From: Candidatus Saccharimonadota bacterium
GTDB lineage: Bacteria > Patescibacteriota > Saccharimonadia > Saccharimonadales > Saccharimonadaceae
NCBI GenBank assembly: GCA_017432425.1
Contig: JAFRJE010000023.1
Coordinates: 62,001-126,000 of the forward strand
Length of the DNA stretch: 64,000 nucleotides
Direction of reading: 5' to 3'
Position 1 is the first letter of the stretch. The number at the start of each line of letters is the position of its first letter. The position numbers and the translations under genes are program-made. The notes below the pieces were generated by a model. The model worked only from the letters and a program-made list of their open reading frames with translations, was not told where the DNA came from and did no database searches. Below, one piece after another: positions 1-64,000 of this stretch.

Positions 1-274
1 TACGACCAGTACCGTCAGAAGCAGTAACAGTAGACCAAGTCGGAGCAGTTCCACCATCAGTTGCAGCGACAGTAGAGCCAGCGGTATGGGAAATACCAGA
101 AACCGGATCGAGAGGAAGCGTAGCGCTACCGAATGTACAAGACGGAAGAACCGTAATGTTTAGAGTATCGGTATGTTGGTCGCTTTCCGTGTCTGTAGCG
201 AAAGTTGCTACCGGAGCTAAAGCAACTGCGAGGCCGGCAATGACGCCGAGACCGGCAATAATTCTTTTGGACAT
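1..274 (-). CDS. WxL-like secreted surface protein, N-terminal part (runs off the window)
   Basis: The first 91 codons of a secreted protein are visible; the rest lies left of the window. A basic start (MSKR), a hydrophobic stretch and an Ala-X-Ala-like end (TFAT) make a clear signal peptide of about 27 residues. The mature part is rich in Thr, Ser and Asp and begins with a short beta-like segment (TLNITVLPSC). Start and leader resemble the two WxL-like genes at 28236-28880 and 29841-30608, so I infer a paralogue. The ATG at 274 follows an AAAGGA ribosome site and its own promoter at 340-368. It is the only surface gene beside the RloAB island. Family assignment is tentative because the diagnostic C-terminus is not visible. 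Confidence 0.65.
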   Translation of the reverse strand, partial: MSKRIIAGLGVIAGLAVALAPVATFATDTESDQHTDTLNITVLPSCTFGSATLPLDPVSGISHTAGSTVAATDGGTAPTWSTVTASDGTGR

Positions 275-339
275 AATAATTATTATTTCCTTTTTATAGT
301 TTTTTAGTTTATATTAAATAATTGACCTTTGTGATTTCT

Positions 340-368
340 ATTTTACATTAGCGGAATGAGGCTGTCAA
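340..368 (-). promoter_or_regulatory. Promoter of the WxL-like gene at 1-274
   Basis: On the minus strand TTGACA (363-368) is followed after exactly 17 bases by TAAAAT (340-345). The predicted start near 333 gives a leader of about 59 bases ending in an AAAAAGGAAA ribosome site. The 5' end of the leader (AGAAATCACAAAGGTCA) closely matches the leader of the WxL-like gene at 28236-28880. Confidence 0.75.
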
Positions 369-399
369 GGATTATTTTTATGGTTAAAGATATTCGTCT

Positions 400-1857
400 T
401 TATATGCTTTCGATAATACAAATCAATATCTCGATTGAACGTTTTATATCTTCAGCATTAGGCTTTTGTCGTATCGGATTGGGCTCTATCGTCGACTCCG
501 GATGATGGATGCAGTTTCTTATATAAACCGGTAATGTTCTGTCACCGCGTCCATTTATCCATCCGGTAGGCACTGCGTAATTTCCTGTTTGCCCGTCAAT
601 AAAATTATCTACATCGTCTATATTGGTGCTAACACCGGTAATTTGGTTGAGCCGCTCCTGAAGAAACCCAAACAAATCATTGTGAAAATCGCTTGTTGGC
701 AGATTGAATGCTCCATATTTTATTTCGTTATATGTCGGACTATATGGAAAAAGATTTAGATTCTCAGCTTTTTCGGCTACGATATCACCACTAGCATTGC
801 GCTTCATAATAAAAATGAGGTCTTTAGCCTCATATGCGTCTTTTATCACGTATTCGGAGTGAGTTGCAACGAACAATTGTGCAATTTGTCTGCCGTTTTT
901 ATTTAATAGTCTTTTATAGTACTCAAGTATCCTGTCTTCCCATAGAGGGTTTAGAGATTGTTCAGGTTCATCCAGAATAGAGATGAAAGGGTTGTCCAAA
1001 TTAATATCTTTTAAAAAGAAAGCTCCATTTTGAACTATATTTTTTTCTCCAGAGCTTAAACCTTGAACTTTAAATTTTTCTCTATTCTTCTTGAAAATAA
1101 TTTCAAAATTGTCTATTTTTGAAAATTCCAGTCCATTGTCAAAAAAATGATTAAAAGCACTTCTGAAACGTTTTACTCTATTTTCCGCGTCTTCTACAGC
1201 GACCGTCCCTGTTTCTAATAATTTATTTTGAAGTTCCGACGCATCTTGATAGTTTATATTAGTAAGTAGTTCGGATATATTCAAGTCATTAGAGGAAACT
1301 ATCCGATTATTCTGTTTATAGTCATCTGGGTTATCTATAGTAAGAGTAGTGGTTTGACTAACTTCCCGGAACGATGGTTCTTTATCATTTTTCTTAATTT
1401 TTGCAACTACATTCGACAACAAAAATCCTATAGATGACCTCGTTTCTCCATAGGGAGCATATAAGATATTTTTTTCATTTTCTTCAAACGAATATCTAGC
1501 CATGCCCCAATACCCCATATTTCTTCGTCCTGGTTCCGATATTGTTATATGGCTCAATTGTGACAAAATCTCCTCTGGAGTCTTATCTTTGAAACCATCA
1601 TTGACCAAAATTTCTTCTGAAGCATTTTCTAAAACAAACAAGATATCCTCTATATCTAGCCGAACAATAACTTCCATATACTTGCCGTGCAAATCTGATG
1701 AGATTTGGGAAATGCTGTTGAGAATCGTCGTTTTTCCGTTCCCGTTTTCACCAGCAAAAATTACAGTGTCATAGACGCCACCGGCAGTATCCGTAAAATC
1801 TAACTCTAAATTCTTAAGGGTAGGGTGGTTGAGGAATTTTAATTTTGATATCTTCAT
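400..1857 (-). CDS. AAA/ABC-type ATPase with a HEPN-like C-terminal motif
   Basis: A 485-residue SMC/OLD-like AAA ATPase. Walker A is GENGNGKT (36-43), the ABC signature LSSGE lies at 267-271, Walker B ILDEPE at 294-299, and the switch His in ATHSEY at 333. After the ATPase fold comes a tail of about 110 residues with the motif RNCIHH (R447, N448, H452). This fits the R-N-x3-H motif of HEPN ribonucleases, so the tail may be a toxin domain; that is inference. The gene starts 8 bases after RloB and ends the three-gene minus-strand unit, so the three are probably co-expressed. DNA here is more AT-rich than in the housekeeping genes, which suggests transfer. A role in phage defence is likely from context but unproven. 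Confidence 0.75.
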   Translation of the reverse strand: MKISKLKFLNHPTLKNLELDFTDTAGGVYDTVIFAGENGNGKTTILNSISQISSDLHGKYMEVIVRLDIEDILFVLENASEEILVNDGFKDKTPEEILSQLSHITISEPGRRNMGYWGMARYSFEENEKNILYAPYGETRSSIGFLLSNVVAKIKKNDKEPSFREVSQTTTLTIDNPDDYKQNNRIVSSNDLNISELLTNINYQDASELQNKLLETGTVAVEDAENRVKRFRSAFNHFFDNGLEFSKIDNFEIIFKKNREKFKVQGLSSGEKNIVQNGAFFLKDINLDNPFISILDEPEQSLNPLWEDRILEYYKRLLNKNGRQIAQLFVATHSEYVIKDAYEAKDLIFIMKRNASGDIVAEKAENLNLFPYSPTYNEIKYGAFNLPTSDFHNDLFGFLQERLNQITGVSTNIDDVDNFIDGQTGNYAVPTGWINGRGDRTLPVYIRNCIHHPESTIEPNPIRQKPNAEDIKRSIEILICIIESI

Positions 1858-1865
1858 ATCTGCTA

Positions 1866-2462
1866 TTACTCCAATTTTATTCGCGAAACCACTTTATCTA
1901 CATCCGTCGTTGGTGACGATTCTAGAATATTGCTTCCATATGTTTTTCTAAGCCTCTCTGCTTCTACGAGCGCCTTGTTTACCATATCGATTGAAAATCT
2001 GGACTCGTTTATGATTTTGCCATCGTCTCCTTTAACTAGCCTTGCAGTCTTAGCCATTCTTTGGGCTTCTTTTCGATTACTCGCTTTGCTGTCTACTTTT
2101 TTGTCAAGGTGAGCTAAAAGCCAAATCTCAAAAGATTCATTAGAAATACACAGGATAACACCAAGCCCTTTCGAAATTTTTATCGCGGCATTTAGTTCAG
2201 TCTCTTTATGCTGGTCTTTATCGCATACGACAAAAGCTAAATCGTAATTACCCTTATTTCTTATCTCACTAGCACGTTTTATTACTTTTAAAAGGTTGCC
2301 TTTTATATATTTGGGATAAATTATGTCGACAGCTTTCTTTTTTAGCCATTCAAAATATCCAACTTCTGTTCTTTCTCCGTCTGTTGCTACTAGAAATCGG
2401 CGTCTTTCTTCCTTTCCTTTGGCGTCGTTTCTACCAGGCGCCGTAGGCCACTTGTTGCTCAT
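1866..2462 (-). CDS. rloB: RloB/AbiLii-family protein (Toprim-like)
   Basis: A 198-residue RloB-family protein. The motif DGERTE (E30) near the N-terminus, the pair D81-K82-D83 after a hydrophobic strand, and the conserved block SFEIWLLAH (110-118) match the RloB/AbiLii family, whose fold is related to Toprim nucleases. Its ATG overlaps the stop of the upstream rloA-like gene in an ATGA arrangement, so translation is coupled. RloA and RloB were named from restriction-linked loci in Campylobacter, and the equivalent AbiLi/AbiLii pair is a lactococcal abortive-infection system. I infer that this protein is the effector of a two-part defence system with the ATPase at 2459-3805. Confidence 0.85.
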   Translation of the reverse strand: MSNKWPTAPGRNDAKGKEERRRFLVATDGERTEVGYFEWLKKKAVDIIYPKYIKGNLLKVIKRASEIRNKGNYDLAFVVCDKDQHKETELNAAIKISKGLGVILCISNESFEIWLLAHLDKKVDSKASNRKEAQRMAKTARLVKGDDGKIINESRFSIDMVNKALVEAERLRKTYGSNILESSPTTDVDKVVSRIKLE

Positions 2463-3805
2463 TTTTTCTGTTCCTTCCAGTAATTTTGAATAACATATGA
2501 CAATGAGACTTTTGGCGTAGCACCATATCTTCCCTCTATATATTTTTTATATACATTATCATCTTTTTTCGTAGTGTATTTTATGCTAGATAGAGGATAA
2601 AGTTCGGATGATCCGTCTTTATGTTTCTCCGTAAACCATATTTCGTCCCTATCTAAAATATTTTCTCCGTATATAGACGAATCTAGTAAGGTTGTATCGT
2701 GGGTAGTAAAGATTAGCTGCGCTCCATTTGGATTCGTTTTCTTATTATTAAACGCATCTATTATTTGAGACGTGATAAATGGGTGTAGACTTTTGTCGAG
2801 TTCATCTACTATATATATTGAGCCGTTTTTTAGAATCGAAAGTAAATCAAGAATTAGGCTTGCCCCCGTAAGGGTTCCGTCTGATTCTTGATCCAAATTT
2901 AAACTGGCCAATTTCCCGTCAACGACGTGGCGAAAAATCGCTTTTTTGATTTTCGCCTTGAACGGCTCATTGTCTATTCCTTCTAACATTTTCTCGTCAG
3001 GTTTTTCATCTCCAGCTCTGAGAATCTTTTTCATCATATCGGTAAAAATATTGTATTGCTCTTCATTCAACGCAGTATCTTCATCTACCATTTCAACCGA
3101 ATCGATTCCCATGTCTAATACCGGAATAATCTTATTCAAGAAATCGAACTTTTCTTCGTCCTGGGTAGCCTTATTTACTGTTATTTCGTTATTTATTTTG
3201 CTAGATTCTAATAGTTCCGTCCTAAAGACCAATTCATCATCAAAAAAATTATATGCAGCTTTAGCGTCTTGGCTATTAGAATCTTTCAAGAATGACAAAA
3301 TCGGGACAAACGGGTTCTTCGTAAAATTATATTTTAAAGCAGTTTTTTCGTCGTTGTCGAATGCTTTAAGAGATATAGGAATGCCAGATTTACCATATTC
3401 AAACATCGTAGTAGGCTGATTAGAGTTGTAAACTTCTAGGCGTTCGTAATCGATTAATTTTTCTTTTACTATTAATGTGTAATTATATTTTTTACCGTTC
3501 ATAGCGAAAAACGACAAGTAGAACGATAATGGCTCAGCACTTCCAATAAAACTCTCAAATTGAACCTTGTCAATTGAATACTTCTTTGTTATAAAATTTT
3601 TGAGAGATAATAATGCATTCAGAAAATTAGATTTGCCCGACGCATTCGCGCCATAAATTGCCGCAGCTCTAGATAGCCCCTCTTTAGGAAGCCCGTCTTT
3701 GATGATCGGGTCTTTTTCTAGGTCAAGATTAGTATTACGACGCATAGAAAAAGATTGGTCGTCTTTGAAACTTTTATAGTTTTTGAATGAAAAATCAATT
3801 AGCAT
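2459..3805 (-). CDS. rloA: RloA/AbiLi-family AAA ATPase
   Basis: A 448-residue ATPase of the RloA/AAA_21 type. From the ATG at 3805 it begins MLIDFSFKNYKSF, the typical family start. Walker A is GANASGKSN (52-60); late in the protein come an ESDGT signature, Walker B VDELDKSLHP and the switch His in TTHD. I chose 3805 over the longer frame from 3853 because it has an AGGAG site six bases upstream and because the -35 box lies inside the extra segment. The ATPase probably senses or regulates, and RloB acts. The gene heads the unit rloA-rloB-ATPase and is divergent from the gene at 3938. AT-rich composition supports acquisition as a module. Confidence 0.87.
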   Translation of the reverse strand: MLIDFSFKNYKSFKDDQSFSMRRNTNLDLEKDPIIKDGLPKEGLSRAAAIYGANASGKSNFLNALLSLKNFITKKYSIDKVQFESFIGSAEPLSFYLSFFAMNGKKYNYTLIVKEKLIDYERLEVYNSNQPTTMFEYGKSGIPISLKAFDNDEKTALKYNFTKNPFVPILSFLKDSNSQDAKAAYNFFDDELVFRTELLESSKINNEITVNKATQDEEKFDFLNKIIPVLDMGIDSVEMVDEDTALNEEQYNIFTDMMKKILRAGDEKPDEKMLEGIDNEPFKAKIKKAIFRHVVDGKLASLNLDQESDGTLTGASLILDLLSILKNGSIYIVDELDKSLHPFITSQIIDAFNNKKTNPNGAQLIFTTHDTTLLDSSIYGENILDRDEIWFTEKHKDGSSELYPLSSIKYTTKKDDNVYKKYIEGRYGATPKVSLSYVIQNYWKEQKK

Positions 3806-3824
3806 ACATTGCTCCTTGCTGATT

Positions 3825-3853
3825 ATTATATCAATAAAAATGAATATTATCAA
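3825..3853 (-). promoter_or_regulatory. Promoter of the rloA-rloB-ATPase unit
   Basis: On the minus strand TTGATA (3848-3853), 17 bases and then TATAAT (3825-3830). Transcription should begin near 3818, about 13 bases before the chosen rloA ATG. No operator repeat was seen around it. Confidence 0.75.
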
Positions 3854-3937
3854 GTTTTTTTATTTAATTTTAGCAATTTATTCCAAATCTTCTGTAGAAA
3901 ACTTTATTTTTTATTTTTTTCTTGTTAATATTATTTT

Positions 3938-4843
3938 GTGGATAGGATTTCTTTTGTCAATAGAACCTACTTTGGTGATTTAAAAAGTACCGAATTCGAC
4001 AAATCTACTGTAAATTTTTTGCCCGACGACTTTAAAGAGGTTTTGAAGATTTTACTCCAAAGAGAAATCTTAATTTATTTAATCAAGGGGTCAGGAGAAA
4101 AATACACCAGTTCAAGGCGAGATTCTAACGGTGCAATTGTGTACGGCGATTTTGACCCACTTGGATGTTTAGAATTTCAAGAACTTTACAAGAGTACGAA
4201 TATCCGTTTGGTAACGTCCGTTAGGCAGTTAATTAAACCGGAAAGAAAAAGGAAAGACAGTTTTTTCACTGGAAAGATCGGCGGATGTACTGGTGGTGAT
4301 TTTATAAAAGATCTTCTACATTTACAACGCAAAGATTTTGAAGACTATATCAAAAAACGACCATCTTTTTTAAGTTCGGCTGATGATGGGGATAGAATTT
4401 TATTTAAAGCCTTGTCGGAAAAAGTTACTCGATTCAACTCAAAGAATTACTCGAATCTTATTCTTTCCGATTTAGAGAGTATTACCTTACACAAAGATAA
4501 AGAACCCGCCAAGCGAAAATTGCTTCATAGAAAACTAGTAGAATATTCTCCTGATTTCAAAATGAATTATAAGACTTATCGAGATAAGTTAGAAATCCCG
4601 GTTAAAAGCCTGAGTAGTTGTTTAAATGAATTCGGAGAAATAATTGACGGTTATAATACGATTTTTCGCCCAAGATGTTTATTATTGCCCAAAAAGCTAG
4701 AATTACCTGTCAAGCCTTATATGGAGAACTTTTCTAAGATTTTTAGAATTCAATTGACATTAGAGGACAAAAATAGACTTCTAGAGTCGCTCAAAAATAA
4801 CCTAGGAAATAGCTTTAACGTAATTTGCTGGAAGTTTTTGTAG
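3938..4843 (+). CDS. Protein of unknown function divergent from rloA
   Basis: A 301-residue soluble protein that I do not recognise. The start is GTG at 3938: it follows an in-frame TAA at 3926-3928 and no in-frame ATG occurs until late in the gene. There is no clear ribosome site; a TATTAT box ends only three bases upstream. The protein is rich in Lys, Leu, Ser and Asp, with no signal peptide, membrane segment or nucleotide-binding motif that I can see. It shares the low-GC composition of the rloAB unit and is transcribed away from it across a 132-base AT-rich gap, so it may belong to the same island as an accessory, regulatory or immunity gene. That link rests on position only. Confidence 0.7.
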   Translation: MDRISFVNRTYFGDLKSTEFDKSTVNFLPDDFKEVLKILLQREILIYLIKGSGEKYTSSRRDSNGAIVYGDFDPLGCLEFQELYKSTNIRLVTSVRQLIKPERKRKDSFFTGKIGGCTGGDFIKDLLHLQRKDFEDYIKKRPSFLSSADDGDRILFKALSEKVTRFNSKNYSNLILSDLESITLHKDKEPAKRKLLHRKLVEYSPDFKMNYKTYRDKLEIPVKSLSSCLNEFGEIIDGYNTIFRPRCLLLPKKLELPVKPYMENFSKIFRIQLTLEDKNRLLESLKNNLGNSFNVICWKFL

Positions 4844-4859
4844 TTTATATAAACTAGGT

Positions 4860-5351
4860 TTATTCCGCTTTCAGGATTTTCCCTGTCCCATGCTCGAGAT
4901 GGAGGAGGCGTTGGTTGCGGGAGCCGCGGAATTTTAGGGTAAGGTCGCGTTCGGCGAGAATAAAGGGTCCGTCGATGAGCGCATCAAGACTGCACAGAAA
5001 ATCCCACTGCGCACCACCTTGCTTTTTTAATTCTTCGTAGGTGTAGCCACTAAACGACCAGACGTTCCAGCCAAGTTCTTTACGACAGAAATCAGCAATT
5101 TCCTTACACGCCTCAGGTTGGAGGAAAGGCTCACCGCCACAAAACGTGATGCCGGATTGTCCCTTGAACTCAGAGAGGCGCTTTTTTATTTCTTCAACGT
5201 CAACCTCAAAACCACCGTCAAGATCCCAAGTCTCTGGATTTTGGCAACCTTTACAGTGCTTTAAACACCCTTGCGTCCAAAGGACGGCGCGAAGACCATA
5301 ACCATTCACAATATTGTCGTGTTCAAGAGGACCGGATAGGCGAATTTGCAT
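4860..5351 (-). CDS. nrdG: Anaerobic ribonucleotide reductase activating protein (radical SAM)
   Basis: A 163-residue radical SAM enzyme that installs the glycyl radical on NrdD. The cluster motif C29-x3-C33-x2-C36 lies in QGCLKHCKGC, followed by the SAM-binding GGEPFLQPE. Length and motif order match NrdG. It lies 18 bases downstream of nrdD on the same strand and so is expected to be expressed with it, although a TATAAT box and an AAGGA site close to its start could give separate expression. Its presence implies that the cell makes dNTPs without oxygen. Confidence 0.95.
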   Translation of the reverse strand: MQIRLSGPLEHDNIVNGYGLRAVLWTQGCLKHCKGCQNPETWDLDGGFEVDVEEIKKRLSEFKGQSGITFCGGEPFLQPEACKEIADFCRKELGWNVWSFSGYTYEELKKQGGAQWDFLCSLDALIDGPFILAERDLTLKFRGSRNQRLLHLEHGTGKILKAE

Positions 5352-5369
5352 ATATATTATATATCCTTT

Positions 5370-7709
5370 CTATTCTTTGCCTAATGCGCGGTCGGCATAA
5401 AGTTTTTCTACTTCCCTTTTACTTTTCTCATCAACCGTATAGACGCCGTCGACGTTATGTTTTACACGTTCGCGTTCTTCGGCTTTCTTTCCGTCATTCC
5501 AACGGTCGAGCGTGCCGACGAGATAGCCAGTAATCCGGCGAAGGCGTTCAAACGGAATTTCTCCCTCTTCGCGTCCGCAACTTGGGCAGACAGAGCCAGA
5601 GATGATCCCGGAGAAGCCGCAGACGGGGTCGCGGTCGACCGGGTGGTTGACACTGCCGTAGCCAATGCCACAATCATGCATTTTCCTGATGACTGCTTCG
5701 AAAGCCTCGATGTTTTGAGTCGGGTCGCCATCAAGCTCGATATAAGAAATATGACCAGCATTACAAAGCTCGTGATAAGGGGCTTCGATTTCTATTTTCT
5801 CGAAAGCGGAGATGGGATAGTAAACTGGGACGTGGAAAGAGTTAGTATAGAAGTCGCGGTCGGTTACGCCTTTGATGACGCCGTATTCTTTACGGTCAAT
5901 CTTTGTAAAGCGACCAGCAAGACCCTCAGCGGGCGTTGCGAGAAGCGAATAGTTGAGTTGATGCTTCCTAGAAAATTCGTCGCACTTCTCGCGCATGTGA
6001 GAAATAATGTCGAGACCGAGTTCTTGGGAGTCTTCGGACTCGCCGTGGTGTTTGCCGGTCATGGCAACGAGAGTTTCCGCAAGACCGATAAAGCCAATAG
6101 AGAGAGTTCCGTGTTTGATAACGTCGCGGAGAGTGTCGTTCGGGGAAAGTTTTTCCGAACCAAACCAGTTGCCTTGCCCCATCAAAAACGGGAAATTGCG
6201 GACGTGCTGGTTCGCTTGGAACTCAAAGCGTTCGTAGAGCTCGCCCTCAACTAATTCCATCATTTTATCAAGGTCGTTAAAGAAACCGGTCCAGTCCGCT
6301 TCTTTTCTCTCGTCGAGACAAATACCATGTTTAATTCCGAGACGGACAAGGTTAATTGTCGTAAAGGAGAGGTTCCCGCGACCAGTTACGATCCCGTCGG
6401 ATTCAGGAAAAATCGAGGCGAAGACGCGCGTTCGGCAACCCATCGTTGCGATTTCTGTTCGGTAGTCGCCGGGTTTATAATACTTTAGATTATAGGGCGC
6501 GTCGATAAAACAGAAGTTCGGGAAGAGACGCTTTGCGGAAACTTCCATACTGCGTTTAAATAAATCATAGTTCGGGTCTTCGGGATTATAGTTAACGCCC
6601 TCTTTGACTTTGAAGATGGAAATCGGGAAGATTGGGGTTTCTCCCTTTCCGAGACCTTTATCGGTCGCTTCGAGAAGCATCTTAGAGACGAGACGACCCG
6701 CCGGAGAAGTATCGGTTCCAAAGTTAATAGAAGTAAATGGAACTTGAGCGCCAGCGCGAGAGTGCATGGTGTTCAAGTTATGGACAAAGCCCTCCATTGC
6801 TTGTTCGGTTTCTTTTTTCGTATCCTCGTTCGAAACTTTAATGACAGCTTTCGGGACTTTCATGCGTTCGAGTTTTGCGTCGTCGCCAAATTCAATATAG
6901 TCGCCAATTTCCGCCTTGACTTTTTTCTCGGCGAATTGGTTGTATTTTTCTAGATTACGACGGAGAGATTTTCTAAAGGTTTTATCAACGCCGGGCGCCA
7001 TCGCGTAATCGAAGTTCGGAATTGACTGACCGCCGTGCTGTTCGTTTTGGTTTGCCTGGAGAATAATCGCAGCGAGAGCGGCGTACGAGCCGATCGACTG
7101 AGGAGTGCGAAGATGACCATGTCCGGTATTAAAACCATTTTTAAAGAGGCGGAGCGGGTCAGTCTGACAACAAGTCAAAGTTCCCGTCGCATAGAAGTCG
7201 AGGTCGTGGACGTGGATGTCGCCGTTGTTGTGGGCATAGGCATATTCGGGTTTCATGAGCGAAGTTTTAGCGAAAACTTTTGAACCCTCGGCGCCGAACT
7301 GGAGCATCTTCCCCATCGCGGAGTTGCCATCGACGTTCGCGTTGCCACGTTTAACGTCGGAGTCTTCGGAAGCGTCAGCGCAGGCGATCGTGCGATAAAT
7401 GTTCATTAAATCAGACTTCGCGATACGAATGTCAGAGCGGGCAGCGCGATAATCGGCGTAAGCGCGAGCGGTCTTTTTAAAGCCGGCGTCTTTAAGGGTC
7501 TTTTCGACCGCGTCTTGGACTTGTTCGACGGACGGAATACGAGATTTTATAACGTCTTTTGAGATTGTTTCAAATTCAATCGCGAGTTCTTTCGCGCGCT
7601 CAGCGTCGAATTCGCCGGTCGCTTTGCCGGCTTTAGCGATTGCTTCTTCTATTTTTATGAGTTTAAAGTCAACAATTTTTCCGTCGCGTTTAATGATTTT
7701 TTTGAACAT
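5370..7709 (-). CDS. nrdD: Anaerobic ribonucleoside-triphosphate reductase
   Basis: A 779-residue class III reductase that converts NTPs to dNTPs with a glycyl radical. An ATP-cone regulatory domain occupies roughly residues 1-95, the large barrel follows, and the C-terminus carries a cysteine-rich zinc site (DPVCG, SVCPSCG) and the glycyl-radical segment RITGYLVGT. An AGGAGGT ribosome site precedes the ATG. NrdG follows directly. The promoter has two NrdR boxes (7744-7791), so expression should be repressed by NrdR when dATP is high; no nrdR gene is in this window. No aerobic reductase is seen here, so whether this is the only reductase cannot be judged. Confidence 0.96.
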   Translation of the reverse strand: MFKKIIKRDGKIVDFKLIKIEEAIAKAGKATGEFDAERAKELAIEFETISKDVIKSRIPSVEQVQDAVEKTLKDAGFKKTARAYADYRAARSDIRIAKSDLMNIYRTIACADASEDSDVKRGNANVDGNSAMGKMLQFGAEGSKVFAKTSLMKPEYAYAHNNGDIHVHDLDFYATGTLTCCQTDPLRLFKNGFNTGHGHLRTPQSIGSYAALAAIILQANQNEQHGGQSIPNFDYAMAPGVDKTFRKSLRRNLEKYNQFAEKKVKAEIGDYIEFGDDAKLERMKVPKAVIKVSNEDTKKETEQAMEGFVHNLNTMHSRAGAQVPFTSINFGTDTSPAGRLVSKMLLEATDKGLGKGETPIFPISIFKVKEGVNYNPEDPNYDLFKRSMEVSAKRLFPNFCFIDAPYNLKYYKPGDYRTEIATMGCRTRVFASIFPESDGIVTGRGNLSFTTINLVRLGIKHGICLDERKEADWTGFFNDLDKMMELVEGELYERFEFQANQHVRNFPFLMGQGNWFGSEKLSPNDTLRDVIKHGTLSIGFIGLAETLVAMTGKHHGESEDSQELGLDIISHMREKCDEFSRKHQLNYSLLATPAEGLAGRFTKIDRKEYGVIKGVTDRDFYTNSFHVPVYYPISAFEKIEIEAPYHELCNAGHISYIELDGDPTQNIEAFEAVIRKMHDCGIGYGSVNHPVDRDPVCGFSGIISGSVCPSCGREEGEIPFERLRRITGYLVGTLDRWNDGKKAEERERVKHNVDGVYTVDEKSKREVEKLYADRALGKE

Positions 7710-7743
7710 AAGAAATATTACCTCCTTTTCTTACGTCTTTATT

Positions 7744-7791
7744 TTTCTATATTTAGTGTTTAGATTTATTTTAAAGCACTATATATAGTGT
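7744..7791 (-). promoter_or_regulatory. Tandem NrdR boxes
   Basis: Box 1 (7776-7791) matches the palindrome ACACTATATATAGTGT at 15 of 16 positions. Box 2 (7744-7759) matches at 12 of 16. Their centres are 32 bases apart, about three helical turns, which is the known arrangement for NrdR. Box 1 lies between -35 and -10 of the nrdD promoter and box 2 lies around the predicted transcription start, so bound NrdR would block polymerase. Confidence 0.85.
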
Positions 7792-7796
7792 GTCAA
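7768..7796 (-). promoter_or_regulatory. nrdDG promoter
   Basis: TTGACA at 7791-7796, a 17-base spacer and TAAAAT at 7768-7773 on the minus strand. The leader to the nrdD ATG is about 50 bases and ends in AGGAGGT. The whole promoter is overlaid by the two NrdR boxes. Confidence 0.85.
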
Positions 7797-7831
7797 TACT
7801 TTTTATGTTTATGTTGTAAATTTTACAATAA

Positions 7832-8902
7832 CTATAGGTAGCGAGATTTTTCGACGAGGAAGAGCGCGAAAAGCGAGCAGATGAAAAGGAGAGAGTAAAG
7901 CGGGAGAGAATCGAGAGTGTTTGGGTTTTCTTCGGTCTCGGAAGTTTCTTCCGTTTCGACTTCGCCGCGACCGCCGTCTTCGAGAATAATAATTTTATTT
8001 GAGAATAAGTCGCCGGCGTCCCAATAACCCTGGACTGCTTTGTCGCTCATAAACTTTTTAAAGCCGTAGCTAATAGTTTCCGAATCGTGTTCAAGGTCAT
8101 AGATATATGAGCCGGGAGCAAGATAACTTTCGATTTCTGCTTTGATTTCCGCTTCGGTCGTTTCGTCGGAAATGTCAACATTAAAAATACTTGGAGTTTC
8201 CGCGGAGGAAGTCGATTCGAACGTTCCGGCGGAGATAGTTAGATTTTTGCAGCCGAGGCTAGTCCAAAGTAAGCCGTCGTCGCTTGAGCCGAGATAAGTT
8301 CCGCCGTTAATTTCAACTTTTGTTTCTGAGGAGAGGCAAAGATCGTTTACGAGCGAGTTCGCGACGGTAACAGAGGGGTTGTTAAAAATAATTGTTGAGC
8401 TTCTTAAGTTAGCAAAAGAGCCGGTTTTATAAGTTCCGCCGTTAATCGTTAAAGTTTCATTAGCTCCTAAATCGAAAACCGTAACTGAGTCGGAGGTTTC
8501 GAGCTTTAGGTTATTAAACGTTAGATTCGATTCTTCGGAAATAATTAGCGGGTTAAAAAGATTCCTCGTCGCAAAGTTCGCGGTTATCGTTGGGGCGGAG
8601 TCATCAGTTAAATCATTAACGACTAATGTTGTATTGTTAATTAAGAGCGGTTCGGAAAAGTTGAGTTTTGTTTTTAGGTTAATCGTTAGGCTGTCGCTAG
8701 TTTTGATTTCGAAAGCCTGCGTAATGTTGATTGCTTCCGAGGAAGAAAGAGTTAGTTCGGTTCCGGAGAGTTCGCAAATTTCGGAGCCAAATTCGGCACA
8801 AATAGCCTGTGCGCTTGAGAGAACTTTGGCTTCGGCGAAAGCTGGAACGCTAAAAAAACTTAAAATAAAAAGACTTAAGAAAATCTGAACTGTTTTTCTC
8901 AT
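7832..8902 (-). CDS. Secreted, membrane-anchored Ser/Thr-rich beta-repeat surface protein
   Basis: A 356-residue protein with a signal peptide (MRKTVQIF to VPAFAEA) and a single C-terminal hydrophobic helix ending in EKSRYL. The middle is a run of short Ser/Thr/Asn-rich strands with Asn-Gly-Gly turns (TINGGTYKTG, EINGGTYLG), as in parallel beta-helix adhesins. Only two cysteines pairs or so are visible and no catalytic site is apparent. It is last in the minus-strand row cutinase, 883-residue protein, P-type ATPase, this gene. A TAAAAT box (8923-8928 region) and an AAGGAG site precede the ATG, and a small hairpin includes that ribosome site. Likely role: surface contact. The precise function is unknown. 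Confidence 0.75.
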   Translation of the reverse strand: MRKTVQIFLSLFILSFFSVPAFAEAKVLSSAQAICAEFGSEICELSGTELTLSSSEAINITQAFEIKTSDSLTINLKTKLNFSEPLLINNTTLVVNDLTDDSAPTITANFATRNLFNPLIISEESNLTFNNLKLETSDSVTVFDLGANETLTINGGTYKTGSFANLRSSTIIFNNPSVTVANSLVNDLCLSSETKVEINGGTYLGSSDDGLLWTSLGCKNLTISAGTFESTSSAETPSIFNVDISDETTEAEIKAEIESYLAPGSYIYDLEHDSETISYGFKKFMSDKAVQGYWDAGDLFSNKIIILEDGGRGEVETEETSETEENPNTLDSLPLYSLLFICSLFALFLVEKSRYL

Positions 8903-8905
8903 AAT

Positions 8906-8921
8906 AACTCCTTAGATTAGG
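8906..8921 (-). promoter_or_regulatory. Small hairpin including the ribosome site of the gene at 7832-8902
   Basis: CTCCT and AGGAG form a five-pair inverted repeat with a six-base loop. The 3' arm is the ribosome site itself. Short, so its effect on translation is uncertain, but the layout is the same as the stronger hairpin at 15922-15959. Confidence 0.4.
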
Positions 8922-8940
8922 AGATATTTTACTAGAGAGG

Positions 8941-11469
8941 TTAAGATTTCGCAAGTTTTTTATGAACCTCAACAACCAAGAGCGGAATAATAAAGGAAAT
9001 AGCTATGGTTAGAATAAGGTCAAGCGTTGGAACGCTTACGGTTCTAACGAAAATTTGGAGCGGTCCGAAAAGCGCAAGCACTTGGAGCAAAATCGCGGTG
9101 ATGAACGCAACGACAAAAAGATAGTTGCGAGTTTTTAGACGTTTAAAAATCGACTCGTAAGTTCCGCGGACGTTAAGCGCGTTCGCCCATTGTGTAACGA
9201 CGAGAGCGGTAAAGGCGAGGGTATTGGCGCCGTCATGCCCTAGTTTTCCTAAACTAATATAATAGACGGCGAGAGTAATAGCTGACATAGTTAGACTCAT
9301 AACAACCATACGAACAATCAAAGTCTTCGAGAGAATCGGGGCGTCTTTTTTCTCGGGTTTAGTCGTCATATAACGGTTTTCCGGCGGCTCAAGTCCAATC
9401 GGAACCGCCATTAGCGTATCGGTTACCATGTTAATCCAGAGGATTTGAATCGGGAAAAGAAGTTGGGCGTGAGAAATTAAGAGCGCGAAAATTGTTACGA
9501 GAACTTCGCCAGCGTTCGTCGAAAGCAGATAAATCAACATTTTTCGGATATTGGCGAGAATAACGCGTCCCTCTTTCATTGCGGAGACGATGTTCGCAAA
9601 ATTATTGTCAACAAGAACAATGTCGCCCGCATCTTGGACGATGCTAGGAGAGTTTCCCATTGCGATGCCGATATGGGCATTAGTCAGAGCGGGAACGTCA
9701 TTTACTCCGTCGCCAGTCATCGCAACAACTTCGTTTTTCTTAATAATGTTTAAAATCCTAAATTTATCTTCCGGAGTTACGCGCGCAAAAACTGAAACGT
9801 TTTTAATTTTGTCTTCTAAATCAGTCTCCGGAAGATTGCCGAGTTTCGAGCAGTCGAGAACTTCGGAAAAATCCGTACAAAGTCCGAGTTCGCGCCCAAT
9901 CGCAAAAGCGGTTTGGGCATGGTCGCCGGTTACCATTTTTACTTTAACGCCAGCGTCGGAAGCCTGTTCAATCGCAAGAATCGCTTCCTTTCTGATTGAG
10001 TCGGCGATTGCGATTAAGCCCTCAAAATTAAAGACGTCGGTTTTTTCGAGACGACCTAGCTCGTTGATTTCGCGATTGAGTTTTAAGCTAGCGAGCGCGA
10101 TAACTTTATAGCCGCGATCGGAAAAATTAGAAAGTTTTTTCTCGGCTTCTTCGCGGATGGTTCGCGGAAGTTTTGAACAATAATTCAAGACAGTTTCGGG
10201 CGCGCCCTTAATTACGATTCTTAAAGCGCCGGATTTATTTTCATAAAGATTCCCAGAAATTTTTAAATCTTGGTCGAACGCATAGGACTTTAGAGGGTTA
10301 GTTTCGGCAAGATAGCTTCCCTCGGTTTTCACGAAATTTAAAATCGCAGTATCGAGCGGGTCGTTCGCGCTAGTTTCTGGCAACGCCGACTCAGCGATTA
10401 ACCGGAAAAACTTTTCGTTATTTTTTAGAGTTTTATCGGTTTTTGGACTCCAAAAATCTTTGAGGCGAAGTTGGTTTTCGGTCAGAGTACCGGTTTTGTC
10501 GCTCGCAATAGTCGTAACGATGCCGATTGATTGAATAGCGCGAAGCTCCTTAATCAACGCGTTTTTCTTCGCGAGACGAACGGCGCCGAGGGCGAGAATA
10601 ATCGCAGTTACAATCGGAAGGTCTTCCGGAACCGCCGAAACAATCATTGCTAAAGTAAACTGAGTCGCAGCATAGAAAGAATAGCCGTCAACGATTTGGA
10701 TAATGAAAATTATAACCGCGGCGATTAAAACTATAGTCGCAATCGCAACGACGAGTTTATTGATTTTGTCTTGGATTGGAGAGGAAGTATTGCCGTTTTG
10801 GGCAAGGGAGGCGATTTTTCCGTATTCGGTTTCGTTCCCAGTCGCAGTCACTAACATTTTTGAAGCGCCAGTAATAACGAACGAGCCGGAGAAAACCATA
10901 TTTTTTTGTTCATAGACTTTTTTCTTGCCAGAAATTGCTTTCGCATCTTTCGCAATCGCGTCGGATTCGCCGGTCAACATCGATTCGTTCGTCAAGAGTC
11001 CGGACTCGAATATAATTCGACCGTCGGCAGGAATGCGATCACCCTCATGGAGAATGACGATGTCGCCAGGGACGAGTTCGGAAGCGTCAATGTCTTTTTC
11101 TTTGCCGTCGCGGAGAACGGTAATTTGTTGGACGGTCTTTTCTTTCAGGGATTTAAGGACGCGTTCGGTTGAAATGCGTTGGATATAAAAAACGCCGGCG
11201 TCGAGAATAATGTCGAGCGCGATTACAGCAACTTCAGTCCAGGATTGCTGAATGATCGACAGGACTAGTGCAAAAATCAGCATCAACATGAACAAATCTA
11301 AAAACGGTTCAAGAATTTTTTTCCAGAGCGAAGTAGTTTTTATATTAAGGACGTTTTCGCCATATTTTTTACGACGCTTTAAAACTTCTCGTTCGGAAAG
11401 CCCTCGTTCTTTATCAACCCGCTGCGAGAGCAAGGCTTCTTTGACGGATTCGTTGTAGTAAATTGTCAT
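8941..11469 (-). CDS. P-type cation-transporting ATPase (calcium-pump-like)
   Basis: An 842-residue P2-type ATPase. Visible in order: a cation-ATPase N-terminal domain (about 1-60), the actuator loop TGES (166-169), membrane helix 4 with PEDLP (281-285), the phosphorylated Asp324 in DKTGT, the ATP-domain KGAPE, the hinge TGDGVND and a C-terminal bundle of membrane helices. This order and the M4 glutamate (E282) fit SERCA/PMCA-like pumps, so Ca2+ is the most likely ion, but Mn2+ or Mg2+ cannot be excluded. The ATG at 11469 lies 56 bases inside the end of the upstream gene. I keep it because the N-terminal domain conserved in this family starts there. Confidence 0.93.
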   Translation of the reverse strand: MTIYYNESVKEALLSQRVDKERGLSEREVLKRRKKYGENVLNIKTTSLWKKILEPFLDLFMLMLIFALVLSIIQQSWTEVAVIALDIILDAGVFYIQRISTERVLKSLKEKTVQQITVLRDGKEKDIDASELVPGDIVILHEGDRIPADGRIIFESGLLTNESMLTGESDAIAKDAKAISGKKKVYEQKNMVFSGSFVITGASKMLVTATGNETEYGKIASLAQNGNTSSPIQDKINKLVVAIATIVLIAAVIIFIIQIVDGYSFYAATQFTLAMIVSAVPEDLPIVTAIILALGAVRLAKKNALIKELRAIQSIGIVTTIASDKTGTLTENQLRLKDFWSPKTDKTLKNNEKFFRLIAESALPETSANDPLDTAILNFVKTEGSYLAETNPLKSYAFDQDLKISGNLYENKSGALRIVIKGAPETVLNYCSKLPRTIREEAEKKLSNFSDRGYKVIALASLKLNREINELGRLEKTDVFNFEGLIAIADSIRKEAILAIEQASDAGVKVKMVTGDHAQTAFAIGRELGLCTDFSEVLDCSKLGNLPETDLEDKIKNVSVFARVTPEDKFRILNIIKKNEVVAMTGDGVNDVPALTNAHIGIAMGNSPSIVQDAGDIVLVDNNFANIVSAMKEGRVILANIRKMLIYLLSTNAGEVLVTIFALLISHAQLLFPIQILWINMVTDTLMAVPIGLEPPENRYMTTKPEKKDAPILSKTLIVRMVVMSLTMSAITLAVYYISLGKLGHDGANTLAFTALVVTQWANALNVRGTYESIFKRLKTRNYLFVVAFITAILLQVLALFGPLQIFVRTVSVPTLDLILTIAISFIIPLLVVEVHKKLAKS

Positions 11470-14065
11470 AAGTTAAGTATAACCGATTTTCGGGGATTAA
11501 GGAAGAGTCGGAGAAGTCGAGCGGTTCGACGGAAGATATTGTTTCGTTAAAATTAAAGCGAGAATCTGGGTCGTACTTAGCGAGATAAACTAAGCCGTCG
11601 ATTATGTCTAGCGCTGCGACGACGTCGGATTTTTCAAGACCGGAGAAGCGGGCGATAATGCCGGCGCGGGAATTGTCGAGCGGATTTTTTTCGTAATATT
11701 CTTCGAGCATCGCCGTAACGGCGGATTTTTTAACAAGACCGGCAGATTCATAAAGACGCTGGTCTTCGGAAAAGCGTTGGTAGTATTTATTTTCTTGCCA
11801 AAGCGGATTTTCTTCGGACGCGGTACAAGCCGAGCCAGAAATCCAGGGCATATTTTCCGCCCTAGTCGCGGCGGAGATTAACTGAGAAACGTCGCCAACG
11901 AGCGGAAGATTCGAAACAAGCGAACTTGAGCCTTGGACAATTTGGTTAGTAATACTGGCGTCGGCAACGCCAAAACTAGAGTTTCTTTGACCGCAGTATT
12001 TAATATATTTGCCTAAATTCGAGTCGGGATTAATTTCGACGGCACCGTTCTCGGAATAAGACTTAAAATTATTATGGTCTAAATCATAGACGGCTTTAAT
12101 GACGTCGGTCGGGGAAAGTTCTATGGTAGTTTTGTCGGTTATGAAATATGGATTACAATAAACATCTCCAACCATGCCAACGCTTTCGAGCGTCGGGCAG
12201 TCGCCAATCGAGGTTAACAAATTTGTCTCGGCGACAGCGTTGGCGGTCGGCAGAGTTTTAACAACTGAGGAAGAAAGGAGACTACTAAAGGAGTTAATCA
12301 GACCGCCAACGGTAGTTGAGGTCGCAAATGAGAGAAAACTATGGGCAAGACTGCCGAGGAAAGTGTATTCGGAAGTTATATCGAACGGACTTTTAGTTTT
12401 TCTTTCTTGGTCGGCTTCTTCGGCAATAACGGTTTCCTGTTCCCTCCTATAAACCGCGAGAGCTTTCGCGTCGGCGCCCGAACCGCCGCCAGTCTGGGCG
12501 TTGCCGCCAATATATTTATTAGCGCCGGAAGTCATTGCGTTTGAAAGGTCAGCACCGAGCCAGTCGGTCGCGGCGTCAGAAATAACGTTTTTAACAACAG
12601 AATCGAGAATTTTCGGAACGACAAAAGCGATAATTTCACCGACGGCGATTCCGAGCGCGATTTTTCCAACAACTTTGGCGACGATATGGATCGCGGCGAC
12701 GGATTGTCCGAGGACAGGGACAAAGTTCATAATTGTTGTTGCGAAATTAAGCCCCGCAACGCCCATATTTATATATGCGCAAGTTTCAAAGGCTTTCGCC
12801 GTAAAGGCGATATTTCCAGTCAAACTGCCGAGGCTTGAGCCGAGCGACTCGAAGTTAGTTGTTTTTACGCTTTCGTCAGAACTCGACATTTTGTTTCCTG
12901 TAAACAGGCTCGAAATTCCGCCAGAGTTCATTGCGGTTTTTCCGGTTTCGGGATCGGTCGCGACGAGACGGCGGTTATAGTCGTTCATTGGGCTTTCGCT
13001 ACCAAGTCCGGCTTGGGTTTTTTGGACAGCCTCGAAATAGCCGGACGCGACATTAAGATATTGAATCGACTGTTGGACAGACATAATGGTTTGGATTGTT
13101 GACAAAACTTCAACACCGACACAACCGGCGGTTGCCGCAAGTTTTGCGGCGCTAGTGATTTTTGAATTTAAAACTGCGCGGACTTCGTCGGCAGTCGTCG
13201 CAGCAGTTAGCGAATCGGAGTTGACGACGCCGTTGGTTCCGGAAGTCGTTTCGGTTCCGTCTTCGGCGGTTTCGGAATATGTTCCATAATCGGAGAGACC
13301 GCCGTCGGAGACTTTTTTCGAGGAAGCGAGTTTATTAAAGGCTTCGGTCTCGCCGGAATTAAGAACGGCGGCAGTCCAGTTCGCGTAACGACTACGGGTT
13401 ATACTGAGGCGCGCTTCGGTTAAATTGGTTAAAGTGTCATACCAGCCGGAGTTTCCGCCGCGATAGGTTTTTGAGGCGGAAGTATAGGCGGTTTTAAAGC
13501 TGGAGTTTTCGAGCGCGGACGCGACGGAAATTGGCGAACCGAGATTTTCGAGACTCGAATTCGCGGATTTAATCGCGGAGAGAATATTCGACTCGGAAGA
13601 TTTTTCTAAAACATTTTTCGAGACGACTGGCGTTAAAGTTCCAGAACTGTTTTTAAAAATTAGCGCCGTCGAGCGAGAACTGTTTAGAACGAAATCGACC
13701 GGCTTGAGCCCGTGTTCCGAGAAATTGGTACGTTGGGGCTCAGAAAGCGAGAAAAAACCGCCAGCATATTCGAGCTGATAATCGAGAATGTTATCGGCGC
13801 GAAGAGTCGAAGAAATACCGATTGTATTAAACTCCTCAATAAAACGATTAACAATCGCGAACGGCATTAAACTTTGGGAAGCAAAAATCAAACCACCGCC
13901 AATAATAAGAGAAAGGACGAGCGCAATCAACGGGGACTTTTTCTCAAGACGTTTTCCGGCGGAAACGCGGGCGGTTTTTCCGGTTACGCTGTTTTTAAAC
14001 GAAGTCTCAACTCCGGTTTCGGCGGATTTTTCAAATTCAGCAAGGGTCTTTCGCGAATTAGGCAT
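11414..14065 (-). CDS. Large membrane-associated protein of unknown function
   Basis: An 883-residue protein with a basic cytoplasmic N-terminus, a transmembrane helix at about 45-67, a long Ser/Ala/Thr-rich region, and a second hydrophobic stretch in the middle (FVPVLGQSVAAIHIV to IGEIIAFVVPKI-like) that could span the membrane two or three times. The C-terminal third is hydrophilic. I see no enzyme motif and do not recognise the family. It follows the cutinase gene by 16 bases and overlaps the P-type ATPase by 56, so it is probably in the same transcript. A TATAAT box lies ten bases before its ATG, so it may also have its own promoter. A surface or export apparatus role is possible but not supported by a motif. 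Confidence 0.75.
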   Translation of the reverse strand: MPNSRKTLAEFEKSAETGVETSFKNSVTGKTARVSAGKRLEKKSPLIALVLSLIIGGGLIFASQSLMPFAIVNRFIEEFNTIGISSTLRADNILDYQLEYAGGFFSLSEPQRTNFSEHGLKPVDFVLNSSRSTALIFKNSSGTLTPVVSKNVLEKSSESNILSAIKSANSSLENLGSPISVASALENSSFKTAYTSASKTYRGGNSGWYDTLTNLTEARLSITRSRYANWTAAVLNSGETEAFNKLASSKKVSDGGLSDYGTYSETAEDGTETTSGTNGVVNSDSLTAATTADEVRAVLNSKITSAAKLAATAGCVGVEVLSTIQTIMSVQQSIQYLNVASGYFEAVQKTQAGLGSESPMNDYNRRLVATDPETGKTAMNSGGISSLFTGNKMSSSDESVKTTNFESLGSSLGSLTGNIAFTAKAFETCAYINMGVAGLNFATTIMNFVPVLGQSVAAIHIVAKVVGKIALGIAVGEIIAFVVPKILDSVVKNVISDAATDWLGADLSNAMTSGANKYIGGNAQTGGGSGADAKALAVYRREQETVIAEEADQERKTKSPFDITSEYTFLGSLAHSFLSFATSTTVGGLINSFSSLLSSSVVKTLPTANAVAETNLLTSIGDCPTLESVGMVGDVYCNPYFITDKTTIELSPTDVIKAVYDLDHNNFKSYSENGAVEINPDSNLGKYIKYCGQRNSSFGVADASITNQIVQGSSSLVSNLPLVGDVSQLISAATRAENMPWISGSACTASEENPLWQENKYYQRFSEDQRLYESAGLVKKSAVTAMLEEYYEKNPLDNSRAGIIARFSGLEKSDVVAALDIIDGLVYLAKYDPDSRFNFNETISSVEPLDFSDSSLIPENRLYLTYDNLLQRIRQRSLALAAG

Positions 14066-14081
14066 AGATATAGATATTATA

Positions 14082-15920
14082 TCATAATCTGCCGGAATTG
14101 GGAGCTTTCAGGACGACGGAGGCGGAGGTTTCGCGAGAGTCGCCGAATGATTCTGAATAGTCTAGCGAGATTCTCGCGGACGTTCCGCGATAGCCGTCGG
14201 CGGAAAGCGGGGCGACGAGAACGATATTTTCTTGACTAAAGTCGAGGTCAGTTAATTCGATTTCGGTCGAGTCGAGAATACCGAGGATTTGGTCGTTTAA
14301 AAATAAAATATTACGCGCGCCGGTCGAGTCGAAAGAAATTTTAGCGGAGGAATCGGAAGTGATTTTATAAGTTAAATTCGAGACGGTCGATTCGGTTTTA
14401 GTTGTTCCGAGATTTAGAATATTCGATTCGGAATGGTTAAAAATATCCTCGATTAGATTCGCAAAAGTCCCAGTATCATAGCCCTCGTTATAGATCGCGC
14501 CGTCGTCGAGATAGACCTTGCCGTTAGTTCCGGAGGCTAGTTTTTTATATTCGGCTTCGTTTTCGCGGTTACCGAGAATATAAAAATTGACTGGGTCAAT
14601 TTCTTTGCTGAGTTTAATAACGTCGGCGAGAGTTTTGCCGTCATAGTCGGGATCGTGGAAGCCGGCGTCGGTCATGACGACGACGGATTTATTCGCGCCA
14701 GTTTCCCATTTTAACTTTTTCATTAAAGTATAACTCGCGGAGAGAAGTGATTCGGGCGAGTCGCCGCTACCGGTACTTGGGGTATCTAAATTGTTAATGA
14801 TTCTTTTTAGGTCGGAATAAGAGCATTCGTCGAAGCCACAAAGTTCGACCGGTTCATAATCTCTCAAGTCGCCGTAAGTATAAAGCGCGACTGAGCCGCC
14901 TGCGTCAAAAACGCGCTTGATTGCGCGAAGAGCCTCGGCGCGATATTTTTTCAAAAGTACGTCCATCGAATCCGTTACGTCGAAAAGAAAGGCGACGTTT
15001 TGTTTTTTCGATAAGCTAGGGTCGGTCGGAATCGGAGAAATCATTTTTAGGAGCGCGGTATTTGCCGCAGCTTCATAAAGTCCGCCGCCGATATAGTCCG
15101 CGTGTCCGTCATACCAGTTATTTAAATCGGTATAAACGCCACAGATAACATCGTGGTAGCGACAATAGGCGCCGACTTTACCATAAAAATCATTCGAGAC
15201 GTCGTATGGGTTATAACCGCCGAGAACCCCCTCGTAAACATGGCAATCCGGAACGAAAGCGCGGTAGCTCGAAAGATTTTCGTCGCGACAAGCTGGCGGG
15301 TTAATTCCCTTTCCCTCTGGGAGATAGAGTTTCGGATCGCCGAAAGTCGCGGCATAAAACAAATTTTTCGGGTCAATTTTTTGGAGGGTTAGAGAAACGA
15401 CTTGCGCGCCCTGGGAAAAACCGCCGAGGATAATTTTTGAATTTGGACAAGTTTTAGAAAATTCGCGAATAAAAGCAGCAGCTTCGTTCGCGCCAGCTTC
15501 GACACTTTTGCCGTAGCCATAAGAATTGCCGCCAGAAACCAGAGCGCCGAGCGCAGTATTAAAGCGGGCGGTAGAACTAACGCCGATTCCGGGAGCAGGA
15601 TAATAATAGCCGCCAAAACCACCCTCGCGCGAAAGTTCGTAGAAACTATAACTGAAATTTGAGTTTTCAAAAACTTTCGTAAATGCTTTTTCAAATTCTT
15701 GGTAGTTCGTGTCGTTTTGGCTAGCGCCGGATTCGCGCGCCCAAATAATTTTTACGTCAGTACAAGAAAAATATTTGTTGCGGACAGATTCGTCGGAAGC
15801 GGAAGCGGAATTGTTGAGCGGAAGCCCCGCGAAAGAGATAATGATGGCTGTTGTAATTTTTACAACATTATAAAATACTCCGCGCAGCTTCGGGGAAAAG
15901 AAAGATGTTCTTAGACGCAT
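14082..15920 (-). CDS. Secreted cutinase-family serine esterase fused to a von Willebrand A domain
   Basis: A 612-residue secreted protein. After an N-terminal export signal (hydrophobic at about 22-33, ASAS at 39-42) comes a cutinase domain: the opening CTDVKIIWARESGAS, the nucleophile elbow GGFSQG with Ser169, Asp257 in HDVIC and His273 in DGHADY. Order and spacing match the fungal and actinobacterial cutinase triad. From about residue 305 a vWA domain follows with a MIDAS-like D-V-T-D-S-M (314-319). The tail is beta-rich. The enzyme should cleave ester bonds of lipids; the vWA part may bind a surface partner. In a CPR cell that lives on a host, host lipid attack is a plausible but inferred role. 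A strong hairpin covers its ribosome site. Confidence 0.9.
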   Translation of the reverse strand: MRLRTSFFSPKLRGVFYNVVKITTAIIISFAGLPLNNSASASDESVRNKYFSCTDVKIIWARESGASQNDTNYQEFEKAFTKVFENSNFSYSFYELSREGGFGGYYYPAPGIGVSSTARFNTALGALVSGGNSYGYGKSVEAGANEAAAFIREFSKTCPNSKIILGGFSQGAQVVSLTLQKIDPKNLFYAATFGDPKLYLPEGKGINPPACRDENLSSYRAFVPDCHVYEGVLGGYNPYDVSNDFYGKVGAYCRYHDVICGVYTDLNNWYDGHADYIGGGLYEAAANTALLKMISPIPTDPSLSKKQNVAFLFDVTDSMDVLLKKYRAEALRAIKRVFDAGGSVALYTYGDLRDYEPVELCGFDECSYSDLKRIINNLDTPSTGSGDSPESLLSASYTLMKKLKWETGANKSVVVMTDAGFHDPDYDGKTLADVIKLSKEIDPVNFYILGNRENEAEYKKLASGTNGKVYLDDGAIYNEGYDTGTFANLIEDIFNHSESNILNLGTTKTESTVSNLTYKITSDSSAKISFDSTGARNILFLNDQILGILDSTEIELTDLDFSQENIVLVAPLSADGYRGTSARISLDYSESFGDSRETSASVVLKAPNSGRL

Positions 15921-15921
15921 A

Positions 15922-15959
15922 AACCTCCTTAATTTTCTTTAAGATAAATCAAGGAGGTT
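15922..15959 (-). promoter_or_regulatory. Hairpin that sequesters the ribosome site of the cutinase gene
   Basis: On the minus strand a 14-pair inverted repeat (arms 15946-15959 and 15922-15935, one G-U pair) closes a ten-base loop. The 3' arm holds AAGGAGG, the ribosome site, only three bases before the ATG. No U-tract follows, so it is not a typical terminator. It may keep the message untranslated until opened by coupling, temperature or a partner. Confidence 0.7.
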
Positions 15960-15992
15960 AAAAACGCAAACTTAACCGCTTAAAATTCGGGT

Positions 15993-16394
15993 CTATTTAA
16001 TGAACTTGAAACCGCCAAGAACCGGAAGGTCTTTATATTCGCCGTTAAGGACGTTAACGATTCCGATAATCGAAAGGACGAAGAAGGCTAAATTCCCAAG
16101 CCAGCTAACGGCGTTAACTAACGCGATTCCGCCCCAAGCAAGACCGGCGCCCGTAAAGATTCCATAAAGCGCGGACGGGGCAAAAATTGCGACGAGAAAA
16201 CTAACTAGAACGCCCCAGATAATTTCGAGAATAAAGAGATTTAAGCCGGCTTTAGCGTGCGCGCGGACGAATTTATTATTTTTCTTTAAGAAGAACGGAA
16301 CTAAACATAAAATTCCGAGATAGGCGAGAACCGACATAACTTTTCCGGACTCAATTTCTTTTTTCTCAAACTTAGTTTTAGCTTTCGTAGCCAT
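15993..16394 (-). CDS. Small membrane protein, DUF4870/Tic20-like
   Basis: A 133-residue protein with a charged N-terminus and three or four hydrophobic helices. The opening of the first helix (VMSVLAYLGILCLVPFF) followed by a basic loop (KKNNKFVRAHAKAGLNLF) is typical of the DUF4870/Tic20-like family. No function is established for the bacterial members. A GGTGGAG ribosome site precedes the ATG. It lies upstream of the cutinase gene on the same strand with a 72-base gap that holds the cutinase hairpin, and is divergent from the dCMP deaminase gene. Confidence 0.8.
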   Translation of the reverse strand: MATKAKTKFEKKEIESGKVMSVLAYLGILCLVPFFLKKNNKFVRAHAKAGLNLFILEIIWGVLVSFLVAIFAPSALYGIFTGAGLAWGGIALVNAVSWLGNLAFFVLSIIGIVNVLNGEYKDLPVLGGFKFIK

Positions 16395-16499
16395 TTTACT
16401 CCACCTTAGAATTAGATATTATTATATATAATGTATATTATATATGCTTTTTTTATTTTTTTAAAGGTTTTATAATTAAGGAAATTAGTAGGAGGGTTT

Positions 16500-17045
16500 A
16501 TGGGAGAAATTCCAAGTTGGGATGAATATTTTATCGGAATTGCGGCGGAAGTCGCAAAACGTTCAAAAGACCCGTCGAGTAAAAACGGGTGTGTGATTGT
16601 CGACGAAAAGCACCGCCCGGTTTCGTTCGGCTATAACGGGACAATCCAAAGTTCAGACGAGTCGAAAATGACGCTGTCCGAACGACCAATGAAATATTAT
16701 TTTTCAATCCATTCGGAAATGAACGCGGTTTTATTCGCGCGAAAAGATTTAACTGGCTGTACAATTTATAATACAATCGCAACGTGTGAGAACTGTTTAA
16801 AGTATTGTCTCCAGGCGGGGATTAAGCGATTTGTTTATAAAGAACTCCGGGTCCATTCGCACAAGACGGACGCGAAAAAGTCAATGACAAACATCGACAC
16901 GGACGAGGCGGTTATTCGCTTGCTCGCCGCCTGTCCCGACGTCGAAACCTTGAATATTTCAAACGGAAAAACCTATACAGAAGATATTTTGGCGCAATAT
17001 GAGCCAGGGACGGAAGAAAGAAACCGACTGCTGAAGTGGGTTTAG
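16500..17045 (+). CDS. dCMP deaminase family protein
   Basis: A 181-residue zinc deaminase. The start region (SKDPSSKNGCVIVD, then SFGYNG) is typical of deoxycytidylate deaminases. The zinc site is HSEMNA (His and the catalytic Glu) and, 30 residues on, TCENCLKYC, in which the usual Pro before the first Cys is Thr. It would convert dCMP to dUMP and so feed dTTP synthesis; action on CMP or other cytidines cannot be excluded. AGGAGGG precedes the ATG, and a TATAAT box lies at 16471-16476. It is convergent with ung, with only one base between them, a pairing that fits control of uracil in DNA. Confidence 0.88.
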   Translation: MGEIPSWDEYFIGIAAEVAKRSKDPSSKNGCVIVDEKHRPVSFGYNGTIQSSDESKMTLSERPMKYYFSIHSEMNAVLFARKDLTGCTIYNTIATCENCLKYCLQAGIKRFVYKELRVHSHKTDAKKSMTNIDTDEAVIRLLAACPDVETLNISNGKTYTEDILAQYEPGTEERNRLLKWV

Positions 17046-17046
17046 T

Positions 17047-17694
17047 TTACCAGTCGATTTCTTCGAGACCGTGTTCGCGGAGATAGGCGTTGGTTTTCGA
17101 GAAAGGTTTACTGCCGAAGAAGCCGTTATAGGCGGAAAGCGGGGAGGGGTGCGCCGATTCGAGAATGAGGTGTTTTTGCTGGTCGATTAAGGGCTTTTTC
17201 GAGCGAGCGTCGCGACCCCAAAGAATAAAAACGAGATTTGATTTTTTGTCGTTAAGATATTTAATCGTCGCTTCAGTAAAAATTTCCCAGCCATGCCCAC
17301 GGTGAGAGCCGGCTTTATGCGCCTCGACGGTTAAAACATTATTTAGAAGTAGAACGCCTTGTTTTTTCCAAGCGTTTAAGTTTCCAGTTCGGAGTTTATG
17401 GGTTCCGAGGTCGGACTCAATTTCTTGATAAATGTTAATCAAGCTCGGCGGGATTTTTTCGGTCGAGGGGACAGAAAAAGCAAGACCATGCGCCGCGCCA
17501 GGCGTATGATATGGATCCTGACCGAGAATAACAACTTTGACTTTTTCCAAATCGGTCGTAAAAGCGTTAAAGACGAGTTCTTTCGGCGGGAAAATGGTTT
17601 TAGTTTTGTATTCTTGCTTAAGAAACTCGGAAAGTTCCCGAAAATACGGTTTATTAAACTCTGATTTTAAGAAAACTTTCCAAGAGTCGTGCAT
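17047..17694 (-). CDS. ung: Uracil-DNA glycosylase
   Basis: A 215-residue family 1 uracil-DNA glycosylase. The water-activating loop GQDPYHTPG, the uracil pocket with LLLNNVLTVE, and the minor-groove loop HPSPLS are all present, and the length is normal. It removes uracil from DNA as the first step of base excision repair. It ends one base from the dCMP deaminase stop on the other strand. A run of alternating A and T precedes the ATG; no clear ribosome site was seen. Confidence 0.97.
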   Translation of the reverse strand: MHDSWKVFLKSEFNKPYFRELSEFLKQEYKTKTIFPPKELVFNAFTTDLEKVKVVILGQDPYHTPGAAHGLAFSVPSTEKIPPSLINIYQEIESDLGTHKLRTGNLNAWKKQGVLLLNNVLTVEAHKAGSHRGHGWEIFTEATIKYLNDKKSNLVFILWGRDARSKKPLIDQQKHLILESAHPSPLSAYNGFFGSKPFSKTNAYLREHGLEEIDW

Positions 17695-17710
17695 ATATAT
17701 TTATATATGG

Positions 17711-18901
17711 TTATTTACTGGCGGAGCGAGCGGTTTCGAAAAGATAACCAAAGCCGAACGTAACCGCAAAGAAAGAGGTCAGGATTCCGAGAACCGGAAC
17801 GAGAGAAAGCAATTCAATAATCGCGATTCCGAGGGTCGCTTTAAGGAACGCGGACATTTTTTCTTGTTTAAAAACTTTCCTCGCGAGAATATCGCCGAAA
17901 ATAAGTCCGGAGACAATTCCAGAAAAGAGAAGCGAGAGCGACCAAAGGGCGAGCGTCGTCGCGCCAAGCGGAAGACCGATTCTAGTAATCATAGCAAAAA
18001 TCGAGAGAAGCGGGACAAAAATCAAAAGCGCGAGACCGATTAGAACGTGTTTGAAAATGTTTTTCGGGAGAAAATCTTTCGTCATTCGCGTGACAGTTTT
18101 CTTAAAGACGGCGCAGAGGACAGCAGCGAGAATGACTAGCCCAATAATCGTTAGAACTTTATCGAGGAAACGAGAAAGGGGGCTCGGAGAGCCAGAGGCT
18201 TCGGCGTAAGTTTCTTTCGCGCCAGTTGCAAGATTCTCTAAACCGACAACATTCGCGTTTTCGTTATATTTAAAGGTTCCGGAAATTGAACTTTTTCCGT
18301 TAATTACGATTTCGTCGAACTCGGCGTCGAAGTTTCCATCAATCGTAACGTTATTAAGGACGAGGCGATTCCCTCCCGCAAAGACGTTTCCGGAGAGATT
18401 CGCGGAAATGTTAACAATGTTTCCGGCGGCAAAGACATCGCGTCCAATAGAAGCGTCTTCTTTAATGTTGATTGCGTTTCCAGCGACAAACAAATCTTCG
18501 GAAACTTCGCCAGAAATTTCTATAGAGTTTCCAGCGAAGAAACCGTAATCATAAGAACCAGCTGCCGTAACAAAATTGCCGGCGAGCAAGCCAATTCCAA
18601 ACACGGAATCTTTCGAGGAGACTTCGTTTCCGGCAAGGAAGAGAGAATGAGAAACGTCGGCTTCGGAATTAACGTTTGCGTCGGCGCCGAAATAGTATTC
18701 GTCGCTTTCTTCTTCGGAATCTTCGGACTTGTCGAGAACTTTCGCGTCAGTCGGGACATCTTCGCAATTCGTTACGTCGCCGTTCTCGCTAGTTAAGCCG
18801 TCGCCGCCACACGCGAACGAACGAGGCGGAAAAACCATCATCGCCGCGACAAGCAAAATCGCCGCAAACAGGCTCATAAAAAGTTTATGATCTTTTTTCA
18901 T
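17711..18901 (-). CDS. Bactofilin-like polymer-forming membrane protein
   Basis: A 396-residue protein. A signal peptide or N-terminal anchor ends at SFAC (the Cys could be a weak lipobox). A 150-residue region of repeated six-residue rungs (LFLAGN, LLAGNF, FFAGNS, LFVAGN, VFAAGN) follows, as in bactofilin beta-helices, but here it would be outside the membrane. Four hydrophobic helices make up the last 150 residues. An acidic linker (DSEEESDEY) lies between signal and repeat. It probably forms an ordered patch or filament at the envelope. It lies 16 bases upstream of ung on the same strand and 33 bases downstream of gatB. Confidence 0.78.
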   Translation of the reverse strand: MKKDHKLFMSLFAAILLVAAMMVFPPRSFACGGDGLTSENGDVTNCEDVPTDAKVLDKSEDSEEESDEYYFGADANVNSEADVSHSLFLAGNEVSSKDSVFGIGLLAGNFVTAAGSYDYGFFAGNSIEISGEVSEDLFVAGNAINIKEDASIGRDVFAAGNIVNISANLSGNVFAGGNRLVLNNVTIDGNFDAEFDEIVINGKSSISGTFKYNENANVVGLENLATGAKETYAEASGSPSPLSRFLDKVLTIIGLVILAAVLCAVFKKTVTRMTKDFLPKNIFKHVLIGLALLIFVPLLSIFAMITRIGLPLGATTLALWSLSLLFSGIVSGLIFGDILARKVFKQEKMSAFLKATLGIAIIELLSLVPVLGILTSFFAVTFGFGYLFETARSASK

Positions 18902-18934
18902 ATTTTAACTCCACTTAGTTAGCTTAATTATAAC

Positions 18935-20374
18935 TTAAGCAAGTTTTTTGCGCAAGATTTCTTGGACGGCGGAGGGATTTGCCTTACCGCGAGATTCTTT
19001 CATGACTTGACCGACGAGAAAGCCGAGGACTTTTTCTTTCCCTGCTTTAAAGTCGGCTTGGGCGGATTTCGTCGCAGGATTTTCGAGAACTTTATCAACA
19101 ATTTTTTCGAGCGCGGCGGAATCGTTTTCTTGAATTAAATTCAATTCCTTTGCGAGCTCGCGAGCGGATTTATTGACGTGTTTAGTTTCAAAAAGTTTTA
19201 AGAAGACTTCTTTCGCGGCAGTCGAGGAAAGTTCGTTTTTTGACTTCATCTCGGAGAGTTCTTTAAGCTGGGCGGCGGAGGGGAGATTATCGTTTAATAG
19301 ACTTTGGTTTTCTTCGGCGAGAAGAACGGACGCGAAAAGATTTGCAGTATATTCTACGGCGTTTCCGCTACTAGCGGCGCTTTCTACTTCAGCAAGGCGA
19401 CGAGCGAGTTCGGGATAATCGAGAATGACCTCGAGAGTTTCGGCGGGGACGGAAGTTTTAAATTGTTCGCGATAATCCGCGGGGAGCGCGGGGCATTTTT
19501 TAGCTTCGGTTTTAACAAAATCTTCGGACAGGTTTAGCGGCGGAAGATCGGGTTCGGGCATATAACGATAATCCTGGGCTTCTTCTTTTGAACGTTGGGA
19601 AGTTGTTTTTCCGGTTGCATCAGACCAACCGCGAGTTTCTTGAATAACTTTTTCGCCAGCGTCGAGCAGTTTTTTCTGGCGCGAATATTCATATTCAACG
19701 GCACGCTCAATACTGCGGAAAGAGTTTAGGTTTTTGATTTCGGCGCGAGTTCCGAGAGTTTTTGAGCCTTTCGGGGCGAGGGAAATATTAACGTCGAAAC
19801 GCATATTGCCGTTATATAAATCGCCCTCGGTTACGTCGGCATAAGTCATAATACGCCAAAGTTCTTTACAATAGTCGCGCGCTTCGGCGGCGGATTTGAT
19901 GTCTGGCATTGAAACAATTTCAATCAAAGGCGTATCAACACGGTTTAAATCGACGAGCGAATAATCGTCAAAATGGGACAATTTTCCGGCGTCGCCCTCG
20001 AGATGGGCGTGTTCGATTCTAACTTTTTTTCCGGAGGGGAGAGTAATAAAACCGGCGCCGATAATCGGGGAGTAGAATTGAGTGATTTGATAGCCTTTCG
20101 GGGAGTCAGGATAGAAATAATGTTTTCGGTCGAAACGCGAACGAGGATTTATTTTACAGTTCATCGCGGTTCCGGCACGAACGGCGATTTTAACTGCTTC
20201 GCCGTTTAGACGCGGAAGCATTCCAGGTAGCGCGTAGTCAATTGGTGAAACGCAAGAATTCGGCTCTTTTCCGCGGGCGTCGTTATCGACTTCGGAGAAA
20301 AGTTTCGTTTTTGTTTTTAGTTGGACGTGGGTTTCGATTCCGATTGTAATTTCATATTCAGTTTTTTCAGTCAT
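18935..20374 (-). CDS. gatB: Asp/Glu-tRNA amidotransferase subunit B
   Basis: A 479-residue GatB. The start EYEITIGIETHVQL, the zinc/kinase region with DRKHYFYPDSPKGYQITQ, and the C-terminal YqeY-like domain that binds tRNA are in place and the length is normal. With GatA and GatC it turns Glu-tRNA-Gln and Asp-tRNA-Asn into the amidated forms, so the cell probably lacks GlnRS or AsnRS. The order on the minus strand is gatC, gatA, a 140-residue membrane protein, gatB, with gaps of no more than two bases, indicating one operon. Confidence 0.97.
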   Translation of the reverse strand: MTEKTEYEITIGIETHVQLKTKTKLFSEVDNDARGKEPNSCVSPIDYALPGMLPRLNGEAVKIAVRAGTAMNCKINPRSRFDRKHYFYPDSPKGYQITQFYSPIIGAGFITLPSGKKVRIEHAHLEGDAGKLSHFDDYSLVDLNRVDTPLIEIVSMPDIKSAAEARDYCKELWRIMTYADVTEGDLYNGNMRFDVNISLAPKGSKTLGTRAEIKNLNSFRSIERAVEYEYSRQKKLLDAGEKVIQETRGWSDATGKTTSQRSKEEAQDYRYMPEPDLPPLNLSEDFVKTEAKKCPALPADYREQFKTSVPAETLEVILDYPELARRLAEVESAASSGNAVEYTANLFASVLLAEENQSLLNDNLPSAAQLKELSEMKSKNELSSTAAKEVFLKLFETKHVNKSARELAKELNLIQENDSAALEKIVDKVLENPATKSAQADFKAGKEKVLGFLVGQVMKESRGKANPSAVQEILRKKLA

Positions 20375-20375
20375 T

Positions 20376-20798
20376 TTAGATTGCTCCTAAATCTTTTAAG
20401 GCTTGGCGATAAACTTTCATAGCGCGGGCGGCTTGGGAAAATTCGAGAGTAAAGCCGGGCTCGTGGGCGATTTGGTTGCGAAGTTTATGGACATACCAAA
20501 CGGAATTAAGCTGGGAAAACTTTTCTCTACCGACGCGTTTTAATCTTTCTCCCATCGTTTTTCCCTGGACGCCCATTTCGCAAAGGGCTTTGTCGAGAAG
20601 CTTATCCGCTTCGACGACCGACATATTATAAGAAGCGGAATTTTCGCGGGTCAGAGAGTTTTCGATTCGGAGCAAGTCGGTTTGGTATTCCATTTTGTCG
20701 AACGAATAATTGCGATGATTTGTTAGAAGAATAGCGACAAAAACGAGCGCGCCGACAATCAAAAGCGAAATTAGAAGCGGGATCATCGAACTCGTCAT
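20376..20798 (-). CDS. Membrane-anchored HEPN-like small protein inside the gat operon
   Basis: A 140-residue protein with one N-terminal transmembrane helix (about 6-26) and a helical cytoplasmic domain. Near the C-terminus the motif RNQIAHEPG (R107, N108, H112) fits the R-N-x3-H signature of HEPN domains. The DNA overlaps the gatA stop by one base and ends one base before gatB, so it is translated with them. I do not know a role in amidation; it may be a membrane tether or an RNA-acting factor. HEPN folds can also be non-catalytic. The start at 20798 follows MTSSMIP; the second Met at residue 5 is an alternative. Confidence 0.75.
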   Translation of the reverse strand: MTSSMIPLLISLLIVGALVFVAILLTNHRNYSFDKMEYQTDLLRIENSLTRENSASYNMSVVEADKLLDKALCEMGVQGKTMGERLKRVGREKFSQLNSVWYVHKLRNQIAHEPGFTLEFSQAARAMKVYRQALKDLGAI

Positions 20799-22174
20799 TA
20801 GTTTAGCTCCTTTACGAGATTGATTAGTTGTTTATCGCTACGGCGAGGACCGATGAGTTGGGCGCCGAGGTCGAGACCGGACTTCGACTTTCCGAGCGGG
20901 AACGCGAGCGCAGGGAGGCCAGCGAGGTTAACCGGAACGGACATTACGTCTTCAAGATACATTGAAACCGGATCGGAAACTTTTTCGCCGAGCTTAAAGG
21001 CGGGATTCGGGGAAGTCGGCGACAAAATACAATCGACTTTCTCGAAAGCAGCATTAAATTCTCGAATTATCAAGGTTCGAGCTTTCGCAGCTTTAAGGAA
21101 ATAGGCATCGTAGAAACCGGAACTTAAAACGAAATTTCCGATCATAATTCGGCGTTTGTTTTCGGGCATAAAGCCCTCACCGCGAGTATTTTTAAATAAA
21201 GAATCGAGGTCTTTTGAGTTTTTTGAGCGGAAAGCGTAACGAATTCCGTCGTAGCGCGAGAGGTTCGAGGCAACTTCGGCAGGCTGGATTATATAATAGG
21301 CGGCGAGCGCGTATTTTAAGGTCGGCATTTCAAGCTCGATAATTTCGAAGCCTTTTTTCTTTAGAGAAGCGACCTTTTCTTCGAGGGCGGATTTGATTTC
21401 GGGGTCGAGTTTTTCGGACTCCATAAAATCTTTGATAATTCCGATTTTCTTTTTCGGGAAAGTTTCGGGCGATTCTGCGTAAAAATCAGGAAGCGAAGTT
21501 AAATCTTTTTCGTCTCTTTTCGCGCAGATTTCCATAAGTAGATCGAGGTCGGACGGAGTTTTTGCGAAAAAGCCGATTACGTCGAGCGAAGACGCCATCG
21601 CAACGACGCCATAACGCGAAGTCGCGCCATAGGTCGGTTTTATACCATAGACGCCGTTGAACGACGCGGGTTGGCGGATCGAACCGCCTGTGTCGGTTCC
21701 GGTCGCGAACTCGACGCAGTCGAGAGCGACCGCTACGGCGGAACCGCCGGAGGAGCCGCCAGCGACGCGGGACTTATCTTTTGAGTTTAAAGTCGGTCCA
21801 AAGAAAGAGTTTTCGGTCGAGGACCCATGCGCAAAAGCGTCAAGATTTACGCAACCAACGCAAATCGCGTCTTCGTTTTCGAGCAGTTCGGCACAGGTTG
21901 AATTTAGTGGCGAGGGGAAATCAGTCAGGATTTTTGCGCTTGCGTTCGCGGGACGGTCTTTCGAAAGAAAGTTCGACTTCAGAGCGAACGGAACGCCGGC
22001 AAGACGACCGACGGGTTCGCCGCGTTTAATTTTTTCGTCAATTTTTTTCGCTTTTTCGAGAGCGCGAGCATTATCAATAAAAGTAAAAATATTATATTCT
22101 TTTGTTTCTTCAATCCGCTTTAGAGATTTTTCGACAAGCGAAACGGCAGAAGTATTTTTATCGGCAATTTTCAT
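20798..22174 (-). CDS. gatA: Asp/Glu-tRNA amidotransferase subunit A
   Basis: A 458-residue amidase. Lys66 in GVPFALKSN and the Ser-rich GGSSGGSAVAVA make up the Ser-cisSer-Lys site that releases ammonia from glutamine. The later TDTGGSIRQPA carries the nucleophile loop. The usual Asp after the catalytic Lys (KDN) is Ser here. The protein is slightly shorter than the usual 480 residues. It lies two bases after gatC and overlaps the next gene by one base. Confidence 0.97.
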   Translation of the reverse strand: MKIADKNTSAVSLVEKSLKRIEETKEYNIFTFIDNARALEKAKKIDEKIKRGEPVGRLAGVPFALKSNFLSKDRPANASAKILTDFPSPLNSTCAELLENEDAICVGCVNLDAFAHGSSTENSFFGPTLNSKDKSRVAGGSSGGSAVAVALDCVEFATGTDTGGSIRQPASFNGVYGIKPTYGATSRYGVVAMASSLDVIGFFAKTPSDLDLLMEICAKRDEKDLTSLPDFYAESPETFPKKKIGIIKDFMESEKLDPEIKSALEEKVASLKKKGFEIIELEMPTLKYALAAYYIIQPAEVASNLSRYDGIRYAFRSKNSKDLDSLFKNTRGEGFMPENKRRIMIGNFVLSSGFYDAYFLKAAKARTLIIREFNAAFEKVDCILSPTSPNPAFKLGEKVSDPVSMYLEDVMSVPVNLAGLPALAFPLGKSKSGLDLGAQLIGPRRSDKQLINLVKELN

Positions 22175-22176
22175 AA

Positions 22177-22464
22177 TTATAAAACTTTCGGGACTTTAAT
22201 TTGGTTATCAAAACTTTCGACCGTTAACGCTAAAAGGTCTTCGCGAGAAGTTTCCATCGGCTTTATTTCGTCATCGCGCCAAACATTTTCCATTTCAAAA
22301 ACTTGATAAGTCGGAGGAACGTTTTCAACGTCGAGTTCGTCGAGTTGGGAAATGTAGCTGATAATGTTTTTTAAATCTTTTTTTAAGCCAGTTTTCTCCG
22401 TCTCAGAGAGAGAAAGATTAGAAAGACTAGCTAGATGTTCGAGTTCTTTTTCCGTAATATCCAT
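22177..22464 (-). CDS. gatC: Asp/Glu-tRNA amidotransferase subunit C
   Basis: A 95-residue GatC with the usual helical N-terminus (LEHLASLSNLSLSETE) and the C-terminal segment containing REDLLALT. It braces the GatA-GatB interface. It is first in the operon. A TATAAT box at 22473-22478 stands eight bases before the ATG and there is no ribosome site, so the operon mRNA may start at or next to the start codon. Confidence 0.93.
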   Translation of the reverse strand: MDITEKELEHLASLSNLSLSETEKTGLKKDLKNIISYISQLDELDVENVPPTYQVFEMENVWRDDEIKPMETSREDLLALTVESFDNQIKVPKVL

Positions 22465-22487
22465 TACAGGATATTATATCACATTTT

Positions 22488-22826
22488 TTATTTACTGGCT
22501 TTTGAGTTAGCTTCGAACTCGGCTTCTTCGAGCAGATCTTCTAGTTCGGAAATTGAATTTTCTTTTTTCTCAATTTCACGTTCGAGCGCGGAAATTGTTG
22601 CGTTTTTAGAAAAAAACATAATTCCGAGAAAAATATTCAGAACCAAGCCAACGACGGCGACCGCGAGGGCGATTATGAAAGGAAGGGATTTATTTTCGAC
22701 GCGGGCGGCGGAAAGAATCGGGGACGGAGAAAGTTCAGCGGGACGTTCGGTTCGCAATTTTTCCGTTATATCGTGTTTAACTTTAAGATCAAAATCGGAA
22801 TTTAAGTTTTCTTCGGATTCTTTCAT
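22488..22826 (-). CDS. Small single-span membrane protein with a coiled coil
   Basis: A 112-residue protein: an acidic and polar N-terminal half, one transmembrane helix (about residues 49-72, FIIALAVAVVGLVLNIFLGIM) and a Glu/Lys-rich coiled coil (ALEREIEKKENSISELEDL). No family recognised. It lies between uvrB and gatC on the same strand with gaps of 48 and 23 bases; TATATT and TATTAT boxes upstream suggest its own promoter. Confidence 0.65.
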   Translation of the reverse strand: MKESEENLNSDFDLKVKHDITEKLRTERPAELSPSPILSAARVENKSLPFIIALAVAVVGLVLNIFLGIMFFSKNATISALEREIEKKENSISELEDLLEEAEFEANSKASK

Positions 22827-22874
22827 AGGTCAATATAATAATATCATAAAAACTCGCTTAAAAACATAAGAATT

Positions 22875-24878
22875 TTATTTTTTGCTCGCGAGAGACGTTT
22901 CAAGCTCGGAAATTTGGTCGCGCAGAAGCGCAGCGCGTTCGAATTCGAGATTCGCGGCGGCGAGTTGCATCTGGGAAGTCAATTCTTTAATCAAACTCGG
23001 ATATTCTTCTTTCGGGATTTTCTTAACGTCGAGGCGAGATTTTTCTTCTTTCTCGGGAATAATCGCGCGAAGACCGGCGGAAATTTCTTTTGCGACGGTT
23101 TTTGGGGTAATATGATGGTCGCGGTTATATTTTTCCTGAATTTCGCGGCGACGGTCGGTCTCGCGAATCGCGTTTTCCATTGACTCGGTTATGTTGTCCG
23201 CATACATGATAACTTTTCCCTCGACATGGCGGGCGGCGCGACCAATGGTTTGAATAAGAGCGGACTCAGAGCGGAGAAAGCCCTCTTTATCGGCGTCGAG
23301 GATAATAACGAGAGAAACTTCGGGAAGATCAAGCCCCTCGCGGAGGAGATTAATCCCGACAAGAACGTCATAAGTTCCGGCGCGGAGATCGCGCAAAATA
23401 TCGCCGCGCTCAAGAGTATCGATATCGGAATGAATGTAGGCGGTTTTAATATTGCGCTCTTTAAGGTGGTCAGTTAAATCTTCTGCCATGCGCTTCGTTA
23501 GAGTTGTAATTAGGACGCGCTGATGTTTAGAAATGCGTTGGTCGATTTCTTCCATTAGGTTATCGATTTGACCCTCGGAGGGGCGAACTTCAATTTTCGG
23601 GTCGAGCAGTCCGGTCGGACGAATGACCTGTTCGGCGGGCTTTGGACAATTCTCTAGCTCGTAAGGACCGGGGGTCGCGGAAACATAAACCGCGTGGGAA
23701 ATATGGTTATAAAATTCGTTAAAAGTTAAGGGGCGATTGTCGAGCGCGGAGGGAAGTCGGAAACCATAATCAACAAGAGCTTCTTTCCTAGCGTGGTCGC
23801 CGTTAAACATACCGCGGACTTGGGGAAGAGTCATGTGGGACTCATCGACTAGGAGAAGAAAATCTTTCGGGAAAAAGTCAAGGAGAGTCGAGGGCGGTTC
23901 GCCGATTTTGCGACCTTCGAGATGGCGCGAATAGTTTTCAATTCCCTTAACGAAGCCGGTTTCTTTTAGCATTTCGAGGTCGTATTTAATACGCTGGGAA
24001 AGGCGCTGGGCTTCGAGATATTTTTCATGACTCTCGAAAAACTTAAGCCGGTCTTTGTATTCTTTTTCAATCGAAACGAGAGCGCGAGCCAAATCTTCTT
24101 TCGGGGTCGCATAATGAGTATTGGGGAAGATATGAATATGATCCGGTTTTTCGCGGACTTCGGCGGTCAGAGGGTCAATAATTTTTACCGACTCAAGAAC
24201 GTCAAAGCCAAACTCGAAACGGTATGCCCATTCCCCAGAGGCGGGAAAAAGGTCGACCGTGTCGCCCATGACCCGAAAATTACCACGCTCGAAAGCGAGG
24301 TCGTTGCGGTGGTATTGGATATTGACGAGCTCGCGAATAAAAGAAAGTTGGTCGAGCGAGATTCGGTTTTCGCCAGAAGTCCAACCGCCCGGCGTTTTCC
24401 AGAGCGGAAGCGACATAAGCTCATAGTTCGCAGGCGAACCAATCCCGTAGATACAGGAAACTGACGCGACGATAATTACGTCGTTTCGGGTCAGGAGAGC
24501 TTCGGTCGCGCCGTGGCGGAGGCGGTCGATTTCTTCGTTAATCGCGGAATCTTTTTCGATATAAGTGTCGGTCGAGGCGATATAGGCTTCGGGCCGGTAA
24601 TAATCAAAATAGGAAACGAAATAATGTACCTCGTTTTTCGGAAAAAACTCGCGAAACTCGGAATAGAGTTGGGCGGCGAGGGTTTTATTGTGGGCAAGCA
24701 CGAGAGTCGGCTTCCCAAAATTCTGAATCAGGTTCGCCATCGTAAAAGTTTTTCCAGAACCGGTTACGCCGAGTAAAACTTGTTCCTTAATTCCCTCTTT
24801 AAGACCTCTGGAAAGCTGTTTAATCGCGGCGGGTTGATCGCCGGTCGGCGCATATTTCGAGACGAGTTGGAAATTCAT
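22875..24878 (-). CDS. uvrB: Excinuclease ABC subunit B
   Basis: A 667-residue UvrB: Walker A GVTGSGKT, the beta-hairpin region, Walker B DESH in LLVDESHMT, the helicase motifs ([27 protein letters not shown]) and the C-terminal UVR motif that contacts UvrC. I place the start at the ATG at 24878, which begins [15 protein letters not shown] as in the family. The open frame extends 46 codons further up to 25016, but that stretch holds a terminator hairpin and a second promoter and is not protein-like. A TGCTATAAT extended -10 box lies nine bases upstream, so the message is nearly or fully leaderless. Confidence 0.97.
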
Positions 24879-24887
24879 AACTATTTT

Positions 24888-24896
24888 ATTATAGCA
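24888..24896 (-). promoter_or_regulatory. Extended -10 promoter of uvrB
   Basis: TGCTATAAT on the minus strand, TATAAT at 24888-24893, nine bases before the uvrB ATG. It follows the terminator at 24910-24930, so uvrB is transcribed apart from the RNA upstream. Confidence 0.7.
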
Positions 24897-24909
24897 TGGA
24901 ACGCTCATG

Positions 24910-24930
24910 AAAAAACCGGATTTCTCCGGT
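24910..24930 (-). terminator. Intrinsic terminator of the RNA at 24910-25058
   Basis: ACCGGA and TCCGGT form a six-pair stem around a GAAA tetraloop, followed on the minus strand by a run of six T. Confidence 0.88.
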
Positions 24931-25058
24931 CTTCTCGCGCTGACGCGCGCCCACCCTGGGGCACATATATTTGTTTTAATCCGCTGTTTTTGTTTTTTAA
25001 AATGTAGTCTCCACACTCCACTTTTAGATCAGTGGAACCCCGTGAAGCGTATCAGCTT
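24910..25058 (-). ncRNA. Candidate structured small RNA upstream of uvrB (family unknown)
   Basis: A predicted 149-base transcript between its own promoter (25065-25093) and an intrinsic terminator (24910-24930). By eye the body folds into a closed multibranch: GCTGATACGC near the 5' end pairs with GCGTCAGC near the 3' end with a two-base bulge, then CAC-GGGG pairs with CCCC-AGG-GTG; inside are a seven-pair hairpin around TTCCACT/AGTGGAG and a short GTGG/CTAC hairpin, then an A-rich single strand. I do not find the hallmarks of tmRNA, SRP RNA, 6S RNA, RNase P or a known riboswitch. It has no open frame worth calling. Confidence 0.6.
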
Positions 25059-25064
25059 AAGTTA

Positions 25065-25093
25065 ATTTTAAATAAGTTTATGGTTATTGTCAA
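25065..25093 (-). promoter_or_regulatory. Promoter of the RNA at 24910-25058
   Basis: TTGACA at 25088-25093, a 17-base spacer and TAAAAT at 25065-25070, the same form as the nrdD and WxL-like gene promoters. Confidence 0.82.
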
Positions 25094-25115
25094 GGACTTT
25101 TTTATATTTTTAAAC

Positions 25116-25152
25116 AAAAAACGGACGCCCTCGCAGTTTTGAGCGTCCGTTT
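25116..25152 (-). terminator. Terminator of the VPNTG surface protein gene
   Basis: A ten-pair stem (25119-25128 with 25143-25152) and a 14-base loop, followed by a T-run on the minus strand. It closes the DUF916 locus and separates it from the small RNA. Confidence 0.88.
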
Positions 25153-25165
25153 CTTTTAAGTTGTT

Positions 25166-26167
25166 CTAGCGGCGGGATTTATAGTTCTTGCGATAATTTT
25201 TCTTCTGTTTTTTTCCGACAATCATTAGGGCGATAACCGCAGCCGTCGCGAAGACGATAACGCCGGTTATCATATAGTCGGAGGTAGAGATATTGAGCGA
25301 GGAGAGAAAGCGACCAGTATTCGGAACTTCGGGGGCTTCCGGAGCGGTATAGTTCAAGCGGAGAGCGTCGTATTCGCCATTAAAGATTTCATCATACGGA
25401 GCGTTGATTTCTTCATTTTCTTCGTCGTAAGCCGTTAAAAGGAGGCGATAGGTTCCGGTCGCGGCGCCGTAGCTACCGAGAGGGATTGTAATAGTTTTTG
25501 TTCCGGCAGGATATTCGCCATTTTCGTCCGCGTCGTTTTTGACAACAATCGGTTCGCTATTGAGTTTGTTACCGTTTTCGTCGTAAATATCATAGCTAAC
25601 CTCGGAAACGCCCTCGGCAAATTCGACTTCTGCCGTCGGATCGCCGTCTTCGTTGACTCCGGTTTGGGTAATTGCGGCGGGGATATAGAAGAATTCAATT
25701 TCATCTTCGTCGTGTCCGACCGGGCTACTAGACTCAACATGGAGATAGAAGTGATTGTAGCCAGCTTCGCTAGCAATCGCCGCTAGGTCTATGGTATAGG
25801 TCGTTTCGCCGGAAGCGTAGTTGAAAACTGGGTCGAGCTCGCTAGGCGTAAAATCCGGAAGAGGAATTTCAACAACTTCTTCTTCGCCAGTCGTTTCGTT
25901 TAACTTATAGTATTTTAATGTAAATTTTACAACAGAAGAATTTTCGTATTTGACGCCAACGTCAATCGAGGGGTCTGTTGTTACGGCGCCACTTTCCGGC
26001 GATTCAACAACGACGCTCGGATATTGGTCATAGACGACTACTTGTATGGTTTGGGTAACTGACTCCGCCGCCGCGTTCGGCGTCGGAAGATAATAGGCTA
26101 CGATAGTCATGACCACAACAATCACAAGACTAAAGAGCCCTAAAAGACGTTTTTTCGCTTTTTTCAT
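25166..26167 (-). CDS. Secreted Ig-like surface protein with a VPNTG sorting-type tail
   Basis: A 333-residue protein. A signal peptide (basic start, hydrophobic 9-27, ANAAAES-like end near 30-35) is followed by two or three beta-rich domains with many Glu, Asp and Tyr. The C-terminus has VPNTG (281-285), a transmembrane helix (about 298-318) and a strongly basic tail (319-333), the layout of a sortase sorting signal although the first residue is Val rather than Leu. The gene is last in the DUF916 unit and is closed by a terminator. No sortase gene is in the window, so covalent anchoring is not shown. Likely role: surface adhesion or scaffold. Confidence 0.8.
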   Translation of the reverse strand: MKKAKKRLLGLFSLVIVVVMTIVAYYLPTPNAAAESVTQTIQVVVYDQYPSVVVESPESGAVTTDPSIDVGVKYENSSVVKFTLKYYKLNETTGEEEVVEIPLPDFTPSELDPVFNYASGETTYTIDLAAIASEAGYNHFYLHVESSSPVGHDEDEIEFFYIPAAITQTGVNEDGDPTAEVEFAEGVSEVSYDIYDENGNKLNSEPIVVKNDADENGEYPAGTKTITIPLGSYGAATGTYRLLLTAYDEENEEINAPYDEIFNGEYDALRLNYTAPEAPEVPNTGRFLSSLNISTSDYMITGVIVFATAAVIALMIVGKKQKKNYRKNYKSRR

Positions 26168-26229
26168 AACTCTACACTCGCTTTTTTATTTTTAGTTTTT
26201 ATTTCGGAAGAAACGTTTTTCTCGACTCT

Positions 26230-27165
26230 CTACACAACTAACCGAGAACTACGTTCTTTACGCTTCCTAAGTAGGATTATAGACCAGATTATAATGCTTG
26301 TCAATAGTAAAACCATAATCACAATCACGAAAATCGGCAAAATCAATATGATATGGGTTTCGGATTGGGAGGCGTCGAGCGCAGTAACTTCATAATTAAC
26401 GTTAAAAATCCCGAAAAGCGGAGCGTCGGTCCATTCCGTCGAGAACTTGCGTTGGGTTTCTGGGAGGACAGCAAATCCCTCCTCGTTCGTATAAAGGGTT
26501 TTACCGAAGATGCTTTTAACTAGGAGTTTATATTTTGCGGTAAAGTCGGTATTGCCGTTATTCTTAACGGTCGCGGAGGCGGAAATATTGCTGCTCGTAA
26601 ACATACCGGTCAGTTTATAGTCGACGATTTCCGCGGTTCCGTTAGTCTCGCCGGAGCCATGTCCGAGGAGATAAAGTCCGACGCGAGAAGCGGTTTCGAT
26701 ATTCATGCTTAATTCTTCGCTTCCGCTCGAATCGTCTTTAACGGTTTCCGCCATGATAATTCCGTATTGCCCGCCGTCGGGAATATCGTCAGGGACGGTA
26801 ACGCGATAAACAATAACTTGTTTTTCGCCAGGTTCAATTGAGAAGACTGGGTTCGCGACGAAACTGCCGGATTGGTCTTGGAAAGTTACCCAGCGAGTTA
26901 TTTGGTTATAAGCGGTTTCTTTCGAGAAATCGTTTGTATAGTCTTCGTCGGAAACGTTATAAGGAATGACGTAGAGTTTATAGGAATATTTTTCGGTTCC
27001 GGTATTTTCGATTGAGAAAGTATAGTTCTGGACGTCGCCGGCTTTAATTGAGAAACTGTTGACGACGGGAGAGATTTGCATGGCATTTCCCTCGGCGAAG
27101 GCGTTATCTTGGGCACCGAGGAGAGAAGTTAGGACTAGGGCAAGCAGGAGAAAAAGTTTCTTCAT
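26230..27165 (-). CDS. DUF916-like (WxL-interacting type) membrane protein c
   Basis: A 311-residue protein with a signal peptide (MKKLFLLLALVL to NAFAEG), an extracellular region and a C-terminal transmembrane helix followed by a basic tail. The region contains the blocks ITRWVTF, SIEPGEKQVIVYRVTVP and PDGGQYGIIM, the pattern of the DUF916/WxLIP peptidoglycan-binding domain, and a second beta domain before the helix. In Firmicutes such proteins hold WxL proteins at the cell wall. It lies ten bases after the second DUF916-like gene and 62 bases before the VPNTG gene. Family call is by motif pattern only. Confidence 0.8.
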   Translation of the reverse strand: MKKLFLLLALVLTSLLGAQDNAFAEGNAMQISPVVNSFSIKAGDVQNYTFSIENTGTEKYSYKLYVIPYNVSDEDYTNDFSKETAYNQITRWVTFQDQSGSFVANPVFSIEPGEKQVIVYRVTVPDDIPDGGQYGIIMAETVKDDSSGSEELSMNIETASRVGLYLLGHGSGETNGTAEIVDYKLTGMFTSSNISASATVKNNGNTDFTAKYKLLVKSIFGKTLYTNEEGFAVLPETQRKFSTEWTDAPLFGIFNVNYEVTALDASQSETHIILILPIFVIVIMVLLLTSIIIWSIILLRKRKERSSRLVV

Positions 27166-27175
27166 TAAAATTCCT

Positions 27176-28147
27176 TTAGATATTAAAGTTATTATTTCCT
27201 GGTTTCTCGAAACCGCGCGAGTTTGAGCGTTTTTTCGAGTTTTCGCGTTTCTTTATCATAATCCTCGCGACGAGAATAACGATAATCGAGACGAAGATAA
27301 TAATAAACCAAATCGGACAGATTACAACGATTCGATTAAAGATTTGAACGTCGTCGAGATATTCAACGCGCATCGTTAGGCGCATGACGCCGAGACGGAG
27401 GACGTTATCAAATTGCATTTCAACGGTTTTTTCGGTTTCAGGGAGGAGATAGGACTCTTTCGGGCTATCGGAATTAGTATAGAGTTTTGCGCCAGTAATT
27501 GCGTTTTCAATATCGACGGTAATCTTCGCGGCAGTATCGACGTTTCCGGTATTAGTCAATTTTACGCTCGATTTAATCGGCGGAGCGAGGAGAAAGCCGG
27601 ATGCTCTAACGTCAACGATTTCGCCGGTTTCGCGAGTCGTCCCAGAAAGGCGAGCGGAGATAACATAATTTATGCTAGCATCAACGCTAACGCTTTGTCT
27701 ATCTCCAGTTGCGTTTCTAGTTGTAACCGAAATCGCAGCGTATTGTCCTCCGCCAGGAGCGTCTTTTGGAACGGTAATCGTATAATAGATAATTGCTGCT
27801 TCTCCCGGTTCGAGAGTATATTTATCGGCTTCGGTTTCAATCCAGTTCGTGATTTGGGTATAGGAATTTTTAACGTTAAAAATAGGCTTATAGGTCTCTT
27901 TTTCTACCTGAAACGGAAGAACATCAATTTCAAAAGTTTTTTCTTCTTCGCTTTTATTGACTATCGTAAAGTTGTTTTTGTATACTGCGCCAGGGTCGAG
28001 CGACATCCTATCCTCGACTGGGGAGATTTGAAGTTTTGTCTCAACTTCTTCTGCCGCAAAAACTTTTCCATTAAGAAAAACTAAAGAAAATAAACTCAAA
28101 AACAATACTGAAAAAATATATTTTAGCCTTTTAGAACTTTTTGTCAT
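27176..28147 (-). CDS. DUF916-like (WxL-interacting type) membrane protein b
   Basis: A 323-residue paralogue of the proteins at 26230 and 28969. I chose the ATG at 28147 (MTKSSKRLKYIF) over the longer frame to 28198 because AAGGAGG stands just upstream and because the longer frame enters the terminator at 28189-28222. Signal peptide ends near VFAAEE. Blocks ITNWIETE, LEPGEAAIIYYTITVP and APGGGQYAAI repeat the family pattern, and a C-terminal helix with a very basic tail (KKRENSKKRSNSR) anchors it. It starts the transcript that continues through 26230 and 25166. Confidence 0.82.
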   Translation of the reverse strand: MTKSSKRLKYIFSVLFLSLFSLVFLNGKVFAAEEVETKLQISPVEDRMSLDPGAVYKNNFTIVNKSEEEKTFEIDVLPFQVEKETYKPIFNVKNSYTQITNWIETEADKYTLEPGEAAIIYYTITVPKDAPGGGQYAAISVTTRNATGDRQSVSVDASINYVISARLSGTTRETGEIVDVRASGFLLAPPIKSSVKLTNTGNVDTAAKITVDIENAITGAKLYTNSDSPKESYLLPETEKTVEMQFDNVLRLGVMRLTMRVEYLDDVQIFNRIVVICPIWFIIIFVSIIVILVARIMIKKRENSKKRSNSRGFEKPGNNNFNI

Positions 28148-28188
28148 GAACCTCCTTAAACTATTAAATATTATATAAAAGTTAAGAT

Positions 28189-28222
28189 AAAAAAACAACC
28201 GCTTTTTTGCGGTTGTTTTTTA
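28189..28222 (-). terminator. Terminator after WxL-like gene b
   Basis: A twelve-pair stem (28191-28202 with 28209-28220) around a six-base loop, with T-runs on both strands. It ends the transcript of 28236-28880 and splits the locus into two transcription units. Confidence 0.88.
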
Positions 28223-28235
28223 TTTCTTGACTATT

Positions 28236-28880
28236 TTAACCGTTGTAGGCGGTAGGTGTAGCCGTATAGGTAATCGTTGCTTTATAAGTATCAGCAACTT
28301 CATCCGTAGCGGTTACGATACCGAAGTTGACGTATTTGGTTTCGTCAAAGGAGGCAGAACGAGCCGCAGTGTCGGCTGCTCTTAAGGTGTCGCCATTTCC
28401 AGTAGGAATATCGTTATAATCCTTTCCGGAATAGTCGCCTAAGAGGGTCGCACTAGAGCCGCTCGCAGCGGTATCGGTAACACGATAGCCCCAACCATGT
28501 CCATTAGCCTGAACTGTTCCAGCAGTCGGAAGAGCGGTAGCGGTAGAACTAATTGAAGGGATTTGTTTACTGGTTGCTTCGCCTAGAAGATAGCTATGAT
28601 CGGCAGACATTGTTAAGACGTAGCCAGCACTATAGTTACCATCGGCTTTAATTCTATGTTCGAGTTCTTCGTTGGTCGTACCACGATCCATTGCAACTTT
28701 GTTAATCTCGGCGGTAGTAGAAGCAGCTTTAAAGCTTTCTACCGAAAAATTAAAGACCTCATTAACTTCAACTTGAACTTCTTCTTCGCCGGTTACCGCG
28801 TGAGATGCTAACGGGAGAAGAGCAATTCCTAACCCAGCAGCAACGCCAAGCGTAGCAATAATTTTAGAACTTTTAACCAT
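28236..28880 (-). CDS. WxL-like secreted surface protein b
   Basis: A 214-residue protein with a signal peptide (MVKSSKIIATLG to LASHAVT). The mature part is Ala/Thr/Ser/Asp-rich and beta-like, with Trp in GHGWGYRV and a C-terminal block DEVADTYKATITYTATP that recalls the end of WxL domains (a Gly/Ala-D-T-Y turn followed by a last strand). A canonical WxL pair is not obvious, so I call it WxL-like. No membrane anchor: it would need a partner, and DUF916-like genes stand on both sides. It has its own promoter (28945-28972), an AAAAAGGAAAA ribosome site and a strong terminator, which suggests high expression. Confidence 0.72.
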   Translation of the reverse strand: MVKSSKIIATLGVAAGLGIALLPLASHAVTGEEEVQVEVNEVFNFSVESFKAASTTAEINKVAMDRGTTNEELEHRIKADGNYSAGYVLTMSADHSYLLGEATSKQIPSISSTATALPTAGTVQANGHGWGYRVTDTAASGSSATLLGDYSGKDYNDIPTGNGDTLRAADTAARSASFDETKYVNFGIVTATDEVADTYKATITYTATPTAYNG

Positions 28881-28944
28881 CGTTTTTCCTTTTTATTTGT
28901 GTGTTAAAATTTTATATTTTTATTTATGACCTTTTGTATTTCTT

Positions 28945-28972
28945 ATTATACGCTTAAGGTTTTTAAAGTCAA
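28945..28972 (-). promoter_or_regulatory. Promoter of WxL-like gene b
   Basis: TTGACT (28967-28972), 16 bases and TATAAT (28945-28950). The leader is about 58 bases and begins with AGAAATACAAAAGGTCA, almost the same as in the leader of the gene at 1-274. The -35 box overlaps the stop of the upstream gene. Confidence 0.75.
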
Positions 28973-29817
28973 TAGTTTTTTATTATATTTTTTCGTTCCC
29001 TTACCCGCATGATAAACCAGAAGATTAAAGAGAAGACAAAGAGAAGACAAAGAAAGAGAAACCAACCCGGACAAGCAACGACGATTCTTTCTCGAGAACT
29101 ATAAGAATCGGCGGCGGAGATTTCTTGGACAACGCGGAAAACGCCGAGGCGCGGAGTTTCGTCCCAGGTTTTTTTCGAGAAAAGGACAGTCTCCGGGAGG
29201 AGAGTATTCTCGACGGGCGTTTCTTCGTTGGAATAGATTTCTTGGTTTGAGAAAAGCGGATAGACTCTTAAAATATATTCCGCTGGGGTATGGATATTGC
29301 CTTTATTCTCGACAAGCGAAGAAACTTCAACGGGGTGGTCGAGATTGAAAATATTGATATTATTTTCTAGAATTTCTATTTCTTCGACGGTCTCTCCGGC
29401 GACCGAAGCGTAAAGAATGGAGGCGACTCGGCTTTTTGTCGAAAGACTAAGGGTCTTTTCTTTAGACTCGTCGTTTTTTACTTCAACGAGGAAACTGAGA
29501 TATTGACCGCCGGCAGGGGCGGTTTCTGGGACGACGATTTGATAAGAAATCGTCTTTCGTTCGTTTTCCATAAGCTCCCCGCTCGGAGTATCGACGGTCG
29601 TCCAATCGACGATTTGGTTATAGTCATCGCGGTCGTAAAAGTTCGCATCGTAGGTTTCGTCGTCAACGCTATATGGGGAGATTTTAACGGCAAAAGAAAC
29701 GGATTTGGTTTTGCTTAAATTTAGAATATCAAACTCTCCGGAATAAACTTCTCCCGGAGAAAGCTCGATTTTTTCGATTCCTTTCGAGACGCCAATCGAA
29801 ACTACTTCATCGTCCAT
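28969..29817 (-). CDS. DUF916-like membrane protein a, without a signal peptide
   Basis: A 282-residue paralogue with IVDWTTV, YQIVVPETAPAGGQYLSF and a C-terminal transmembrane helix (GWFLFLCLLFVFSLIFWFI) with a basic tail. Unlike its paralogues it begins at once with mature-domain sequence (MDDEVVSIGVSKGIEKIELSPGE). Upstream in frame there is a TAA and only 23 bases separate it from the gene at 29841, so a signal peptide cannot be hidden. TATAAT lies seven bases before the ATG, suggesting leaderless expression. It is either exported by its C-terminal helix acting as a reverse anchor or has lost its signal. Confidence 0.78.
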   Translation of the reverse strand: MDDEVVSIGVSKGIEKIELSPGEVYSGEFDILNLSKTKSVSFAVKISPYSVDDETYDANFYDRDDYNQIVDWTTVDTPSGELMENERKTISYQIVVPETAPAGGQYLSFLVEVKNDESKEKTLSLSTKSRVASILYASVAGETVEEIEILENNINIFNLDHPVEVSSLVENKGNIHTPAEYILRVYPLFSNQEIYSNEETPVENTLLPETVLFSKKTWDETPRLGVFRVVQEISAADSYSSRERIVVACPGWFLFLCLLFVFSLIFWFIMRVRERKNIIKNY

Positions 29818-29840
29818 TATATATATTATATATTATATTT

Positions 29841-30608
29841 TTACGAAGCGGCGTTAAGCGAGAGGGTATAGGTTATTGTCCCGGTATAAGTATCGGCAGG
29901 GGTCGCTCCACCAGTCGAGACGCCATAGGTTACGGTAAATTCTTGGTCGCCAATATAGGTATTGGCGACGGAGTTGATGGTCTGGAAAGTGTTACCAGAG
30001 ACGACAGTTGCGCCGCCAACGACCTCGCCATCATCAATACTTCCGGGAGGAACTAGATTCAAGACATTATAACCAGGAGCGTAAGTCGGGGGAGTCGTGC
30101 TATAAGAGTTTCCGTTGATTGTAACGGATTTCGCGCTGCCAGCGACACGCATCTGCCAGTTTGACTCGGAGGAGGAGAGGGTCCCGGATTTTGAGTAGAT
30201 TTTCGCAGGGTTCGTCGAGGGGTTAGTCGGCTCCATAGTTGCGTAGTCGACTCCGCCGATTTGAGCCTTATTATTAGAGGCGGCGTTCACTTTCCAACCA
30301 TAAGTCGAGCAACTGTTACTTCCGCTACCGATATAATTACATGTTACGCGAAAAGTCGAAGTTCCGAAGCTAGACTTTGTACTGCCAGCGTCGAGAGTTG
30401 CACTATAAGTTCCGTTTGAATAAGTAACGTCATTGTCGCCGGCTACGCCGCTAACGAGAGCGAGAGCGAGGACGTTGTTGACGTCGAGAGTAACGGCATT
30501 AGTATGGCTAACGACGGAAGTCGAAGCAAACGAGCTAGACGGAAGGACGGCAGCGCTTAGTCCAACCAGACTTCCTAAAATCGCAACTAATTTAGTCGAT
30601 ATTCTCAT
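29841..30608 (-). CDS. WxL-like secreted surface protein a
   Basis: A 255-residue protein with a signal peptide (MRISTKLVAILG to SSFASTS). The mature part is rich in Ser, Thr, Gly and Asn, contains TYGWKVNA and NWQMRV, and ends TPADTYTGTITYTLSLNAAS, which is the closest in this window to a WxL C-terminus. Two Cys (TCNYIGSGSNSCST) could form a disulfide. It has its own promoter with a 31-base leader and AAAGG site, and is followed 23 bases on by the signal-less DUF916-like gene. Role: probably a major surface protein held by the DUF916-like partners. Confidence 0.75.
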   Translation of the reverse strand: MRISTKLVAILGSLVGLSAAVLPSSSFASTSVVSHTNAVTLDVNNVLALALVSGVAGDNDVTYSNGTYSATLDAGSTKSSFGTSTFRVTCNYIGSGSNSCSTYGWKVNAASNNKAQIGGVDYATMEPTNPSTNPAKIYSKSGTLSSSESNWQMRVAGSAKSVTINGNSYSTTPPTYAPGYNVLNLVPPGSIDDGEVVGGATVVSGNTFQTINSVANTYIGDQEFTVTYGVSTGGATPADTYTGTITYTLSLNAAS

Positions 30609-30645
30609 CTATTATCCCAATTAACCTTTTATTTGGCTTATATTT

Positions 30646-30674
30646 ATTTTACATGAGCGGTTTTCCCGCGTCAA
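30646..30674 (-). promoter_or_regulatory. Promoter of WxL-like gene a
   Basis: TTGACG (30669-30674), 17 bases and TAAAAT (30646-30651). The stretch just before the -10 (CGCTCATG) is nearly the same as at the promoter of the paralogue at 1-274 (CGCTAATG). Confidence 0.75.
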
Positions 30675-30750
30675 GACATTTATTTTTCAGAAAATATATT
30701 ATAATAAAAATAGTCCCGATTAGGACATATTTTTCTTTTTTGTCAATAGT

Positions 30751-30840
30751 TGGTGCGCCCGACTAGATTTGAACTAGCACAGCTTAAAAATCGCCACTAC
30801 CACCTCAAGGTAGCGTGTCTACCAATTCCACCACGGGCGC
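30751..30840 (-). tRNA. tRNA-Leu (GAG)
   Basis: On the minus strand a class II tRNA with acceptor GCGCCCG/CGGGCGC, a five-pair anticodon stem CTACC/GGTAG around TTGAGGT (anticodon GAG), a long variable arm, a TTCAAAT T-loop and an encoded CCA (30751-30753). A TATAAT box at 30872-30877 lies upstream. Confidence 0.95.
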
Positions 30841-30893
30841 GTAACGTTCAGCGGAAAAACCGCGTATATATATTATATCATACTTTTAAAAGT

Positions 30894-32627
30894 TTAGGGA
30901 GTCCGATTTTTTGTAGTTTTTTCGACGGACCAGTATTTGATGTCGCTAAAGCGGTCGACTGGGGAGACGAGGGTATTATCTTCGGAAAAAGTTTTCGCGG
31001 TTTTGTCGAAATAATAACTCATATTAACCTGATAGAGACCGATCGAGGGAACGTCTTCAATCCAATGTTTCAGGAACGAGAGATATTTCGCGTTTTGGAG
31101 CTCTGGATCGACAGTTTCGCGGGTCGCGAGAATCAGATCGTCAACAAGAGCGTTATTATAGTTCGACAGGTTAAGTCCGCTCTGAGTCGCCTGGGAAGAA
31201 TGATAATAGGCGAGGATATCTGGTTCGGCGCCAAGTTCAACTTCGTATAATAGGAGGTCATAACTGCGCGGAGCGATAATGTTGACGATAAAATCTTGCC
31301 CCGGTTCATAAACGGTTACATTAACCTTGAAACCGAGTTCCTCGAGCTGCGCCTTTAAATCTTCAACGAGAACTGGAAAATAGCCGGTCGAAACGGTCGC
31401 GAGGTTAAGACTCTTTCCGACGCCGTCGGCATTTTTAACCATTTCTTTTGCCTCGTCGAGATTATGCTCAGGGAGAGCAGGCCACTCCGCAAGCTCGATT
31501 TGTTTCTTTAGAATCGGGTATTTTAGCTCGGGCTCGTCGCCGACAAGGCTTCTTAGCTCGTCGACGTTAATTCCCTTTTGGATTGCTTTTCTTAAATCTT
31601 TATTCGAGAGAACCGCGCTACGGGTATTTAGGAAAAGATAGGCGCCGGAGTTTATCGTCGTCTGTTTCTCGTAAATTGTTTTTGAGGAAACTTCTTCGGA
31701 GTCGGTCGGGAGAAGTTCGGCGGTCGCGGTAATCGTTCCGGATTTTAGGGCGGTTTTGATGTCGTTGGTCGAAACGTAGGCGTGGACAACAAAACTATTG
31801 ACGTTCGGTCTTCCTTTATAATAGTTTTCGTTATTGGTTAAATAGACGACCGCTTCGCCGTCGGTTCCGATATTTTGGGTTGCGTTAAAGCTGAACGGCC
31901 CAGAACCGACAGGATTCGTACTAAAGTTTGACTCAAGTAGCCGCCCAGGCTCAACCGACTCTAAAATATGTTTCGGGAGAATCGGGAAGCCGAGGGCGGA
32001 CGCGAAATCAGCATAACTCGACTTTAAAGAGAAAATTAGGTTTTTATTATTGTCCTCGGAAACGCTAACGCCGGAAAGGTTAGAGGAGTAACCGGAGGTG
32101 ACGGCGCTGTTTTTTATTAAATTAACCGTAAAAATTATGTCTTCGTTCGTTAAGGGTTCGCCGTCTGACCATTTTAAATTCTCACGGAGTTTTACGGTCC
32201 AAGTTTTTCCAGAAGCGTCGGAGCTAACAGACTCGGCAAGGGCGTTACCAGTCGCGCCGGAGGAGTCAGGCGCAGTTAAGGAAGAAAAGAGAAGACGAGA
32301 GAGAGTTTTTTCGGTTTCGGTCGAAGCAAAAAGCGGGTTTAGGGAGTTGATTTTTCCGAGCGTCGCTTCGGTATAAGTTCCGCCGGAGGTATAAGCGGAG
32401 GTCGAGAAAGATTCGGAATACCAGAAAACTTGGGTTAGGGCGAGCATTAGAAGCGCAAAAACAAGCAGTCCCCATTCCAAAACAAATAGACGAACGTCGC
32501 CAACGTGAGAAAGGCGAGAAAAAAAGTTTTCTTTAATATGGCGTTCGGAAACAAGGCTCGCTTTTCTTGAGAAACGAGAAAGGCGAGTTGATAACTTTTG
32601 CCCACGCTTTTTTTTGAAAATACTCAT
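30894..32627 (-). CDS. Membrane-tethered oligopeptide ABC transporter substrate-binding protein (SBP family 5)
   Basis: A 577-residue protein. A basic cytoplasmic N-terminus (about 1-45) and one transmembrane helix (47-70) replace the usual lipoprotein signal. The rest is an SBP_bac_5 fold: LNSLNPLFAS-like opening, WTVKLRENLKWSDGEPLTNEDI, PVGSGPF and KNADGVG-type regions. It should bind peptides outside the cell. No permease or ATPase gene is beside it, so its transporter lies elsewhere or is shared. It starts one base after secG on the same strand. Peptide scavenging would fit a host-dependent cell. Confidence 0.88.
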   Translation of the reverse strand: MSIFKKKRGQKLSTRLSRFSRKASLVSERHIKENFFSRLSHVGDVRLFVLEWGLLVFALLMLALTQVFWYSESFSTSAYTSGGTYTEATLGKINSLNPLFASTETEKTLSRLLFSSLTAPDSSGATGNALAESVSSDASGKTWTVKLRENLKWSDGEPLTNEDIIFTVNLIKNSAVTSGYSSNLSGVSVSEDNNKNLIFSLKSSYADFASALGFPILPKHILESVEPGRLLESNFSTNPVGSGPFSFNATQNIGTDGEAVVYLTNNENYYKGRPNVNSFVVHAYVSTNDIKTALKSGTITATAELLPTDSEEVSSKTIYEKQTTINSGAYLFLNTRSAVLSNKDLRKAIQKGINVDELRSLVGDEPELKYPILKKQIELAEWPALPEHNLDEAKEMVKNADGVGKSLNLATVSTGYFPVLVEDLKAQLEELGFKVNVTVYEPGQDFIVNIIAPRSYDLLLYEVELGAEPDILAYYHSSQATQSGLNLSNYNNALVDDLILATRETVDPELQNAKYLSFLKHWIEDVPSIGLYQVNMSYYFDKTAKTFSEDNTLVSPVDRFSDIKYWSVEKTTKNRTP

Positions 32628-32628
32628 A

Positions 32629-32856
32629 TTAAGACGGGATTAGTAAAATTCCAAAAATCGACAAAATAAAAATAACGATAAAGACAATCGTCGCGTTAAA
32701 GAGAGATTTATCAAGTCCGCGGCGAGTCGTATAGAGTTCGCCCGAACCGCCAAGCCCAGCACCGAGAGAAGCGCCACGTTGTTGGAGCAAAATCAGGAGA
32801 ATCGTCAAAACTCCAGAAACTAAAACTAATGTTTGAAAAATTGATCCTAAATTCAT
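32629..32856 (-). CDS. secG: Preprotein translocase subunit SecG
   Basis: A 75-residue protein with two hydrophobic helices and the SecG linker LLQQRGASLGAGLGGSGE between them. It assists SecYE in export, which the many signal-peptide proteins of this window need. It lies 43 bases before uvrC's end and one base before the substrate-binding protein gene. Confidence 0.93.
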   Translation of the reverse strand: MNLGSIFQTLVLVSGVLTILLILLQQRGASLGAGLGGSGELYTTRRGLDKSLFNATIVFIVIFILSIFGILLIPS

Positions 32857-32899
32857 GATTAGTATAATTATATATTCTAGGGGGATTTTTTACAAGTAG

Positions 32900-34171
32900 T
32901 TAGTTCAAAAGGGACTTACGTTTCAGGAGAGTATGGTAGGTAATCGCGAAACGATGGGACTCTTCGTCGATCCGGGCGATTAGGCGAGCGACGTGGGAAT
33001 CTTGGGCGAGGGGGAGGAGCCGATATTTCTCTCCGCTAGGAAGCACAATTTTAACTTCGGCGGATTTGGAATGGTCGCCGGATTTATCACGACCGATTAC
33101 GGGGATTTTTAGCTCGGCTTCGGCTAGAACCGCTTCGACCGCGGAAACTTGGGGGATTCCGCCGTCGAGAATAATTAAATCGGGAAAAGTCCAATCTTTA
33201 TGTTTTAAACGACGCGAAATGATTTCTTTTAAACTCTCCGTATCGTTATTTTGTTGTTTTTTTAACTTAAACTTGCGGTATTCGGAGCGATCGGAAACGC
33301 CGTTCGTAAAAACAACCATTGAAGCAACAGCGTTAGTGCCGGACTGATGAGAAATATCATAGCCCTCGATTCGCCTCGGGGGAGTTTCTAGATTAAGGAG
33401 TTTTTTCAGTTCGTTAAGCGCGCGGTCGGAAGAAATGTCGAGAAATTCTTTGTCCGAGAAAACAATTTTCTTTTTTAAGCCGAGAAGACCGAAGTATTCG
33501 TTTCGGAGCTTCGCGGCAGCTTCAAAGTTCGCCTGAGCGGACTCATATTCCATTTCTTTTTTTAGCTCAGAAATTAACTTTTTGCGGTCGCCCTCAAGGT
33601 AGCGAATTAACTTTCGGAGATTATCTTTATATTCTTTCGGAGAGGTTCGATTAACTTCGATCCCTGGCGTCAAACCTAAGTCGGTATTTAGGGTTTTCTT
33701 TCCGTCGTATGGTTTATCATAATAAGGAAAAACTTTGCGCAAAATACGGAGCGCGCGGGTAATTGTTGTTTTTGAGTAGAACGGTCCGACGTAGCGAGCT
33801 TTGTCGCCGAGCGGCTGGCGCGTAATCGAGACGTGGGGGATTTCTGAATTTAAATCGACGCGAACATAGGAAACGTTTTTGTCGTCGCGAAGCAGAATAT
33901 TCCACTTCGGGCGGTAGCGTTTTATCATTTCGCTCTCGAGAAAAAGTGCGTCCATTTCTGTATCGACAATAATCCAATCCGTATCAAAAATTTCTGCCTT
34001 TAGGGCTTCGGTTTTTGGATCTTTTAAATCGTGGTGGAAGTATTGGCGAACGCGATTTTTTAAGACGGCGGCTTTTCCAACATAAATAATCTCGCCGTCT
34101 TTGTTTTTATGGAAATAAACTCCGGGGGAAGACGGCAAGGTTTTTAGTTTCGCCTTTAGACTATCGTTCAT
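32900..34171 (-). CDS. uvrC: Excinuclease ABC subunit C, short form without the HhH domain
   Basis: A 423-residue UvrC. The GIY-YIG nuclease (PGVYFHKN, EIIYVGKA), the central UVR-like segment (about 200-235) and the RNase H-like nuclease (GYDISHQSG, LIILDGG, ESHRFAI) are present. The usual protein is about 600 residues and ends in a double helix-hairpin-helix; here it stops about 10 residues after ESHRFAITYH. The stop is not followed by a remnant in frame, since the secG region begins within 45 bases. It makes both incisions in nucleotide excision repair with UvrB. TATAAT lies six bases before the ATG. Confidence 0.93.
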   Translation of the reverse strand: MNDSLKAKLKTLPSSPGVYFHKNKDGEIIYVGKAAVLKNRVRQYFHHDLKDPKTEALKAEIFDTDWIIVDTEMDALFLESEMIKRYRPKWNILLRDDKNVSYVRVDLNSEIPHVSITRQPLGDKARYVGPFYSKTTITRALRILRKVFPYYDKPYDGKKTLNTDLGLTPGIEVNRTSPKEYKDNLRKLIRYLEGDRKKLISELKKEMEYESAQANFEAAAKLRNEYFGLLGLKKKIVFSDKEFLDISSDRALNELKKLLNLETPPRRIEGYDISHQSGTNAVASMVVFTNGVSDRSEYRKFKLKKQQNNDTESLKEIISRRLKHKDWTFPDLIILDGGIPQVSAVEAVLAEAELKIPVIGRDKSGDHSKSAEVKIVLPSGEKYRLLPLAQDSHVARLIARIDEESHRFAITYHTLLKRKSLLN

Positions 34172-34177
34172 GACGAT

Positions 34178-34183
34178 ATTATA
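34178..34183 (-). promoter_or_regulatory. -10 box of uvrC, leaderless spacing
   Basis: TATAAT on the minus strand, six bases before the uvrC ATG and without a ribosome site between, so the mRNA should begin at the start codon. Confidence 0.7.
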
Positions 34184-34206
34184 ACATTTTTATTTTCAAT
34201 AGCGAA

Positions 34207-35487
34207 TTAGAAAGGGTTAGCGAGTCCGAGACGGGAATTCCCCTCGGCAATTCTGATTAGTTCGTTGTATTTAGCGAGTCTCTCCGTTCTCGAAAGTGAA
34301 CCGGTTTTAATCTGACCAGCGCCAAGCCCGACGGCAATATGAGCGATTGAAACGTCTTCGGTTTCGCCGGAGCGATGGGAGATGATTGTTTTGTAGCCGT
34401 TTTCTTTCGCGAGTTTAACGGCGTTAATCGTTTCGGAAAGCGAGCCGATTTGATTTGGCTTAATTAAAATTGCGTTACCGGCTTTTTCTTCGATTCCCTT
34501 TTTCAGGAGTTTCGTGTTTGTTACGAAGAGGTCGTCGCCGACGAGTTGGGTCGTTTTTCCGAGTCGCTCGGTCATCATTTTCCAACCCGCCCAATCGTTT
34601 TCCGCCAGACCGTCTTCAATCGAAACGACGGGGTAGTTATTAACAATCCAATCGTACCAGTTCGTTAAATCGTCGGCACTTTTCCAGTCGCCGTTGGTTT
34701 TTAGGACGTAATGGTCTTTGTCGTAAAATTCGCTAGAGGCAATATCCATCGCCATTACGACGTCTTTTCCGAACTCAAAGCCGGCGCGTTCGACGGCAAG
34801 TTTAATACATTCGAGCGGTTCGTTATTTCCCTCGCGGACTTTCGGAGCATAGCCGCCCTCGTCGCCGACAGTCGTCGGATAGCCGCGGTCTTTTAGGACG
34901 AATTTTAGAGCGTGGAAAACTTCAGCGCCGATACGGATTGCGTCGGAGATATTTTCGGCACCTTTCGGAATAATCATGTATTCTTGAAAATCGGTCGCCC
35001 AGTCGGCATGTTCTCCGCCGTTCATTACGTTCATCATCGGCATCGGGAGAGACATTTTTTCGGTCGTCCCAGCGAGCTCAGCGACATAAGCGTAGAACGG
35101 GAGACGTTTCGCACGAGCGACAGCTTTCGCGGTCGCAAGAGAAACGGCAAGAATCGCGTTTGCGCCGAGGCGGGATTTATTTTCGGTTCCGTCGAGGTCG
35201 AGGAGGATTTGGTCAACGGTTTCTTGGGCGGCGGAATTACCGACGAGAACGTCTTTAATCTTCGAGTTTACGTTCCAGACGGCTTTAAGGACGCTTTTTC
35301 CGTTAAAGTATTTTTCGTCGCCATCGCGAAGCTCTAAGGCTTCGCCCGAACCAGTCGAAGCACCAGAGGGAGCGGCGGCGCGACCGGCGTAACCAGATTC
35401 AAGAAACACATCCGCCTCCACGGTCGGGTTGCCGCGACTATCGAGAATCTGCCTCGCTTTAATATTAGAAATGATAAAATTATCCAT
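34207..35487 (-). CDS. eno: Enolase
   Basis: A 426-residue enolase that converts 2-phosphoglycerate to phosphoenolpyruvate. The substrate loop SGASTGSGE, the metal and catalytic segments ([25 protein letters not shown]), KPNQIG and the SHRSGETED loop are intact. The start is the ATG at 35487 (MDNFIISNI): TATAAT at 35495-35500 lies seven bases before it, so upstream ATGs at 35493 and 35514 would not be in the message. It is divergent from the membrane protein gene at 35537. Confidence 0.97.
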
Positions 35488-35494
35488 AAGCATT

Positions 35495-35500
35495 ATTATA
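35495..35500 (-). promoter_or_regulatory. -10 box of eno, leaderless spacing
   Basis: TATAAT on the minus strand, seven bases before the chosen eno ATG. The divergent gene at 35537 has TAAAAT at 35525-35530, six bases before its own ATG, so both promoters share a 49-base gap. Confidence 0.7.
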
Positions 35501-35536
35501 TCATAACGAATCAAGTTTTTGTGATAAAATAAAATT

Positions 35537-36904
35537 ATGAAAGAAAACGCAGAGAATGATTTTGATTTGGTCGACGAAGCTAAGGAGGATTTTAAGAAGT
35601 CGGAAGAGTCGAAAATTTTGTCAGTTGAGCCAGTGAAGGAAGAACCTATTTTAACCGAACCTCTTTCGACGGAACCGAAGAAAAAGTCGAAAAAGGGTCT
35701 TCTCGTTTTTTTGTCTTTAGTTCTGATTTTTGGGTTGGTTGGCGGGGGAGTTTTTTACTTTTTCTTCTTTATTTATAATAGCCCAGAAAATATTGCGCTC
35801 GGAGCGGTTAAAAATCTGTTGATGGCAGAAAACCTAGTAGTTGATGGAAAAATTTCTATTATTGATACGGCGATTGAGGAAAACGGCGACAAGCCAAAAT
35901 TCCCGTTTGAGCGAATTAAAGCCGTTTCGGTAAAGTTTGATTCTGACGCGGGAGGTCGTCTTGGATTTGGAGCGTCAAATATCGACTTGACAGTCGAAAT
36001 GAGAAATGAAGATGTTGATCCGCTCGAATTTACGATTGGGAGTATTTTACCGTCGAACGGAAAACTATATCTTTATATCGACGGATTACACGATGCATTT
36101 GCGGAGCTGGTCGAAAAGGAGCTAGAGGGAGAGGGATTGGATTTTGAGGAGCTAGAAGAACCAGAAGATTATGAGGATGTTTTGTCGACTGAAGAATTTA
36201 CGTTTATTTCTGAGCTGTCCGAAACTTTAGAAAAATTAGACGAGACTTGGGTTGAAGTTACGGCGGAAGACGCGGTTGAAATTGCGGGCGAATATTTTAG
36301 GTTAAATTCCGCCGAAAAAGCGAAAATAACTAAATATTTAGAGTGCATTGGGAATGTTGGGAGAAACTTTAAGACGAGACTGACGGAGATTTCTGACTTA
36401 TATGAGAAGTTTAAATTCGTTGAGGTCGGAAAAAATTCATATCATCCCGACGGGAGTAGCCAAGATAAACTTGCCTTGACTTCGGATTTTTATTATTTAA
36501 GGTTTAGTCCGAAGACGCTAGCGCAGTTTGTTACGGAAGTTAGGAACTCGCGAGTCGGGAAAGAAATTTGGAGTTGTACGGAGAAATTTGAACGAGAGAA
36601 TGAGATTGAGGCGTTGGCGGGGGTCGAAGTTGGAGATTTGAGCGAGGGCGAGATTGTTGAGGTGGTCGAAAATTATAATAGCGATTTTTATACTTATACG
36701 GAGATTAGTAAAGATAGAGTGCTGAAGAAATTTGTCGCCTCGAATGTAGCCGTAGCGTTAGACTCGAAAGGCGAAAAGCCGTTTATCGACGTTAATTTAG
36801 ATTTTAGTTATCCAGAGTCAATCGAAGTTAAGACACCGAGCGAATATACGTCGCTGTCGGATTTATTTAAAGAGTTTATAAAAAATACTGAGCAGGGGGA
36901 TTAG
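35537..36904 (+). CDS. Acidic single-span membrane protein with a large extracellular domain
   Basis: A 455-residue protein I do not recognise. The first 50 residues are charged (Glu, Asp, Lys) and cytoplasmic, one transmembrane helix lies at 54-80, and about 375 acidic residues of mixed beta and helical character are outside ([38 protein letters not shown]). The pattern of the extracellular part, alternating strands with a long amphipathic helix, recalls lipid-carrier type folds such as LppX, but that is weak. It overlaps the end of ligA, convergent, by four bases. TAAAAT stands six bases before the ATG. Confidence 0.8.
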
Positions 36905-38910
36905 GATTCTAGAAGAGCGAGAAATTCCGATTCCGAGAGGGTCGGGATTTCTAGCTTTTCAGCCTTGGCGAGCTTTGAGGCGCCGGGTTTTGCGCCGAGA
37001 ATGAGAGCGGTAGTTGATTTAGTGACGGAAGAGGTGACGGTTGCGCCGAGTTTGCGGAGTTCATCTTCGGCGGCTTCGCGACTGTAGCTTTCGAGAGTAC
37101 CGGAAATAATATAGCTTTTTCCGGCGAGAGGAAGTTTAGAGGTGTCTGTAAAGGTTGGAGAAAGTCCGAGGGCGGTTAGTTCGTCAAGCATTTTTAAGTT
37201 ATCTTCGTCAGCGAAGAAAGCCAAAATTGATTCCGCAACAACTTCGCCAATGTCCGGAATTTCGAGAAGATCGTCTTTTTCGGCGGTTTTTAGGTTTTCG
37301 ATAGACTTAAAGCGGTTAGCGAGAGAAATTGCGGTTTGGGTTCCGACGTGGCGAATGCCGAGCGCAGTAACGAATTTTGCGAGGGGGGGAGTTTTTGACT
37401 TTTCGATATTATCGACGAGTTTTTTCGCGGAAACTTCGGCGAAGCGTTCGAGTTTTAAAAGTTTTTCTTTTGTTAAACGATATAAATCGGGGAGGGATTT
37501 AACAAGTCCAGTCGAAACAAGTAGCTCGACATTTTTTTCGCCAAGCCCCTCAATATCTAGCGCGGATTTTGAGGCATAATATTCAATACTACGCTTTAGA
37601 ATAAAGTCGGAAGTTTCGCCTTTAACGCGATAAACAACTTCGCCAGCTGGACGTTCGAACTCGAGTTCGGGATATTGGGTTTTTAAAGCGGTTTCATAGT
37701 TAAACTTTTCAGTTTTTTCTGGGCGAAGAGAAACTAAAACTTCTTTGATTTGGGGGATAATGTCGCCGGCTTTATAGACAATAACTGTGTCGCCAATACG
37801 AACGTCGAGACGAGCAATTTCGTCGGCGTTATGGAGCGAAGCATGACGAACAATCGAACCGGCGATTTCGACTGGGTCGAAAATCGCGACGGGAGTCGCA
37901 GCGCCAGTACGTCCAATCGAGATAACTATGTCGCGGACTTTGGTTGTTGACTCTTCGGCGGGGAATTTAAAGGCGACGGCGGCGCGGGGGGTTTTACCAA
38001 TGATGCCGAGGGACTGGTAAATTTTTCGGTCGTTGATTTTAATGACCATGCCGTCGGTATTAAACGGGAGATTTTTTCGGTAGGCGTCGAGGTTTTTAAT
38101 ATAATCGAATAATTCTTTTGTTTCAGAAGTTTTAAAAACTTTGTCTTCGTTCGAAGTTCGGAAACCGAGAGCGCGAAGTTTTTCGTAAGCGAGGCTATGT
38201 TTCGGGAGATTCGGAGAAACTAAATCATAGGCAATGAATTTCAGGTTGCGCGAGGCAGCGATTTTTGGGTCGAGTTGGCGAATACTGCCGGCAGCGAGGT
38301 TGCGTGGGTTCGCAAATTCTTTTTCGCCGAGTTTTTTCTGACGCGCGTTAATTTCCGCGAAGTCTTTTTTAAACAAAATTATTTCGCCGCGAACTTCAAC
38401 GTCGCCGAGTTCGGAAATCCGGAGTGGAATGTTTTCGATTGTTCGGACATTATTCGTTACGTCTTCGCCAACAAGCCCGTCGCCACGCGTAATGGCTTGG
38501 GAGAAAAGTCCGTCTTTATATTTCAGGGCGCAAGCGAGCCCGTCCATTTTTATGTCCGTAAAAAATTCTTCGATTTTTCCGCCAGGAATTAACTTTTCGT
38601 TTCGAGAAATCCAATCTTTTATTTCCTCCTCGGAAAAGACGTCGGCGAGGGAAATCATACGTTCTTTATGGGTCACTTTTTTAAATTTGTCGAGCGGTTT
38701 TCCGGCGACGCGTTGGGTCGGAGAGTCGGGAGTTATTAAATCGGGGAACTTTTCTTCAAGCAGAGAAAGTTCATGTTTTAGAGAATCCGCCGCGGCTTCG
38801 GACATAATCGACTCGTCGAGAACGTGGTAATGATAACGATAATCGTTAATTAGTTCGCGGAGTTTTTTAATTCGCGCTTCAGCTTCGGGTTTGTTATTTA
38901 TCATCTTCAT
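36901..38910 (-). CDS. ligA: NAD-dependent DNA ligase lacking the zinc-finger cysteines
   Basis: A 669-residue LigA. The Ia domain binds NAD (YRYHYHVLD), the adenylated lysine is K121 in KMDG, then come the OB fold, the helix-hairpin-helix region and a C-terminal BRCT domain (LPLAGKSYIISGTLES). Between OB and HhH the family normally has a Cys4 zinc finger; here the matching segment (about 411-434, TQYPELEFERPAGEVVYRV) has no Cys at all, and none lies between 391 and 460. The fold may persist without metal. The gene seals nicks in replication and repair. Its start overlaps the upstream membrane protein gene by 17 bases. Confidence 0.95.
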   Translation of the reverse strand: MKMINNKPEAEARIKKLRELINDYRYHYHVLDESIMSEAAADSLKHELSLLEEKFPDLITPDSPTQRVAGKPLDKFKKVTHKERMISLADVFSEEEIKDWISRNEKLIPGGKIEEFFTDIKMDGLACALKYKDGLFSQAITRGDGLVGEDVTNNVRTIENIPLRISELGDVEVRGEIILFKKDFAEINARQKKLGEKEFANPRNLAAGSIRQLDPKIAASRNLKFIAYDLVSPNLPKHSLAYEKLRALGFRTSNEDKVFKTSETKELFDYIKNLDAYRKNLPFNTDGMVIKINDRKIYQSLGIIGKTPRAAVAFKFPAEESTTKVRDIVISIGRTGAATPVAIFDPVEIAGSIVRHASLHNADEIARLDVRIGDTVIVYKAGDIIPQIKEVLVSLRPEKTEKFNYETALKTQYPELEFERPAGEVVYRVKGETSDFILKRSIEYYASKSALDIEGLGEKNVELLVSTGLVKSLPDLYRLTKEKLLKLERFAEVSAKKLVDNIEKSKTPPLAKFVTALGIRHVGTQTAISLANRFKSIENLKTAEKDDLLEIPDIGEVVAESILAFFADEDNLKMLDELTALGLSPTFTDTSKLPLAGKSYIISGTLESYSREAAEDELRKLGATVTSSVTKSTTALILGAKPGASKLAKAEKLEIPTLSESEFLALLES

Positions 38911-39979
38911 AATCTAACATTCTCCTATAAAACATATATAAATAAGTCGAAATATAGATAAAGGAAAAACAACTCATTAAAAGCAAGAAGAACGGAATGA
39001 CGGGCCAGCCCTCAAGCCAACTAACGAAACTCTTAAGCCAGAGGTCGAGAGTTATAATCGGCATCATGATAATAACCCAAGTTAGCGCAAGAACAAAAAC
39101 TAAGTAGAGCAGGCGAATAATAAACCTAATTCGGCGACTCGCCATTAAATCGCTCGCGGTTCGGAGCGCCGCGAGAGGATAAAGCCCAGGAGCAGTTACG
39201 GCAACTAACGCGACGAGACTGCTTGACAAAAGATAGCCAGATAAAATTAACATCAAACTCGCGAAGATAAAATAAATTAGCGCGTAGAACGGGGTCGAGA
39301 GAAAGTCGGTCGAGACGGCGGCGGAATAGGTAATAATAACGAGGAGAATCGGAATTGCCTGGACGAACGCGACGGCGAGAACGACGAACGTCGAAATTAG
39401 CGGCGTCAAAGCATTATAGAAACCGTCTTTTAGTTTTACTTTGTGTCCGGCGAGAATATGACGCAGGAGATAGATCGTGATTAGCCAGATTAGAAGAAAA
39501 ATAATAACAGCGAAGATTTGTTGTGACTCGGAAAGTCCGGAAGAAAGTCCGCCGCTCGTTACGGTTGAAACAAGCAAAAGTCCGGCTTTCGCAAAGTTTC
39601 CGAGTTTTCCGTCCGCAAGATTTTCGTTGGTTTCTTCGAGGACGGATTGGAACTGGACATAAGTCGATTCACTCATTAGACCGACGAGGATGATATTCGC
39701 GACGGTCATAATCAGAAGCAGAGGAAGAAACAGCTTCCAGTTTTTAAAAATGATCTGGAAAGACTGGATAGCGTGGGACAGGAGACCCGGAACTTTTAGT
39801 TCCCTAACATAATCTTCGTGATAACTGCGCTTAAAGGATTTATGAAGTTTTACTTTTTTGCGCGATTTTTCTTTTTTAACCGCGGATTTTAGTTTTAAAT
39901 AGAGTTTATAACCGGGGTTAGTTAAAAGAATAAACAGTCTCGCAAAAAAATGTTTAAACTTAGAATTTGTGTTTGCCAT
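38894..39979 (-). CDS. Multi-span membrane protein of unknown function
   Basis: A 361-residue protein from the ATG at 39979 (MANTNSKFKHFF); the frame is open to 40006 but the extra residues overlap htpX further. A basic N-terminal region of about 80 residues precedes five or six hydrophobic helices (KLFLPLLLIMTVANIIL, IFAVIIFLLIWLITIYLL, ISTFVVLAVAFVQAIPIL and others). No motif of a transporter or enzyme is visible; the layout resembles DUF975-type membrane proteins. It overlaps htpX by 20 bases and ligA by 17, so the three are co-translated. Confidence 0.72.
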   Translation of the reverse strand: MANTNSKFKHFFARLFILLTNPGYKLYLKLKSAVKKEKSRKKVKLHKSFKRSYHEDYVRELKVPGLLSHAIQSFQIIFKNWKLFLPLLLIMTVANIILVGLMSESTYVQFQSVLEETNENLADGKLGNFAKAGLLLVSTVTSGGLSSGLSESQQIFAVIIFLLIWLITIYLLRHILAGHKVKLKDGFYNALTPLISTFVVLAVAFVQAIPILLVIITYSAAVSTDFLSTPFYALIYFIFASLMLILSGYLLSSSLVALVAVTAPGLYPLAALRTASDLMASRRIRFIIRLLYLVFVLALTWVIIMMPIITLDLWLKSFVSWLEGWPVIPFFLLLMSCFSFIYISTYLYMFYRRMLDYEDDK

Positions 39980-40847
39980 TTTCAAGTCTTTCGATACGTT
40001 TTTCAATCGGAGGGTGGGTACTGAAAAGATTATTAAAACTTTTCTTTCTTAGGGGGCTACTAATAAACATTGCTTCGGTCGCAGGGTTTTGCTGTTGCAT
40101 AGGCTGGGCATGGGACTCAAGTTTTCTTAGAGCGGCAATCATTCCCTCGGGATAGCGGGTTAGATGCGCCGCGGAAGCGTCGGCAAGATATTCTCGCTCG
40201 CGAGAAACCGCCATTTGGGCCAGGACGGCGACGAACGGCGCAATAATAGACGTAATCAGAACCAGAATAATAGCGACCGGCGAAACGTCGTCGTTGCTAC
40301 TGCGGCGACGTCCCCGTAGAGCGATACGCCAACCGATGTCGGCGATAAAGCCAATTAGACTAACAAGCCCAAATACCATCGTCGTAAGGCGAATATCATA
40401 ATTTTTGACATGGGAGAGTTCGTGCGCCATGACGGCGGTTAGCTCTTTATCATCCATAATGTCGAGCAGACCGGTTGTTGCGGCAACGAGAGAATGTTTT
40501 GGGTCGCGACCAGAAGCAAAAGCGTTTGGCGCGGGATCGTTAATGATATAGACTTCTGGCATTGGAAGTCCAGCAGTTAAACTTAAATTCTCGACGATAT
40601 TATAGAGTCGGCGATTATCCTTTTTTTCGATTTTTTTCGCGCCGGTCATCGCAACGGCAATCTTCGAAGCGGCGAAATATTGGATAACGACGTAAATAAT
40701 AGCAAAAACGGAGAACCCGAGCATTGTATAATGATTAAATTCTCCGTTAATAAAAGCAAGCAAAATCCCAATCGCGACAATCAAAACTACAAACCCAATC
40801 ATAAGAAAGACGGTATTGCGTTTGTTTGCCGCGATATTTTTATACAT
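39960..40847 (-). CDS. htpX: Membrane zinc metalloprotease HtpX
   Basis: A 295-residue M48 protease. Two N-terminal membrane helices, the zinc site HELSH in VMAHELSHVKNYD, two more helices, and the third ligand region REREYLADASAA. It degrades damaged membrane proteins. It follows lemA by 18 bases, the usual LemA-HtpX pairing. Confidence 0.95.
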   Translation of the reverse strand: MYKNIAANKRNTVFLMIGFVVLIVAIGILLAFINGEFNHYTMLGFSVFAIIYVVIQYFAASKIAVAMTGAKKIEKKDNRRLYNIVENLSLTAGLPMPEVYIINDPAPNAFASGRDPKHSLVAATTGLLDIMDDKELTAVMAHELSHVKNYDIRLTTMVFGLVSLIGFIADIGWRIALRGRRRSSNDDVSPVAIILVLITSIIAPFVAVLAQMAVSREREYLADASAAHLTRYPEGMIAALRKLESHAQPMQQQNPATEAMFISSPLRKKSFNNLFSTHPPIEKRIERLENGKHKF

Positions 40848-40865
40848 TCTGAGGGATAGACCCGA

Positions 40866-41432
40866 TTAGAATTTAACTTCGGGAGCTTTCTCGATTTTTG
40901 TACGTTCGCCCTCAGCAACCTCGAAATAATCTCGGGTTTTAAAATGGCCGATAAGGTTGTTGATTAGATTTGTCGGGAAAGTTTTAATTTTTGTATTGAG
41001 TTCTTTCGCGCCGGCGTTATAGAAACGGCGAGCGGCTTGGATTTTATCTTCGACGTCCTGGAGTTGTTCTTGGAGTTTTTGAAAATTCGTATTCGCTTTT
41101 AATTCAGGATATGCTTCAGCGATTGCGAAAACTTTCGAAAGAGCGGCAGTCATCTCGCTTTCGGCTTTCGCGGCGGTCTTTACGGACTTCGCGCCCATGA
41201 CCGCGGAACGAGCAGCGGTTACGCCCTCAAAAACTTCTTTTTCGTGTTTCGCGTAGCCCTTTACGGTTTCGATTACGTTCGGGATTAGGTCGGCACGGTA
41301 TTTTAGCTGGACGGTAATATCCGACCAGGCTTCGTTGACCTGTTCGTCGAGCTTTACGAGACCGTTATAGGTCGACCAAAGCACGCCGATAATCAGGACT
41401 AAGACGATTAAAACAATTATTAAAGCTGTCAT
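40866..41432 (-). CDS. lemA: LemA family protein
   Basis: A 188-residue protein: one N-terminal transmembrane helix (2-24), then an all-helical domain with the family blocks WSDITVQLKYRADLIPNVIETV and ARRFYNAGAKELN. GGAG precedes the ATG. It is often paired with HtpX, as here; its role is not well defined, probably envelope quality control. Confidence 0.95.
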   Translation of the reverse strand: MTALIIVLIVLVLIIGVLWSTYNGLVKLDEQVNEAWSDITVQLKYRADLIPNVIETVKGYAKHEKEVFEGVTAARSAVMGAKSVKTAAKAESEMTAALSKVFAIAEAYPELKANTNFQKLQEQLQDVEDKIQAARRFYNAGAKELNTKIKTFPTNLINNLIGHFKTRDYFEVAEGERTKIEKAPEVKF

Positions 41433-41558
41433 TTTTAATTATTTCTCCTTTTATACATATATATTATATATGGTTTTATTAGAAAAAACAATCGGTTTTA
41501 CTCTTCGAAACTTTTATGGTAAAATGGAAGAAATAACCATAAGTTTAAAGGAAAAGTG

Positions 41559-41828
41559 ATGACAACAAAAAAGTCAACTGCGAAAAAATCAACAGCAAAG
41601 GCGGCGAGGGCGGATTTGTCGACAAAAGAATTGATTGCGAAATATGATTGTCTCCAAACTCACGTTAAGATTTTAACTTGTCTTGCGGCGGCGATTTTTA
41701 TTTTGGTTTTAGTATTGGCGATAGTCTGGGCAAAGTGCGATACCTGTAAAGTCGGCGGCGCAAAAAGCGACTCGAGCGCGAAAGTTGAGCCTCCCGAAAA
41801 ACCAGCAGAAGAAACGGAAGAAGAATAG
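41559..41828 (+). CDS. Small single-span membrane protein with Lys/Ala-rich N-terminus
   Basis: An 89-residue protein from the ATG at 41559; the GTG three bases earlier is not needed because AAAGGA stands eight bases before the ATG. The first 25 residues are Lys/Ala/Thr-rich (KKSTAKKSTAKAARA) like histone-type tails, then a helix (about 40-58) and an acidic end (PAEETEEE). Two Cys (KCDTCK) follow the helix and could form a disulfide or bind metal. No family recognised. tRNA-Gly lies 46 bases downstream. Confidence 0.7.
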   Translation: MTTKKSTAKKSTAKAARADLSTKELIAKYDCLQTHVKILTCLAAAIFILVLVLAIVWAKCDTCKVGGAKSDSSAKVEPPEKPAEETEEE

Positions 41829-41853
41829 ACTTGAAAGCTACGGAGAGTTTTGG

Positions 41854-41859
41854 TATAAT
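41854..41859 (+). promoter_or_regulatory. -10 box of tRNA-Gly
   Basis: TGGTATAAT, an extended -10 with TATAAT at 41854-41859, 15 bases before the mature tRNA. Confidence 0.7.
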
Positions 41860-41874
41860 ATCTCCGTAGAACTT

Positions 41875-41951
41875 GCGAGCGTAGCTCAGTTGTTTAGAGC
41901 GCTTCCTTGCCAAGGAAGAGGTCGAGAGTTAGAGTCTCTTCGCTCGCACCA
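41875..41951 (+). tRNA. tRNA-Gly (GCC)
   Basis: Acceptor GCGAGCG/CGCTCGC with encoded CCA, D-arm TAGCTCAGTTGTTTAGAGC, anticodon stem CTTCC/GGAAG around TTGCCAA (anticodon GCC) and a T-arm with TTAGAGT. The T-loop begins TTAGA rather than TTCGA, slightly unusual. Confidence 0.94.
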
Positions 41952-41961
41952 CATGTTGACA

Positions 41962-41991
41962 AATTCCGTAAATGTTGCGGAATTATTTTTT
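41962..41991 (+). terminator. Terminator of tRNA-Gly
   Basis: AATTCCG and CGGAATT form a stem (41962-41968 with 41978-41984) followed by a T-run. Nearly the same hairpin ends tRNA-Phe at 47653-47684. Confidence 0.85.
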
Positions 41992-42022
41992 GTTTTAGGA
42001 TTGGCTATGTTATAATACGATT

Positions 42023-42469
42023 ATGCTAAAAAGAATTGTTTGGTTCTTGGTTGTGTTTTCGCTCGGGGCGTTGGCGCTTTATACTTATGAAAATCCAGAA
42101 TGGTACCGAAACTTAGGTTTTAATACATCGGACGTAAAGTTGGCGGTTAATAATTGCGATAAAATAATCGCCGAGATTGAGAAATATGATTGGGATAAAA
42201 ACGTCGCGACGGCAGTCATGAAAGCCGAGAGTAAATGTAACGTAAACGCGAAAGGCGACGAGGATTTGATTTATGAAGAAAATGGAAGGGAGTATGGCTA
42301 TTCGGTTGGAGCGTTCCAGGTTCGAATTTTGCCAGGACGGGAAGATTGCGATACATACGTCTTAGAAACAAATGTAAAATGCGCATATAATATATATGTC
42401 GCTAAGGGGAGAGAATTTACGGATTGGAGTATGTTTTTAAACGGAAAATATCTAGATTATTTAGAATAA
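42023..42469 (+). CDS. Membrane-anchored lysozyme-like (transglycosylase) protein
   Basis: A 148-residue protein with an N-terminal helix (4-22) as signal or anchor and a small lysozyme-like domain: the helix with the probable catalytic Glu (AVMKAESKCNVNA), then YGYSVGAFQVR, which corresponds to the GAFQ/I block of SLT-type enzymes, and a Cys pair. It should cut peptidoglycan glycan strands, its own or that of a host. TATAAT lies six bases before the ATG with no ribosome site. A terminator-like hairpin follows the stop. Confidence 0.8.
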   Translation: MLKRIVWFLVVFSLGALALYTYENPEWYRNLGFNTSDVKLAVNNCDKIIAEIEKYDWDKNVATAVMKAESKCNVNAKGDEDLIYEENGREYGYSVGAFQVRILPGREDCDTYVLETNVKCAYNIYVAKGREFTDWSMFLNGKYLDYLE

Positions 42470-42488
42470 ATATGTTATAAATCTTTTA

Positions 42489-42513
42489 AAGGTGGTCGCA
42501 CCTTAATTTTTTT
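42489..42513 (+). terminator. Terminator or attenuator before hppA
   Basis: AAGGTG and CACCTT form a perfect six-pair stem with a GTCG loop, then a run of seven T. It follows the lysozyme-like gene but lies only 18 bases before the hppA ATG, so it may instead attenuate hppA. Confidence 0.8.
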
Positions 42514-42530
42514 GAGAGGAAGTGGGACTG

Positions 42531-44693
42531 ATGCTTGGAGGTTATTCTTTCCTGTTGGCAGCGAGTCTACTGGTTCCGGCAGCTCTGGCGATTCTCTACG
42601 TGATTTCCAATTACGTGAAAATGTTGCAAAGAGACGAGGGGACGGAGGAGATGCGCGAAATGGCGATGATCATTCGCAGCGGAGCTTCGACCTTTATGGT
42701 CAAGCAATACCTGACGATTATGGTCGTCGTAATCGTACTGGCGCTGGCATTCAGCCTGTTTATCGAGGCATCTTGCGGCGTAACATTCGTGTTCGGGACG
42801 TTGATGAGTAGCGCGGCTTGTATTCTTGGAATGAAGGCTGCGACTTATGCGAACGTCCGAGTAGCGAACCGCGCGAGAGAAACACTTTCGGTTGGAAAAA
42901 CCGTAAAACTTGCCTTGATTAGCGGAAGCATTCCCGGTCTTTCGGTTCCGGCGTTCGGAATCCTAGGGCTGGGGGCGCTCGTGATGATCTATGGTTTTGT
43001 TGAGCCGGAGGCGACCAGTAACGGAATTTTGAGTAACTTTGGAATCCTTGAAGGACTGACTTGTAACCCGACGACGATGAGAATTGCGACTTATTCGCTG
43101 GGATGTTCGGTTGTCGCAATGTTTAACCGCGTGGGCGGTGGAAACTATACGAAAGCGGCGGACATTTCTTCGGATATTCTCGCAAAACAACGACACGACT
43201 TGCCCGAAGACGACTCACGAGTTCCGAACGTGATTGCTGACTTTATCGGCGACAACGTCAACGATATTGCCGGAAACTGCTCGGACCTCTTAGAGAGTTT
43301 TGTCGCGACGATTTCCGCTTCGATCATGGTCGCAGTTACGAACTATCGCGGCGCGCTCGCTAAGGGGTTGGAAGTTTCCGAAGAGTTGCTGGTTAAAACC
43401 GCAATCTTTCCACTAATCATAGCGGTCTGGGGGTTAATTAGCTGCGTCGCGGGAATCTACATTGTCTCTAGGCGGAAGATGGGAGATAATCCCTCGAAAG
43501 AGTTGGACGTTTCGACCTATATCTCCGCAGGACTGACCCTGGTCGGAGTAGTAGTTGCTTCGGCAATTTTGTTCTCGAATTGTTCGCTCTATCCGGAATT
43601 TAAGGCAGGATGGCTGAGCCCGTTCGTCGCCGTGATTCTTGGACTCGGAAGCGGAGTCGCGATTGGCAAAATTACCGAGTATTATACTTCGACCGATTAC
43701 CGACCGACGAGAGAGTTGGCAGAAATCGCGACCGAGGGCGACCCGTTCGTGATAACGCTGGGCGATGCGATTGGTTCAAGAAGCTGTCTGCTGCCGATTC
43801 TGCTGATTGGTATTTCCCTGTTCGTTTCCGGAAAACTCTGTGGGACTTACGGAATTGCGATTTCCGCGCTTGGAATGTTGTCGTTCGTCGGGACTACGGT
43901 TTCGATTGACGCGTTCGGACCGATTGCAGACAACGCAGGCGGGATTGCGGAGTCCTGTCATCTGCCGGAAAACGTCCGTGTAATTACCGATAAGCTCGAC
44001 GCAGTCGGGAACACGACGGCGGCGATTGGCAAGGGTTTTGCGATTGGTTCAGCGGCGTTCGCGACGGTTTCGCTGATCGTGGCGTATGTTGGGAACTATA
44101 CGCCAGTTGGCGTAGAACTTGACCTGAATATTGCTGACTATGTTGTTGTGGCGGGAGGTCTGATTGGCGGAGCCTTGATTGAATTCTTCTCGGCGCTGCT
44201 GACTGCAAACACGATTAAAGCGGCGAGGAAGATGGCCGACCAGGGAGACAAGATGATGACCGAAGAGGTAATCAAAGGTCTCGAAAAGCCGGATTATAAC
44301 CTCTGTATCGGCACAGCGACTGCGGAATCGTTGAAACACATGCTTCTGCCGTCGGTTTTGGCAATTCTAATTCCGGTTTTCGGCGGATTCTTATTCGGCG
44401 TGAAATTCGTCGGCGGATTGTTGGTTGGCGCAACAATCGTCGCGGTTCCGCGAGCGATTTTCATGGGCAACTCCGGCGGATCATTTGACAACGCAAAGAA
44501 GTATATCGAAGCAGGGCTGCTTCCGGGACACGGAAAAGGCTCGGCGGCGCACAAGGCAGCGGTTACTGGCGATACGGTCGGCGATACGAGAAAAGATGTC
44601 GTTGGCGTTGCACTCGACATTTTCATCAAGACCATGTCAACCGTCGCGAACACACTCGCTCCGGTTTTCTCTCACTTTACGATTTTCAGATAA
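42531..44693 (+). CDS. hppA: Membrane-bound ion-translocating pyrophosphatase
   Basis: A 720-residue pump with about 16 membrane helices that moves H+ or Na+ using pyrophosphate. The start is the ATG at 42531 with GAGAGGA ten bases upstream; the GTG at 42522 has no room for a ribosome site. The catalytic loops are recognisable but divergent (GGNYTKAADISSDIL, PEDDSRVPNVIAD, GDNVNDIAGN). The segment GNTTAAIGKGFAIGSA has Ala where K+-independent enzymes have Lys, so this is probably a K+-dependent type. Codon choice (many CTG, more GC) differs from the neighbouring genes. A soluble pyrophosphatase is at 60319. Confidence 0.95.
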   Translation: MLGGYSFLLAASLLVPAALAILYVISNYVKMLQRDEGTEEMREMAMIIRSGASTFMVKQYLTIMVVVIVLALAFSLFIEASCGVTFVFGTLMSSAACILGMKAATYANVRVANRARETLSVGKTVKLALISGSIPGLSVPAFGILGLGALVMIYGFVEPEATSNGILSNFGILEGLTCNPTTMRIATYSLGCSVVAMFNRVGGGNYTKAADISSDILAKQRHDLPEDDSRVPNVIADFIGDNVNDIAGNCSDLLESFVATISASIMVAVTNYRGALAKGLEVSEELLVKTAIFPLIIAVWGLISCVAGIYIVSRRKMGDNPSKELDVSTYISAGLTLVGVVVASAILFSNCSLYPEFKAGWLSPFVAVILGLGSGVAIGKITEYYTSTDYRPTRELAEIATEGDPFVITLGDAIGSRSCLLPILLIGISLFVSGKLCGTYGIAISALGMLSFVGTTVSIDAFGPIADNAGGIAESCHLPENVRVITDKLDAVGNTTAAIGKGFAIGSAAFATVSLIVAYVGNYTPVGVELDLNIADYVVVAGGLIGGALIEFFSALLTANTIKAARKMADQGDKMMTEEVIKGLEKPDYNLCIGTATAESLKHMLLPSVLAILIPVFGGFLFGVKFVGGLLVGATIVAVPRAIFMGNSGGSFDNAKKYIEAGLLPGHGKGSAAHKAAVTGDTVGDTRKDVVGVALDIFIKTMSTVANTLAPVFSHFTIFR

Positions 44694-44701
44694 AGTTATT
44701 T

Positions 44702-44748
44702 GATACTTTTTCTGGAAAAAGTATCCCCCTAGGGCTAGGGGGATTTTT
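44702..44748 (+). terminator. Terminator of hppA (tandem hairpins)
   Basis: A perfect ten-pair hairpin (44702-44711 with 44716-44725, loop CTGG) runs into a second stem TCCCCCT/AGGGGGA (44724-44730 with 44737-44743) followed by five T. The second is the terminator proper; the two share two bases and may compete. Confidence 0.85.
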
Positions 44749-44766
44749 CTTATCTTTTTGTCTTTT

Positions 44767-45951
44767 CTAGAGATTAACTAGTTCGCCGTAGGAGTCGGGA
44801 GTTAAGCTCGCGGCGTTACCCTCGTCGGTATCAATATGCATAGACAAAACATATTTTTCGTCTATACGAACAAGAACATCTTTAAAGATGATTGGGCGGA
44901 GACATTTTTTCGCCTCGATAGAAATAAAATCGCCGTTTTCGACGCCAAGTTTTTTAGCTTGGGAGGGGTTAATGTGGAGATGGCGGCGAGCGATAATAAC
45001 GCCATCTTCGAGTTCAAATTCCCCGACGGGCCCAACAAGACGACAAGAAGCCGAACCGGCATGGTCACCAGATTCGCGAACTGGCGGAGCTAAGCCAACT
45101 TTTCTAGCGTCAGTTAGCGAGAGTTCGACTTGAGTATGTTTGCGGACTGGGCCGAGTACCGCAACGTTATGGAGAATTTCACGAGGGCCAACAATATCAA
45201 TTCGTTCTTTAGAGATAAATTCACTAGGTTGGGACAAATTTTTCATAGGCGTTAATTCGTAACCATCGCCGAAAAGGACGTTGACGATATGTTGAGAAAG
45301 ATGAACGTGACGAGCGGAGACTTCGATCGGGATTTTAAGCGGAGCTTCATGAATCATACTAATCGTAGCAACGGACGCATCAGGATAACCAGTTTGAGAC
45401 GAAACCTGTTTAAAGCCTTTTTTCTCATAGACGTGAATTGCGGCCGGATTATCAGCGAGGACGGTTAGATGATGTTCGTTATATTGAGAAAGACTGAGGA
45501 AATAGTTAAGTAAAGCTTGGGCAATTCCGCGGCCACGCGCGTATTCGTCGGTAACTAGAAATTCAATTTCGGCAGTCCCATACTCAAGTTTTTTCGCGGA
45601 ATCGACGGCTACTTTCAGGTAATTTTGGTTCGCGCGATCAAAAAACTCTGGTTTTTCAATTCCGAGCGCCTCGACTTTAGCGCGAACTTCGTCGCAATTC
45701 CAGTCAGCTATCGTATTGTCCGCAAAAACCAAAAGACCCAGGAGCTCGCCAGGACGCTCGGTCTCTTCGGCAACTAAGGTATGGTTATAGTCGAAAAGTT
45801 TGTTCTCGCCGTTAAACAGGATTCTGCCGAACGACTTTGCTCTTTCTTTATCGCCAAAAAAATCAGGGCAGATATATGGATCGACCTGGAAAAGTAAGTT
45901 GACCGCGTTTTCTAAATTATCTGATTCGGTTAAAAATCGGACGTTAATCAT
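44767..45951 (-). CDS. Fusion of a GNAT acetyltransferase and a PduL-type phosphotransacylase
   Basis: A 394-residue two-domain protein. Residues 1-200 are a GNAT fold with the acetyl-CoA loop RGRGIA (139-144). Residues 206-394 are PduL-like: EVSARHVHLS (zinc-binding His215 and His217), then VLGPVRKHTQVELSLTDAR, RHLHINP and HIDTDEGNAA. PduL enzymes exchange acyl groups between CoA and phosphate, so this part could make acetyl-phosphate from acetyl-CoA and so ATP with a kinase. The GNAT part would use the same acyl-CoA to acetylate another substrate. The frame is continuous through the junction. It is alone in its transcript, with the gene at 45967 15 bases upstream. Confidence 0.9.
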   Translation of the reverse strand: MINVRFLTESDNLENAVNLLFQVDPYICPDFFGDKERAKSFGRILFNGENKLFDYNHTLVAEETERPGELLGLLVFADNTIADWNCDEVRAKVEALGIEKPEFFDRANQNYLKVAVDSAKKLEYGTAEIEFLVTDEYARGRGIAQALLNYFLSLSQYNEHHLTVLADNPAAIHVYEKKGFKQVSSQTGYPDASVATISMIHEAPLKIPIEVSARHVHLSQHIVNVLFGDGYELTPMKNLSQPSEFISKERIDIVGPREILHNVAVLGPVRKHTQVELSLTDARKVGLAPPVRESGDHAGSASCRLVGPVGEFELEDGVIIARRHLHINPSQAKKLGVENGDFISIEAKKCLRPIIFKDVLVRIDEKYVLSMHIDTDEGNAASLTPDSYGELVNL

Positions 45952-45966
45952 ATTTTTTCTCCTGCA

Positions 45967-46659
45967 TTATTTAATATTTATCGTTAACTCTTTTGGGGCA
46001 TGGCCGCAAAGATGCCACATTCGCGTTGTTTCATAAACTGGGCGAGATAACTCTAAAATCTTTTCGATTAGAGATTTATCTTTTTTAGGATCGCCAGAAA
46101 AATTTATAATTCGCGATAGATTTAATAAAGTTTCGTCTAAACTCGATTCGGTTTTTAGCGGGCTTAAAATATCTAAAGCAATGTCTTCATAACTTGGAGT
46201 AAAAGAAAGTCGCTTGAGATGTTTCTTAACAAAAATAATTAATAAGTTTAGTTCGGAAGAATCTTCAAAATAAAGTTCAGACTCATATTCTAATAATTCT
46301 GATTTCTTGGGGATATAGAAGTGATTTTTGTTTTCTTCTTGACTATCGACGAGACGAGAATATTTTTCGGTAAAGATTTTATCGCCGTGAACCATACTCT
46401 CAAAATATGAATTTATAATTTCTAAATTGGAAAGTTTAGTTTTTCCGGTTTGAGAATAAATAAAAAATCTTGGGTTAGGTTCCAGTTTTTTAAGACATCT
46501 AAGAAAATCTTTTTCTTTAAGGGCGGGGTTATCATATTTTTTAATTAGTTCAAAAACAACCGAGGCGGGGAGACGACCATAAAGGTTAGACATGGAGAAA
46601 AGGTAATTATTGATTGGCGTCGCGGTCTTTATAGAAGTCATTATTCTCTCGCTGTTCAT
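45967..46659 (-). CDS. Hypothetical soluble protein
   Basis: A 230-residue protein I do not recognise. It is Leu, Ser, Lys and Glu-rich and mostly helical by composition, with no signal or membrane segment. The end, RMWHLCGHAPKEL, with a Trp-His and a Cys-Gly-His, looks like a small conserved tail but matches no motif I can name. AGGAGG stands five bases before the ATG, the best ribosome site nearby. The gene is AT-rich compared with the GNAT-PduL gene downstream, which suggests a different origin. Confidence 0.7.
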   Translation of the reverse strand: MNSERIMTSIKTATPINNYLFSMSNLYGRLPASVVFELIKKYDNPALKEKDFLRCLKKLEPNPRFFIYSQTGKTKLSNLEIINSYFESMVHGDKIFTEKYSRLVDSQEENKNHFYIPKKSELLEYESELYFEDSSELNLLIIFVKKHLKRLSFTPSYEDIALDILSPLKTESSLDETLLNLSRIINFSGDPKKDKSLIEKILELSRPVYETTRMWHLCGHAPKELTINIK

Positions 46660-46707
46660 TTTACCTCCTAAATTAGTTTACGGATTGCGAGAGTTTTTTA
46701 GCTTTAT

Positions 46708-46736
46708 AAAAAAGTGGAACACTCGCAAGAGTGTTC
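46708..46736 (-). terminator. Terminator of the RNA at 46708-46846
   Basis: GAACACTC and GAGTGTTC form a perfect eight-pair stem (46717-46736) with a four-base loop, then CAC and a run of six T on the minus strand. Confidence 0.88.
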
Positions 46737-46846
46737 AAAGTTCTTTTCTACAATCTGGCAACTAGGCCGACTGGAGCGAGTGCTCCACATTGACCTAGTT
46801 GTCAGCTAAACAACTTTTACCAGATTGCGAATTTTGAACTTTGAAC
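46708..46846 (-). ncRNA. Candidate rod-shaped structured small RNA (family unknown)
   Basis: A predicted 139-base minus-strand transcript with an extended -10 promoter (46853-46861) and a strong terminator (46708-46736). Its body is a stack of nested inverted repeats: GTTCAAAGTTC/GAACTTTGAAC (11 pairs), CAATCTGG/CCAGATTG (8), CAACTAGG/CCTAGTTG (8) and TGGAGC/GCTCCA (6) round an ACTC loop. An 18-base bulge lies between the second and third stems on the 5' side only. A long rod with an asymmetric bulge recalls 6S RNA in outline, but I do not see its conserved sequence. A small inverted-repeat element is the alternative. Confidence 0.62.
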
Positions 46847-46852
46847 GTTTTC

Positions 46853-46861
46853 ATTATAGCA
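46853..46861 (-). promoter_or_regulatory. Extended -10 promoter of the RNA at 46708-46846
   Basis: TGCTATAAT on the minus strand with TATAAT at 46853-46858, the same string as the uvrB promoter. No good -35 box, as expected for an extended -10. Confidence 0.7.
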
Positions 46862-46917
46862 TAAACTTCAAACAACAAAAAGCCCCGAGAAAGCGAGGCT
46901 TTATTATAGTATTATGT

Positions 46918-46923
46918 TATAAT
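46918..46923 (+). promoter_or_regulatory. -10 box of the cofE-like gene, leaderless spacing
   Basis: TATAAT six bases before the GTG at 46930. This spacing picks that GTG as the start. Confidence 0.7.
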
Positions 46924-46929
46924 CGTTTC

Positions 46930-47661
46930 GTGAAACTTAATTTTATTCCAGTTAAAACTCGCGTCGTTCTTCCGCCGAAAGATGATATTTCTGATATTTT
47001 AGATTCTTTAGAATTAGAGGACGAAGATATTATTTTTATTACGTCAAAAATCCTCGGAATTTCCGAGGGGAGAACCTGCAAAATTGGAGCGAAAGAAAAG
47101 GAAGATTTAATTCGCGAAGAAGCCGAGCGTTATCTCGCTTACGAAAATAAAACCGGGGATTTTCACGTTAATTTAACCGTTACCCAAAACGTTTTAATTC
47201 CGGCAGCAGGAATCGACGAATCGAACGCGAACGGATATTATGTATTGTGGCCGAAAGATATTGACGAGACTTGCCGAAAAATTCGAGAGTACCTTGTTCG
47301 GAAAAATAAATTAAAAAATCTCGGAGTTATTGCGACCGATTCACATACGACGCCGCTACGCTGGGGAGTAACTGGGATTACGGTTGGGCTTTCTGGGGTT
47401 GAGCCGCTAAAAGACATTCGAGGCGAGCCGGATATTTTCGGGAGGAGAATGCATCTTACGAAAGTCGATTTAGTTGACCCGTTGGCGAGTATGGCGGTGC
47501 TTTTGATGGGGGAGAGCGATGAGCGAACGCCGATTGTTATTCTAAGAGGCTATAAAAAAATTCCGTTTAATCCGGAGGGGTCGATGAGGGAGTTTAAGAT
47601 TGAACCGGGGACGGATTTGTATTCACCGCTGATCGATGTGATTCCTAGGAATAAAAAATAA
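46930..47661 (+). CDS. CofE-like F420-0:gamma-glutamyl ligase family protein
   Basis: A 243-residue protein of the CofE fold. The blocks FIPVKTRVVLPP, DIIFITSKILGISEG, ATDSHTTPLRWGVTGI and AVLLMGESDERTP match the family that adds glutamate to coenzyme F420-0. I start it at the GTG at 46930 instead of the ATG at 46825: the extra 35 residues overlap a hairpin and a promoter and have no family match. No other F420 gene is in the window, so the true substrate is unknown. Its stop overlaps the terminator of tRNA-Phe on the other strand. Confidence 0.87.
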   Translation: MKLNFIPVKTRVVLPPKDDISDILDSLELEDEDIIFITSKILGISEGRTCKIGAKEKEDLIREEAERYLAYENKTGDFHVNLTVTQNVLIPAAGIDESNANGYYVLWPKDIDETCRKIREYLVRKNKLKNLGVIATDSHTTPLRWGVTGITVGLSGVEPLKDIRGEPDIFGRRMHLTKVDLVDPLASMAVLLMGESDERTPIVILRGYKKIPFNPEGSMREFKIEPGTDLYSPLIDVIPRNKK

Positions 47662-47684
47662 TTCCGCAATATTTCACGGAATTT
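47653..47684 (-). terminator. Terminator of tRNA-Phe
   Basis: Stem AATTCCG/CGGAATT (47660-47666 with 47677-47683) and a T-run on the minus strand. It overlaps the end of the cofE-like gene. Confidence 0.82.
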
Positions 47685-47693
47685 GTCAATGAT

Positions 47694-47769
47694 TGGTGGC
47701 TCCGACTGGACTTGAACCAGTGACACAAGGCTCTTCAGGCCTCTGCTCTACCAACTGAGCTACAGAGCC
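47694..47769 (-). tRNA. tRNA-Phe (GAA)
   Basis: Minus strand: acceptor GGCTCTG/CGGAGCC with encoded CCA, D-arm TAGCTCAGTTGGTAGAGC, anticodon stem GAGGC/GCCTT around CTGAAGA (anticodon GAA) and T-loop TTCAAGT. Normal in length. Confidence 0.95.
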
Positions 47770-47799
47770 AACCTTTAGACATTATATCATAAGATATGG

Positions 47800-47805
47800 T
47801 ATAAT
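47800..47805 (+). promoter_or_regulatory. -10 box of hisS, leaderless spacing
   Basis: TATAAT six bases before the hisS ATG, preceded by TGG (extended -10). Confidence 0.7.
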
Positions 47806-47811
47806 GAAAGC

Positions 47812-49119
47812 ATGAAAAAACTAAATACTTCGCCAATATCTGGAATGCTTGAGCTCCTGCCGAGCGAGCAGTCCGCTTTCAACAAAATGAAAAATAATAT
47901 CGGAGAAGTTTTTAGAAAACACGGATTTTTGAACATCGAGACGCCAGTAATTGACCGAACAGAAATTTTACTTGCGAAAGCGGGCGGAGAAACCGAGAAA
48001 CAGATTTATAAGGTTATTAAAACCGAAGAAACTCTAGACGACGCAGACCAAGCGCTTCGATTTGACCATACAGTTCCCTTGGCGCGTTATGTGGTTGAGC
48101 ACGAAAACAATTTGACTTTTCCGTTTAAAGTTTTCCAAGTCGGGCGAAATTATCGCGGAGAGCGAGCGCAAAAAGGGAGATTTAGGGAATTTTATCAACT
48201 CGACATTGACGTTGTTGGAAGGAACACGCTTTCGGTTAATTATGACTCGGAAGTGATCGCGACTTTATTTTCTGCGCTAGAAACTTTAGGGTTACCGAAA
48301 AAACTAGTTCGGATTTCTAATCGAAAAATTTTGTCAGGATTTTTGGAGGAGTTAAACTTAAATCATTTGTCCGCGGAGATTTTTAGCATCATCGACCACG
48401 CCGAAAAGGTTCCGGAAAGCGTAACGCGAGAAAAGTTAGAGGGGCTAGGGTTGGGCGAAGAAAATGTCGCGAGAGTCATCGCGTTCATAGAGATCAGCGG
48501 AAGTTTAGAGGAGGCACTTCTTAAACTAAACGAATTTAACTTCCGGAGCGAAAAATTTAACGAGGGGATTAACGAACTAACTTTGGTCTTTAAACGATTA
48601 GAAGAAAAAGGGTTAGGCGATTCAATTATGGCGGATATGAAAATTGTCCGAGGGCTGGATTATTATACCGGAACGGTATTTGAGACGGTTCTGCCAGATT
48701 ATAAAGAAATTGGTTCGATTTGTTCGGGCGGGAGATATGATAATCTCGCAGGATTTTATACTGACCAAGTTCTGCCCGGAGTCGGGGGGTCAATTGGGTT
48801 GACGAGGTTATTCTCCGTTCTGAAAGAAGCTAAATTATTAAACGCGGTAGTTGAAAAGCCGGTTGAGTTGGCTCTGATTCCCTTTTCCGAAAATGAAATT
48901 AGATTCGCGGACAAGTTGGCGAAAGAGTTGCGCGCGGAGGGGAGAATAGTTGATTTAGTCCTGGCAGAAAAGAAGTTGGGGGACAAATTTAGCTACGCAG
49001 GAAAAATCGCGAAGTTCGCGGCGGTAATTGGCGGAAATGAGATAAAGACGGGCAAGGTTTTTGTAAAAAATCTCGAAAGTGGCGAACAGAGTTCGCTGGA
49101 CGAATTTAGAAAAAAATAG
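47812..49119 (+). CDS. hisS: Histidyl-tRNA synthetase
   Basis: A 435-residue class II synthetase. Visible: motif 1 region, motif 2 with FQVGRNYRGERAQKGRFREFYQ, the histidine-binding GLDYYTGTVFE, motif 3 GVGGSIGLTRLF, and the C-terminal anticodon-binding domain. The length is normal. The methylase gene follows three bases after the stop, so both are one unit. No ribosome site; leaderless by the position of its -10 box. Confidence 0.97.
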   Translation: MKKLNTSPISGMLELLPSEQSAFNKMKNNIGEVFRKHGFLNIETPVIDRTEILLAKAGGETEKQIYKVIKTEETLDDADQALRFDHTVPLARYVVEHENNLTFPFKVFQVGRNYRGERAQKGRFREFYQLDIDVVGRNTLSVNYDSEVIATLFSALETLGLPKKLVRISNRKILSGFLEELNLNHLSAEIFSIIDHAEKVPESVTREKLEGLGLGEENVARVIAFIEISGSLEEALLKLNEFNFRSEKFNEGINELTLVFKRLEEKGLGDSIMADMKIVRGLDYYTGTVFETVLPDYKEIGSICSGGRYDNLAGFYTDQVLPGVGGSIGLTRLFSVLKEAKLLNAVVEKPVELALIPFSENEIRFADKLAKELRAEGRIVDLVLAEKKLGDKFSYAGKIAKFAAVIGGNEIKTGKVFVKNLESGEQSSLDEFRKK

Positions 49120-49122
49120 ATT

Positions 49123-49686
49123 ATGCGCAATCATCTTCTCTCGCAACATTTCTTACGGTCGCCGAGACTAGCGTTAGTTTTGATTGGACATTCCAATATT
49201 AGAAAACGAGATTTGGTTATTGAAATCGGAGCGGGGAGCGGGGTAATTACGAGCGCGCTCTCGAAAAGGGCGCGGAAAGTTCTGGCGTTCGAGCCGGATT
49301 CTTTGACGGCTAAAAAACTTCGCGAAAATTTAAAGAAGCGCAGGATTGAAAACGTTGAAATTATTGAACAAGATTTTTTAGAGTTCAACCTCGACTCAAT
49401 CGAAGAAGAATATAAAGTTTTTTCCAATCCGCCGTTTTCGATTTCCTCGAAAATTGTTCATAAATTTTTAGAAGCGAAAAATCGACCGAAAAGTTTTTAT
49501 CTTATTCTCCAAAAACAATTCGCGCTTAAACTTTTAAACACCGACCGGCATTATACTTCCCAACTTGGGCTTGAGTTGATTAAAAATTACCAAACGAAAA
49601 TTAAGTATCCCCTCAACCGAGAGGATTTTACGCCGCCGCCAGCCGTTCCGACAGTTCTGTTCGAGGCGAAATTACTTGCTCTTTAA
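49123..49686 (+). CDS. Short rRNA adenine dimethyltransferase (Erm/KsgA family)
   Basis: A 187-residue methylase. The opening SQHFLRSPRLALVLI, motif I EIGAGSGVIT and the catalytic NPPF in FSNPPFSISS place it in the Erm/KsgA family. KsgA has NLPY and Erm usually NIPF, and both are 240-270 residues; this one lacks most of the helical C-terminal domain. It may modify 16S or 23S rRNA; if Erm-like it would give macrolide resistance, but that is speculative. It is coupled to hisS and overlaps the convergent DsbA-like gene by 15 bases. Confidence 0.85.
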   Translation: MRNHLLSQHFLRSPRLALVLIGHSNIRKRDLVIEIGAGSGVITSALSKRARKVLAFEPDSLTAKKLRENLKKRRIENVEIIEQDFLEFNLDSIEEEYKVFSNPPFSISSKIVHKFLEAKNRPKSFYLILQKQFALKLLNTDRHYTSQLGLELIKNYQTKIKYPLNREDFTPPPAVPTVLFEAKLLAL

Positions 49687-50364
49687 ACCAGCGTCGTACA
49701 TTTCTTTAATGATCGAGAAGTCCCAGGTCGGATCATAGCCGGAAGTTTCGTATTTGTTAAAGGCAAAACTCGGAAGACCATAGGCAACGGAATTCGCTTT
49801 TGCGGTATTTTTGTTGATTTCTTCTAACGCTTCGCGATTATTAAAACAAGTCTCGAAAGATTCGGAAAGACCGATTTCTTTTCCGAGATTAAGCCAATAC
49901 GCGCGAGTCATATCTTCGATTTTCGGCGCGGTTTTTGAATTGCCAATTCCTTTATTATAATAATCTTCTTCGAGAGCAGTCAAGGCAGCGTGGTAATATT
50001 CCCAAAACTTTCCCTCGCGTTTTGCGCAATATGCTCCCTCGGCGGAAGTTTGGGAATGTTTAATTCCGTTCGCATCATAGAGCATATCCGTAACGCGGAC
50101 TTCGTATAGAATGTCGTTGTCGGCGAGGTACTGTTCAAATTCCGATTCGTTATGATAAACTTCTTGGGCATATAAATTACAATACGGACACATCAAATCC
50201 GTATAGACGATAAAATAGTTTTTCGCGTCTAGACTTCCGAAAGTCGTTCTTTCGTCCCAAATTTTCTCCGAAAGCGGAGTAGTTTTTGTTGTGCTGGTAA
50301 TAATCGCGAGGAGGAGCAATCCACCGACAACGACTAGTCCCAAAATTCTAGGCAATTTCTTCAT
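49672..50364 (-). CDS. Membrane-anchored DsbA-like thiol oxidoreductase
   Basis: A 230-residue thioredoxin-fold protein with an N-terminal helix (8-23) and active-site CPYC (C59, C62) in TDLMCPYCNLY. The helical insert and the cis-Pro loop (YGLPSF) fit DsbA/DSBA-family proteins. Another Cys pair lies in the middle (AYCAKREG, ETCFNN). It should act on disulfides of exported proteins. It overlaps the upstream membrane protein gene by 17 bases, which is therefore a probable redox partner. Confidence 0.88.
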   Translation of the reverse strand: MKKLPRILGLVVVGGLLLLAIITSTTKTTPLSEKIWDERTTFGSLDAKNYFIVYTDLMCPYCNLYAQEVYHNESEFEQYLADNDILYEVRVTDMLYDANGIKHSQTSAEGAYCAKREGKFWEYYHAALTALEEDYYNKGIGNSKTAPKIEDMTRAYWLNLGKEIGLSESFETCFNNREALEEINKNTAKANSVAYGLPSFAFNKYETSGYDPTWDFSIIKEMYDAGLKSK

Positions 50365-50968
50365 GATTTTTCTTCTTCCGATTATAGTTTTCGCTTTTTA
50401 TTATAGCATAGGTTTCGAAACCGACTTTTTTAAAGGAAAAAATCGCGACTAAAACAGCGAGAAAAGTTATAACTCCAGACAACAGACCGGCAACTGCGAA
50501 ACTTGAACCGGAAAAAATCGTCCCGATTAGAGGCGCGAGGAGGGTCGTCCCGCAGGTCGGACAGCCAGACCCCAAAATCGCAAGTCCAGCGACAATACCA
50601 ACGCTTTCCGCAGCTCCCTCGGCTTTTTCTTTATTTTTCTTGTAGACAAAAACGATTAAACCGATTAACGTTCCTTGGAGGAGTGCGAGAAAGAAAATTG
50701 GCAACCAATCGAGGAGGTTTTTATTAACTCCGAAAACGCCGAAAAAAGCATTCGCAATTATTTTTAGCGCGCCGAGAAAACCGCTCGCGCCAATTAGACT
50801 AAACGAACTTAAACCGCCAGAAAATAAATTTAATAATGTCCCAAAGCCGAGAAAACCGAGCAAGGCGGGAAGATAAAAATTTTTATAACGAGAAGCGAGC
50901 AGGACGCCTCTAAACGCGAGACCGAGTTCGTCGAACCAACGAAGAATTTTCTCGAACAGTTTTTTCAT
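50348..50968 (-). CDS. Membrane protein with an intramembrane CxxC, probable redox partner
   Basis: A 206-residue protein with about five hydrophobic helices. The fourth helix ends in GSGCPTCG (C136, C139), a thioredoxin-like CxxC at the membrane. It is not DsbB, VKOR or CcdA by any motif I know, but its coupling to a DsbA-like gene (17-base overlap) suggests that it reoxidises or reduces that protein. It overlaps the surface protein gene upstream by one base, so three genes share a transcript. Confidence 0.75.
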   Translation of the reverse strand: MKKLFEKILRWFDELGLAFRGVLLASRYKNFYLPALLGFLGFGTLLNLFSGGLSSFSLIGASGFLGALKIIANAFFGVFGVNKNLLDWLPIFFLALLQGTLIGLIVFVYKKNKEKAEGAAESVGIVAGLAILGSGCPTCGTTLLAPLIGTIFSGSSFAVAGLLSGVITFLAVLVAIFSFKKVGFETYAIIKSENYNRKKKNHEEIA

Positions 50969-51930
50969 TATTTTACGGTTCCAGTCCCAACAACAAGACC
51001 GTCAACGAGAATTTCGTAATCGCCGGAAGCCAAATCGCTCGCGCTATAAATCAGATTTTTAAAGTCAACTTCGACTCGGTCAAGTTTACGAGCGGAGCCG
51101 GTCGAGACGGCGCGAATCGTAAAATCGCTTCCCTCTTTAATTTCTTCAGTTAAATTGACGGTTAGAGAGTTTTGGGTCGAAGACGAGAGCGGAATAGTTA
51201 AAGGTTCTTTACTGAGGATAATAACGGTTCCGCCGTTGATTTCTAAGCCGCCGTCAGCCTTAGCCGCGGTTTCGACTTTATCGCCGTTAAAGTAAATTAG
51301 CCCGCCATCAATCGTTATTTTCTTCTCTGAACTAACTCCGGAGGAAATTAGTCTTCCGTTCGCGGAGTTCGCGTTTTTAATCTTTAAGTCTCCTTTTGAG
51401 GAAATTGAGGTTAGGGAATTTATTTTACCGTCAACAAGAGAAATCGTTAGAGGAGCGGAGGTTTTATTGAGAATGGCAGAGGAGGAATCAGGAGAGATTG
51501 TTACGCCGGAGAGGATTAGATTAACTTCTTCTTTCGCATCAACTAAAATCGCTCCGTTTAAAATTCCGGAAAGGGTATAGTCGCCAGGTTCGGCGAATAA
51601 GATATCGGAATCATAATCGCTCAAATCAACTTCGCGGTCGGTTATTTTAATAGTAACTTCGGGAGATTTTTCTTCGGTTTCTTCGCCGGTTAGAATTGCG
51701 AGATTGTCGCCGTGGATTTTTTGGTCTTCGCGACCGGAGAAGATAAACCAAACCAGAACAGCAATCGTCGCCAAAATCGCAAAGGCGAAAATAATAATCC
51801 AAGCAGTTCTCGAAGTTTCTTTTTCTTCTTCGTTCTTTTCGTCGAACTTCGGAGACTCTTCTTCGGTTTTCGAGAGCTTTGGGAGGTTTTTATTTTCTAA
51901 ATCATTAAGATTATTAGCCGTTTTATCCAT
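50968..51930 (-). CDS. Membrane-anchored surface protein with a DUF4353-like beta domain
   Basis: A 320-residue protein: acidic and basic cytoplasmic start, one transmembrane helix (about 46-67) and an extracellular Ser/Ile-rich beta-helix. The run EPGDYTLSGILNGAILVDA, NLILSGVTIS, SSAILNKT and KITIDGGLIYFNG follows the rhythm of the DUF4353 carbohydrate-binding family, shortened. TATAAT lies seven bases before the ATG. It heads the transcript with the two redox proteins. Confidence 0.75.
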   Translation of the reverse strand: MDKTANNLNDLENKNLPKLSKTEEESPKFDEKNEEEKETSRTAWIIIFAFAILATIAVLVWFIFSGREDQKIHGDNLAILTGEETEEKSPEVTIKITDREVDLSDYDSDILFAEPGDYTLSGILNGAILVDAKEEVNLILSGVTISPDSSSAILNKTSAPLTISLVDGKINSLTSISSKGDLKIKNANSANGRLISSGVSSEKKITIDGGLIYFNGDKVETAAKADGGLEINGGTVIILSKEPLTIPLSSSTQNSLTVNLTEEIKEGSDFTIRAVSTGSARKLDRVEVDFKNLIYSASDLASGDYEILVDGLVVGTGTVK

Positions 51931-51937
51931 ACCTTTT

Positions 51938-51943
51938 ATTATA
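51938..51943 (-). promoter_or_regulatory. -10 box of the gene at 50968-51930, leaderless spacing
   Basis: TATAAT on the minus strand, seven bases before the ATG. The bases from here to 52068 hold no gene that I can see. Confidence 0.65.
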
Positions 51944-52068
51944 TCACTTATTCTTTCTATGTCTCTGTTTTATTAGAATATTTTTCGGAGATTTTTCAAG
52001 AGGGAAGCGTTCGGTTTTTCTTGGTCGTGGAGGCTCTTATTAAAACATAAAGATTTTTAAAATCAATA

Positions 52069-52096
52069 TTGACGCCCAAAACCCTCGTGGTAAAAT
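52069..52096 (+). promoter_or_regulatory. Promoter of the RNA at 52102-52206
   Basis: TTGACG (52069-52074), 16 bases and TAAAAT (52091-52096). Confidence 0.78.
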
Positions 52097-52101
52097 AGAG
52101 G

Positions 52102-52206
52102 TAGGGAGTTCGGACGTATCCGATCGTTGAGAGCCGCCTGAATTCCTTGGAGGTGGGAACCTACCTAGAAATTAAAAAAGGTCGCCTGGTTAGGCGATTT
52201 TTTTTT
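52102..52206 (+). ncRNA. Candidate pseudoknotted small RNA (family unknown)
   Basis: A predicted transcript of about 105 bases. GGTAGG near the 5' end pairs with CCTACC; within it GAGTTC pairs with GAATTC (one G-U) and GGA-CGTA-TCC makes a small hairpin. CCGCCT inside the loop can pair with AGGTGG outside it, which would be a pseudoknot. An A-rich linker leads to the terminator. The build is like a riboswitch with an expression platform, but no gene follows on this strand: tRNAs come next on the other strand. I do not recognise the family; the hallmark SRP loop GGAAGGAAGCAG is absent. Confidence 0.62.
52182..52206 (+). terminator. Bidirectional terminator between the small RNA and tRNA-Cys
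   Basis: TCGCCT and AGGCGA form a six-pair stem with loop GGTT and nine T on the plus strand. On the minus strand the same stem is followed by CC and six T, so it can also end the tRNA-Leu-Cys transcript. Confidence 0.9.
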
Positions 52207-52233
52207 GAGTTTTTTAAGACCGTTCTGGGGGTT

Positions 52234-52307
52234 TGGAGGCGCCGACCGGAATTGAACCGGTGTACAAGGTTTTGCAGACCTCTGCGTAACCACTCCGCCA
52301 CAGCGCC
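52234..52307 (-). tRNA. tRNA-Cys (GCA)
   Basis: Minus strand: acceptor GGCGCTG/CGGCGCC, discriminator T and encoded CCA; anticodon stem around CTGCAAA (anticodon GCA); T-loop TTCAATT. One base separates it from tRNA-Leu upstream. Confidence 0.94.
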
Positions 52308-52308
52308 T

Positions 52309-52396
52309 TGGTCCCCGGAATGGGACTCGGACCCATAACCCGGTAAAGGGAGCAGATTTTAAGTCTGCCGCGTATACCAATTCCGCCATCCGGGGA
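52309..52396 (-). tRNA. tRNA-Leu (UAA)
   Basis: Minus strand class II tRNA: acceptor TCCCCGG/CCGGGGA with encoded CCA, anticodon loop CTTAAAA (anticodon TAA), long variable arm, T-loop TTCGGAC-type read on the plus strand as GGACTCGGACC. First of the tRNA-Leu-Cys pair. Confidence 0.94.
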
Positions 52397-52405
52397 GACA
52401 AGTTT

Positions 52406-52434
52406 ATTTTAGCATAAGAGAGAGGTATTTTCAA
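52406..52434 (-). promoter_or_regulatory. Promoter of the tRNA-Leu-Cys pair
   Basis: TTGAAA (52429-52434), 17 bases and TGC-TAAAAT (52406-52411), nine bases before tRNA-Leu. Confidence 0.75.
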
Positions 52435-52445
52435 TTATGATTCGG

Positions 52446-55400
52446 CTAAAAGTCGTCGTCGTTTTCAATGTCGGAATAGCGTTTATGGGTTCGCTTGGCA
52501 ATAATGATGAAGACGCCGACAATGAAGAAAGTCGAGATTGCCCACCAAAAGACATCTAGCGTTTCGAACGCCGTCAGAAGCGGAGAGCCACTTAGGAAAG
52601 CCTTATAAGCGGAAAGGACGGCTTTATATTTCGACATTAAACTTGGCCCGACGAGGGTTTTGGCATAATCGGACAGCTCGTTATAGGCAAGTTGGGCGGC
52701 TTTAATATCGGTTCGAGCAGAATAATCAACGTCTTCCGGATTCGGGAGGCGAGCGATCATCGCCTCAAATTCGGCGACTTGGTCGAGAACGTCAAGCGCG
52801 GAGTTAATAATCGAAATCGCATTGTTAATATTAAATAACTCGGAAAGGCTAAAGTTTCCGTCAAAGACGCCCAACGCTTCAACATAGCCGGCTTGGGCAT
52901 CTTCGAGCGTAGTTTGGTCTTCTTTTGTTACGTTATCTTTAGTAATGGTTTCGACAGGATTATTTTCTTTAACCTCTTCGATTGCTTCTTTGGCTTCCTC
53001 GATTCGTTCAAGAAGTTCCTCGACTTTGTTTTTCTCCTCTTCTAGAGTTTCTTTTTCTTCGTCGGTTAAGTGGTTTTGGTCATTGTTTAGAAGGTTCTCG
53101 ATTTCTTCTTTAATCTCTTCTAGGTCTTCTTTATCTTCGGAAGTTACTTTATCAATATCATATCCGTCGACTTCGGTTTCGATCTTTTCTAGCTCTTCTT
53201 CAATCGCGGTAATTATGTCTAACTTTTCGTTCAAATCCTCAAGTAGTTCGGATAAATCTTCTTTCTCTTCATCGGTTAAGTGGTTTTGGTCATTGTTTAG
53301 AATATCTTCGATTTCTTCAATCAAGGATTCAATAGTCTCTTTATTGTCCGACGTTAAGTTATCGTTTTCTGGCAGTTCGGAAGAGTCGGTTTCGACAGCG
53401 CCAACTTTTTCTTCGACGGTTTCGATTTCGTTAAGAGCTTCGGTTAGTTCGTCTAGTAAATCATTCAGAATTTCTAGCTCGGCGTCGGACGGAGTAGAAT
53501 CGGGATCTTCAAGAATAGTCTCGATTTTTTCAACTAAAGTTTCAATTTCTTCAACATCGTCTTCAGTCGACTGTTCAAGATCGAGTTCGGACGGAAATCT
53601 GAACTCAGCGGTTTTTACGGTTAGCTCGGTAACGTTTCCGGCTTTATCCGTAACGACAATTTTATTTTCTGCGTCGACGTTTCCAGGGAGGTCAATAATA
53701 TTCCCCTCAACGCTCTCGCCGTTGACGGTAATTGACTTTATTCCTTTATTATCGGAAACAAGGATTTTCTGGGTCAAATAGTAGACTTTATTTTCTTCGA
53801 GTTCATAAGTTCGACCAGAAGCTAAGCCCTCAATCGTCGCCGGAGTTACATCAAGCACGACACCTTCGGAGTTAATGATGTTAACGTTTCCTGCGCCGTC
53901 GGTAATCCTAAAGTAAACAACAAAATCTCTTTCTGGCTCGACAGAGAAAGTCGTTTCGGCTTCAAGCCAATCTTTTGAGCCAAGCGCTTCGCGCGGTTCG
54001 TTAAAATCTTCCTCAAGAACTAAGTATTCGACCTTGGCGATTCCAGAAATATCTTCGTCGGGGATTAGTCTAAATTCCTTTGTTTCGTTAAAGAAAAGCC
54101 CGAAAGTTATTGTATTAAGGAAAGTGTGCCAGCCATTATCGCCGAGTTCGATTGTTCCGGTCGGGGCGACCGTATCTTTTTTTACGTTCCCCTCAACAAT
54201 TTCGCTTTCTAAACCGGCGGCGGATTTTGCCTTAAAATAATACGTTACGCCAGAGGCTTCCGTATCTTCGCTATGAATAATACTTTCGCTATAGTTTTCC
54301 CAAGTTTCTCCGTCCGTGCTGACAAAGATTTCTACTGGACTTAAGTTGTTTGCGACATTTCTGACGCTTAGAGTAACGTTTTTATTCGTCCAGGTTCCAA
54401 GTTCATAGCCGTTCGAGTTTAACTCTAACTCCGGTTTAACAGGATCTAAGTTGCCATAAATTACCGTTTCGGTCGTTTCGTTATTGGTTTTGTCGACGGC
54501 TTTGATTTTATAGATTCCGTTTTCGACAGCCTCGTAAACAACTGAATCGTAGTTAGTTATTTTTTCCCAAGTTTCGCCATTGTCCGTCGAGATATAGATT
54601 CCCTCGATTCCGGAAGCATCGGCGGCAATAATCTCGGCAAAATCGCTCGCTTTCCAGTTTTCGGTATCCGCGACTATTTCTAGCGTCGGAGGGGTATGAT
54701 AAAATTCTTCTAGAATTTCGTCATATTTTTCTTTTATTTCTGGATCAACCATCGCCTTTTCTTCGTCGGTCAGGTTTTCGTAAAGTTCGATCCCCTCTTC
54801 AATCGCGTCTTTATCGGTTTCTTCGGTTTCGCCGAGTTCTGGAAATTCGTCTCTAACCTTGTCTTCAAATTCTTTAACGTGCTCTTCGCGTTCGCGCCTT
54901 GCTTCTTCTTCTTGACGCTGGCGTTCTTCCTCCTCCTGACGTTGGCGCTCCTCCTCTTCTTGGCGCTGACGTTCTTCTTCCTCTTCGCGTTCAATCTCTT
55001 CAATTCGAGCAAGTTTCTCTCTCAGTTCTTCCTCTTCTTCGATTAACTGGTTCGCTTCGTCGTTCGTTAGATTCTTTTCGTATTCATCTTCGGCAGCCTC
55101 GACACGCTCAAGTAATTCTTCGATTGTTTCTTTATCTTCTTTCGTAATGTTTTCGACGCTAGGGATTTGATTAACTTCGTCTTCAATATCGCCGAGATCT
55201 TCGACAATCGTCTCAACTTTTTCAATCAACTCTTCGTATTCGTTAATTATTTCCTCAATAATTTCTTTTTCGGTTTCAGTTTCGTTTTCTCCCTCAGTCG
55301 CTTCAAGTTCTTCAAGAGTTTCGATTACTTCCTTTAGAGCTTCCAAATCATCTGAGTTAACGTGTTCCTTATCTAAATCGAGCGTTAAGTCTTCGATTCT

Positions 55401-57599
55401 GCCGGTATTGATGGTTAGTTCGGAAACATTTCCGGCTTTGTCGACGGCTTTAATTCGGTAAACGTTTTCAGCGTTACCGGCGAGTTCAATAATGTTCGTT
55501 TCGGCAAGCTCAACTTCTTCATCATTGACGAAGATTTTATCGAGGGCTTTGTTGTCGGTAACAATAATTTTCTGGGTCAGATAGTAGGTTTTATCTGGTT
55601 CTAATTCATAAGTTTCGCCGGTTTCGACATAACCTTCGATTAGCGCAGCGACGGAATCGAGGACAATTCCCTCGGTATTTATTATGTTAACGTTTCCGGC
55701 AACGTCGGTAATTTTATAATAAAGGATAAAGTCGCCGTCCGGATTTAAACTGACCGGAGCGTCAGAAACTTCCATCCAACCCGTCGCAGCCTCCGCTTCA
55801 GATTTCGACTCGAACTTTTCTTCAGTTATGAGATATTCGACTTTTTCGACGCCAGAGAGCGCATCGCTTGTTTCAATCTCGAAATCGGTCGTTTGATTAA
55901 AGAACAAACCGAAAGTTATTGTATTTAAAAAGCGGTTCCAGGAATTTTCGGACGAAGAGATTTCGCCACTTGGCGCGGTATTATCTTTTCTAACTAAGGC
56001 CTCGACAACATCGCTCTCAACTCCAGCTTCGCTAACTGCTTTAAAATAATAAACTTTACCAGACGTAGAGGTTTCGGAACTATGGATTACGCCGTCAACG
56101 TATTCTAACCAAGTTTCGCCGTCCTCGGAATAATAGTATTTAGTTTCGCCGACGTTGACCGTAGTATCTTCGACAGTCAGGACGACGGTTTCATTCGTCC
56201 AGCTCCCTGGTTCATAGCCATTTGTATTAACTTTTATTCCAGGCTTCTGATTATCTAGGCGTTCATACGTTACGCATTCCTTATCGGAATAATTTCCTAA
56301 GGTATCGTACGCTCTAAAACAATAAGTTATGTTTTCGGTCGCAAGATATTCGGCGTATTCATTGTCGCTGATTTTTCCCCAGGTCTCGCCAGAATCGGAA
56401 CTCTCTTCGATTCCCGCAACGCCAGATTCGTCGGTTGCGGTTATTTTAATTAAATCTTCGATTTGGATTAGACCGGGGCGTGCATCAATTTCCAATTCGG
56501 GCGGATCGGCTTCGGGAAGAGTCTTGAACATGGCAACATCGGAACTAATGCTCTGACCGTTAACGTTTTCTGCCCTAACTCGCGTATAATAAACGGTATC
56601 TGTATCGAGCCCCTCAGCAAGAAGCTCGGTTCCGTCAACTTCGCGGTTGTTATAGTTTTCGAGAATGTTCAAAAAGTTCGGGTCGGTCGAGATGTCGAGG
56701 CGGTAAGTCGTTGCGCCAGAAACGGCGTCCCAGTTAATCTGCGCGGTTGTTTGGGTCATGTTCGAGACGTAAATATTTTCTACCGGATCCGGAGCGGCGA
56801 TATTAACCATTCCAGTTACGGCATAGATTCCACAAAACAGACCAGTCGTATCCGAGCTACCGTTTTTTCCGGTCATTTTAAAGTCGATTGACTTTAAAAG
56901 TTTTTTCGGGTTAACGTTTATGGTTGCGCTTTGGAGATAAGGCGCGGAGCTAACACTTCCCTCATAATTATAGCCGTTCGTTGAGGAAGAATGATTCCAG
57001 CCGGAGGTATTGCTTTTTACGACAAGACGACGAGCAACGTTCGGGTATTTATAAACGCCGGAGACGGGGGTCGCATCGTACCAGTCGTAGAGTTTATAAT
57101 TTGTTGCGTCAGAAGTTCCGTCTGTATAGTTCAAAACGACGGAAAAGTTAGCGTAATTCCCCTCGCCAGGCCCGCCAGCGGTTCCGAGAACATAAATCTG
57201 TTCATAGGCGCCGATTGTTTCGAGGTTCATTGTTGCGGAGGCGTTACCGGTATAGAGTTTTATGGTATCGTTTCCGTCGTAGGCGTTTGCGCCAGACCAG
57301 TTAAAATCATAGGGGATTCCGTTAACGCTAAGCGAACCGGAGGAGTCGAGCCCGCCGTCGGATTTGTTGGCGGAGGAATAGAAAGCCGCCCAATCGTCAA
57401 GACCGCCAGCGGCGACGACCGTATCGAACGATTCGCCGGCGCCCCAAATTGAGTTTCCGTTAAGCGAGGAAGAGGCGATTTTAAGGGTTTCATAATAGCT
57501 GTCGGAGGCGGCGGACGGAACTTTCGGGCGGATGAAAACTAGCCCAGAAATCAAAATTAAAGCTGACGCAATGATGAAAAGTTTTTTATTTGTCTTCAT
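52446..57599 (-). CDS. Giant secreted adhesin-like protein with FN3, repeated beta domains and coiled coils
   Basis: A 1717-residue surface protein, the largest gene here. Order: signal peptide (1-31), a carbohydrate-binding-like start region, a fibronectin type III domain (about 272-362), then two copies of a block of about 230 residues (SNGYE-GSWTNETV-type Ig-like strands, PTGTIE/NTITFGLFFN, DVAGNVNIINTEG) each followed by an acidic coiled coil. The first coil has three EEERQRQE repeats; the second has NNDQNHLTDEEKE twice. A C-terminal helix (WAISTFFIVGVFIIIAK) anchors it. It should reach far from the cell for host contact. Promoter not clear; the tRNA-Leu-Cys promoter begins just past its end. 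Confidence 0.88.
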   Translation of the reverse strand: MKTNKKLFIIASALILISGLVFIRPKVPSAASDSYYETLKIASSSLNGNSIWGAGESFDTVVAAGGLDDWAAFYSSANKSDGGLDSSGSLSVNGIPYDFNWSGANAYDGNDTIKLYTGNASATMNLETIGAYEQIYVLGTAGGPGEGNYANFSVVLNYTDGTSDATNYKLYDWYDATPVSGVYKYPNVARRLVVKSNTSGWNHSSSTNGYNYEGSVSSAPYLQSATINVNPKKLLKSIDFKMTGKNGSSDTTGLFCGIYAVTGMVNIAAPDPVENIYVSNMTQTTAQINWDAVSGATTYRLDISTDPNFLNILENYNNREVDGTELLAEGLDTDTVYYTRVRAENVNGQSISSDVAMFKTLPEADPPELEIDARPGLIQIEDLIKITATDESGVAGIEESSDSGETWGKISDNEYAEYLATENITYCFRAYDTLGNYSDKECVTYERLDNQKPGIKVNTNGYEPGSWTNETVVLTVEDTTVNVGETKYYYSEDGETWLEYVDGVIHSSETSTSGKVYYFKAVSEAGVESDVVEALVRKDNTAPSGEISSSENSWNRFLNTITFGLFFNQTTDFEIETSDALSGVEKVEYLITEEKFESKSEAEAATGWMEVSDAPVSLNPDGDFILYYKITDVAGNVNIINTEGIVLDSVAALIEGYVETGETYELEPDKTYYLTQKIIVTDNKALDKIFVNDEEVELAETNIIELAGNAENVYRIKAVDKAGNVSELTINTGRIEDLTLDLDKEHVNSDDLEALKEVIETLEELEATEGENETETEKEIIEEIINEYEELIEKVETIVEDLGDIEDEVNQIPSVENITKEDKETIEELLERVEAAEDEYEKNLTNDEANQLIEEEEELREKLARIEEIEREEEEERQRQEEEERQRQEEEERQRQEEEARREREEHVKEFEDKVRDEFPELGETEETDKDAIEEGIELYENLTDEEKAMVDPEIKEKYDEILEEFYHTPPTLEIVADTENWKASDFAEIIAADASGIEGIYISTDNGETWEKITNYDSVVYEAVENGIYKIKAVDKTNNETTETVIYGNLDPVKPELELNSNGYELGTWTNKNVTLSVRNVANNLSPVEIFVSTDGETWENYSESIIHSEDTEASGVTYYFKAKSAAGLESEIVEGNVKKDTVAPTGTIELGDNGWHTFLNTITFGLFFNETKEFRLIPDEDISGIAKVEYLVLEEDFNEPREALGSKDWLEAETTFSVEPERDFVVYFRITDGAGNVNIINSEGVVLDVTPATIEGLASGRTYELEENKVYYLTQKILVSDNKGIKSITVNGESVEGNIIDLPGNVDAENKIVVTDKAGNVTELTVKTAEFRFPSELDLEQSTEDDVEEIETLVEKIETILEDPDSTPSDAELEILNDLLDELTEALNEIETVEEKVGAVETDSSELPENDNLTSDNKETIESLIEEIEDILNNDQNHLTDEEKEDLSELLEDLNEKLDIITAIEEELEKIETEVDGYDIDKVTSEDKEDLEEIKEEIENLLNNDQNHLTDEEKETLEEEKNKVEELLERIEEAKEAIEEVKENNPVETITKDNVTKEDQTTLEDAQAGYVEALGVFDGNFSLSELFNINNAISIINSALDVLDQVAEFEAMIARLPNPEDVDYSARTDIKAAQLAYNELSDYAKTLVGPSLMSKYKAVLSAYKAFLSGSPLLTAFETLDVFWWAISTFFIVGVFIIIAKRTHKRYSDIENDDDF
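53062..53092 (-). repeat. 31-base direct repeat, copy 1 (coiled-coil coding)
   Basis: Identical to 53272-53302, 210 bases away, in frame inside the giant surface protein. It encodes the repeated NNDQNHLTDE segment. Exact identity at DNA level indicates a recent duplication. Confidence 0.9.
53272..53302 (-). repeat. 31-base direct repeat, copy 2 (coiled-coil coding)
   Basis: See copy 1 at 53062-53092. Recombination between the copies would remove exactly 70 codons and keep the frame. Confidence 0.9.
54905..54990 (-). repeat. 24-base tandem repeat encoding EERQRQEE
   Basis: Three imperfect 24-base units in the giant surface protein, each giving eight residues rich in Glu, Arg and Gln. Third-position differences between units show that it is not brand new. 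Confidence 0.8.
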
Positions 57600-57705
57600 T
57601 GAAAATTAATATGCCTCCAATATTCCTTATGAATAATTTTATAAAAAGTTTAAGGTTTCGTCAATTATTTTAAAGTGCGGGAAAATAGTATATAATATAT
57701 ATGTT

Positions 57706-58890
57706 ATGAATAGAGTACCACTAGCGGAGAGAATGCGTCCAAAAACCCTAGATGAAGTCGTTGGGCAAAGCGAGATTATTGGCGAGGGGAAGATTTTAAC
57801 GGAAATCCTTAAAAAGGGCGAGCCGGTTAATTTGATTTTTTGGGGACCCCCAGGAACCGGAAAGACGACAATGGCGAAGATTCTGGCGCAGGAATATAAG
57901 GCGGATTTTATTGAAATTTCTGCGGTTACGAGCGGGAAGAAAGATATTGAAGCGGTTGTCCAGCGCGCAAAGCAAAACTGGAATTTAAAAATTCGGACAG
58001 TTTTGTTTGTTGACGAAATCCACCGTTTTAATAAGGCACAACAAGACGCGTTTTTGCCGCACGTTGAATCGGGGCTAATTATCTTAATCGGCGCGACGAC
58101 GGAAAATCCGAGTTTCGAAGTTATTTCGCCGCTATTGTCGCGTAGTCGAGTAGTTGTTGTTTCGCCGTTGTCGAAAGAAGAAATTAAGAAAGTCTTAGAG
58201 CGGGCGATTAAGGCCGAAAAAGCCGAAAAACGAGTAACAAAAATGGCGATTGATTATCTTGCGGAACTTTCCGGCGGAGACGCGAGGAGCGCGCTCGGAG
58301 ATTTGGAGCTGGCACTAAGTCTATCGAATAAAGTCGGGGTCGAAACTGTTAAAACTGCGGCGGGGAAAAAAGTTCCAGGATACGATAAAAAAGGCGACGC
58401 ACATTATGATAATATTTCCGCGTTTATTAAATCAATGCGAGGCGGAGATGTTGATGCGGCGCTTTATTATCTTGCGAGAATGGTCGAAGCGGGAGAAGAC
58501 CCGAAGTTTATCGCTAGGCGAATGGTAATTTTTGCGAGCGAGGATATTGGGCTTGCTGGAAACGGAGCATTAGGGCTAGCGTTGAACTGTTTTATGGCGG
58601 TTGAGCGAGTTGGAATGCCAGAGAGTGGATTGATTTTGGCGCACGTTACAGTTGCGCTCGCAAAATCGAAGAAATCGCGAGATACGGCGAACGCGTGGTA
58701 TAAGGCGCAAGATTTGGCGAGAAAGTCGATGGGGCTGCCGGTTCCGACGTGGCTACGGAACGCGCCGACAAATTTGATGAAAGATTTAGGATTCGGGGCG
58801 GGGCAAAAATGGGAAGCGGGGTTTCATCTTGATAAAAATTATCTACCAGACGAAATTAAAGACGAAAAGATTTTTCTTCCGAAAAAATAG
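57706..58890 (+). CDS. rarA: Replication-associated recombination protein A (MgsA/RarA ATPase)
   Basis: A 394-residue AAA+ clamp-loader-like ATPase. Walker A GPPGTGKTT (47-55), Walker B VLFVDEIHRFN, sensor 1 GATTENPSF, the arginine finger SRSR and the C-terminal tetramer domain (RRMVIFASEDIGLA, PVPTWLRNAP). It acts at stalled forks. TATAAT lies nine bases before the ATG; glyS follows 15 bases after the stop. Confidence 0.96.
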   Translation: MNRVPLAERMRPKTLDEVVGQSEIIGEGKILTEILKKGEPVNLIFWGPPGTGKTTMAKILAQEYKADFIEISAVTSGKKDIEAVVQRAKQNWNLKIRTVLFVDEIHRFNKAQQDAFLPHVESGLIILIGATTENPSFEVISPLLSRSRVVVVSPLSKEEIKKVLERAIKAEKAEKRVTKMAIDYLAELSGGDARSALGDLELALSLSNKVGVETVKTAAGKKVPGYDKKGDAHYDNISAFIKSMRGGDVDAALYYLARMVEAGEDPKFIARRMVIFASEDIGLAGNGALGLALNCFMAVERVGMPESGLILAHVTVALAKSKKSRDTANAWYKAQDLARKSMGLPVPTWLRNAPTNLMKDLGFGAGQKWEAGFHLDKNYLPDEIKDEKIFLPKK

Positions 58891-58892
58891 TA

Positions 58893-58898
58893 TATAAT
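58893..58898 (+). promoter_or_regulatory. -10 box of glyS, leaderless spacing
   Basis: TATAAT seven bases before the glyS ATG, in the 15-base gap after rarA. Confidence 0.65.
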
Positions 58899-58905
58899 AT
58901 ATATT

Positions 58906-60270
58906 ATGGCAAATCTAGAAGATATTGTAAGTTTATGTAAGCGTCGCGGTTTTATTTTTCCGGGTTCAGACGTTTATGGCGGTTTCGCCGGAACGTGGGA
59001 CTTTGGACCGCTCGGCGTGATGCTAAAAAGAAATTTAATGAATCTTTGGTGGAACTTTTGGGTCGAGAAGCGCGATGATATTTTTGGTATCGACGCGGCG
59101 ATTTTAATGAACCCGAAAACTTGGGTCGCCTCCGGTCATACCGCGACTTTTGCCGACCCGCTCGTTGAGTGTAAAGAATGTCATGGTCGTTTTCGCGCCG
59201 ACAAACTCGCGGACGGTTTAAACGAGTCCGTAACGACCGAAGGATTTTTAAAACTAAAAATAAAATGCCCGACTTGCGGAAAAGAGAATTGGGGTCCGAT
59301 TCGAAAGTTTAATATGATGTTCGAAACCCATGTCGGCGCCGTCTTGCCGGACGATTTAACTAGCGAATCCTCGAAAGAGCTCGTCGAACGCTCAACTGCC
59401 TATCTTCGCCCAGAAACTGCGCAAGGAATTTTTACGAACTATAAAAACGTTGTTGACGCGTTTTATCCCGACTTGCCGTTTGGTCTTGCTCAGCAAGGAA
59501 AAGCATTCAGAAACGAAATTTCTCCGCGCGACTTTATTCTCCGCGACCGCGAATGCTCCCAAATGGAAATCGAATATTTTGTTAATCCAAAAACTTGGGA
59601 GTCTGAGTTTGAAAAAATCCTCGGCGAATACCGAACGTTCCTAACCGAAAAATTAGGTCTAAAAAAATCCGACTTAACCGAAGTTGAAGTCCCCGCCGCC
59701 GACCGCGCGCATTATTCAAAACGAACGGTTGATATTATGTATAAATATCCTAACGGAGAAGAGGAGTTGATGGGGATTGCCTATCGAACTGATTTCGATT
59801 TGAAAAATATCGAACGCGAATCCGGGAAGTCAATGGAATATCGCGACAAAACTTCTGGCGAAGTCTTTGTCCCGCACGTTATCGAGCCATCAATCGGCGT
59901 TGAACGCGTTTTTCTTGCTATTCTAGCTAACGCATACTCCGAAGAAAAAGTCGAGGGGAAGAATGAAACTCGAACCGTCCTGAAACTTCCGGAATTGCTT
60001 GCGCCATACAAATTCTGCGTTTCGCCGCTTCTAAAAAATAAACCTGAGCTAGTTGAAAAAGCGCGCGAAGTTTATGAATTCTTGAAAGAAAAATATACGT
60101 TCGTGACCTGGGACGATTCTGGAAACATCGGAAAACGTTACCGAAAGCAGGACGAAATCGGAACTCCAAAGTGTGTCGTTGTCGACTTCGATACGCTCGA
60201 CGACGGAACCGTAACCGTTCGCGACCGCGATTCTGCGGCTCAAATTCGCATCAAGCCAGAAGAATTATAG
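58906..60270 (+). CDS. glyS: Glycyl-tRNA synthetase (single-chain, alpha2 type)
   Basis: A 454-residue class II synthetase of the archaeal/eukaryotic-like single-chain form. Motif 1 region FVYPGSDVYGG-like start (GSDVYGGFAGTWDFG), a zinc knuckle (CKECHGR, CPTCGKE), motif 2 with GLAQQGKAFRNEISPRDFILR, RPETAQGIF, and the anticodon-binding domain at the C-terminus (KFCVSPLLKNKPEL). The gene ends in a strong terminator shared with ppa. Confidence 0.96.
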   Translation: MANLEDIVSLCKRRGFIFPGSDVYGGFAGTWDFGPLGVMLKRNLMNLWWNFWVEKRDDIFGIDAAILMNPKTWVASGHTATFADPLVECKECHGRFRADKLADGLNESVTTEGFLKLKIKCPTCGKENWGPIRKFNMMFETHVGAVLPDDLTSESSKELVERSTAYLRPETAQGIFTNYKNVVDAFYPDLPFGLAQQGKAFRNEISPRDFILRDRECSQMEIEYFVNPKTWESEFEKILGEYRTFLTEKLGLKKSDLTEVEVPAADRAHYSKRTVDIMYKYPNGEEELMGIAYRTDFDLKNIERESGKSMEYRDKTSGEVFVPHVIEPSIGVERVFLAILANAYSEEKVEGKNETRTVLKLPELLAPYKFCVSPLLKNKPELVEKAREVYEFLKEKYTFVTWDDSGNIGKRYRKQDEIGTPKCVVVDFDTLDDGTVTVRDRDSAAQIRIKPEEL

Positions 60271-60280
60271 AACTCAAAAA

Positions 60281-60307
60281 AATAACCCTGCTCTAGGGTT
60301 ATTTTTT
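60281..60307 (+). terminator. Bidirectional terminator between glyS and ppa
   Basis: AATAACCCT and AGGGTTATT form a nine-pair stem with a five-base loop, and T-runs follow on both strands, so it can end both convergent genes. Confidence 0.9.
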
Positions 60308-60318
60308 ATGTTTTGTTT

Positions 60319-60963
60319 TTATTCTTCCGCAGCTTCTTCGATTGCTTTTTTCAGTTTTTTAACCCCCGCTTTAACGGCTTTCTTCGCAGTATCAACCCCT
60401 GCTTCAATATCGCGTTTTGCTTTTAGCTCTGGATGTTCTTCAATATAACGTTCAATCGACTCCTCGATTACTTTTTTAGCAGTCTTAACGTCGGCAAATT
60501 CTTTAACCTCAGTCGTTCCGGGCTTCTTTAAATCTTTATAATGGTTAAAGTGGAACTCAATTTGCTTAATTAGCTGTTTGGGCAAATCTTCGAGCGTTTG
60601 ATAGGCGTCGCCATTATTTCGGTCGTCCGCCGGAACCGCAATGATTTTATCGTCAACTTCCCCGCCGTCAACAAATTTCATTACGCCAAGAATCCGCGCT
60701 TTTGTCCAAATTCCCGTCGTTAGAGGTTGGTCAGTAATCAAAAGAACGTCTAGCTCATCGCCGTCTTCGTCGATTGTCTGCGGAATAAAGCCGTAGTTAC
60801 ATGGCTTCGCGAACGCCATCGGCTCAACTCGATCGAGCATAAAACAAGCGTGCTCTCTATCCCATTCGATTTTATGATTGCTTCCAGTCGGGATTTCGAC
60901 AACGACATTAATTTCGCCTTTTTTATAGTCACCCGGCGTTAAGACTTTAATAAAATCAGCCAT
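60319..60963 (-). CDS. ppa: Soluble inorganic pyrophosphatase with a Lys/Ala-rich tail
   Basis: A 214-residue family I pyrophosphatase. The metal motif DGDELDVL is present and the core ends at about 170, the usual length. A further 40 residues (RDIEAGVDTAKKAVKAGVKKLKKAIEE) form a basic amphipathic helix not found in typical PpA and may bind membrane or nucleic acid. AGGAG precedes the ATG. Together with the membrane pyrophosphatase at 42531 it gives two routes for PPi. Confidence 0.95.
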   Translation of the reverse strand: MADFIKVLTPGDYKKGEINVVVEIPTGSNHKIEWDREHACFMLDRVEPMAFAKPCNYGFIPQTIDEDGDELDVLLITDQPLTTGIWTKARILGVMKFVDGGEVDDKIIAVPADDRNNGDAYQTLEDLPKQLIKQIEFHFNHYKDLKKPGTTEVKEFADVKTAKKVIEESIERYIEEHPELKAKRDIEAGVDTAKKAVKAGVKKLKKAIEEAAEE

Positions 60964-61011
60964 AAAACTCCTTTTTGTTTATATAATATATAGAATATAT
61001 TATATACTATT

Positions 61012-61689
61012 TTAGAGTTTGTTGACGGATTTTGCGACGTAGAGGATTGAGGGGAGCTTCGGAACGATATCTTTAACACGTGAAACGGTCTTTAAATCCG
61101 AACTCAAAATCAGACGCATTAGTTTAATTTCGGAAGCGGTAATATTGCCGCCGATTTGTTCTTTTAGGGCTAGTTCAGTCGAATCCCAAATATAAGTTTT
61201 AAACGGATCGAGTTCATTTCCGTCAATATCTTTGACTAAGTTAAATTGTTCGCCGGAGACTCGCGCAAAATTAAACCAAAACCAAGTTTCGACAAGTTCG
61301 GGATTTACGCCAACGTTTAAGGCAGTCAGGATTTGATGAGTTAAGTCAAAAAACTCCGCGCCCGAAGTAGCTTCGGCGGCTTTTTCGACTTTTTTCAAAA
61401 CGAGACTACCGAGTTCTAGTTCTTCGAGTTTTAGAACGATGTTTTGGTAAGCTTCGAGCATTTTCGCAGAAGTTAAAATTCCGAGTTTATTGTTTATTCC
61501 TTCATGAACCGTAACTTCGGAAAGGCAGAACATTTCGATTCCGCCGGCGAGCTTCGATTTTTCTTTACGAACACCTTTCGCAATACAGGAGATTAAACCC
61601 TTTTCAGTCAAGAGGTTTAAAATACGGTCGGATTCACCGTAGTTAGTTCGCCTTAAGACAATCGCTTTAGTTCGTATATCGTTTGACAT
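61012..61689 (-). CDS. recO: DNA repair protein RecO
   Basis: A 225-residue RecO: the OB fold with IVLRRTNYGESDRIL, a helical domain, and no Cys4 zinc site, as in several shorter RecO proteins. It loads RecA with RecR. Its start overlaps the response regulator gene by 23 bases, so the three genes histidine kinase, response regulator, recO are one unit. Confidence 0.9.
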   Translation of the reverse strand: MSNDIRTKAIVLRRTNYGESDRILNLLTEKGLISCIAKGVRKEKSKLAGGIEMFCLSEVTVHEGINNKLGILTSAKMLEAYQNIVLKLEELELGSLVLKKVEKAAEATSGAEFFDLTHQILTALNVGVNPELVETWFWFNFARVSGEQFNLVKDIDGNELDPFKTYIWDSTELALKEQIGGNITASEIKLMRLILSSDLKTVSRVKDIVPKLPSILYVAKSVNKL

Positions 61690-62035
61690 AAGATATAATC
61701 TCCTTCGGGGTCATCTCTTCTTTCTTTAGTATACCCTTTACGCCATAAATTTTTAAGTCTTTTTCCTTAAAATCGAGACTAGAAATTAAAATAATCGGGA
61801 TTTTCATCGTGTCGGGATAGGTCGCGATTTCGTTTAGAAAAGAAAAACCGTCAAAGCCAGGAAGAAGAACGTCGAGAAAAATTAAATCTGGAAGCGGTTC
61901 GGAATCGAGCGCCGACATCGCTTCGGGAATATGGTGGAAAATTTTAGTTGTTGTGTTTTTTACAACAGAGAGCACCCGAGAAACGCACTCAGCCATTAGT
62001 TCGTCGTCGTCGATTATATAAATTAGTTTTCGCAT
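61667..62035 (-). CDS. Stand-alone receiver-domain response regulator
   Basis: A 122-residue receiver: acidic pair D9-D11, phosphorylated Asp55 in FLDVLLPG, Ser85/86 and Lys104 as the switch and active-site Lys. There is no output domain, so it must act by binding a partner. It lies six bases after the histidine kinase gene, and its end overlaps recO. Confidence 0.92.
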   Translation of the reverse strand: MRKLIYIIDDDELMAECVSRVLSVVKNTTTKIFHHIPEAMSALDSEPLPDLIFLDVLLPGFDGFSFLNEIATYPDTMKIPIILISSLDFKEKDLKIYGVKGILKKEEMTPKEIISYVKRYTN

Positions 62036-62041
62036 CGAGGT

Positions 62042-62734
62042 TTAGCTTTCGTTAAAAAAGGAAGTTTGCGCTGAGACCGGGAGAGAGATGTAGAAACTAG
62101 TTCCGTCGCGATGACGAACGGCGCCGACGTCGGCACGCATAAAGCGAGCGAATTTTGAGGCAATAAAAAGTCCGAGACCGGAAGAATCCGGACGGAGAGA
62201 AATTTGGGTCGGAGCTTCGAGAGAATTGGTTTTTAGTTTTTCATAAATAGTCTTCGGAAGAGCAGGTCCAAAATCGCGAACTTCGATCTTTACTTTTCCC
62301 TTTTCGTCTTTCAAAGTCAAGGTTGAGCGAGCGTTTTTCGCGGAATAGCGGAGGGCATTAGAAGCGAAGTTATAAATGATTGAAAAAAGTAGTTCGCGGT
62401 TCGCAATTACGAGGCGGGATTTGTTTGAGAATTTTGTAACAAGAGTTTTTTCTGAGAAACGATAAAGATATTTTAGCTCTTCTTCGACTTCGGAGCAGAC
62501 GTTGCGGACGGAAACCGGTTCGAGCTCGAACAAGCCATCTTCGAGGCGAGCGATTTTTGTTAAGTCATTAACGGTTCGGAGGGCACGTTCGGAGACGCCG
62601 ACGATTTCGGACTTGATTTTTTCTTGTTCTGAGGCGGAGGAGGCAAAATCGAGAGAAAAAGTTAGTTGGCGAATCAAGGACAAAGGCGCTTTTAATTCAT
62701 GCGCAACAATACTTAAATTAGAGACCTCCGACAT
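62042..62734 (-). CDS. Soluble histidine kinase without a sensor domain
   Basis: A 230-residue kinase that starts directly with the dimerisation helix: the phosphorylated His12 in VAHELKAPL. The ATP domain has the N box (NFASNALRYS), G1 (VRDFGPAL) and G2 (DSSGLGLFI). It has no membrane span and no sensor. Its input may come from another protein. An AAGGAG site overlaps the ORF6N stop upstream. Confidence 0.92.
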   Translation of the reverse strand: MSEVSNLSIVAHELKAPLSLIRQLTFSLDFASSASEQEKIKSEIVGVSERALRTVNDLTKIARLEDGLFELEPVSVRNVCSEVEEELKYLYRFSEKTLVTKFSNKSRLVIANRELLFSIIYNFASNALRYSAKNARSTLTLKDEKGKVKIEVRDFGPALPKTIYEKLKTNSLEAPTQISLRPDSSGLGLFIASKFARFMRADVGAVRHRDGTSFYISLPVSAQTSFFNES

Positions 62735-62736
62735 CG

Positions 62737-63381
62737 CTACTTAATCTCCTTAATTCTGTTTAGAAGATTTTCATTTTCTTCTATTTCCTTAAATTCGGAA
62801 ACAGCGAAACATTTTTTACCCGCATCCTTCAACGAGGCGCCAATATGAAAAAATTTTTTATCGTCTAGAATCAAAAAACGATCGTGAAAATTAGATGTTT
62901 TATAGAGTTTTATGGTTGGATATTCAGAGTTAAATTTAGCAATATCAATTTCTGTAATTTTTGTAGTTGGGAGAGTATAGACGCAAACAAAAACTCCCCC
63001 ATTTTTTTTCGATAAAATATCCAAAGTTTCTAAAGAAATGTAATTATCTATCAGAATAAGTTTTCGTTTTGCTTTTTTAATTAGACTAGCTAAAAAACTA
63101 TAAGCGTCGTAGATTGACTTCAAGTTTAGCTTGTCTCCGTTATTTGAGGTTCCATTTTGGAACCTCAAACTGTCGAATTCATTCTTATTTAGCTGAAAAC
63201 AAAATGATTCTGGAAATCTCTCTCTATTCCTAGTAACAGTTTTATTAAGATATTTCGTTTCTACTTTGTATAATTTAGCCAAATCACTATCTAGAATAAC
63301 TTGTTTGTCCCTGATAATAAAAATCGAATTACGAATATCATCCGCAGAAACAATTCCGACTTCTTTTTTTACCTCCGACAT
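62737..63381 (-). CDS. ORF6N-domain protein with a phospholipase D-like C-terminal part
   Basis: A 214-residue protein. Residues 10-85 form an ORF6N domain (IFIIRDKQVILDSDLAKLY, RFPESFCFQL), a DNA-binding module common in phages and mobile elements. The C-terminal part (LILIDNYISLETLD, FHDRFLILDD, FHIGASLKD) is the PLD-like module that usually follows it. Low GC and mobile-element character contrast with recO and the kinase downstream. It ends two bases before the kinase start. Confidence 0.88.
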   Translation of the reverse strand: MSEVKKEVGIVSADDIRNSIFIIRDKQVILDSDLAKLYKVETKYLNKTVTRNRERFPESFCFQLNKNEFDSLRFQNGTSNNGDKLNLKSIYDAYSFLASLIKKAKRKLILIDNYISLETLDILSKKNGGVFVCVYTLPTTKITEIDIAKFNSEYPTIKLYKTSNFHDRFLILDDKKFFHIGASLKDAGKKCFAVSEFKEIEENENLLNRIKEIK

Positions 63382-63425
63382 AGGTCAATTATAGCAAAAA
63401 AGCTAAGAAGAGTTTAGATAAAAAA

Positions 63426-63728
63426 CTATATATTAAAGATAATTATAGGTATTATGATTATGCTGAATAATCCGAGAAGAAATTCAAAAACACTACTGTT
63501 AGCTTTTGCGCCGTGAATTAACAGCACTATGGAGAGAGGGATGGCGTAAAAATTAAGTATTATTATAGCTAAAACGCAAAGTCCTAGAGTTAAATTTTCT
63601 CCGCTTGGCGACAAAGGCCCTAGATTCGGAATGATAAAACTTAAAATTCCTTGAATTATTAAATCGATTATTAAGGTAATATGTAGAATTCTAGGAAGGT
63701 CATTCGGCTTGATAAGCTCTTTGCTCAT
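63426..63728 (-). CDS. Small three-span membrane protein
   Basis: A 100-residue protein with three hydrophobic helices (ITLIIDLIIQGILSFIIP, GLCVLAIIILNFYAIPLSIVLLI, FEFLLGLFSIIIIPIIIF) and few charged residues. No family recognised. AT-rich like the ORF6N gene downstream, so the two may have arrived together. Confidence 0.65.
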   Translation of the reverse strand: MSKELIKPNDLPRILHITLIIDLIIQGILSFIIPNLGPLSPSGENLTLGLCVLAIIILNFYAIPLSIVLLIHGAKANSSVFEFLLGLFSIIIIPIIIFNI

Positions 63729-63746
63729 GGTTAAATTATAACATAT

Positions 63747-64000
63747 TTAAATTTCAATCAGGCCGCTTTGGAGGTCTTTTTCGATTTGTTTTTTATAACG
63801 TTCTTCTTCGGAAAAAATGCAACCGCAGTATTTTTGCATATACATTCCGAGTTCGCGGGCTTTTTTCTGACCCTCGCGGAAGCCAACGCGAAAGTCGCGA
63901 TAAAGAAATTTTACGCCGGAGAGTTCGGCAAGTTCCTCGCAGACTGCTTTTAACTCTTCGTGTTTTTGGTATGGCGAGACAAGGAGGGTTGTTGAGAAAA
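63747..64000 (-). CDS. queH: Epoxyqueuosine reductase QueH, C-terminal part (runs off the window)
   Basis: The last 84 codons are visible; the 5' end lies beyond the window. The blocks STTLLVSPYQKHEEL, VKFLYRDFRVGFREG and YMQKYCGCIFSEEERY are typical of QueH (DUF208), including the CGC pair. QueH reduces epoxyqueuosine to queuosine in tRNA. No other queuosine gene is in the window. Confidence 0.9.
   Translation of the reverse strand, partial: FSTTLLVSPYQKHEELKAVCEELAELSGVKFLYRDFRVGFREGQKKARELGMYMQKYCGCIFSEEERYKKQIEKDLQSGLIEI

Follow-up and report, generated by a model that had tools for sequence, protein, structure and literature searches.

The six-gene locus at positions 25166-30608 of the window (the whole stretch of 64 000 nucleotides that was analysed, from a Candidatus Saccharibacteria MAG) probably encodes a divergent surface display module of the WxL/WxLIP type. 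Three classes of gene were distinguished: small secreted proteins (X, two genes), proteins with two Ig domains and a transmembrane (TM) helix (W, three genes) and a single VPNTG-tailed protein (N). The W proteins are real relatives of the WxL-interacting protein (WxLIP, DUF916), and in other CPR lineages their homologues adjoin bona fide WxL (PF13731) proteins. The X proteins are not recognisable as WxL from their sequence and their modelled fold is pilin-like.

Gene layout, spread and linkage

All six genes were found on the minus strand, in the order X1-W1-X2-W2-W3-N (Table 1), as described in the initial annotation, which had also placed the two terminators correctly, in the middle and at the end of the locus. 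X2 forms a unit of its own, with a promoter-like site before it and a terminator after it. For W2, the ATG at 28147 is a more likely start than the TTG at 28198, which gives the longest ORF. A seventh, WxL-like gene had been reported at the window edge. The gene is real and encodes the start of a third X protein, but its WxL assignment was not supported by any profile. It opens an X-M-W cassette (C13:59874-62274), and the rest of this X and its partners M and W lie just beyond the edge of the window.

Table 1. Coordinates of genes and putative expression signals in the window.
Feature	Position	Strand	Description
X1	29841..30608	-	255 aa, secreted beta-sandwich, signal peptide, no anchor; X family A2/A5; position kept in 8 relatives
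W1	28969..29817	-	282 aa, WxLIP-like Ig-Ig-TM, no signal peptide; start shortly 3' of the X1 stop; clade support 98
X2	28236..28880	-	214 aa, secreted beta-sandwich; own promoter-like site and own terminator
W2	27176..28147	-	323 aa from ATG 28147, WxLIP-like SP-Ig-Ig-TM
W3	26230..27165	-	311 aa, WxLIP-like SP-Ig-Ig-TM; conserved cytosolic tail RKRKERSSRLVV
N	25166..26167	-	333 aa surface protein; signal peptide, VPNTG-TM-basic sorting signal
Third X protein, 5' part	1..274	-	Full length 245 aa; first gene of an X-M-W cassette
Sigma-70-like promoter before X2	28945..28972	-	TTGACT-16-TATAAT, 11/12; consensus match only
Sigma-70-like promoter before N, within the W3 3' end	26276..26304	-	TTGACA-17-TATAAT, perfect; consensus match only
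Intrinsic terminator after X2	28190..28221	.	Symmetric, 13 bp stem, T tract
Intrinsic terminator after N	25111..25150	-	Stem ACGGACGC/GCGTCCGT, T tract; found by inspection

The arrangement of the locus is beyond chance, since the six-gene order recurs in eight other Saccharibacteria and, in the W tree, W1, W2 and W3 each form a supported clade with the genes at the corresponding position. Within the clades of W1, W3 and type-1 W2, the inner order matches as well. Of the genomes sampled from the genus, 143 of 147 have W, and at phylum level it was found in 64 of 131 sampled genera, about half. Among the fetched Saccharibacteria loci, 82 of 95 W genes with a signal peptide had an adjoining X. 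Small X genes listed in 16 genomes were located at most 4 kb from a W in 29 of 34 cases, such positions making up about 3% of the genome. Both families were found in 15 of these 16 genomes and neither in the remaining one. The initial annotation had made its reading depend on profile matches and on non-random co-occurrence; kinship with DUF916 was found (see below) and the linkage of W and X is non-random across genomes. All nine CPR genomes with PF13731 matches also have W, mostly within a few kb, and 12 of the 13 neighbours of those W match WxL.

The C-terminus of N, noticed from the outset, has the layout of a sortase substrate, and three sortase genes (PF04203) scored above cut-off in the source genome. 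Homologues of N lie 3' of W-W in more than 20 relatives, most of them with a (V/I)PxTG motif.

Kinship of the W proteins with WxLIP

All three W proteins of the window carry a C-terminal membrane helix followed by a basic tail. In W2 and W3 it is preceded by a signal peptide and two tandem Ig domains, which is the WxLIP layout. The membrane helix had initially been taken as a departure from Firmicutes, but it is normal for WxLIP, which itself has a C-terminal membrane helix (PMC10599100). The absence of a signal peptide from W1 is conserved in relatives and counts against the module reading. A programmed frameshift or readthrough from X1 to W1 as the source of a signal peptide was rejected because the reading-frame offset is not constant between relatives.

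Direct scans of the window proteins with Pfam and NCBIfam gave no match above cut-off. With PF06030 (PGBD), a window W scored 19.8 bits against a curated cut-off of 27.3 bits; the E-value of W2 was 0.0009, below cut-off, and none of the three reached the cut-off, another point against the module reading. In the Pfam scan of W members, PF06030 was the commonest family (62 of 116 members, best E-value 5e-7). Two other Ig families, NPCBM_assoc and fn3_5, were matched by nearly as many members, and this too weighs against the module. W exceeded the PF06030 cut-off in 4/60 genomes of the genus, and distant CPR homologues were clearly above it (48.9 and 37.9 bits). PF11797 (DUF3324, HBD) was absent from the 25 most frequent Pfam families listed for W members. 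When the W profile was compared with PDB sequences, the best two matches were EfmWxLIP1 (9i25/9i1y, E 0.006), and nothing else reached E<0.1.

The AlphaFold model of W2 had a pLDDT of 91.9. In Foldseek, ranks 1-3 obtained with the W model were all WxLIP (E 4e-13 to 4e-12), headed by the Enterococcus faecium WxLIP (E 4.3e-13), and the match covered both domains of 9i25_C and 9i1y (full length). With VIA, WxLIP again gave the best DALI-scale score of all, Z 14.3, for 226 aligned residues and an rmsd of 8.6. Rigid superposition across both domains was poor (rmsd 8.6-9), so the domain angles of W and WxLIP differ; the poor superposition also counts against the module reading. The second-best fold class was that of two-domain pilus chaperones (CfaA, CsuC, FimC), with Z 11-12 for PapD-like chaperones. 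The description of the three membrane proteins as DUF916-like is thus borne out by the member scan, the PDB profile search, the fold and transitive PF06030 matches in other CPR.

Sequence and predicted fold of the X proteins

X1 and X2 have signal peptides and lack an anchor, as had been noted. Their designation as WxL-like did not hold. The PF13731 (WxL) profile matched 0 of 83 X members and gave no match at E<=10 in the source genome. A WxL domain has two Trp-x-Leu motifs; no W-x-L was found in the window X proteins, some relatives have one, and the C-terminal strand of X reads Y-x-G-x-(V/I)-x-Y-T in its place. In profile-profile comparison (hhalign) with true CPR WxL proteins, the C-terminal strand alone aligned, with a probability of 6-7%. 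The CPR WxL profile matched no WxL chain in the PDB, and no WxL chain was among the matches listed for the X fold search. The scan assigned no Pfam family to X. The missing WxL match counts against the module reading.

The best Foldseek matches of the X model were chaperone-usher pilins (CfaB, FimA, CsuA/B). Donor-strand fibres were also among these best matches, for example Pyrodictium cannulae and the archaeal 0406 filament protein. E-values were about 2e-3, and VIA gave Z 6-7 for pilins and a maximum of 9.2, which was for a glycosidase domain and not a pilin.

In relatives, large X proteins combine an N-terminal X domain with FISUMP or PARCEL surface domains. Small and large X thus mirror the small/large split of WxL proteins. 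Large X proteins have their X domain at the N-terminus and large WxL proteins their WxL domain at the C-terminus, a difference that argues against the module reading. In the source genome, L189 and L190 are only suggestive as large X, because their X matches are weak (E 5e-4 and 1e-3) and they have no NCBIfam match.

Proposed surface assembly and alternatives

In the display module, W would be exported and then held in the cytoplasmic membrane by its C-terminal helix, with two outer Ig domains arranged as in WxLIP and PapD-like chaperones. Secreted X domains would be bound by W, most likely, by analogy, through a beta strand lent to the X sandwich. Strand insertion between WxL and WxLIP is an AlphaFold2 prediction (PMC10599100), and PDB 9i25 is, going by its title, a WxLIP-WxL complex. 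Small X would display itself at the cell surface through W, and large X of related genomes would display fused adhesion-type domains, e.g. FISUMP or PARCEL repeats. N, probably linked to the wall by sortase, could anchor this assembly on the wall side. The module would likely serve in adhesion to, or recognition of, a host bacterium or the gut surroundings.

WxL/WxLIP (DUF916-DUF3324) clusters of Lactobacillales, Listeria and Enterococcus likewise consist of clustered genes with a small secreted partner. They share with the locus the SP-Ig-Ig-TM protein, related through PF06030 and as the top fold match of W, and larger proteins that join the partner domain to adhesin-type domains. The locus differs in its partner X, which no profile recognises as WxL and which is N-terminal in the large proteins, in the lack of PF11797 (DUF3324) among the W families listed and in W proteins devoid of a signal peptide. 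Its operons also add the membrane protein M or the sortase substrate N, and it occurs in CPR.

Chaperone-usher pili (PapD, FimC, CsuC, CfaA and their pilins) also pair a two-Ig-domain partner with adjoining genes for small Ig-like secreted proteins. The locus differs from them in its membrane-anchored W, and no sequence match to them was obtained. One broader reading, possible though rather doubtful, is that WxLIP/WxL and chaperone/pilin are one principle used by CPR, a W strand loading pilin-like X into an assembly at the surface, perhaps a filament, with variable adhesins for host-cell contact. We regard as unlikely that X, as a pilin with an incomplete Ig fold, builds a polymeric pilus or thread through strand exchange, W being a membrane-anchored PapD-like chaperone or base and large X the adhesive subunits. 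The leading Foldseek matches of X and the second-best fold class of W favour such a filament, and X2 stands alone between its promoter-like site and terminator, as an abundant subunit might. However, the X fold scores are weak, with a glycosidase domain as the top VIA match, and no usher-like gene was seen at the locus, although none is expected in a monoderm. An usher-type pilus as such was rejected, as to our knowledge an outer membrane is not expected in CPR. TasA and archaeal threads, which are donor-strand fibres, likewise come from monoderm cells and are built of small secreted proteins with a beta-sandwich; the resemblance of X to them is one of predicted fold. We know of no WxLIP-like partner in those fibres.

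It is improbable that W shares with WxLIP only a two-Ig-TM layout and that X are unrelated secreted proteins of a surface operon without WxL kinship. The sub-threshold PF06030 scores in the window, the NPCBM_assoc and fn3_5 matches and the lack of a Pfam family for X would fit this, but WxLIP came first in three whole-PDB comparisons of W, and CPR W homologues elsewhere adjoin true WxL proteins. Least probable of all is an S-layer-like coat of X2 and its relatives with W as a mere tether and no adhesive role: the strong promoter-like sites of the small secreted proteins and a W in nearly every genus genome would suit it, but the FISUMP/PARCEL fusions and the fast divergence of X suggest display rather than a uniform lattice.

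A search of a literature library returned no paper linking WxL or DUF916 to Saccharibacteria, Patescibacteria or CPR, apart from mentions that seemed incidental, judged by title. The WxL system is here extended far beyond Firmicutes, and the display module is a testable candidate for how Saccharibacteria, tiny bacteria of parasitic type, decorate their cell surface. Since nearly every sampled genome of the genus and about half of the phylum's sampled genera have the module, and since it encodes surface proteins, with variable adhesion-type domains in relatives, it names concrete genes for co-culture tests of how CPR cells, above all Saccharibacteria, attach to and recognise a host.

Organization and conservation of the locus

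The six consecutive minus-strand ORFs of the initial annotation were found at 25166-30608, together with both terminators it had placed in the middle and at the end. They encode two small secreted beta-sandwich proteins (X), three Ig-Ig-TM membrane proteins (W) and a VPNTG sortase-type surface protein (N). Promoter-like sites were detected upstream of X1, X2 and N (22 found versus 9.2 in shuffles).

Features of the X/W/N locus, in transcription order
Feature	Position	Strand	Description
X1		minus	first gene; 255 aa, secreted
W1	28969-29817	minus	second, after X1; 282 aa
X2		minus	third, after W1; 214 aa, secreted
Terminator	28190-28221		symmetric; between X2 and W2
W2	ATG at 28147	minus	after the mid-locus terminator; 323 aa counted from this ATG
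W3	26230-27165	minus	after W2; 311 aa
N		minus	last gene; 333 aa, VPNTG-TM-basic tail
Terminator	25111-25150		second; behind N

The X1-W1-X2-W2-W3-N order (type 1) was found in eight other Saccharibacteria, and shorter X-W-W-N forms in other relatives. In a tree of W proteins, W1 and W3 formed clades with supports of 98 and 99, and type-1 W2 proteins a clade at 98 that does not include locus L050; the matching inner order of these clades speaks for joint inheritance. The gene upstream, in the window and often in the shorter-form relatives, encodes a 577-aa peptide-binding protein. In one relative (L045:57-3266), a 1069-aa ABC transporter with an FtsX permease precedes X1, and ORFs of similar size do so in several others; none of this type was found at the corresponding position in the window.

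W proteins as relatives of WxLIP

The membrane proteins had been proposed to be DUF916-like, and this kinship was upheld, WxLIP (WxL-interacting protein, DUF916, PF06030) ranking first in three comparisons. The W profile, searched against 177 635 PDB sequences, placed two E. faecium EfmWxLIP1 chains (9i25/9i1y) on top, with no other match at E<0.1. The AlphaFold2 model of W2 (pLDDT 91.9, pTM 0.80) retrieved WxLIP at ranks 1-3 in Foldseek, and VIA gave a DALI-scale Z of 14.3 over 226 residues with an rmsd of 8.6 that probably reflects the domain angle; two-domain pilus chaperones came next. In the window, PF06030 was touched by W2 alone, under the cut-off; among 116 W proteins it was the most frequently matched family (62 members, best 5.4e-7). 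The W profile also retrieved homologues from more distant CPR lineages, which scored clearly above the PF06030 cut-off (48.9 and 37.9 bits) and some of which have an added LysM. W is thus WxLIP-like. In L148 and L150, from other CPR lineages, LysM domains lie in the C-terminal part of W homologues adjoining WxL genes.

W was present in 143/147 sampled genomes of the genus (94/95 among good genomes) and in 70/145 genomes and 64/131 genera of a phylum sample. WxL (PF13731) was matched in nine of the 145 phylum genomes, above cut-off in three. All nine contained W, mostly with a WxL gene within a few kb, and 12 of 13 W-adjacent neighbours matched WxL; elsewhere in the phylum, therefore, the W family adjoins true WxL proteins.

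W1 lacked a signal peptide in 9/9 type-1 loci, the helix and basic tail being kept. The window W1 has an in-frame stop immediately upstream of its start, and the W1 reading frame relative to X1 differs among relatives. A second, separate W clade, behind anaerobic ribonucleotide reductase genes (nrdD/nrdG, annotated by eye), was also consistently without signal peptide (e.g. L069:5989-6852) and retained the C-terminal helix and basic tail. A V-x-C-P-x-W motif before the TM helix marks membrane entry in most W proteins and is absent in W3, whose cytosolic tail, RKRKERSSRLVV, is near-identical across genomes in type-1 loci.

X proteins and their linkage to W

The description of the X proteins as WxL-like was not borne out, as no X member matched the WxL profile. 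When X was compared with a CPR WxL profile, the last strand alone aligned (A-G-x-Y-x-x-x-V-x-Y-T-L; hhalign probability 6-7%). X2 was modelled as a beta sandwich (pLDDT 81, pTM 0.74); top Foldseek matches were chaperone-usher pilins (E 2e-3), and VIA ranked a glycosidase N-domain highest (Z 9.2), pilins and donor-strand fibres reaching 6-7.

X and W were strongly linked, and their co-occurrence was not random. X adjoined 82 of the 95 signal-peptide-bearing W proteins in the fetched loci, signal peptides being called by a simple hydrophobicity rule and the loci having been fetched via their W. Of the small X proteins listed from 16 genomes, 29/34 had a W no more than 4 kb away; about 3% of the genome lies that close to a W. 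One of the 16 genomes lacked both families. By gene linkage X is the partner of W, but it is not provably WxL.

In relatives, which carry up to 29 X matches per genome, the X domain is also found at the N-terminus of larger proteins (about 560-930 aa), followed by FISUMP or PARCEL/DUF285 surface domains. The small and large forms of X parallel those of WxL proteins in Firmicutes, the domain order being reversed in large X. The window's own genome has two weakly supported large-X candidates, running off the fetched stretch or contig.

Genomic inventory and proposed mechanism

The genome (711 736 bases, 30 contigs, 97.5% complete) contains six W and five clear X genes, three and two of them in the window locus. 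The closest public loci were nearly all from Candidatus Saccharibacteria MAGs, many from ruminant gut. The remaining genes form three X-M-W cassettes, M being an extra membrane protein. One is at the window edge: the ORF at 1-274, already noticed, begins an X protein of 245 aa, and this cassette extends outside the window. Beside it, at 400-3853, are genes for AAA ATPases, of which one is AAA_15/PtuA-like by profile, and for a protein of 198 aa that is RloB-like by eye; together they are possibly a defence gene group. The other two are on contig C27 (L009:4047-12252), where they stand back to back in opposite orientation, with 118-nt, 89% inverted repeats flanking a 458-bp gap, an arrangement that could permit inversion; genes for a sortase and a serine recombinase are close by.

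In an AlphaFold2 prediction, a WxLIP hairpin completes the WxL sandwich (PMC10599100), and 9i25 is, by its title, a deposited WxLIP-WxL complex structure. By this precedent of strand completion, W would most likely hold X at the cell surface through strand complementation; the main rival is a filament formed by strand exchange. In the literature searched, no report of this locus was found. The locus is real and conserved, and is most likely a divergent system of the WxL/WxLIP kind with its own partner domain; N may act in this W/X module, which may serve in host contact.
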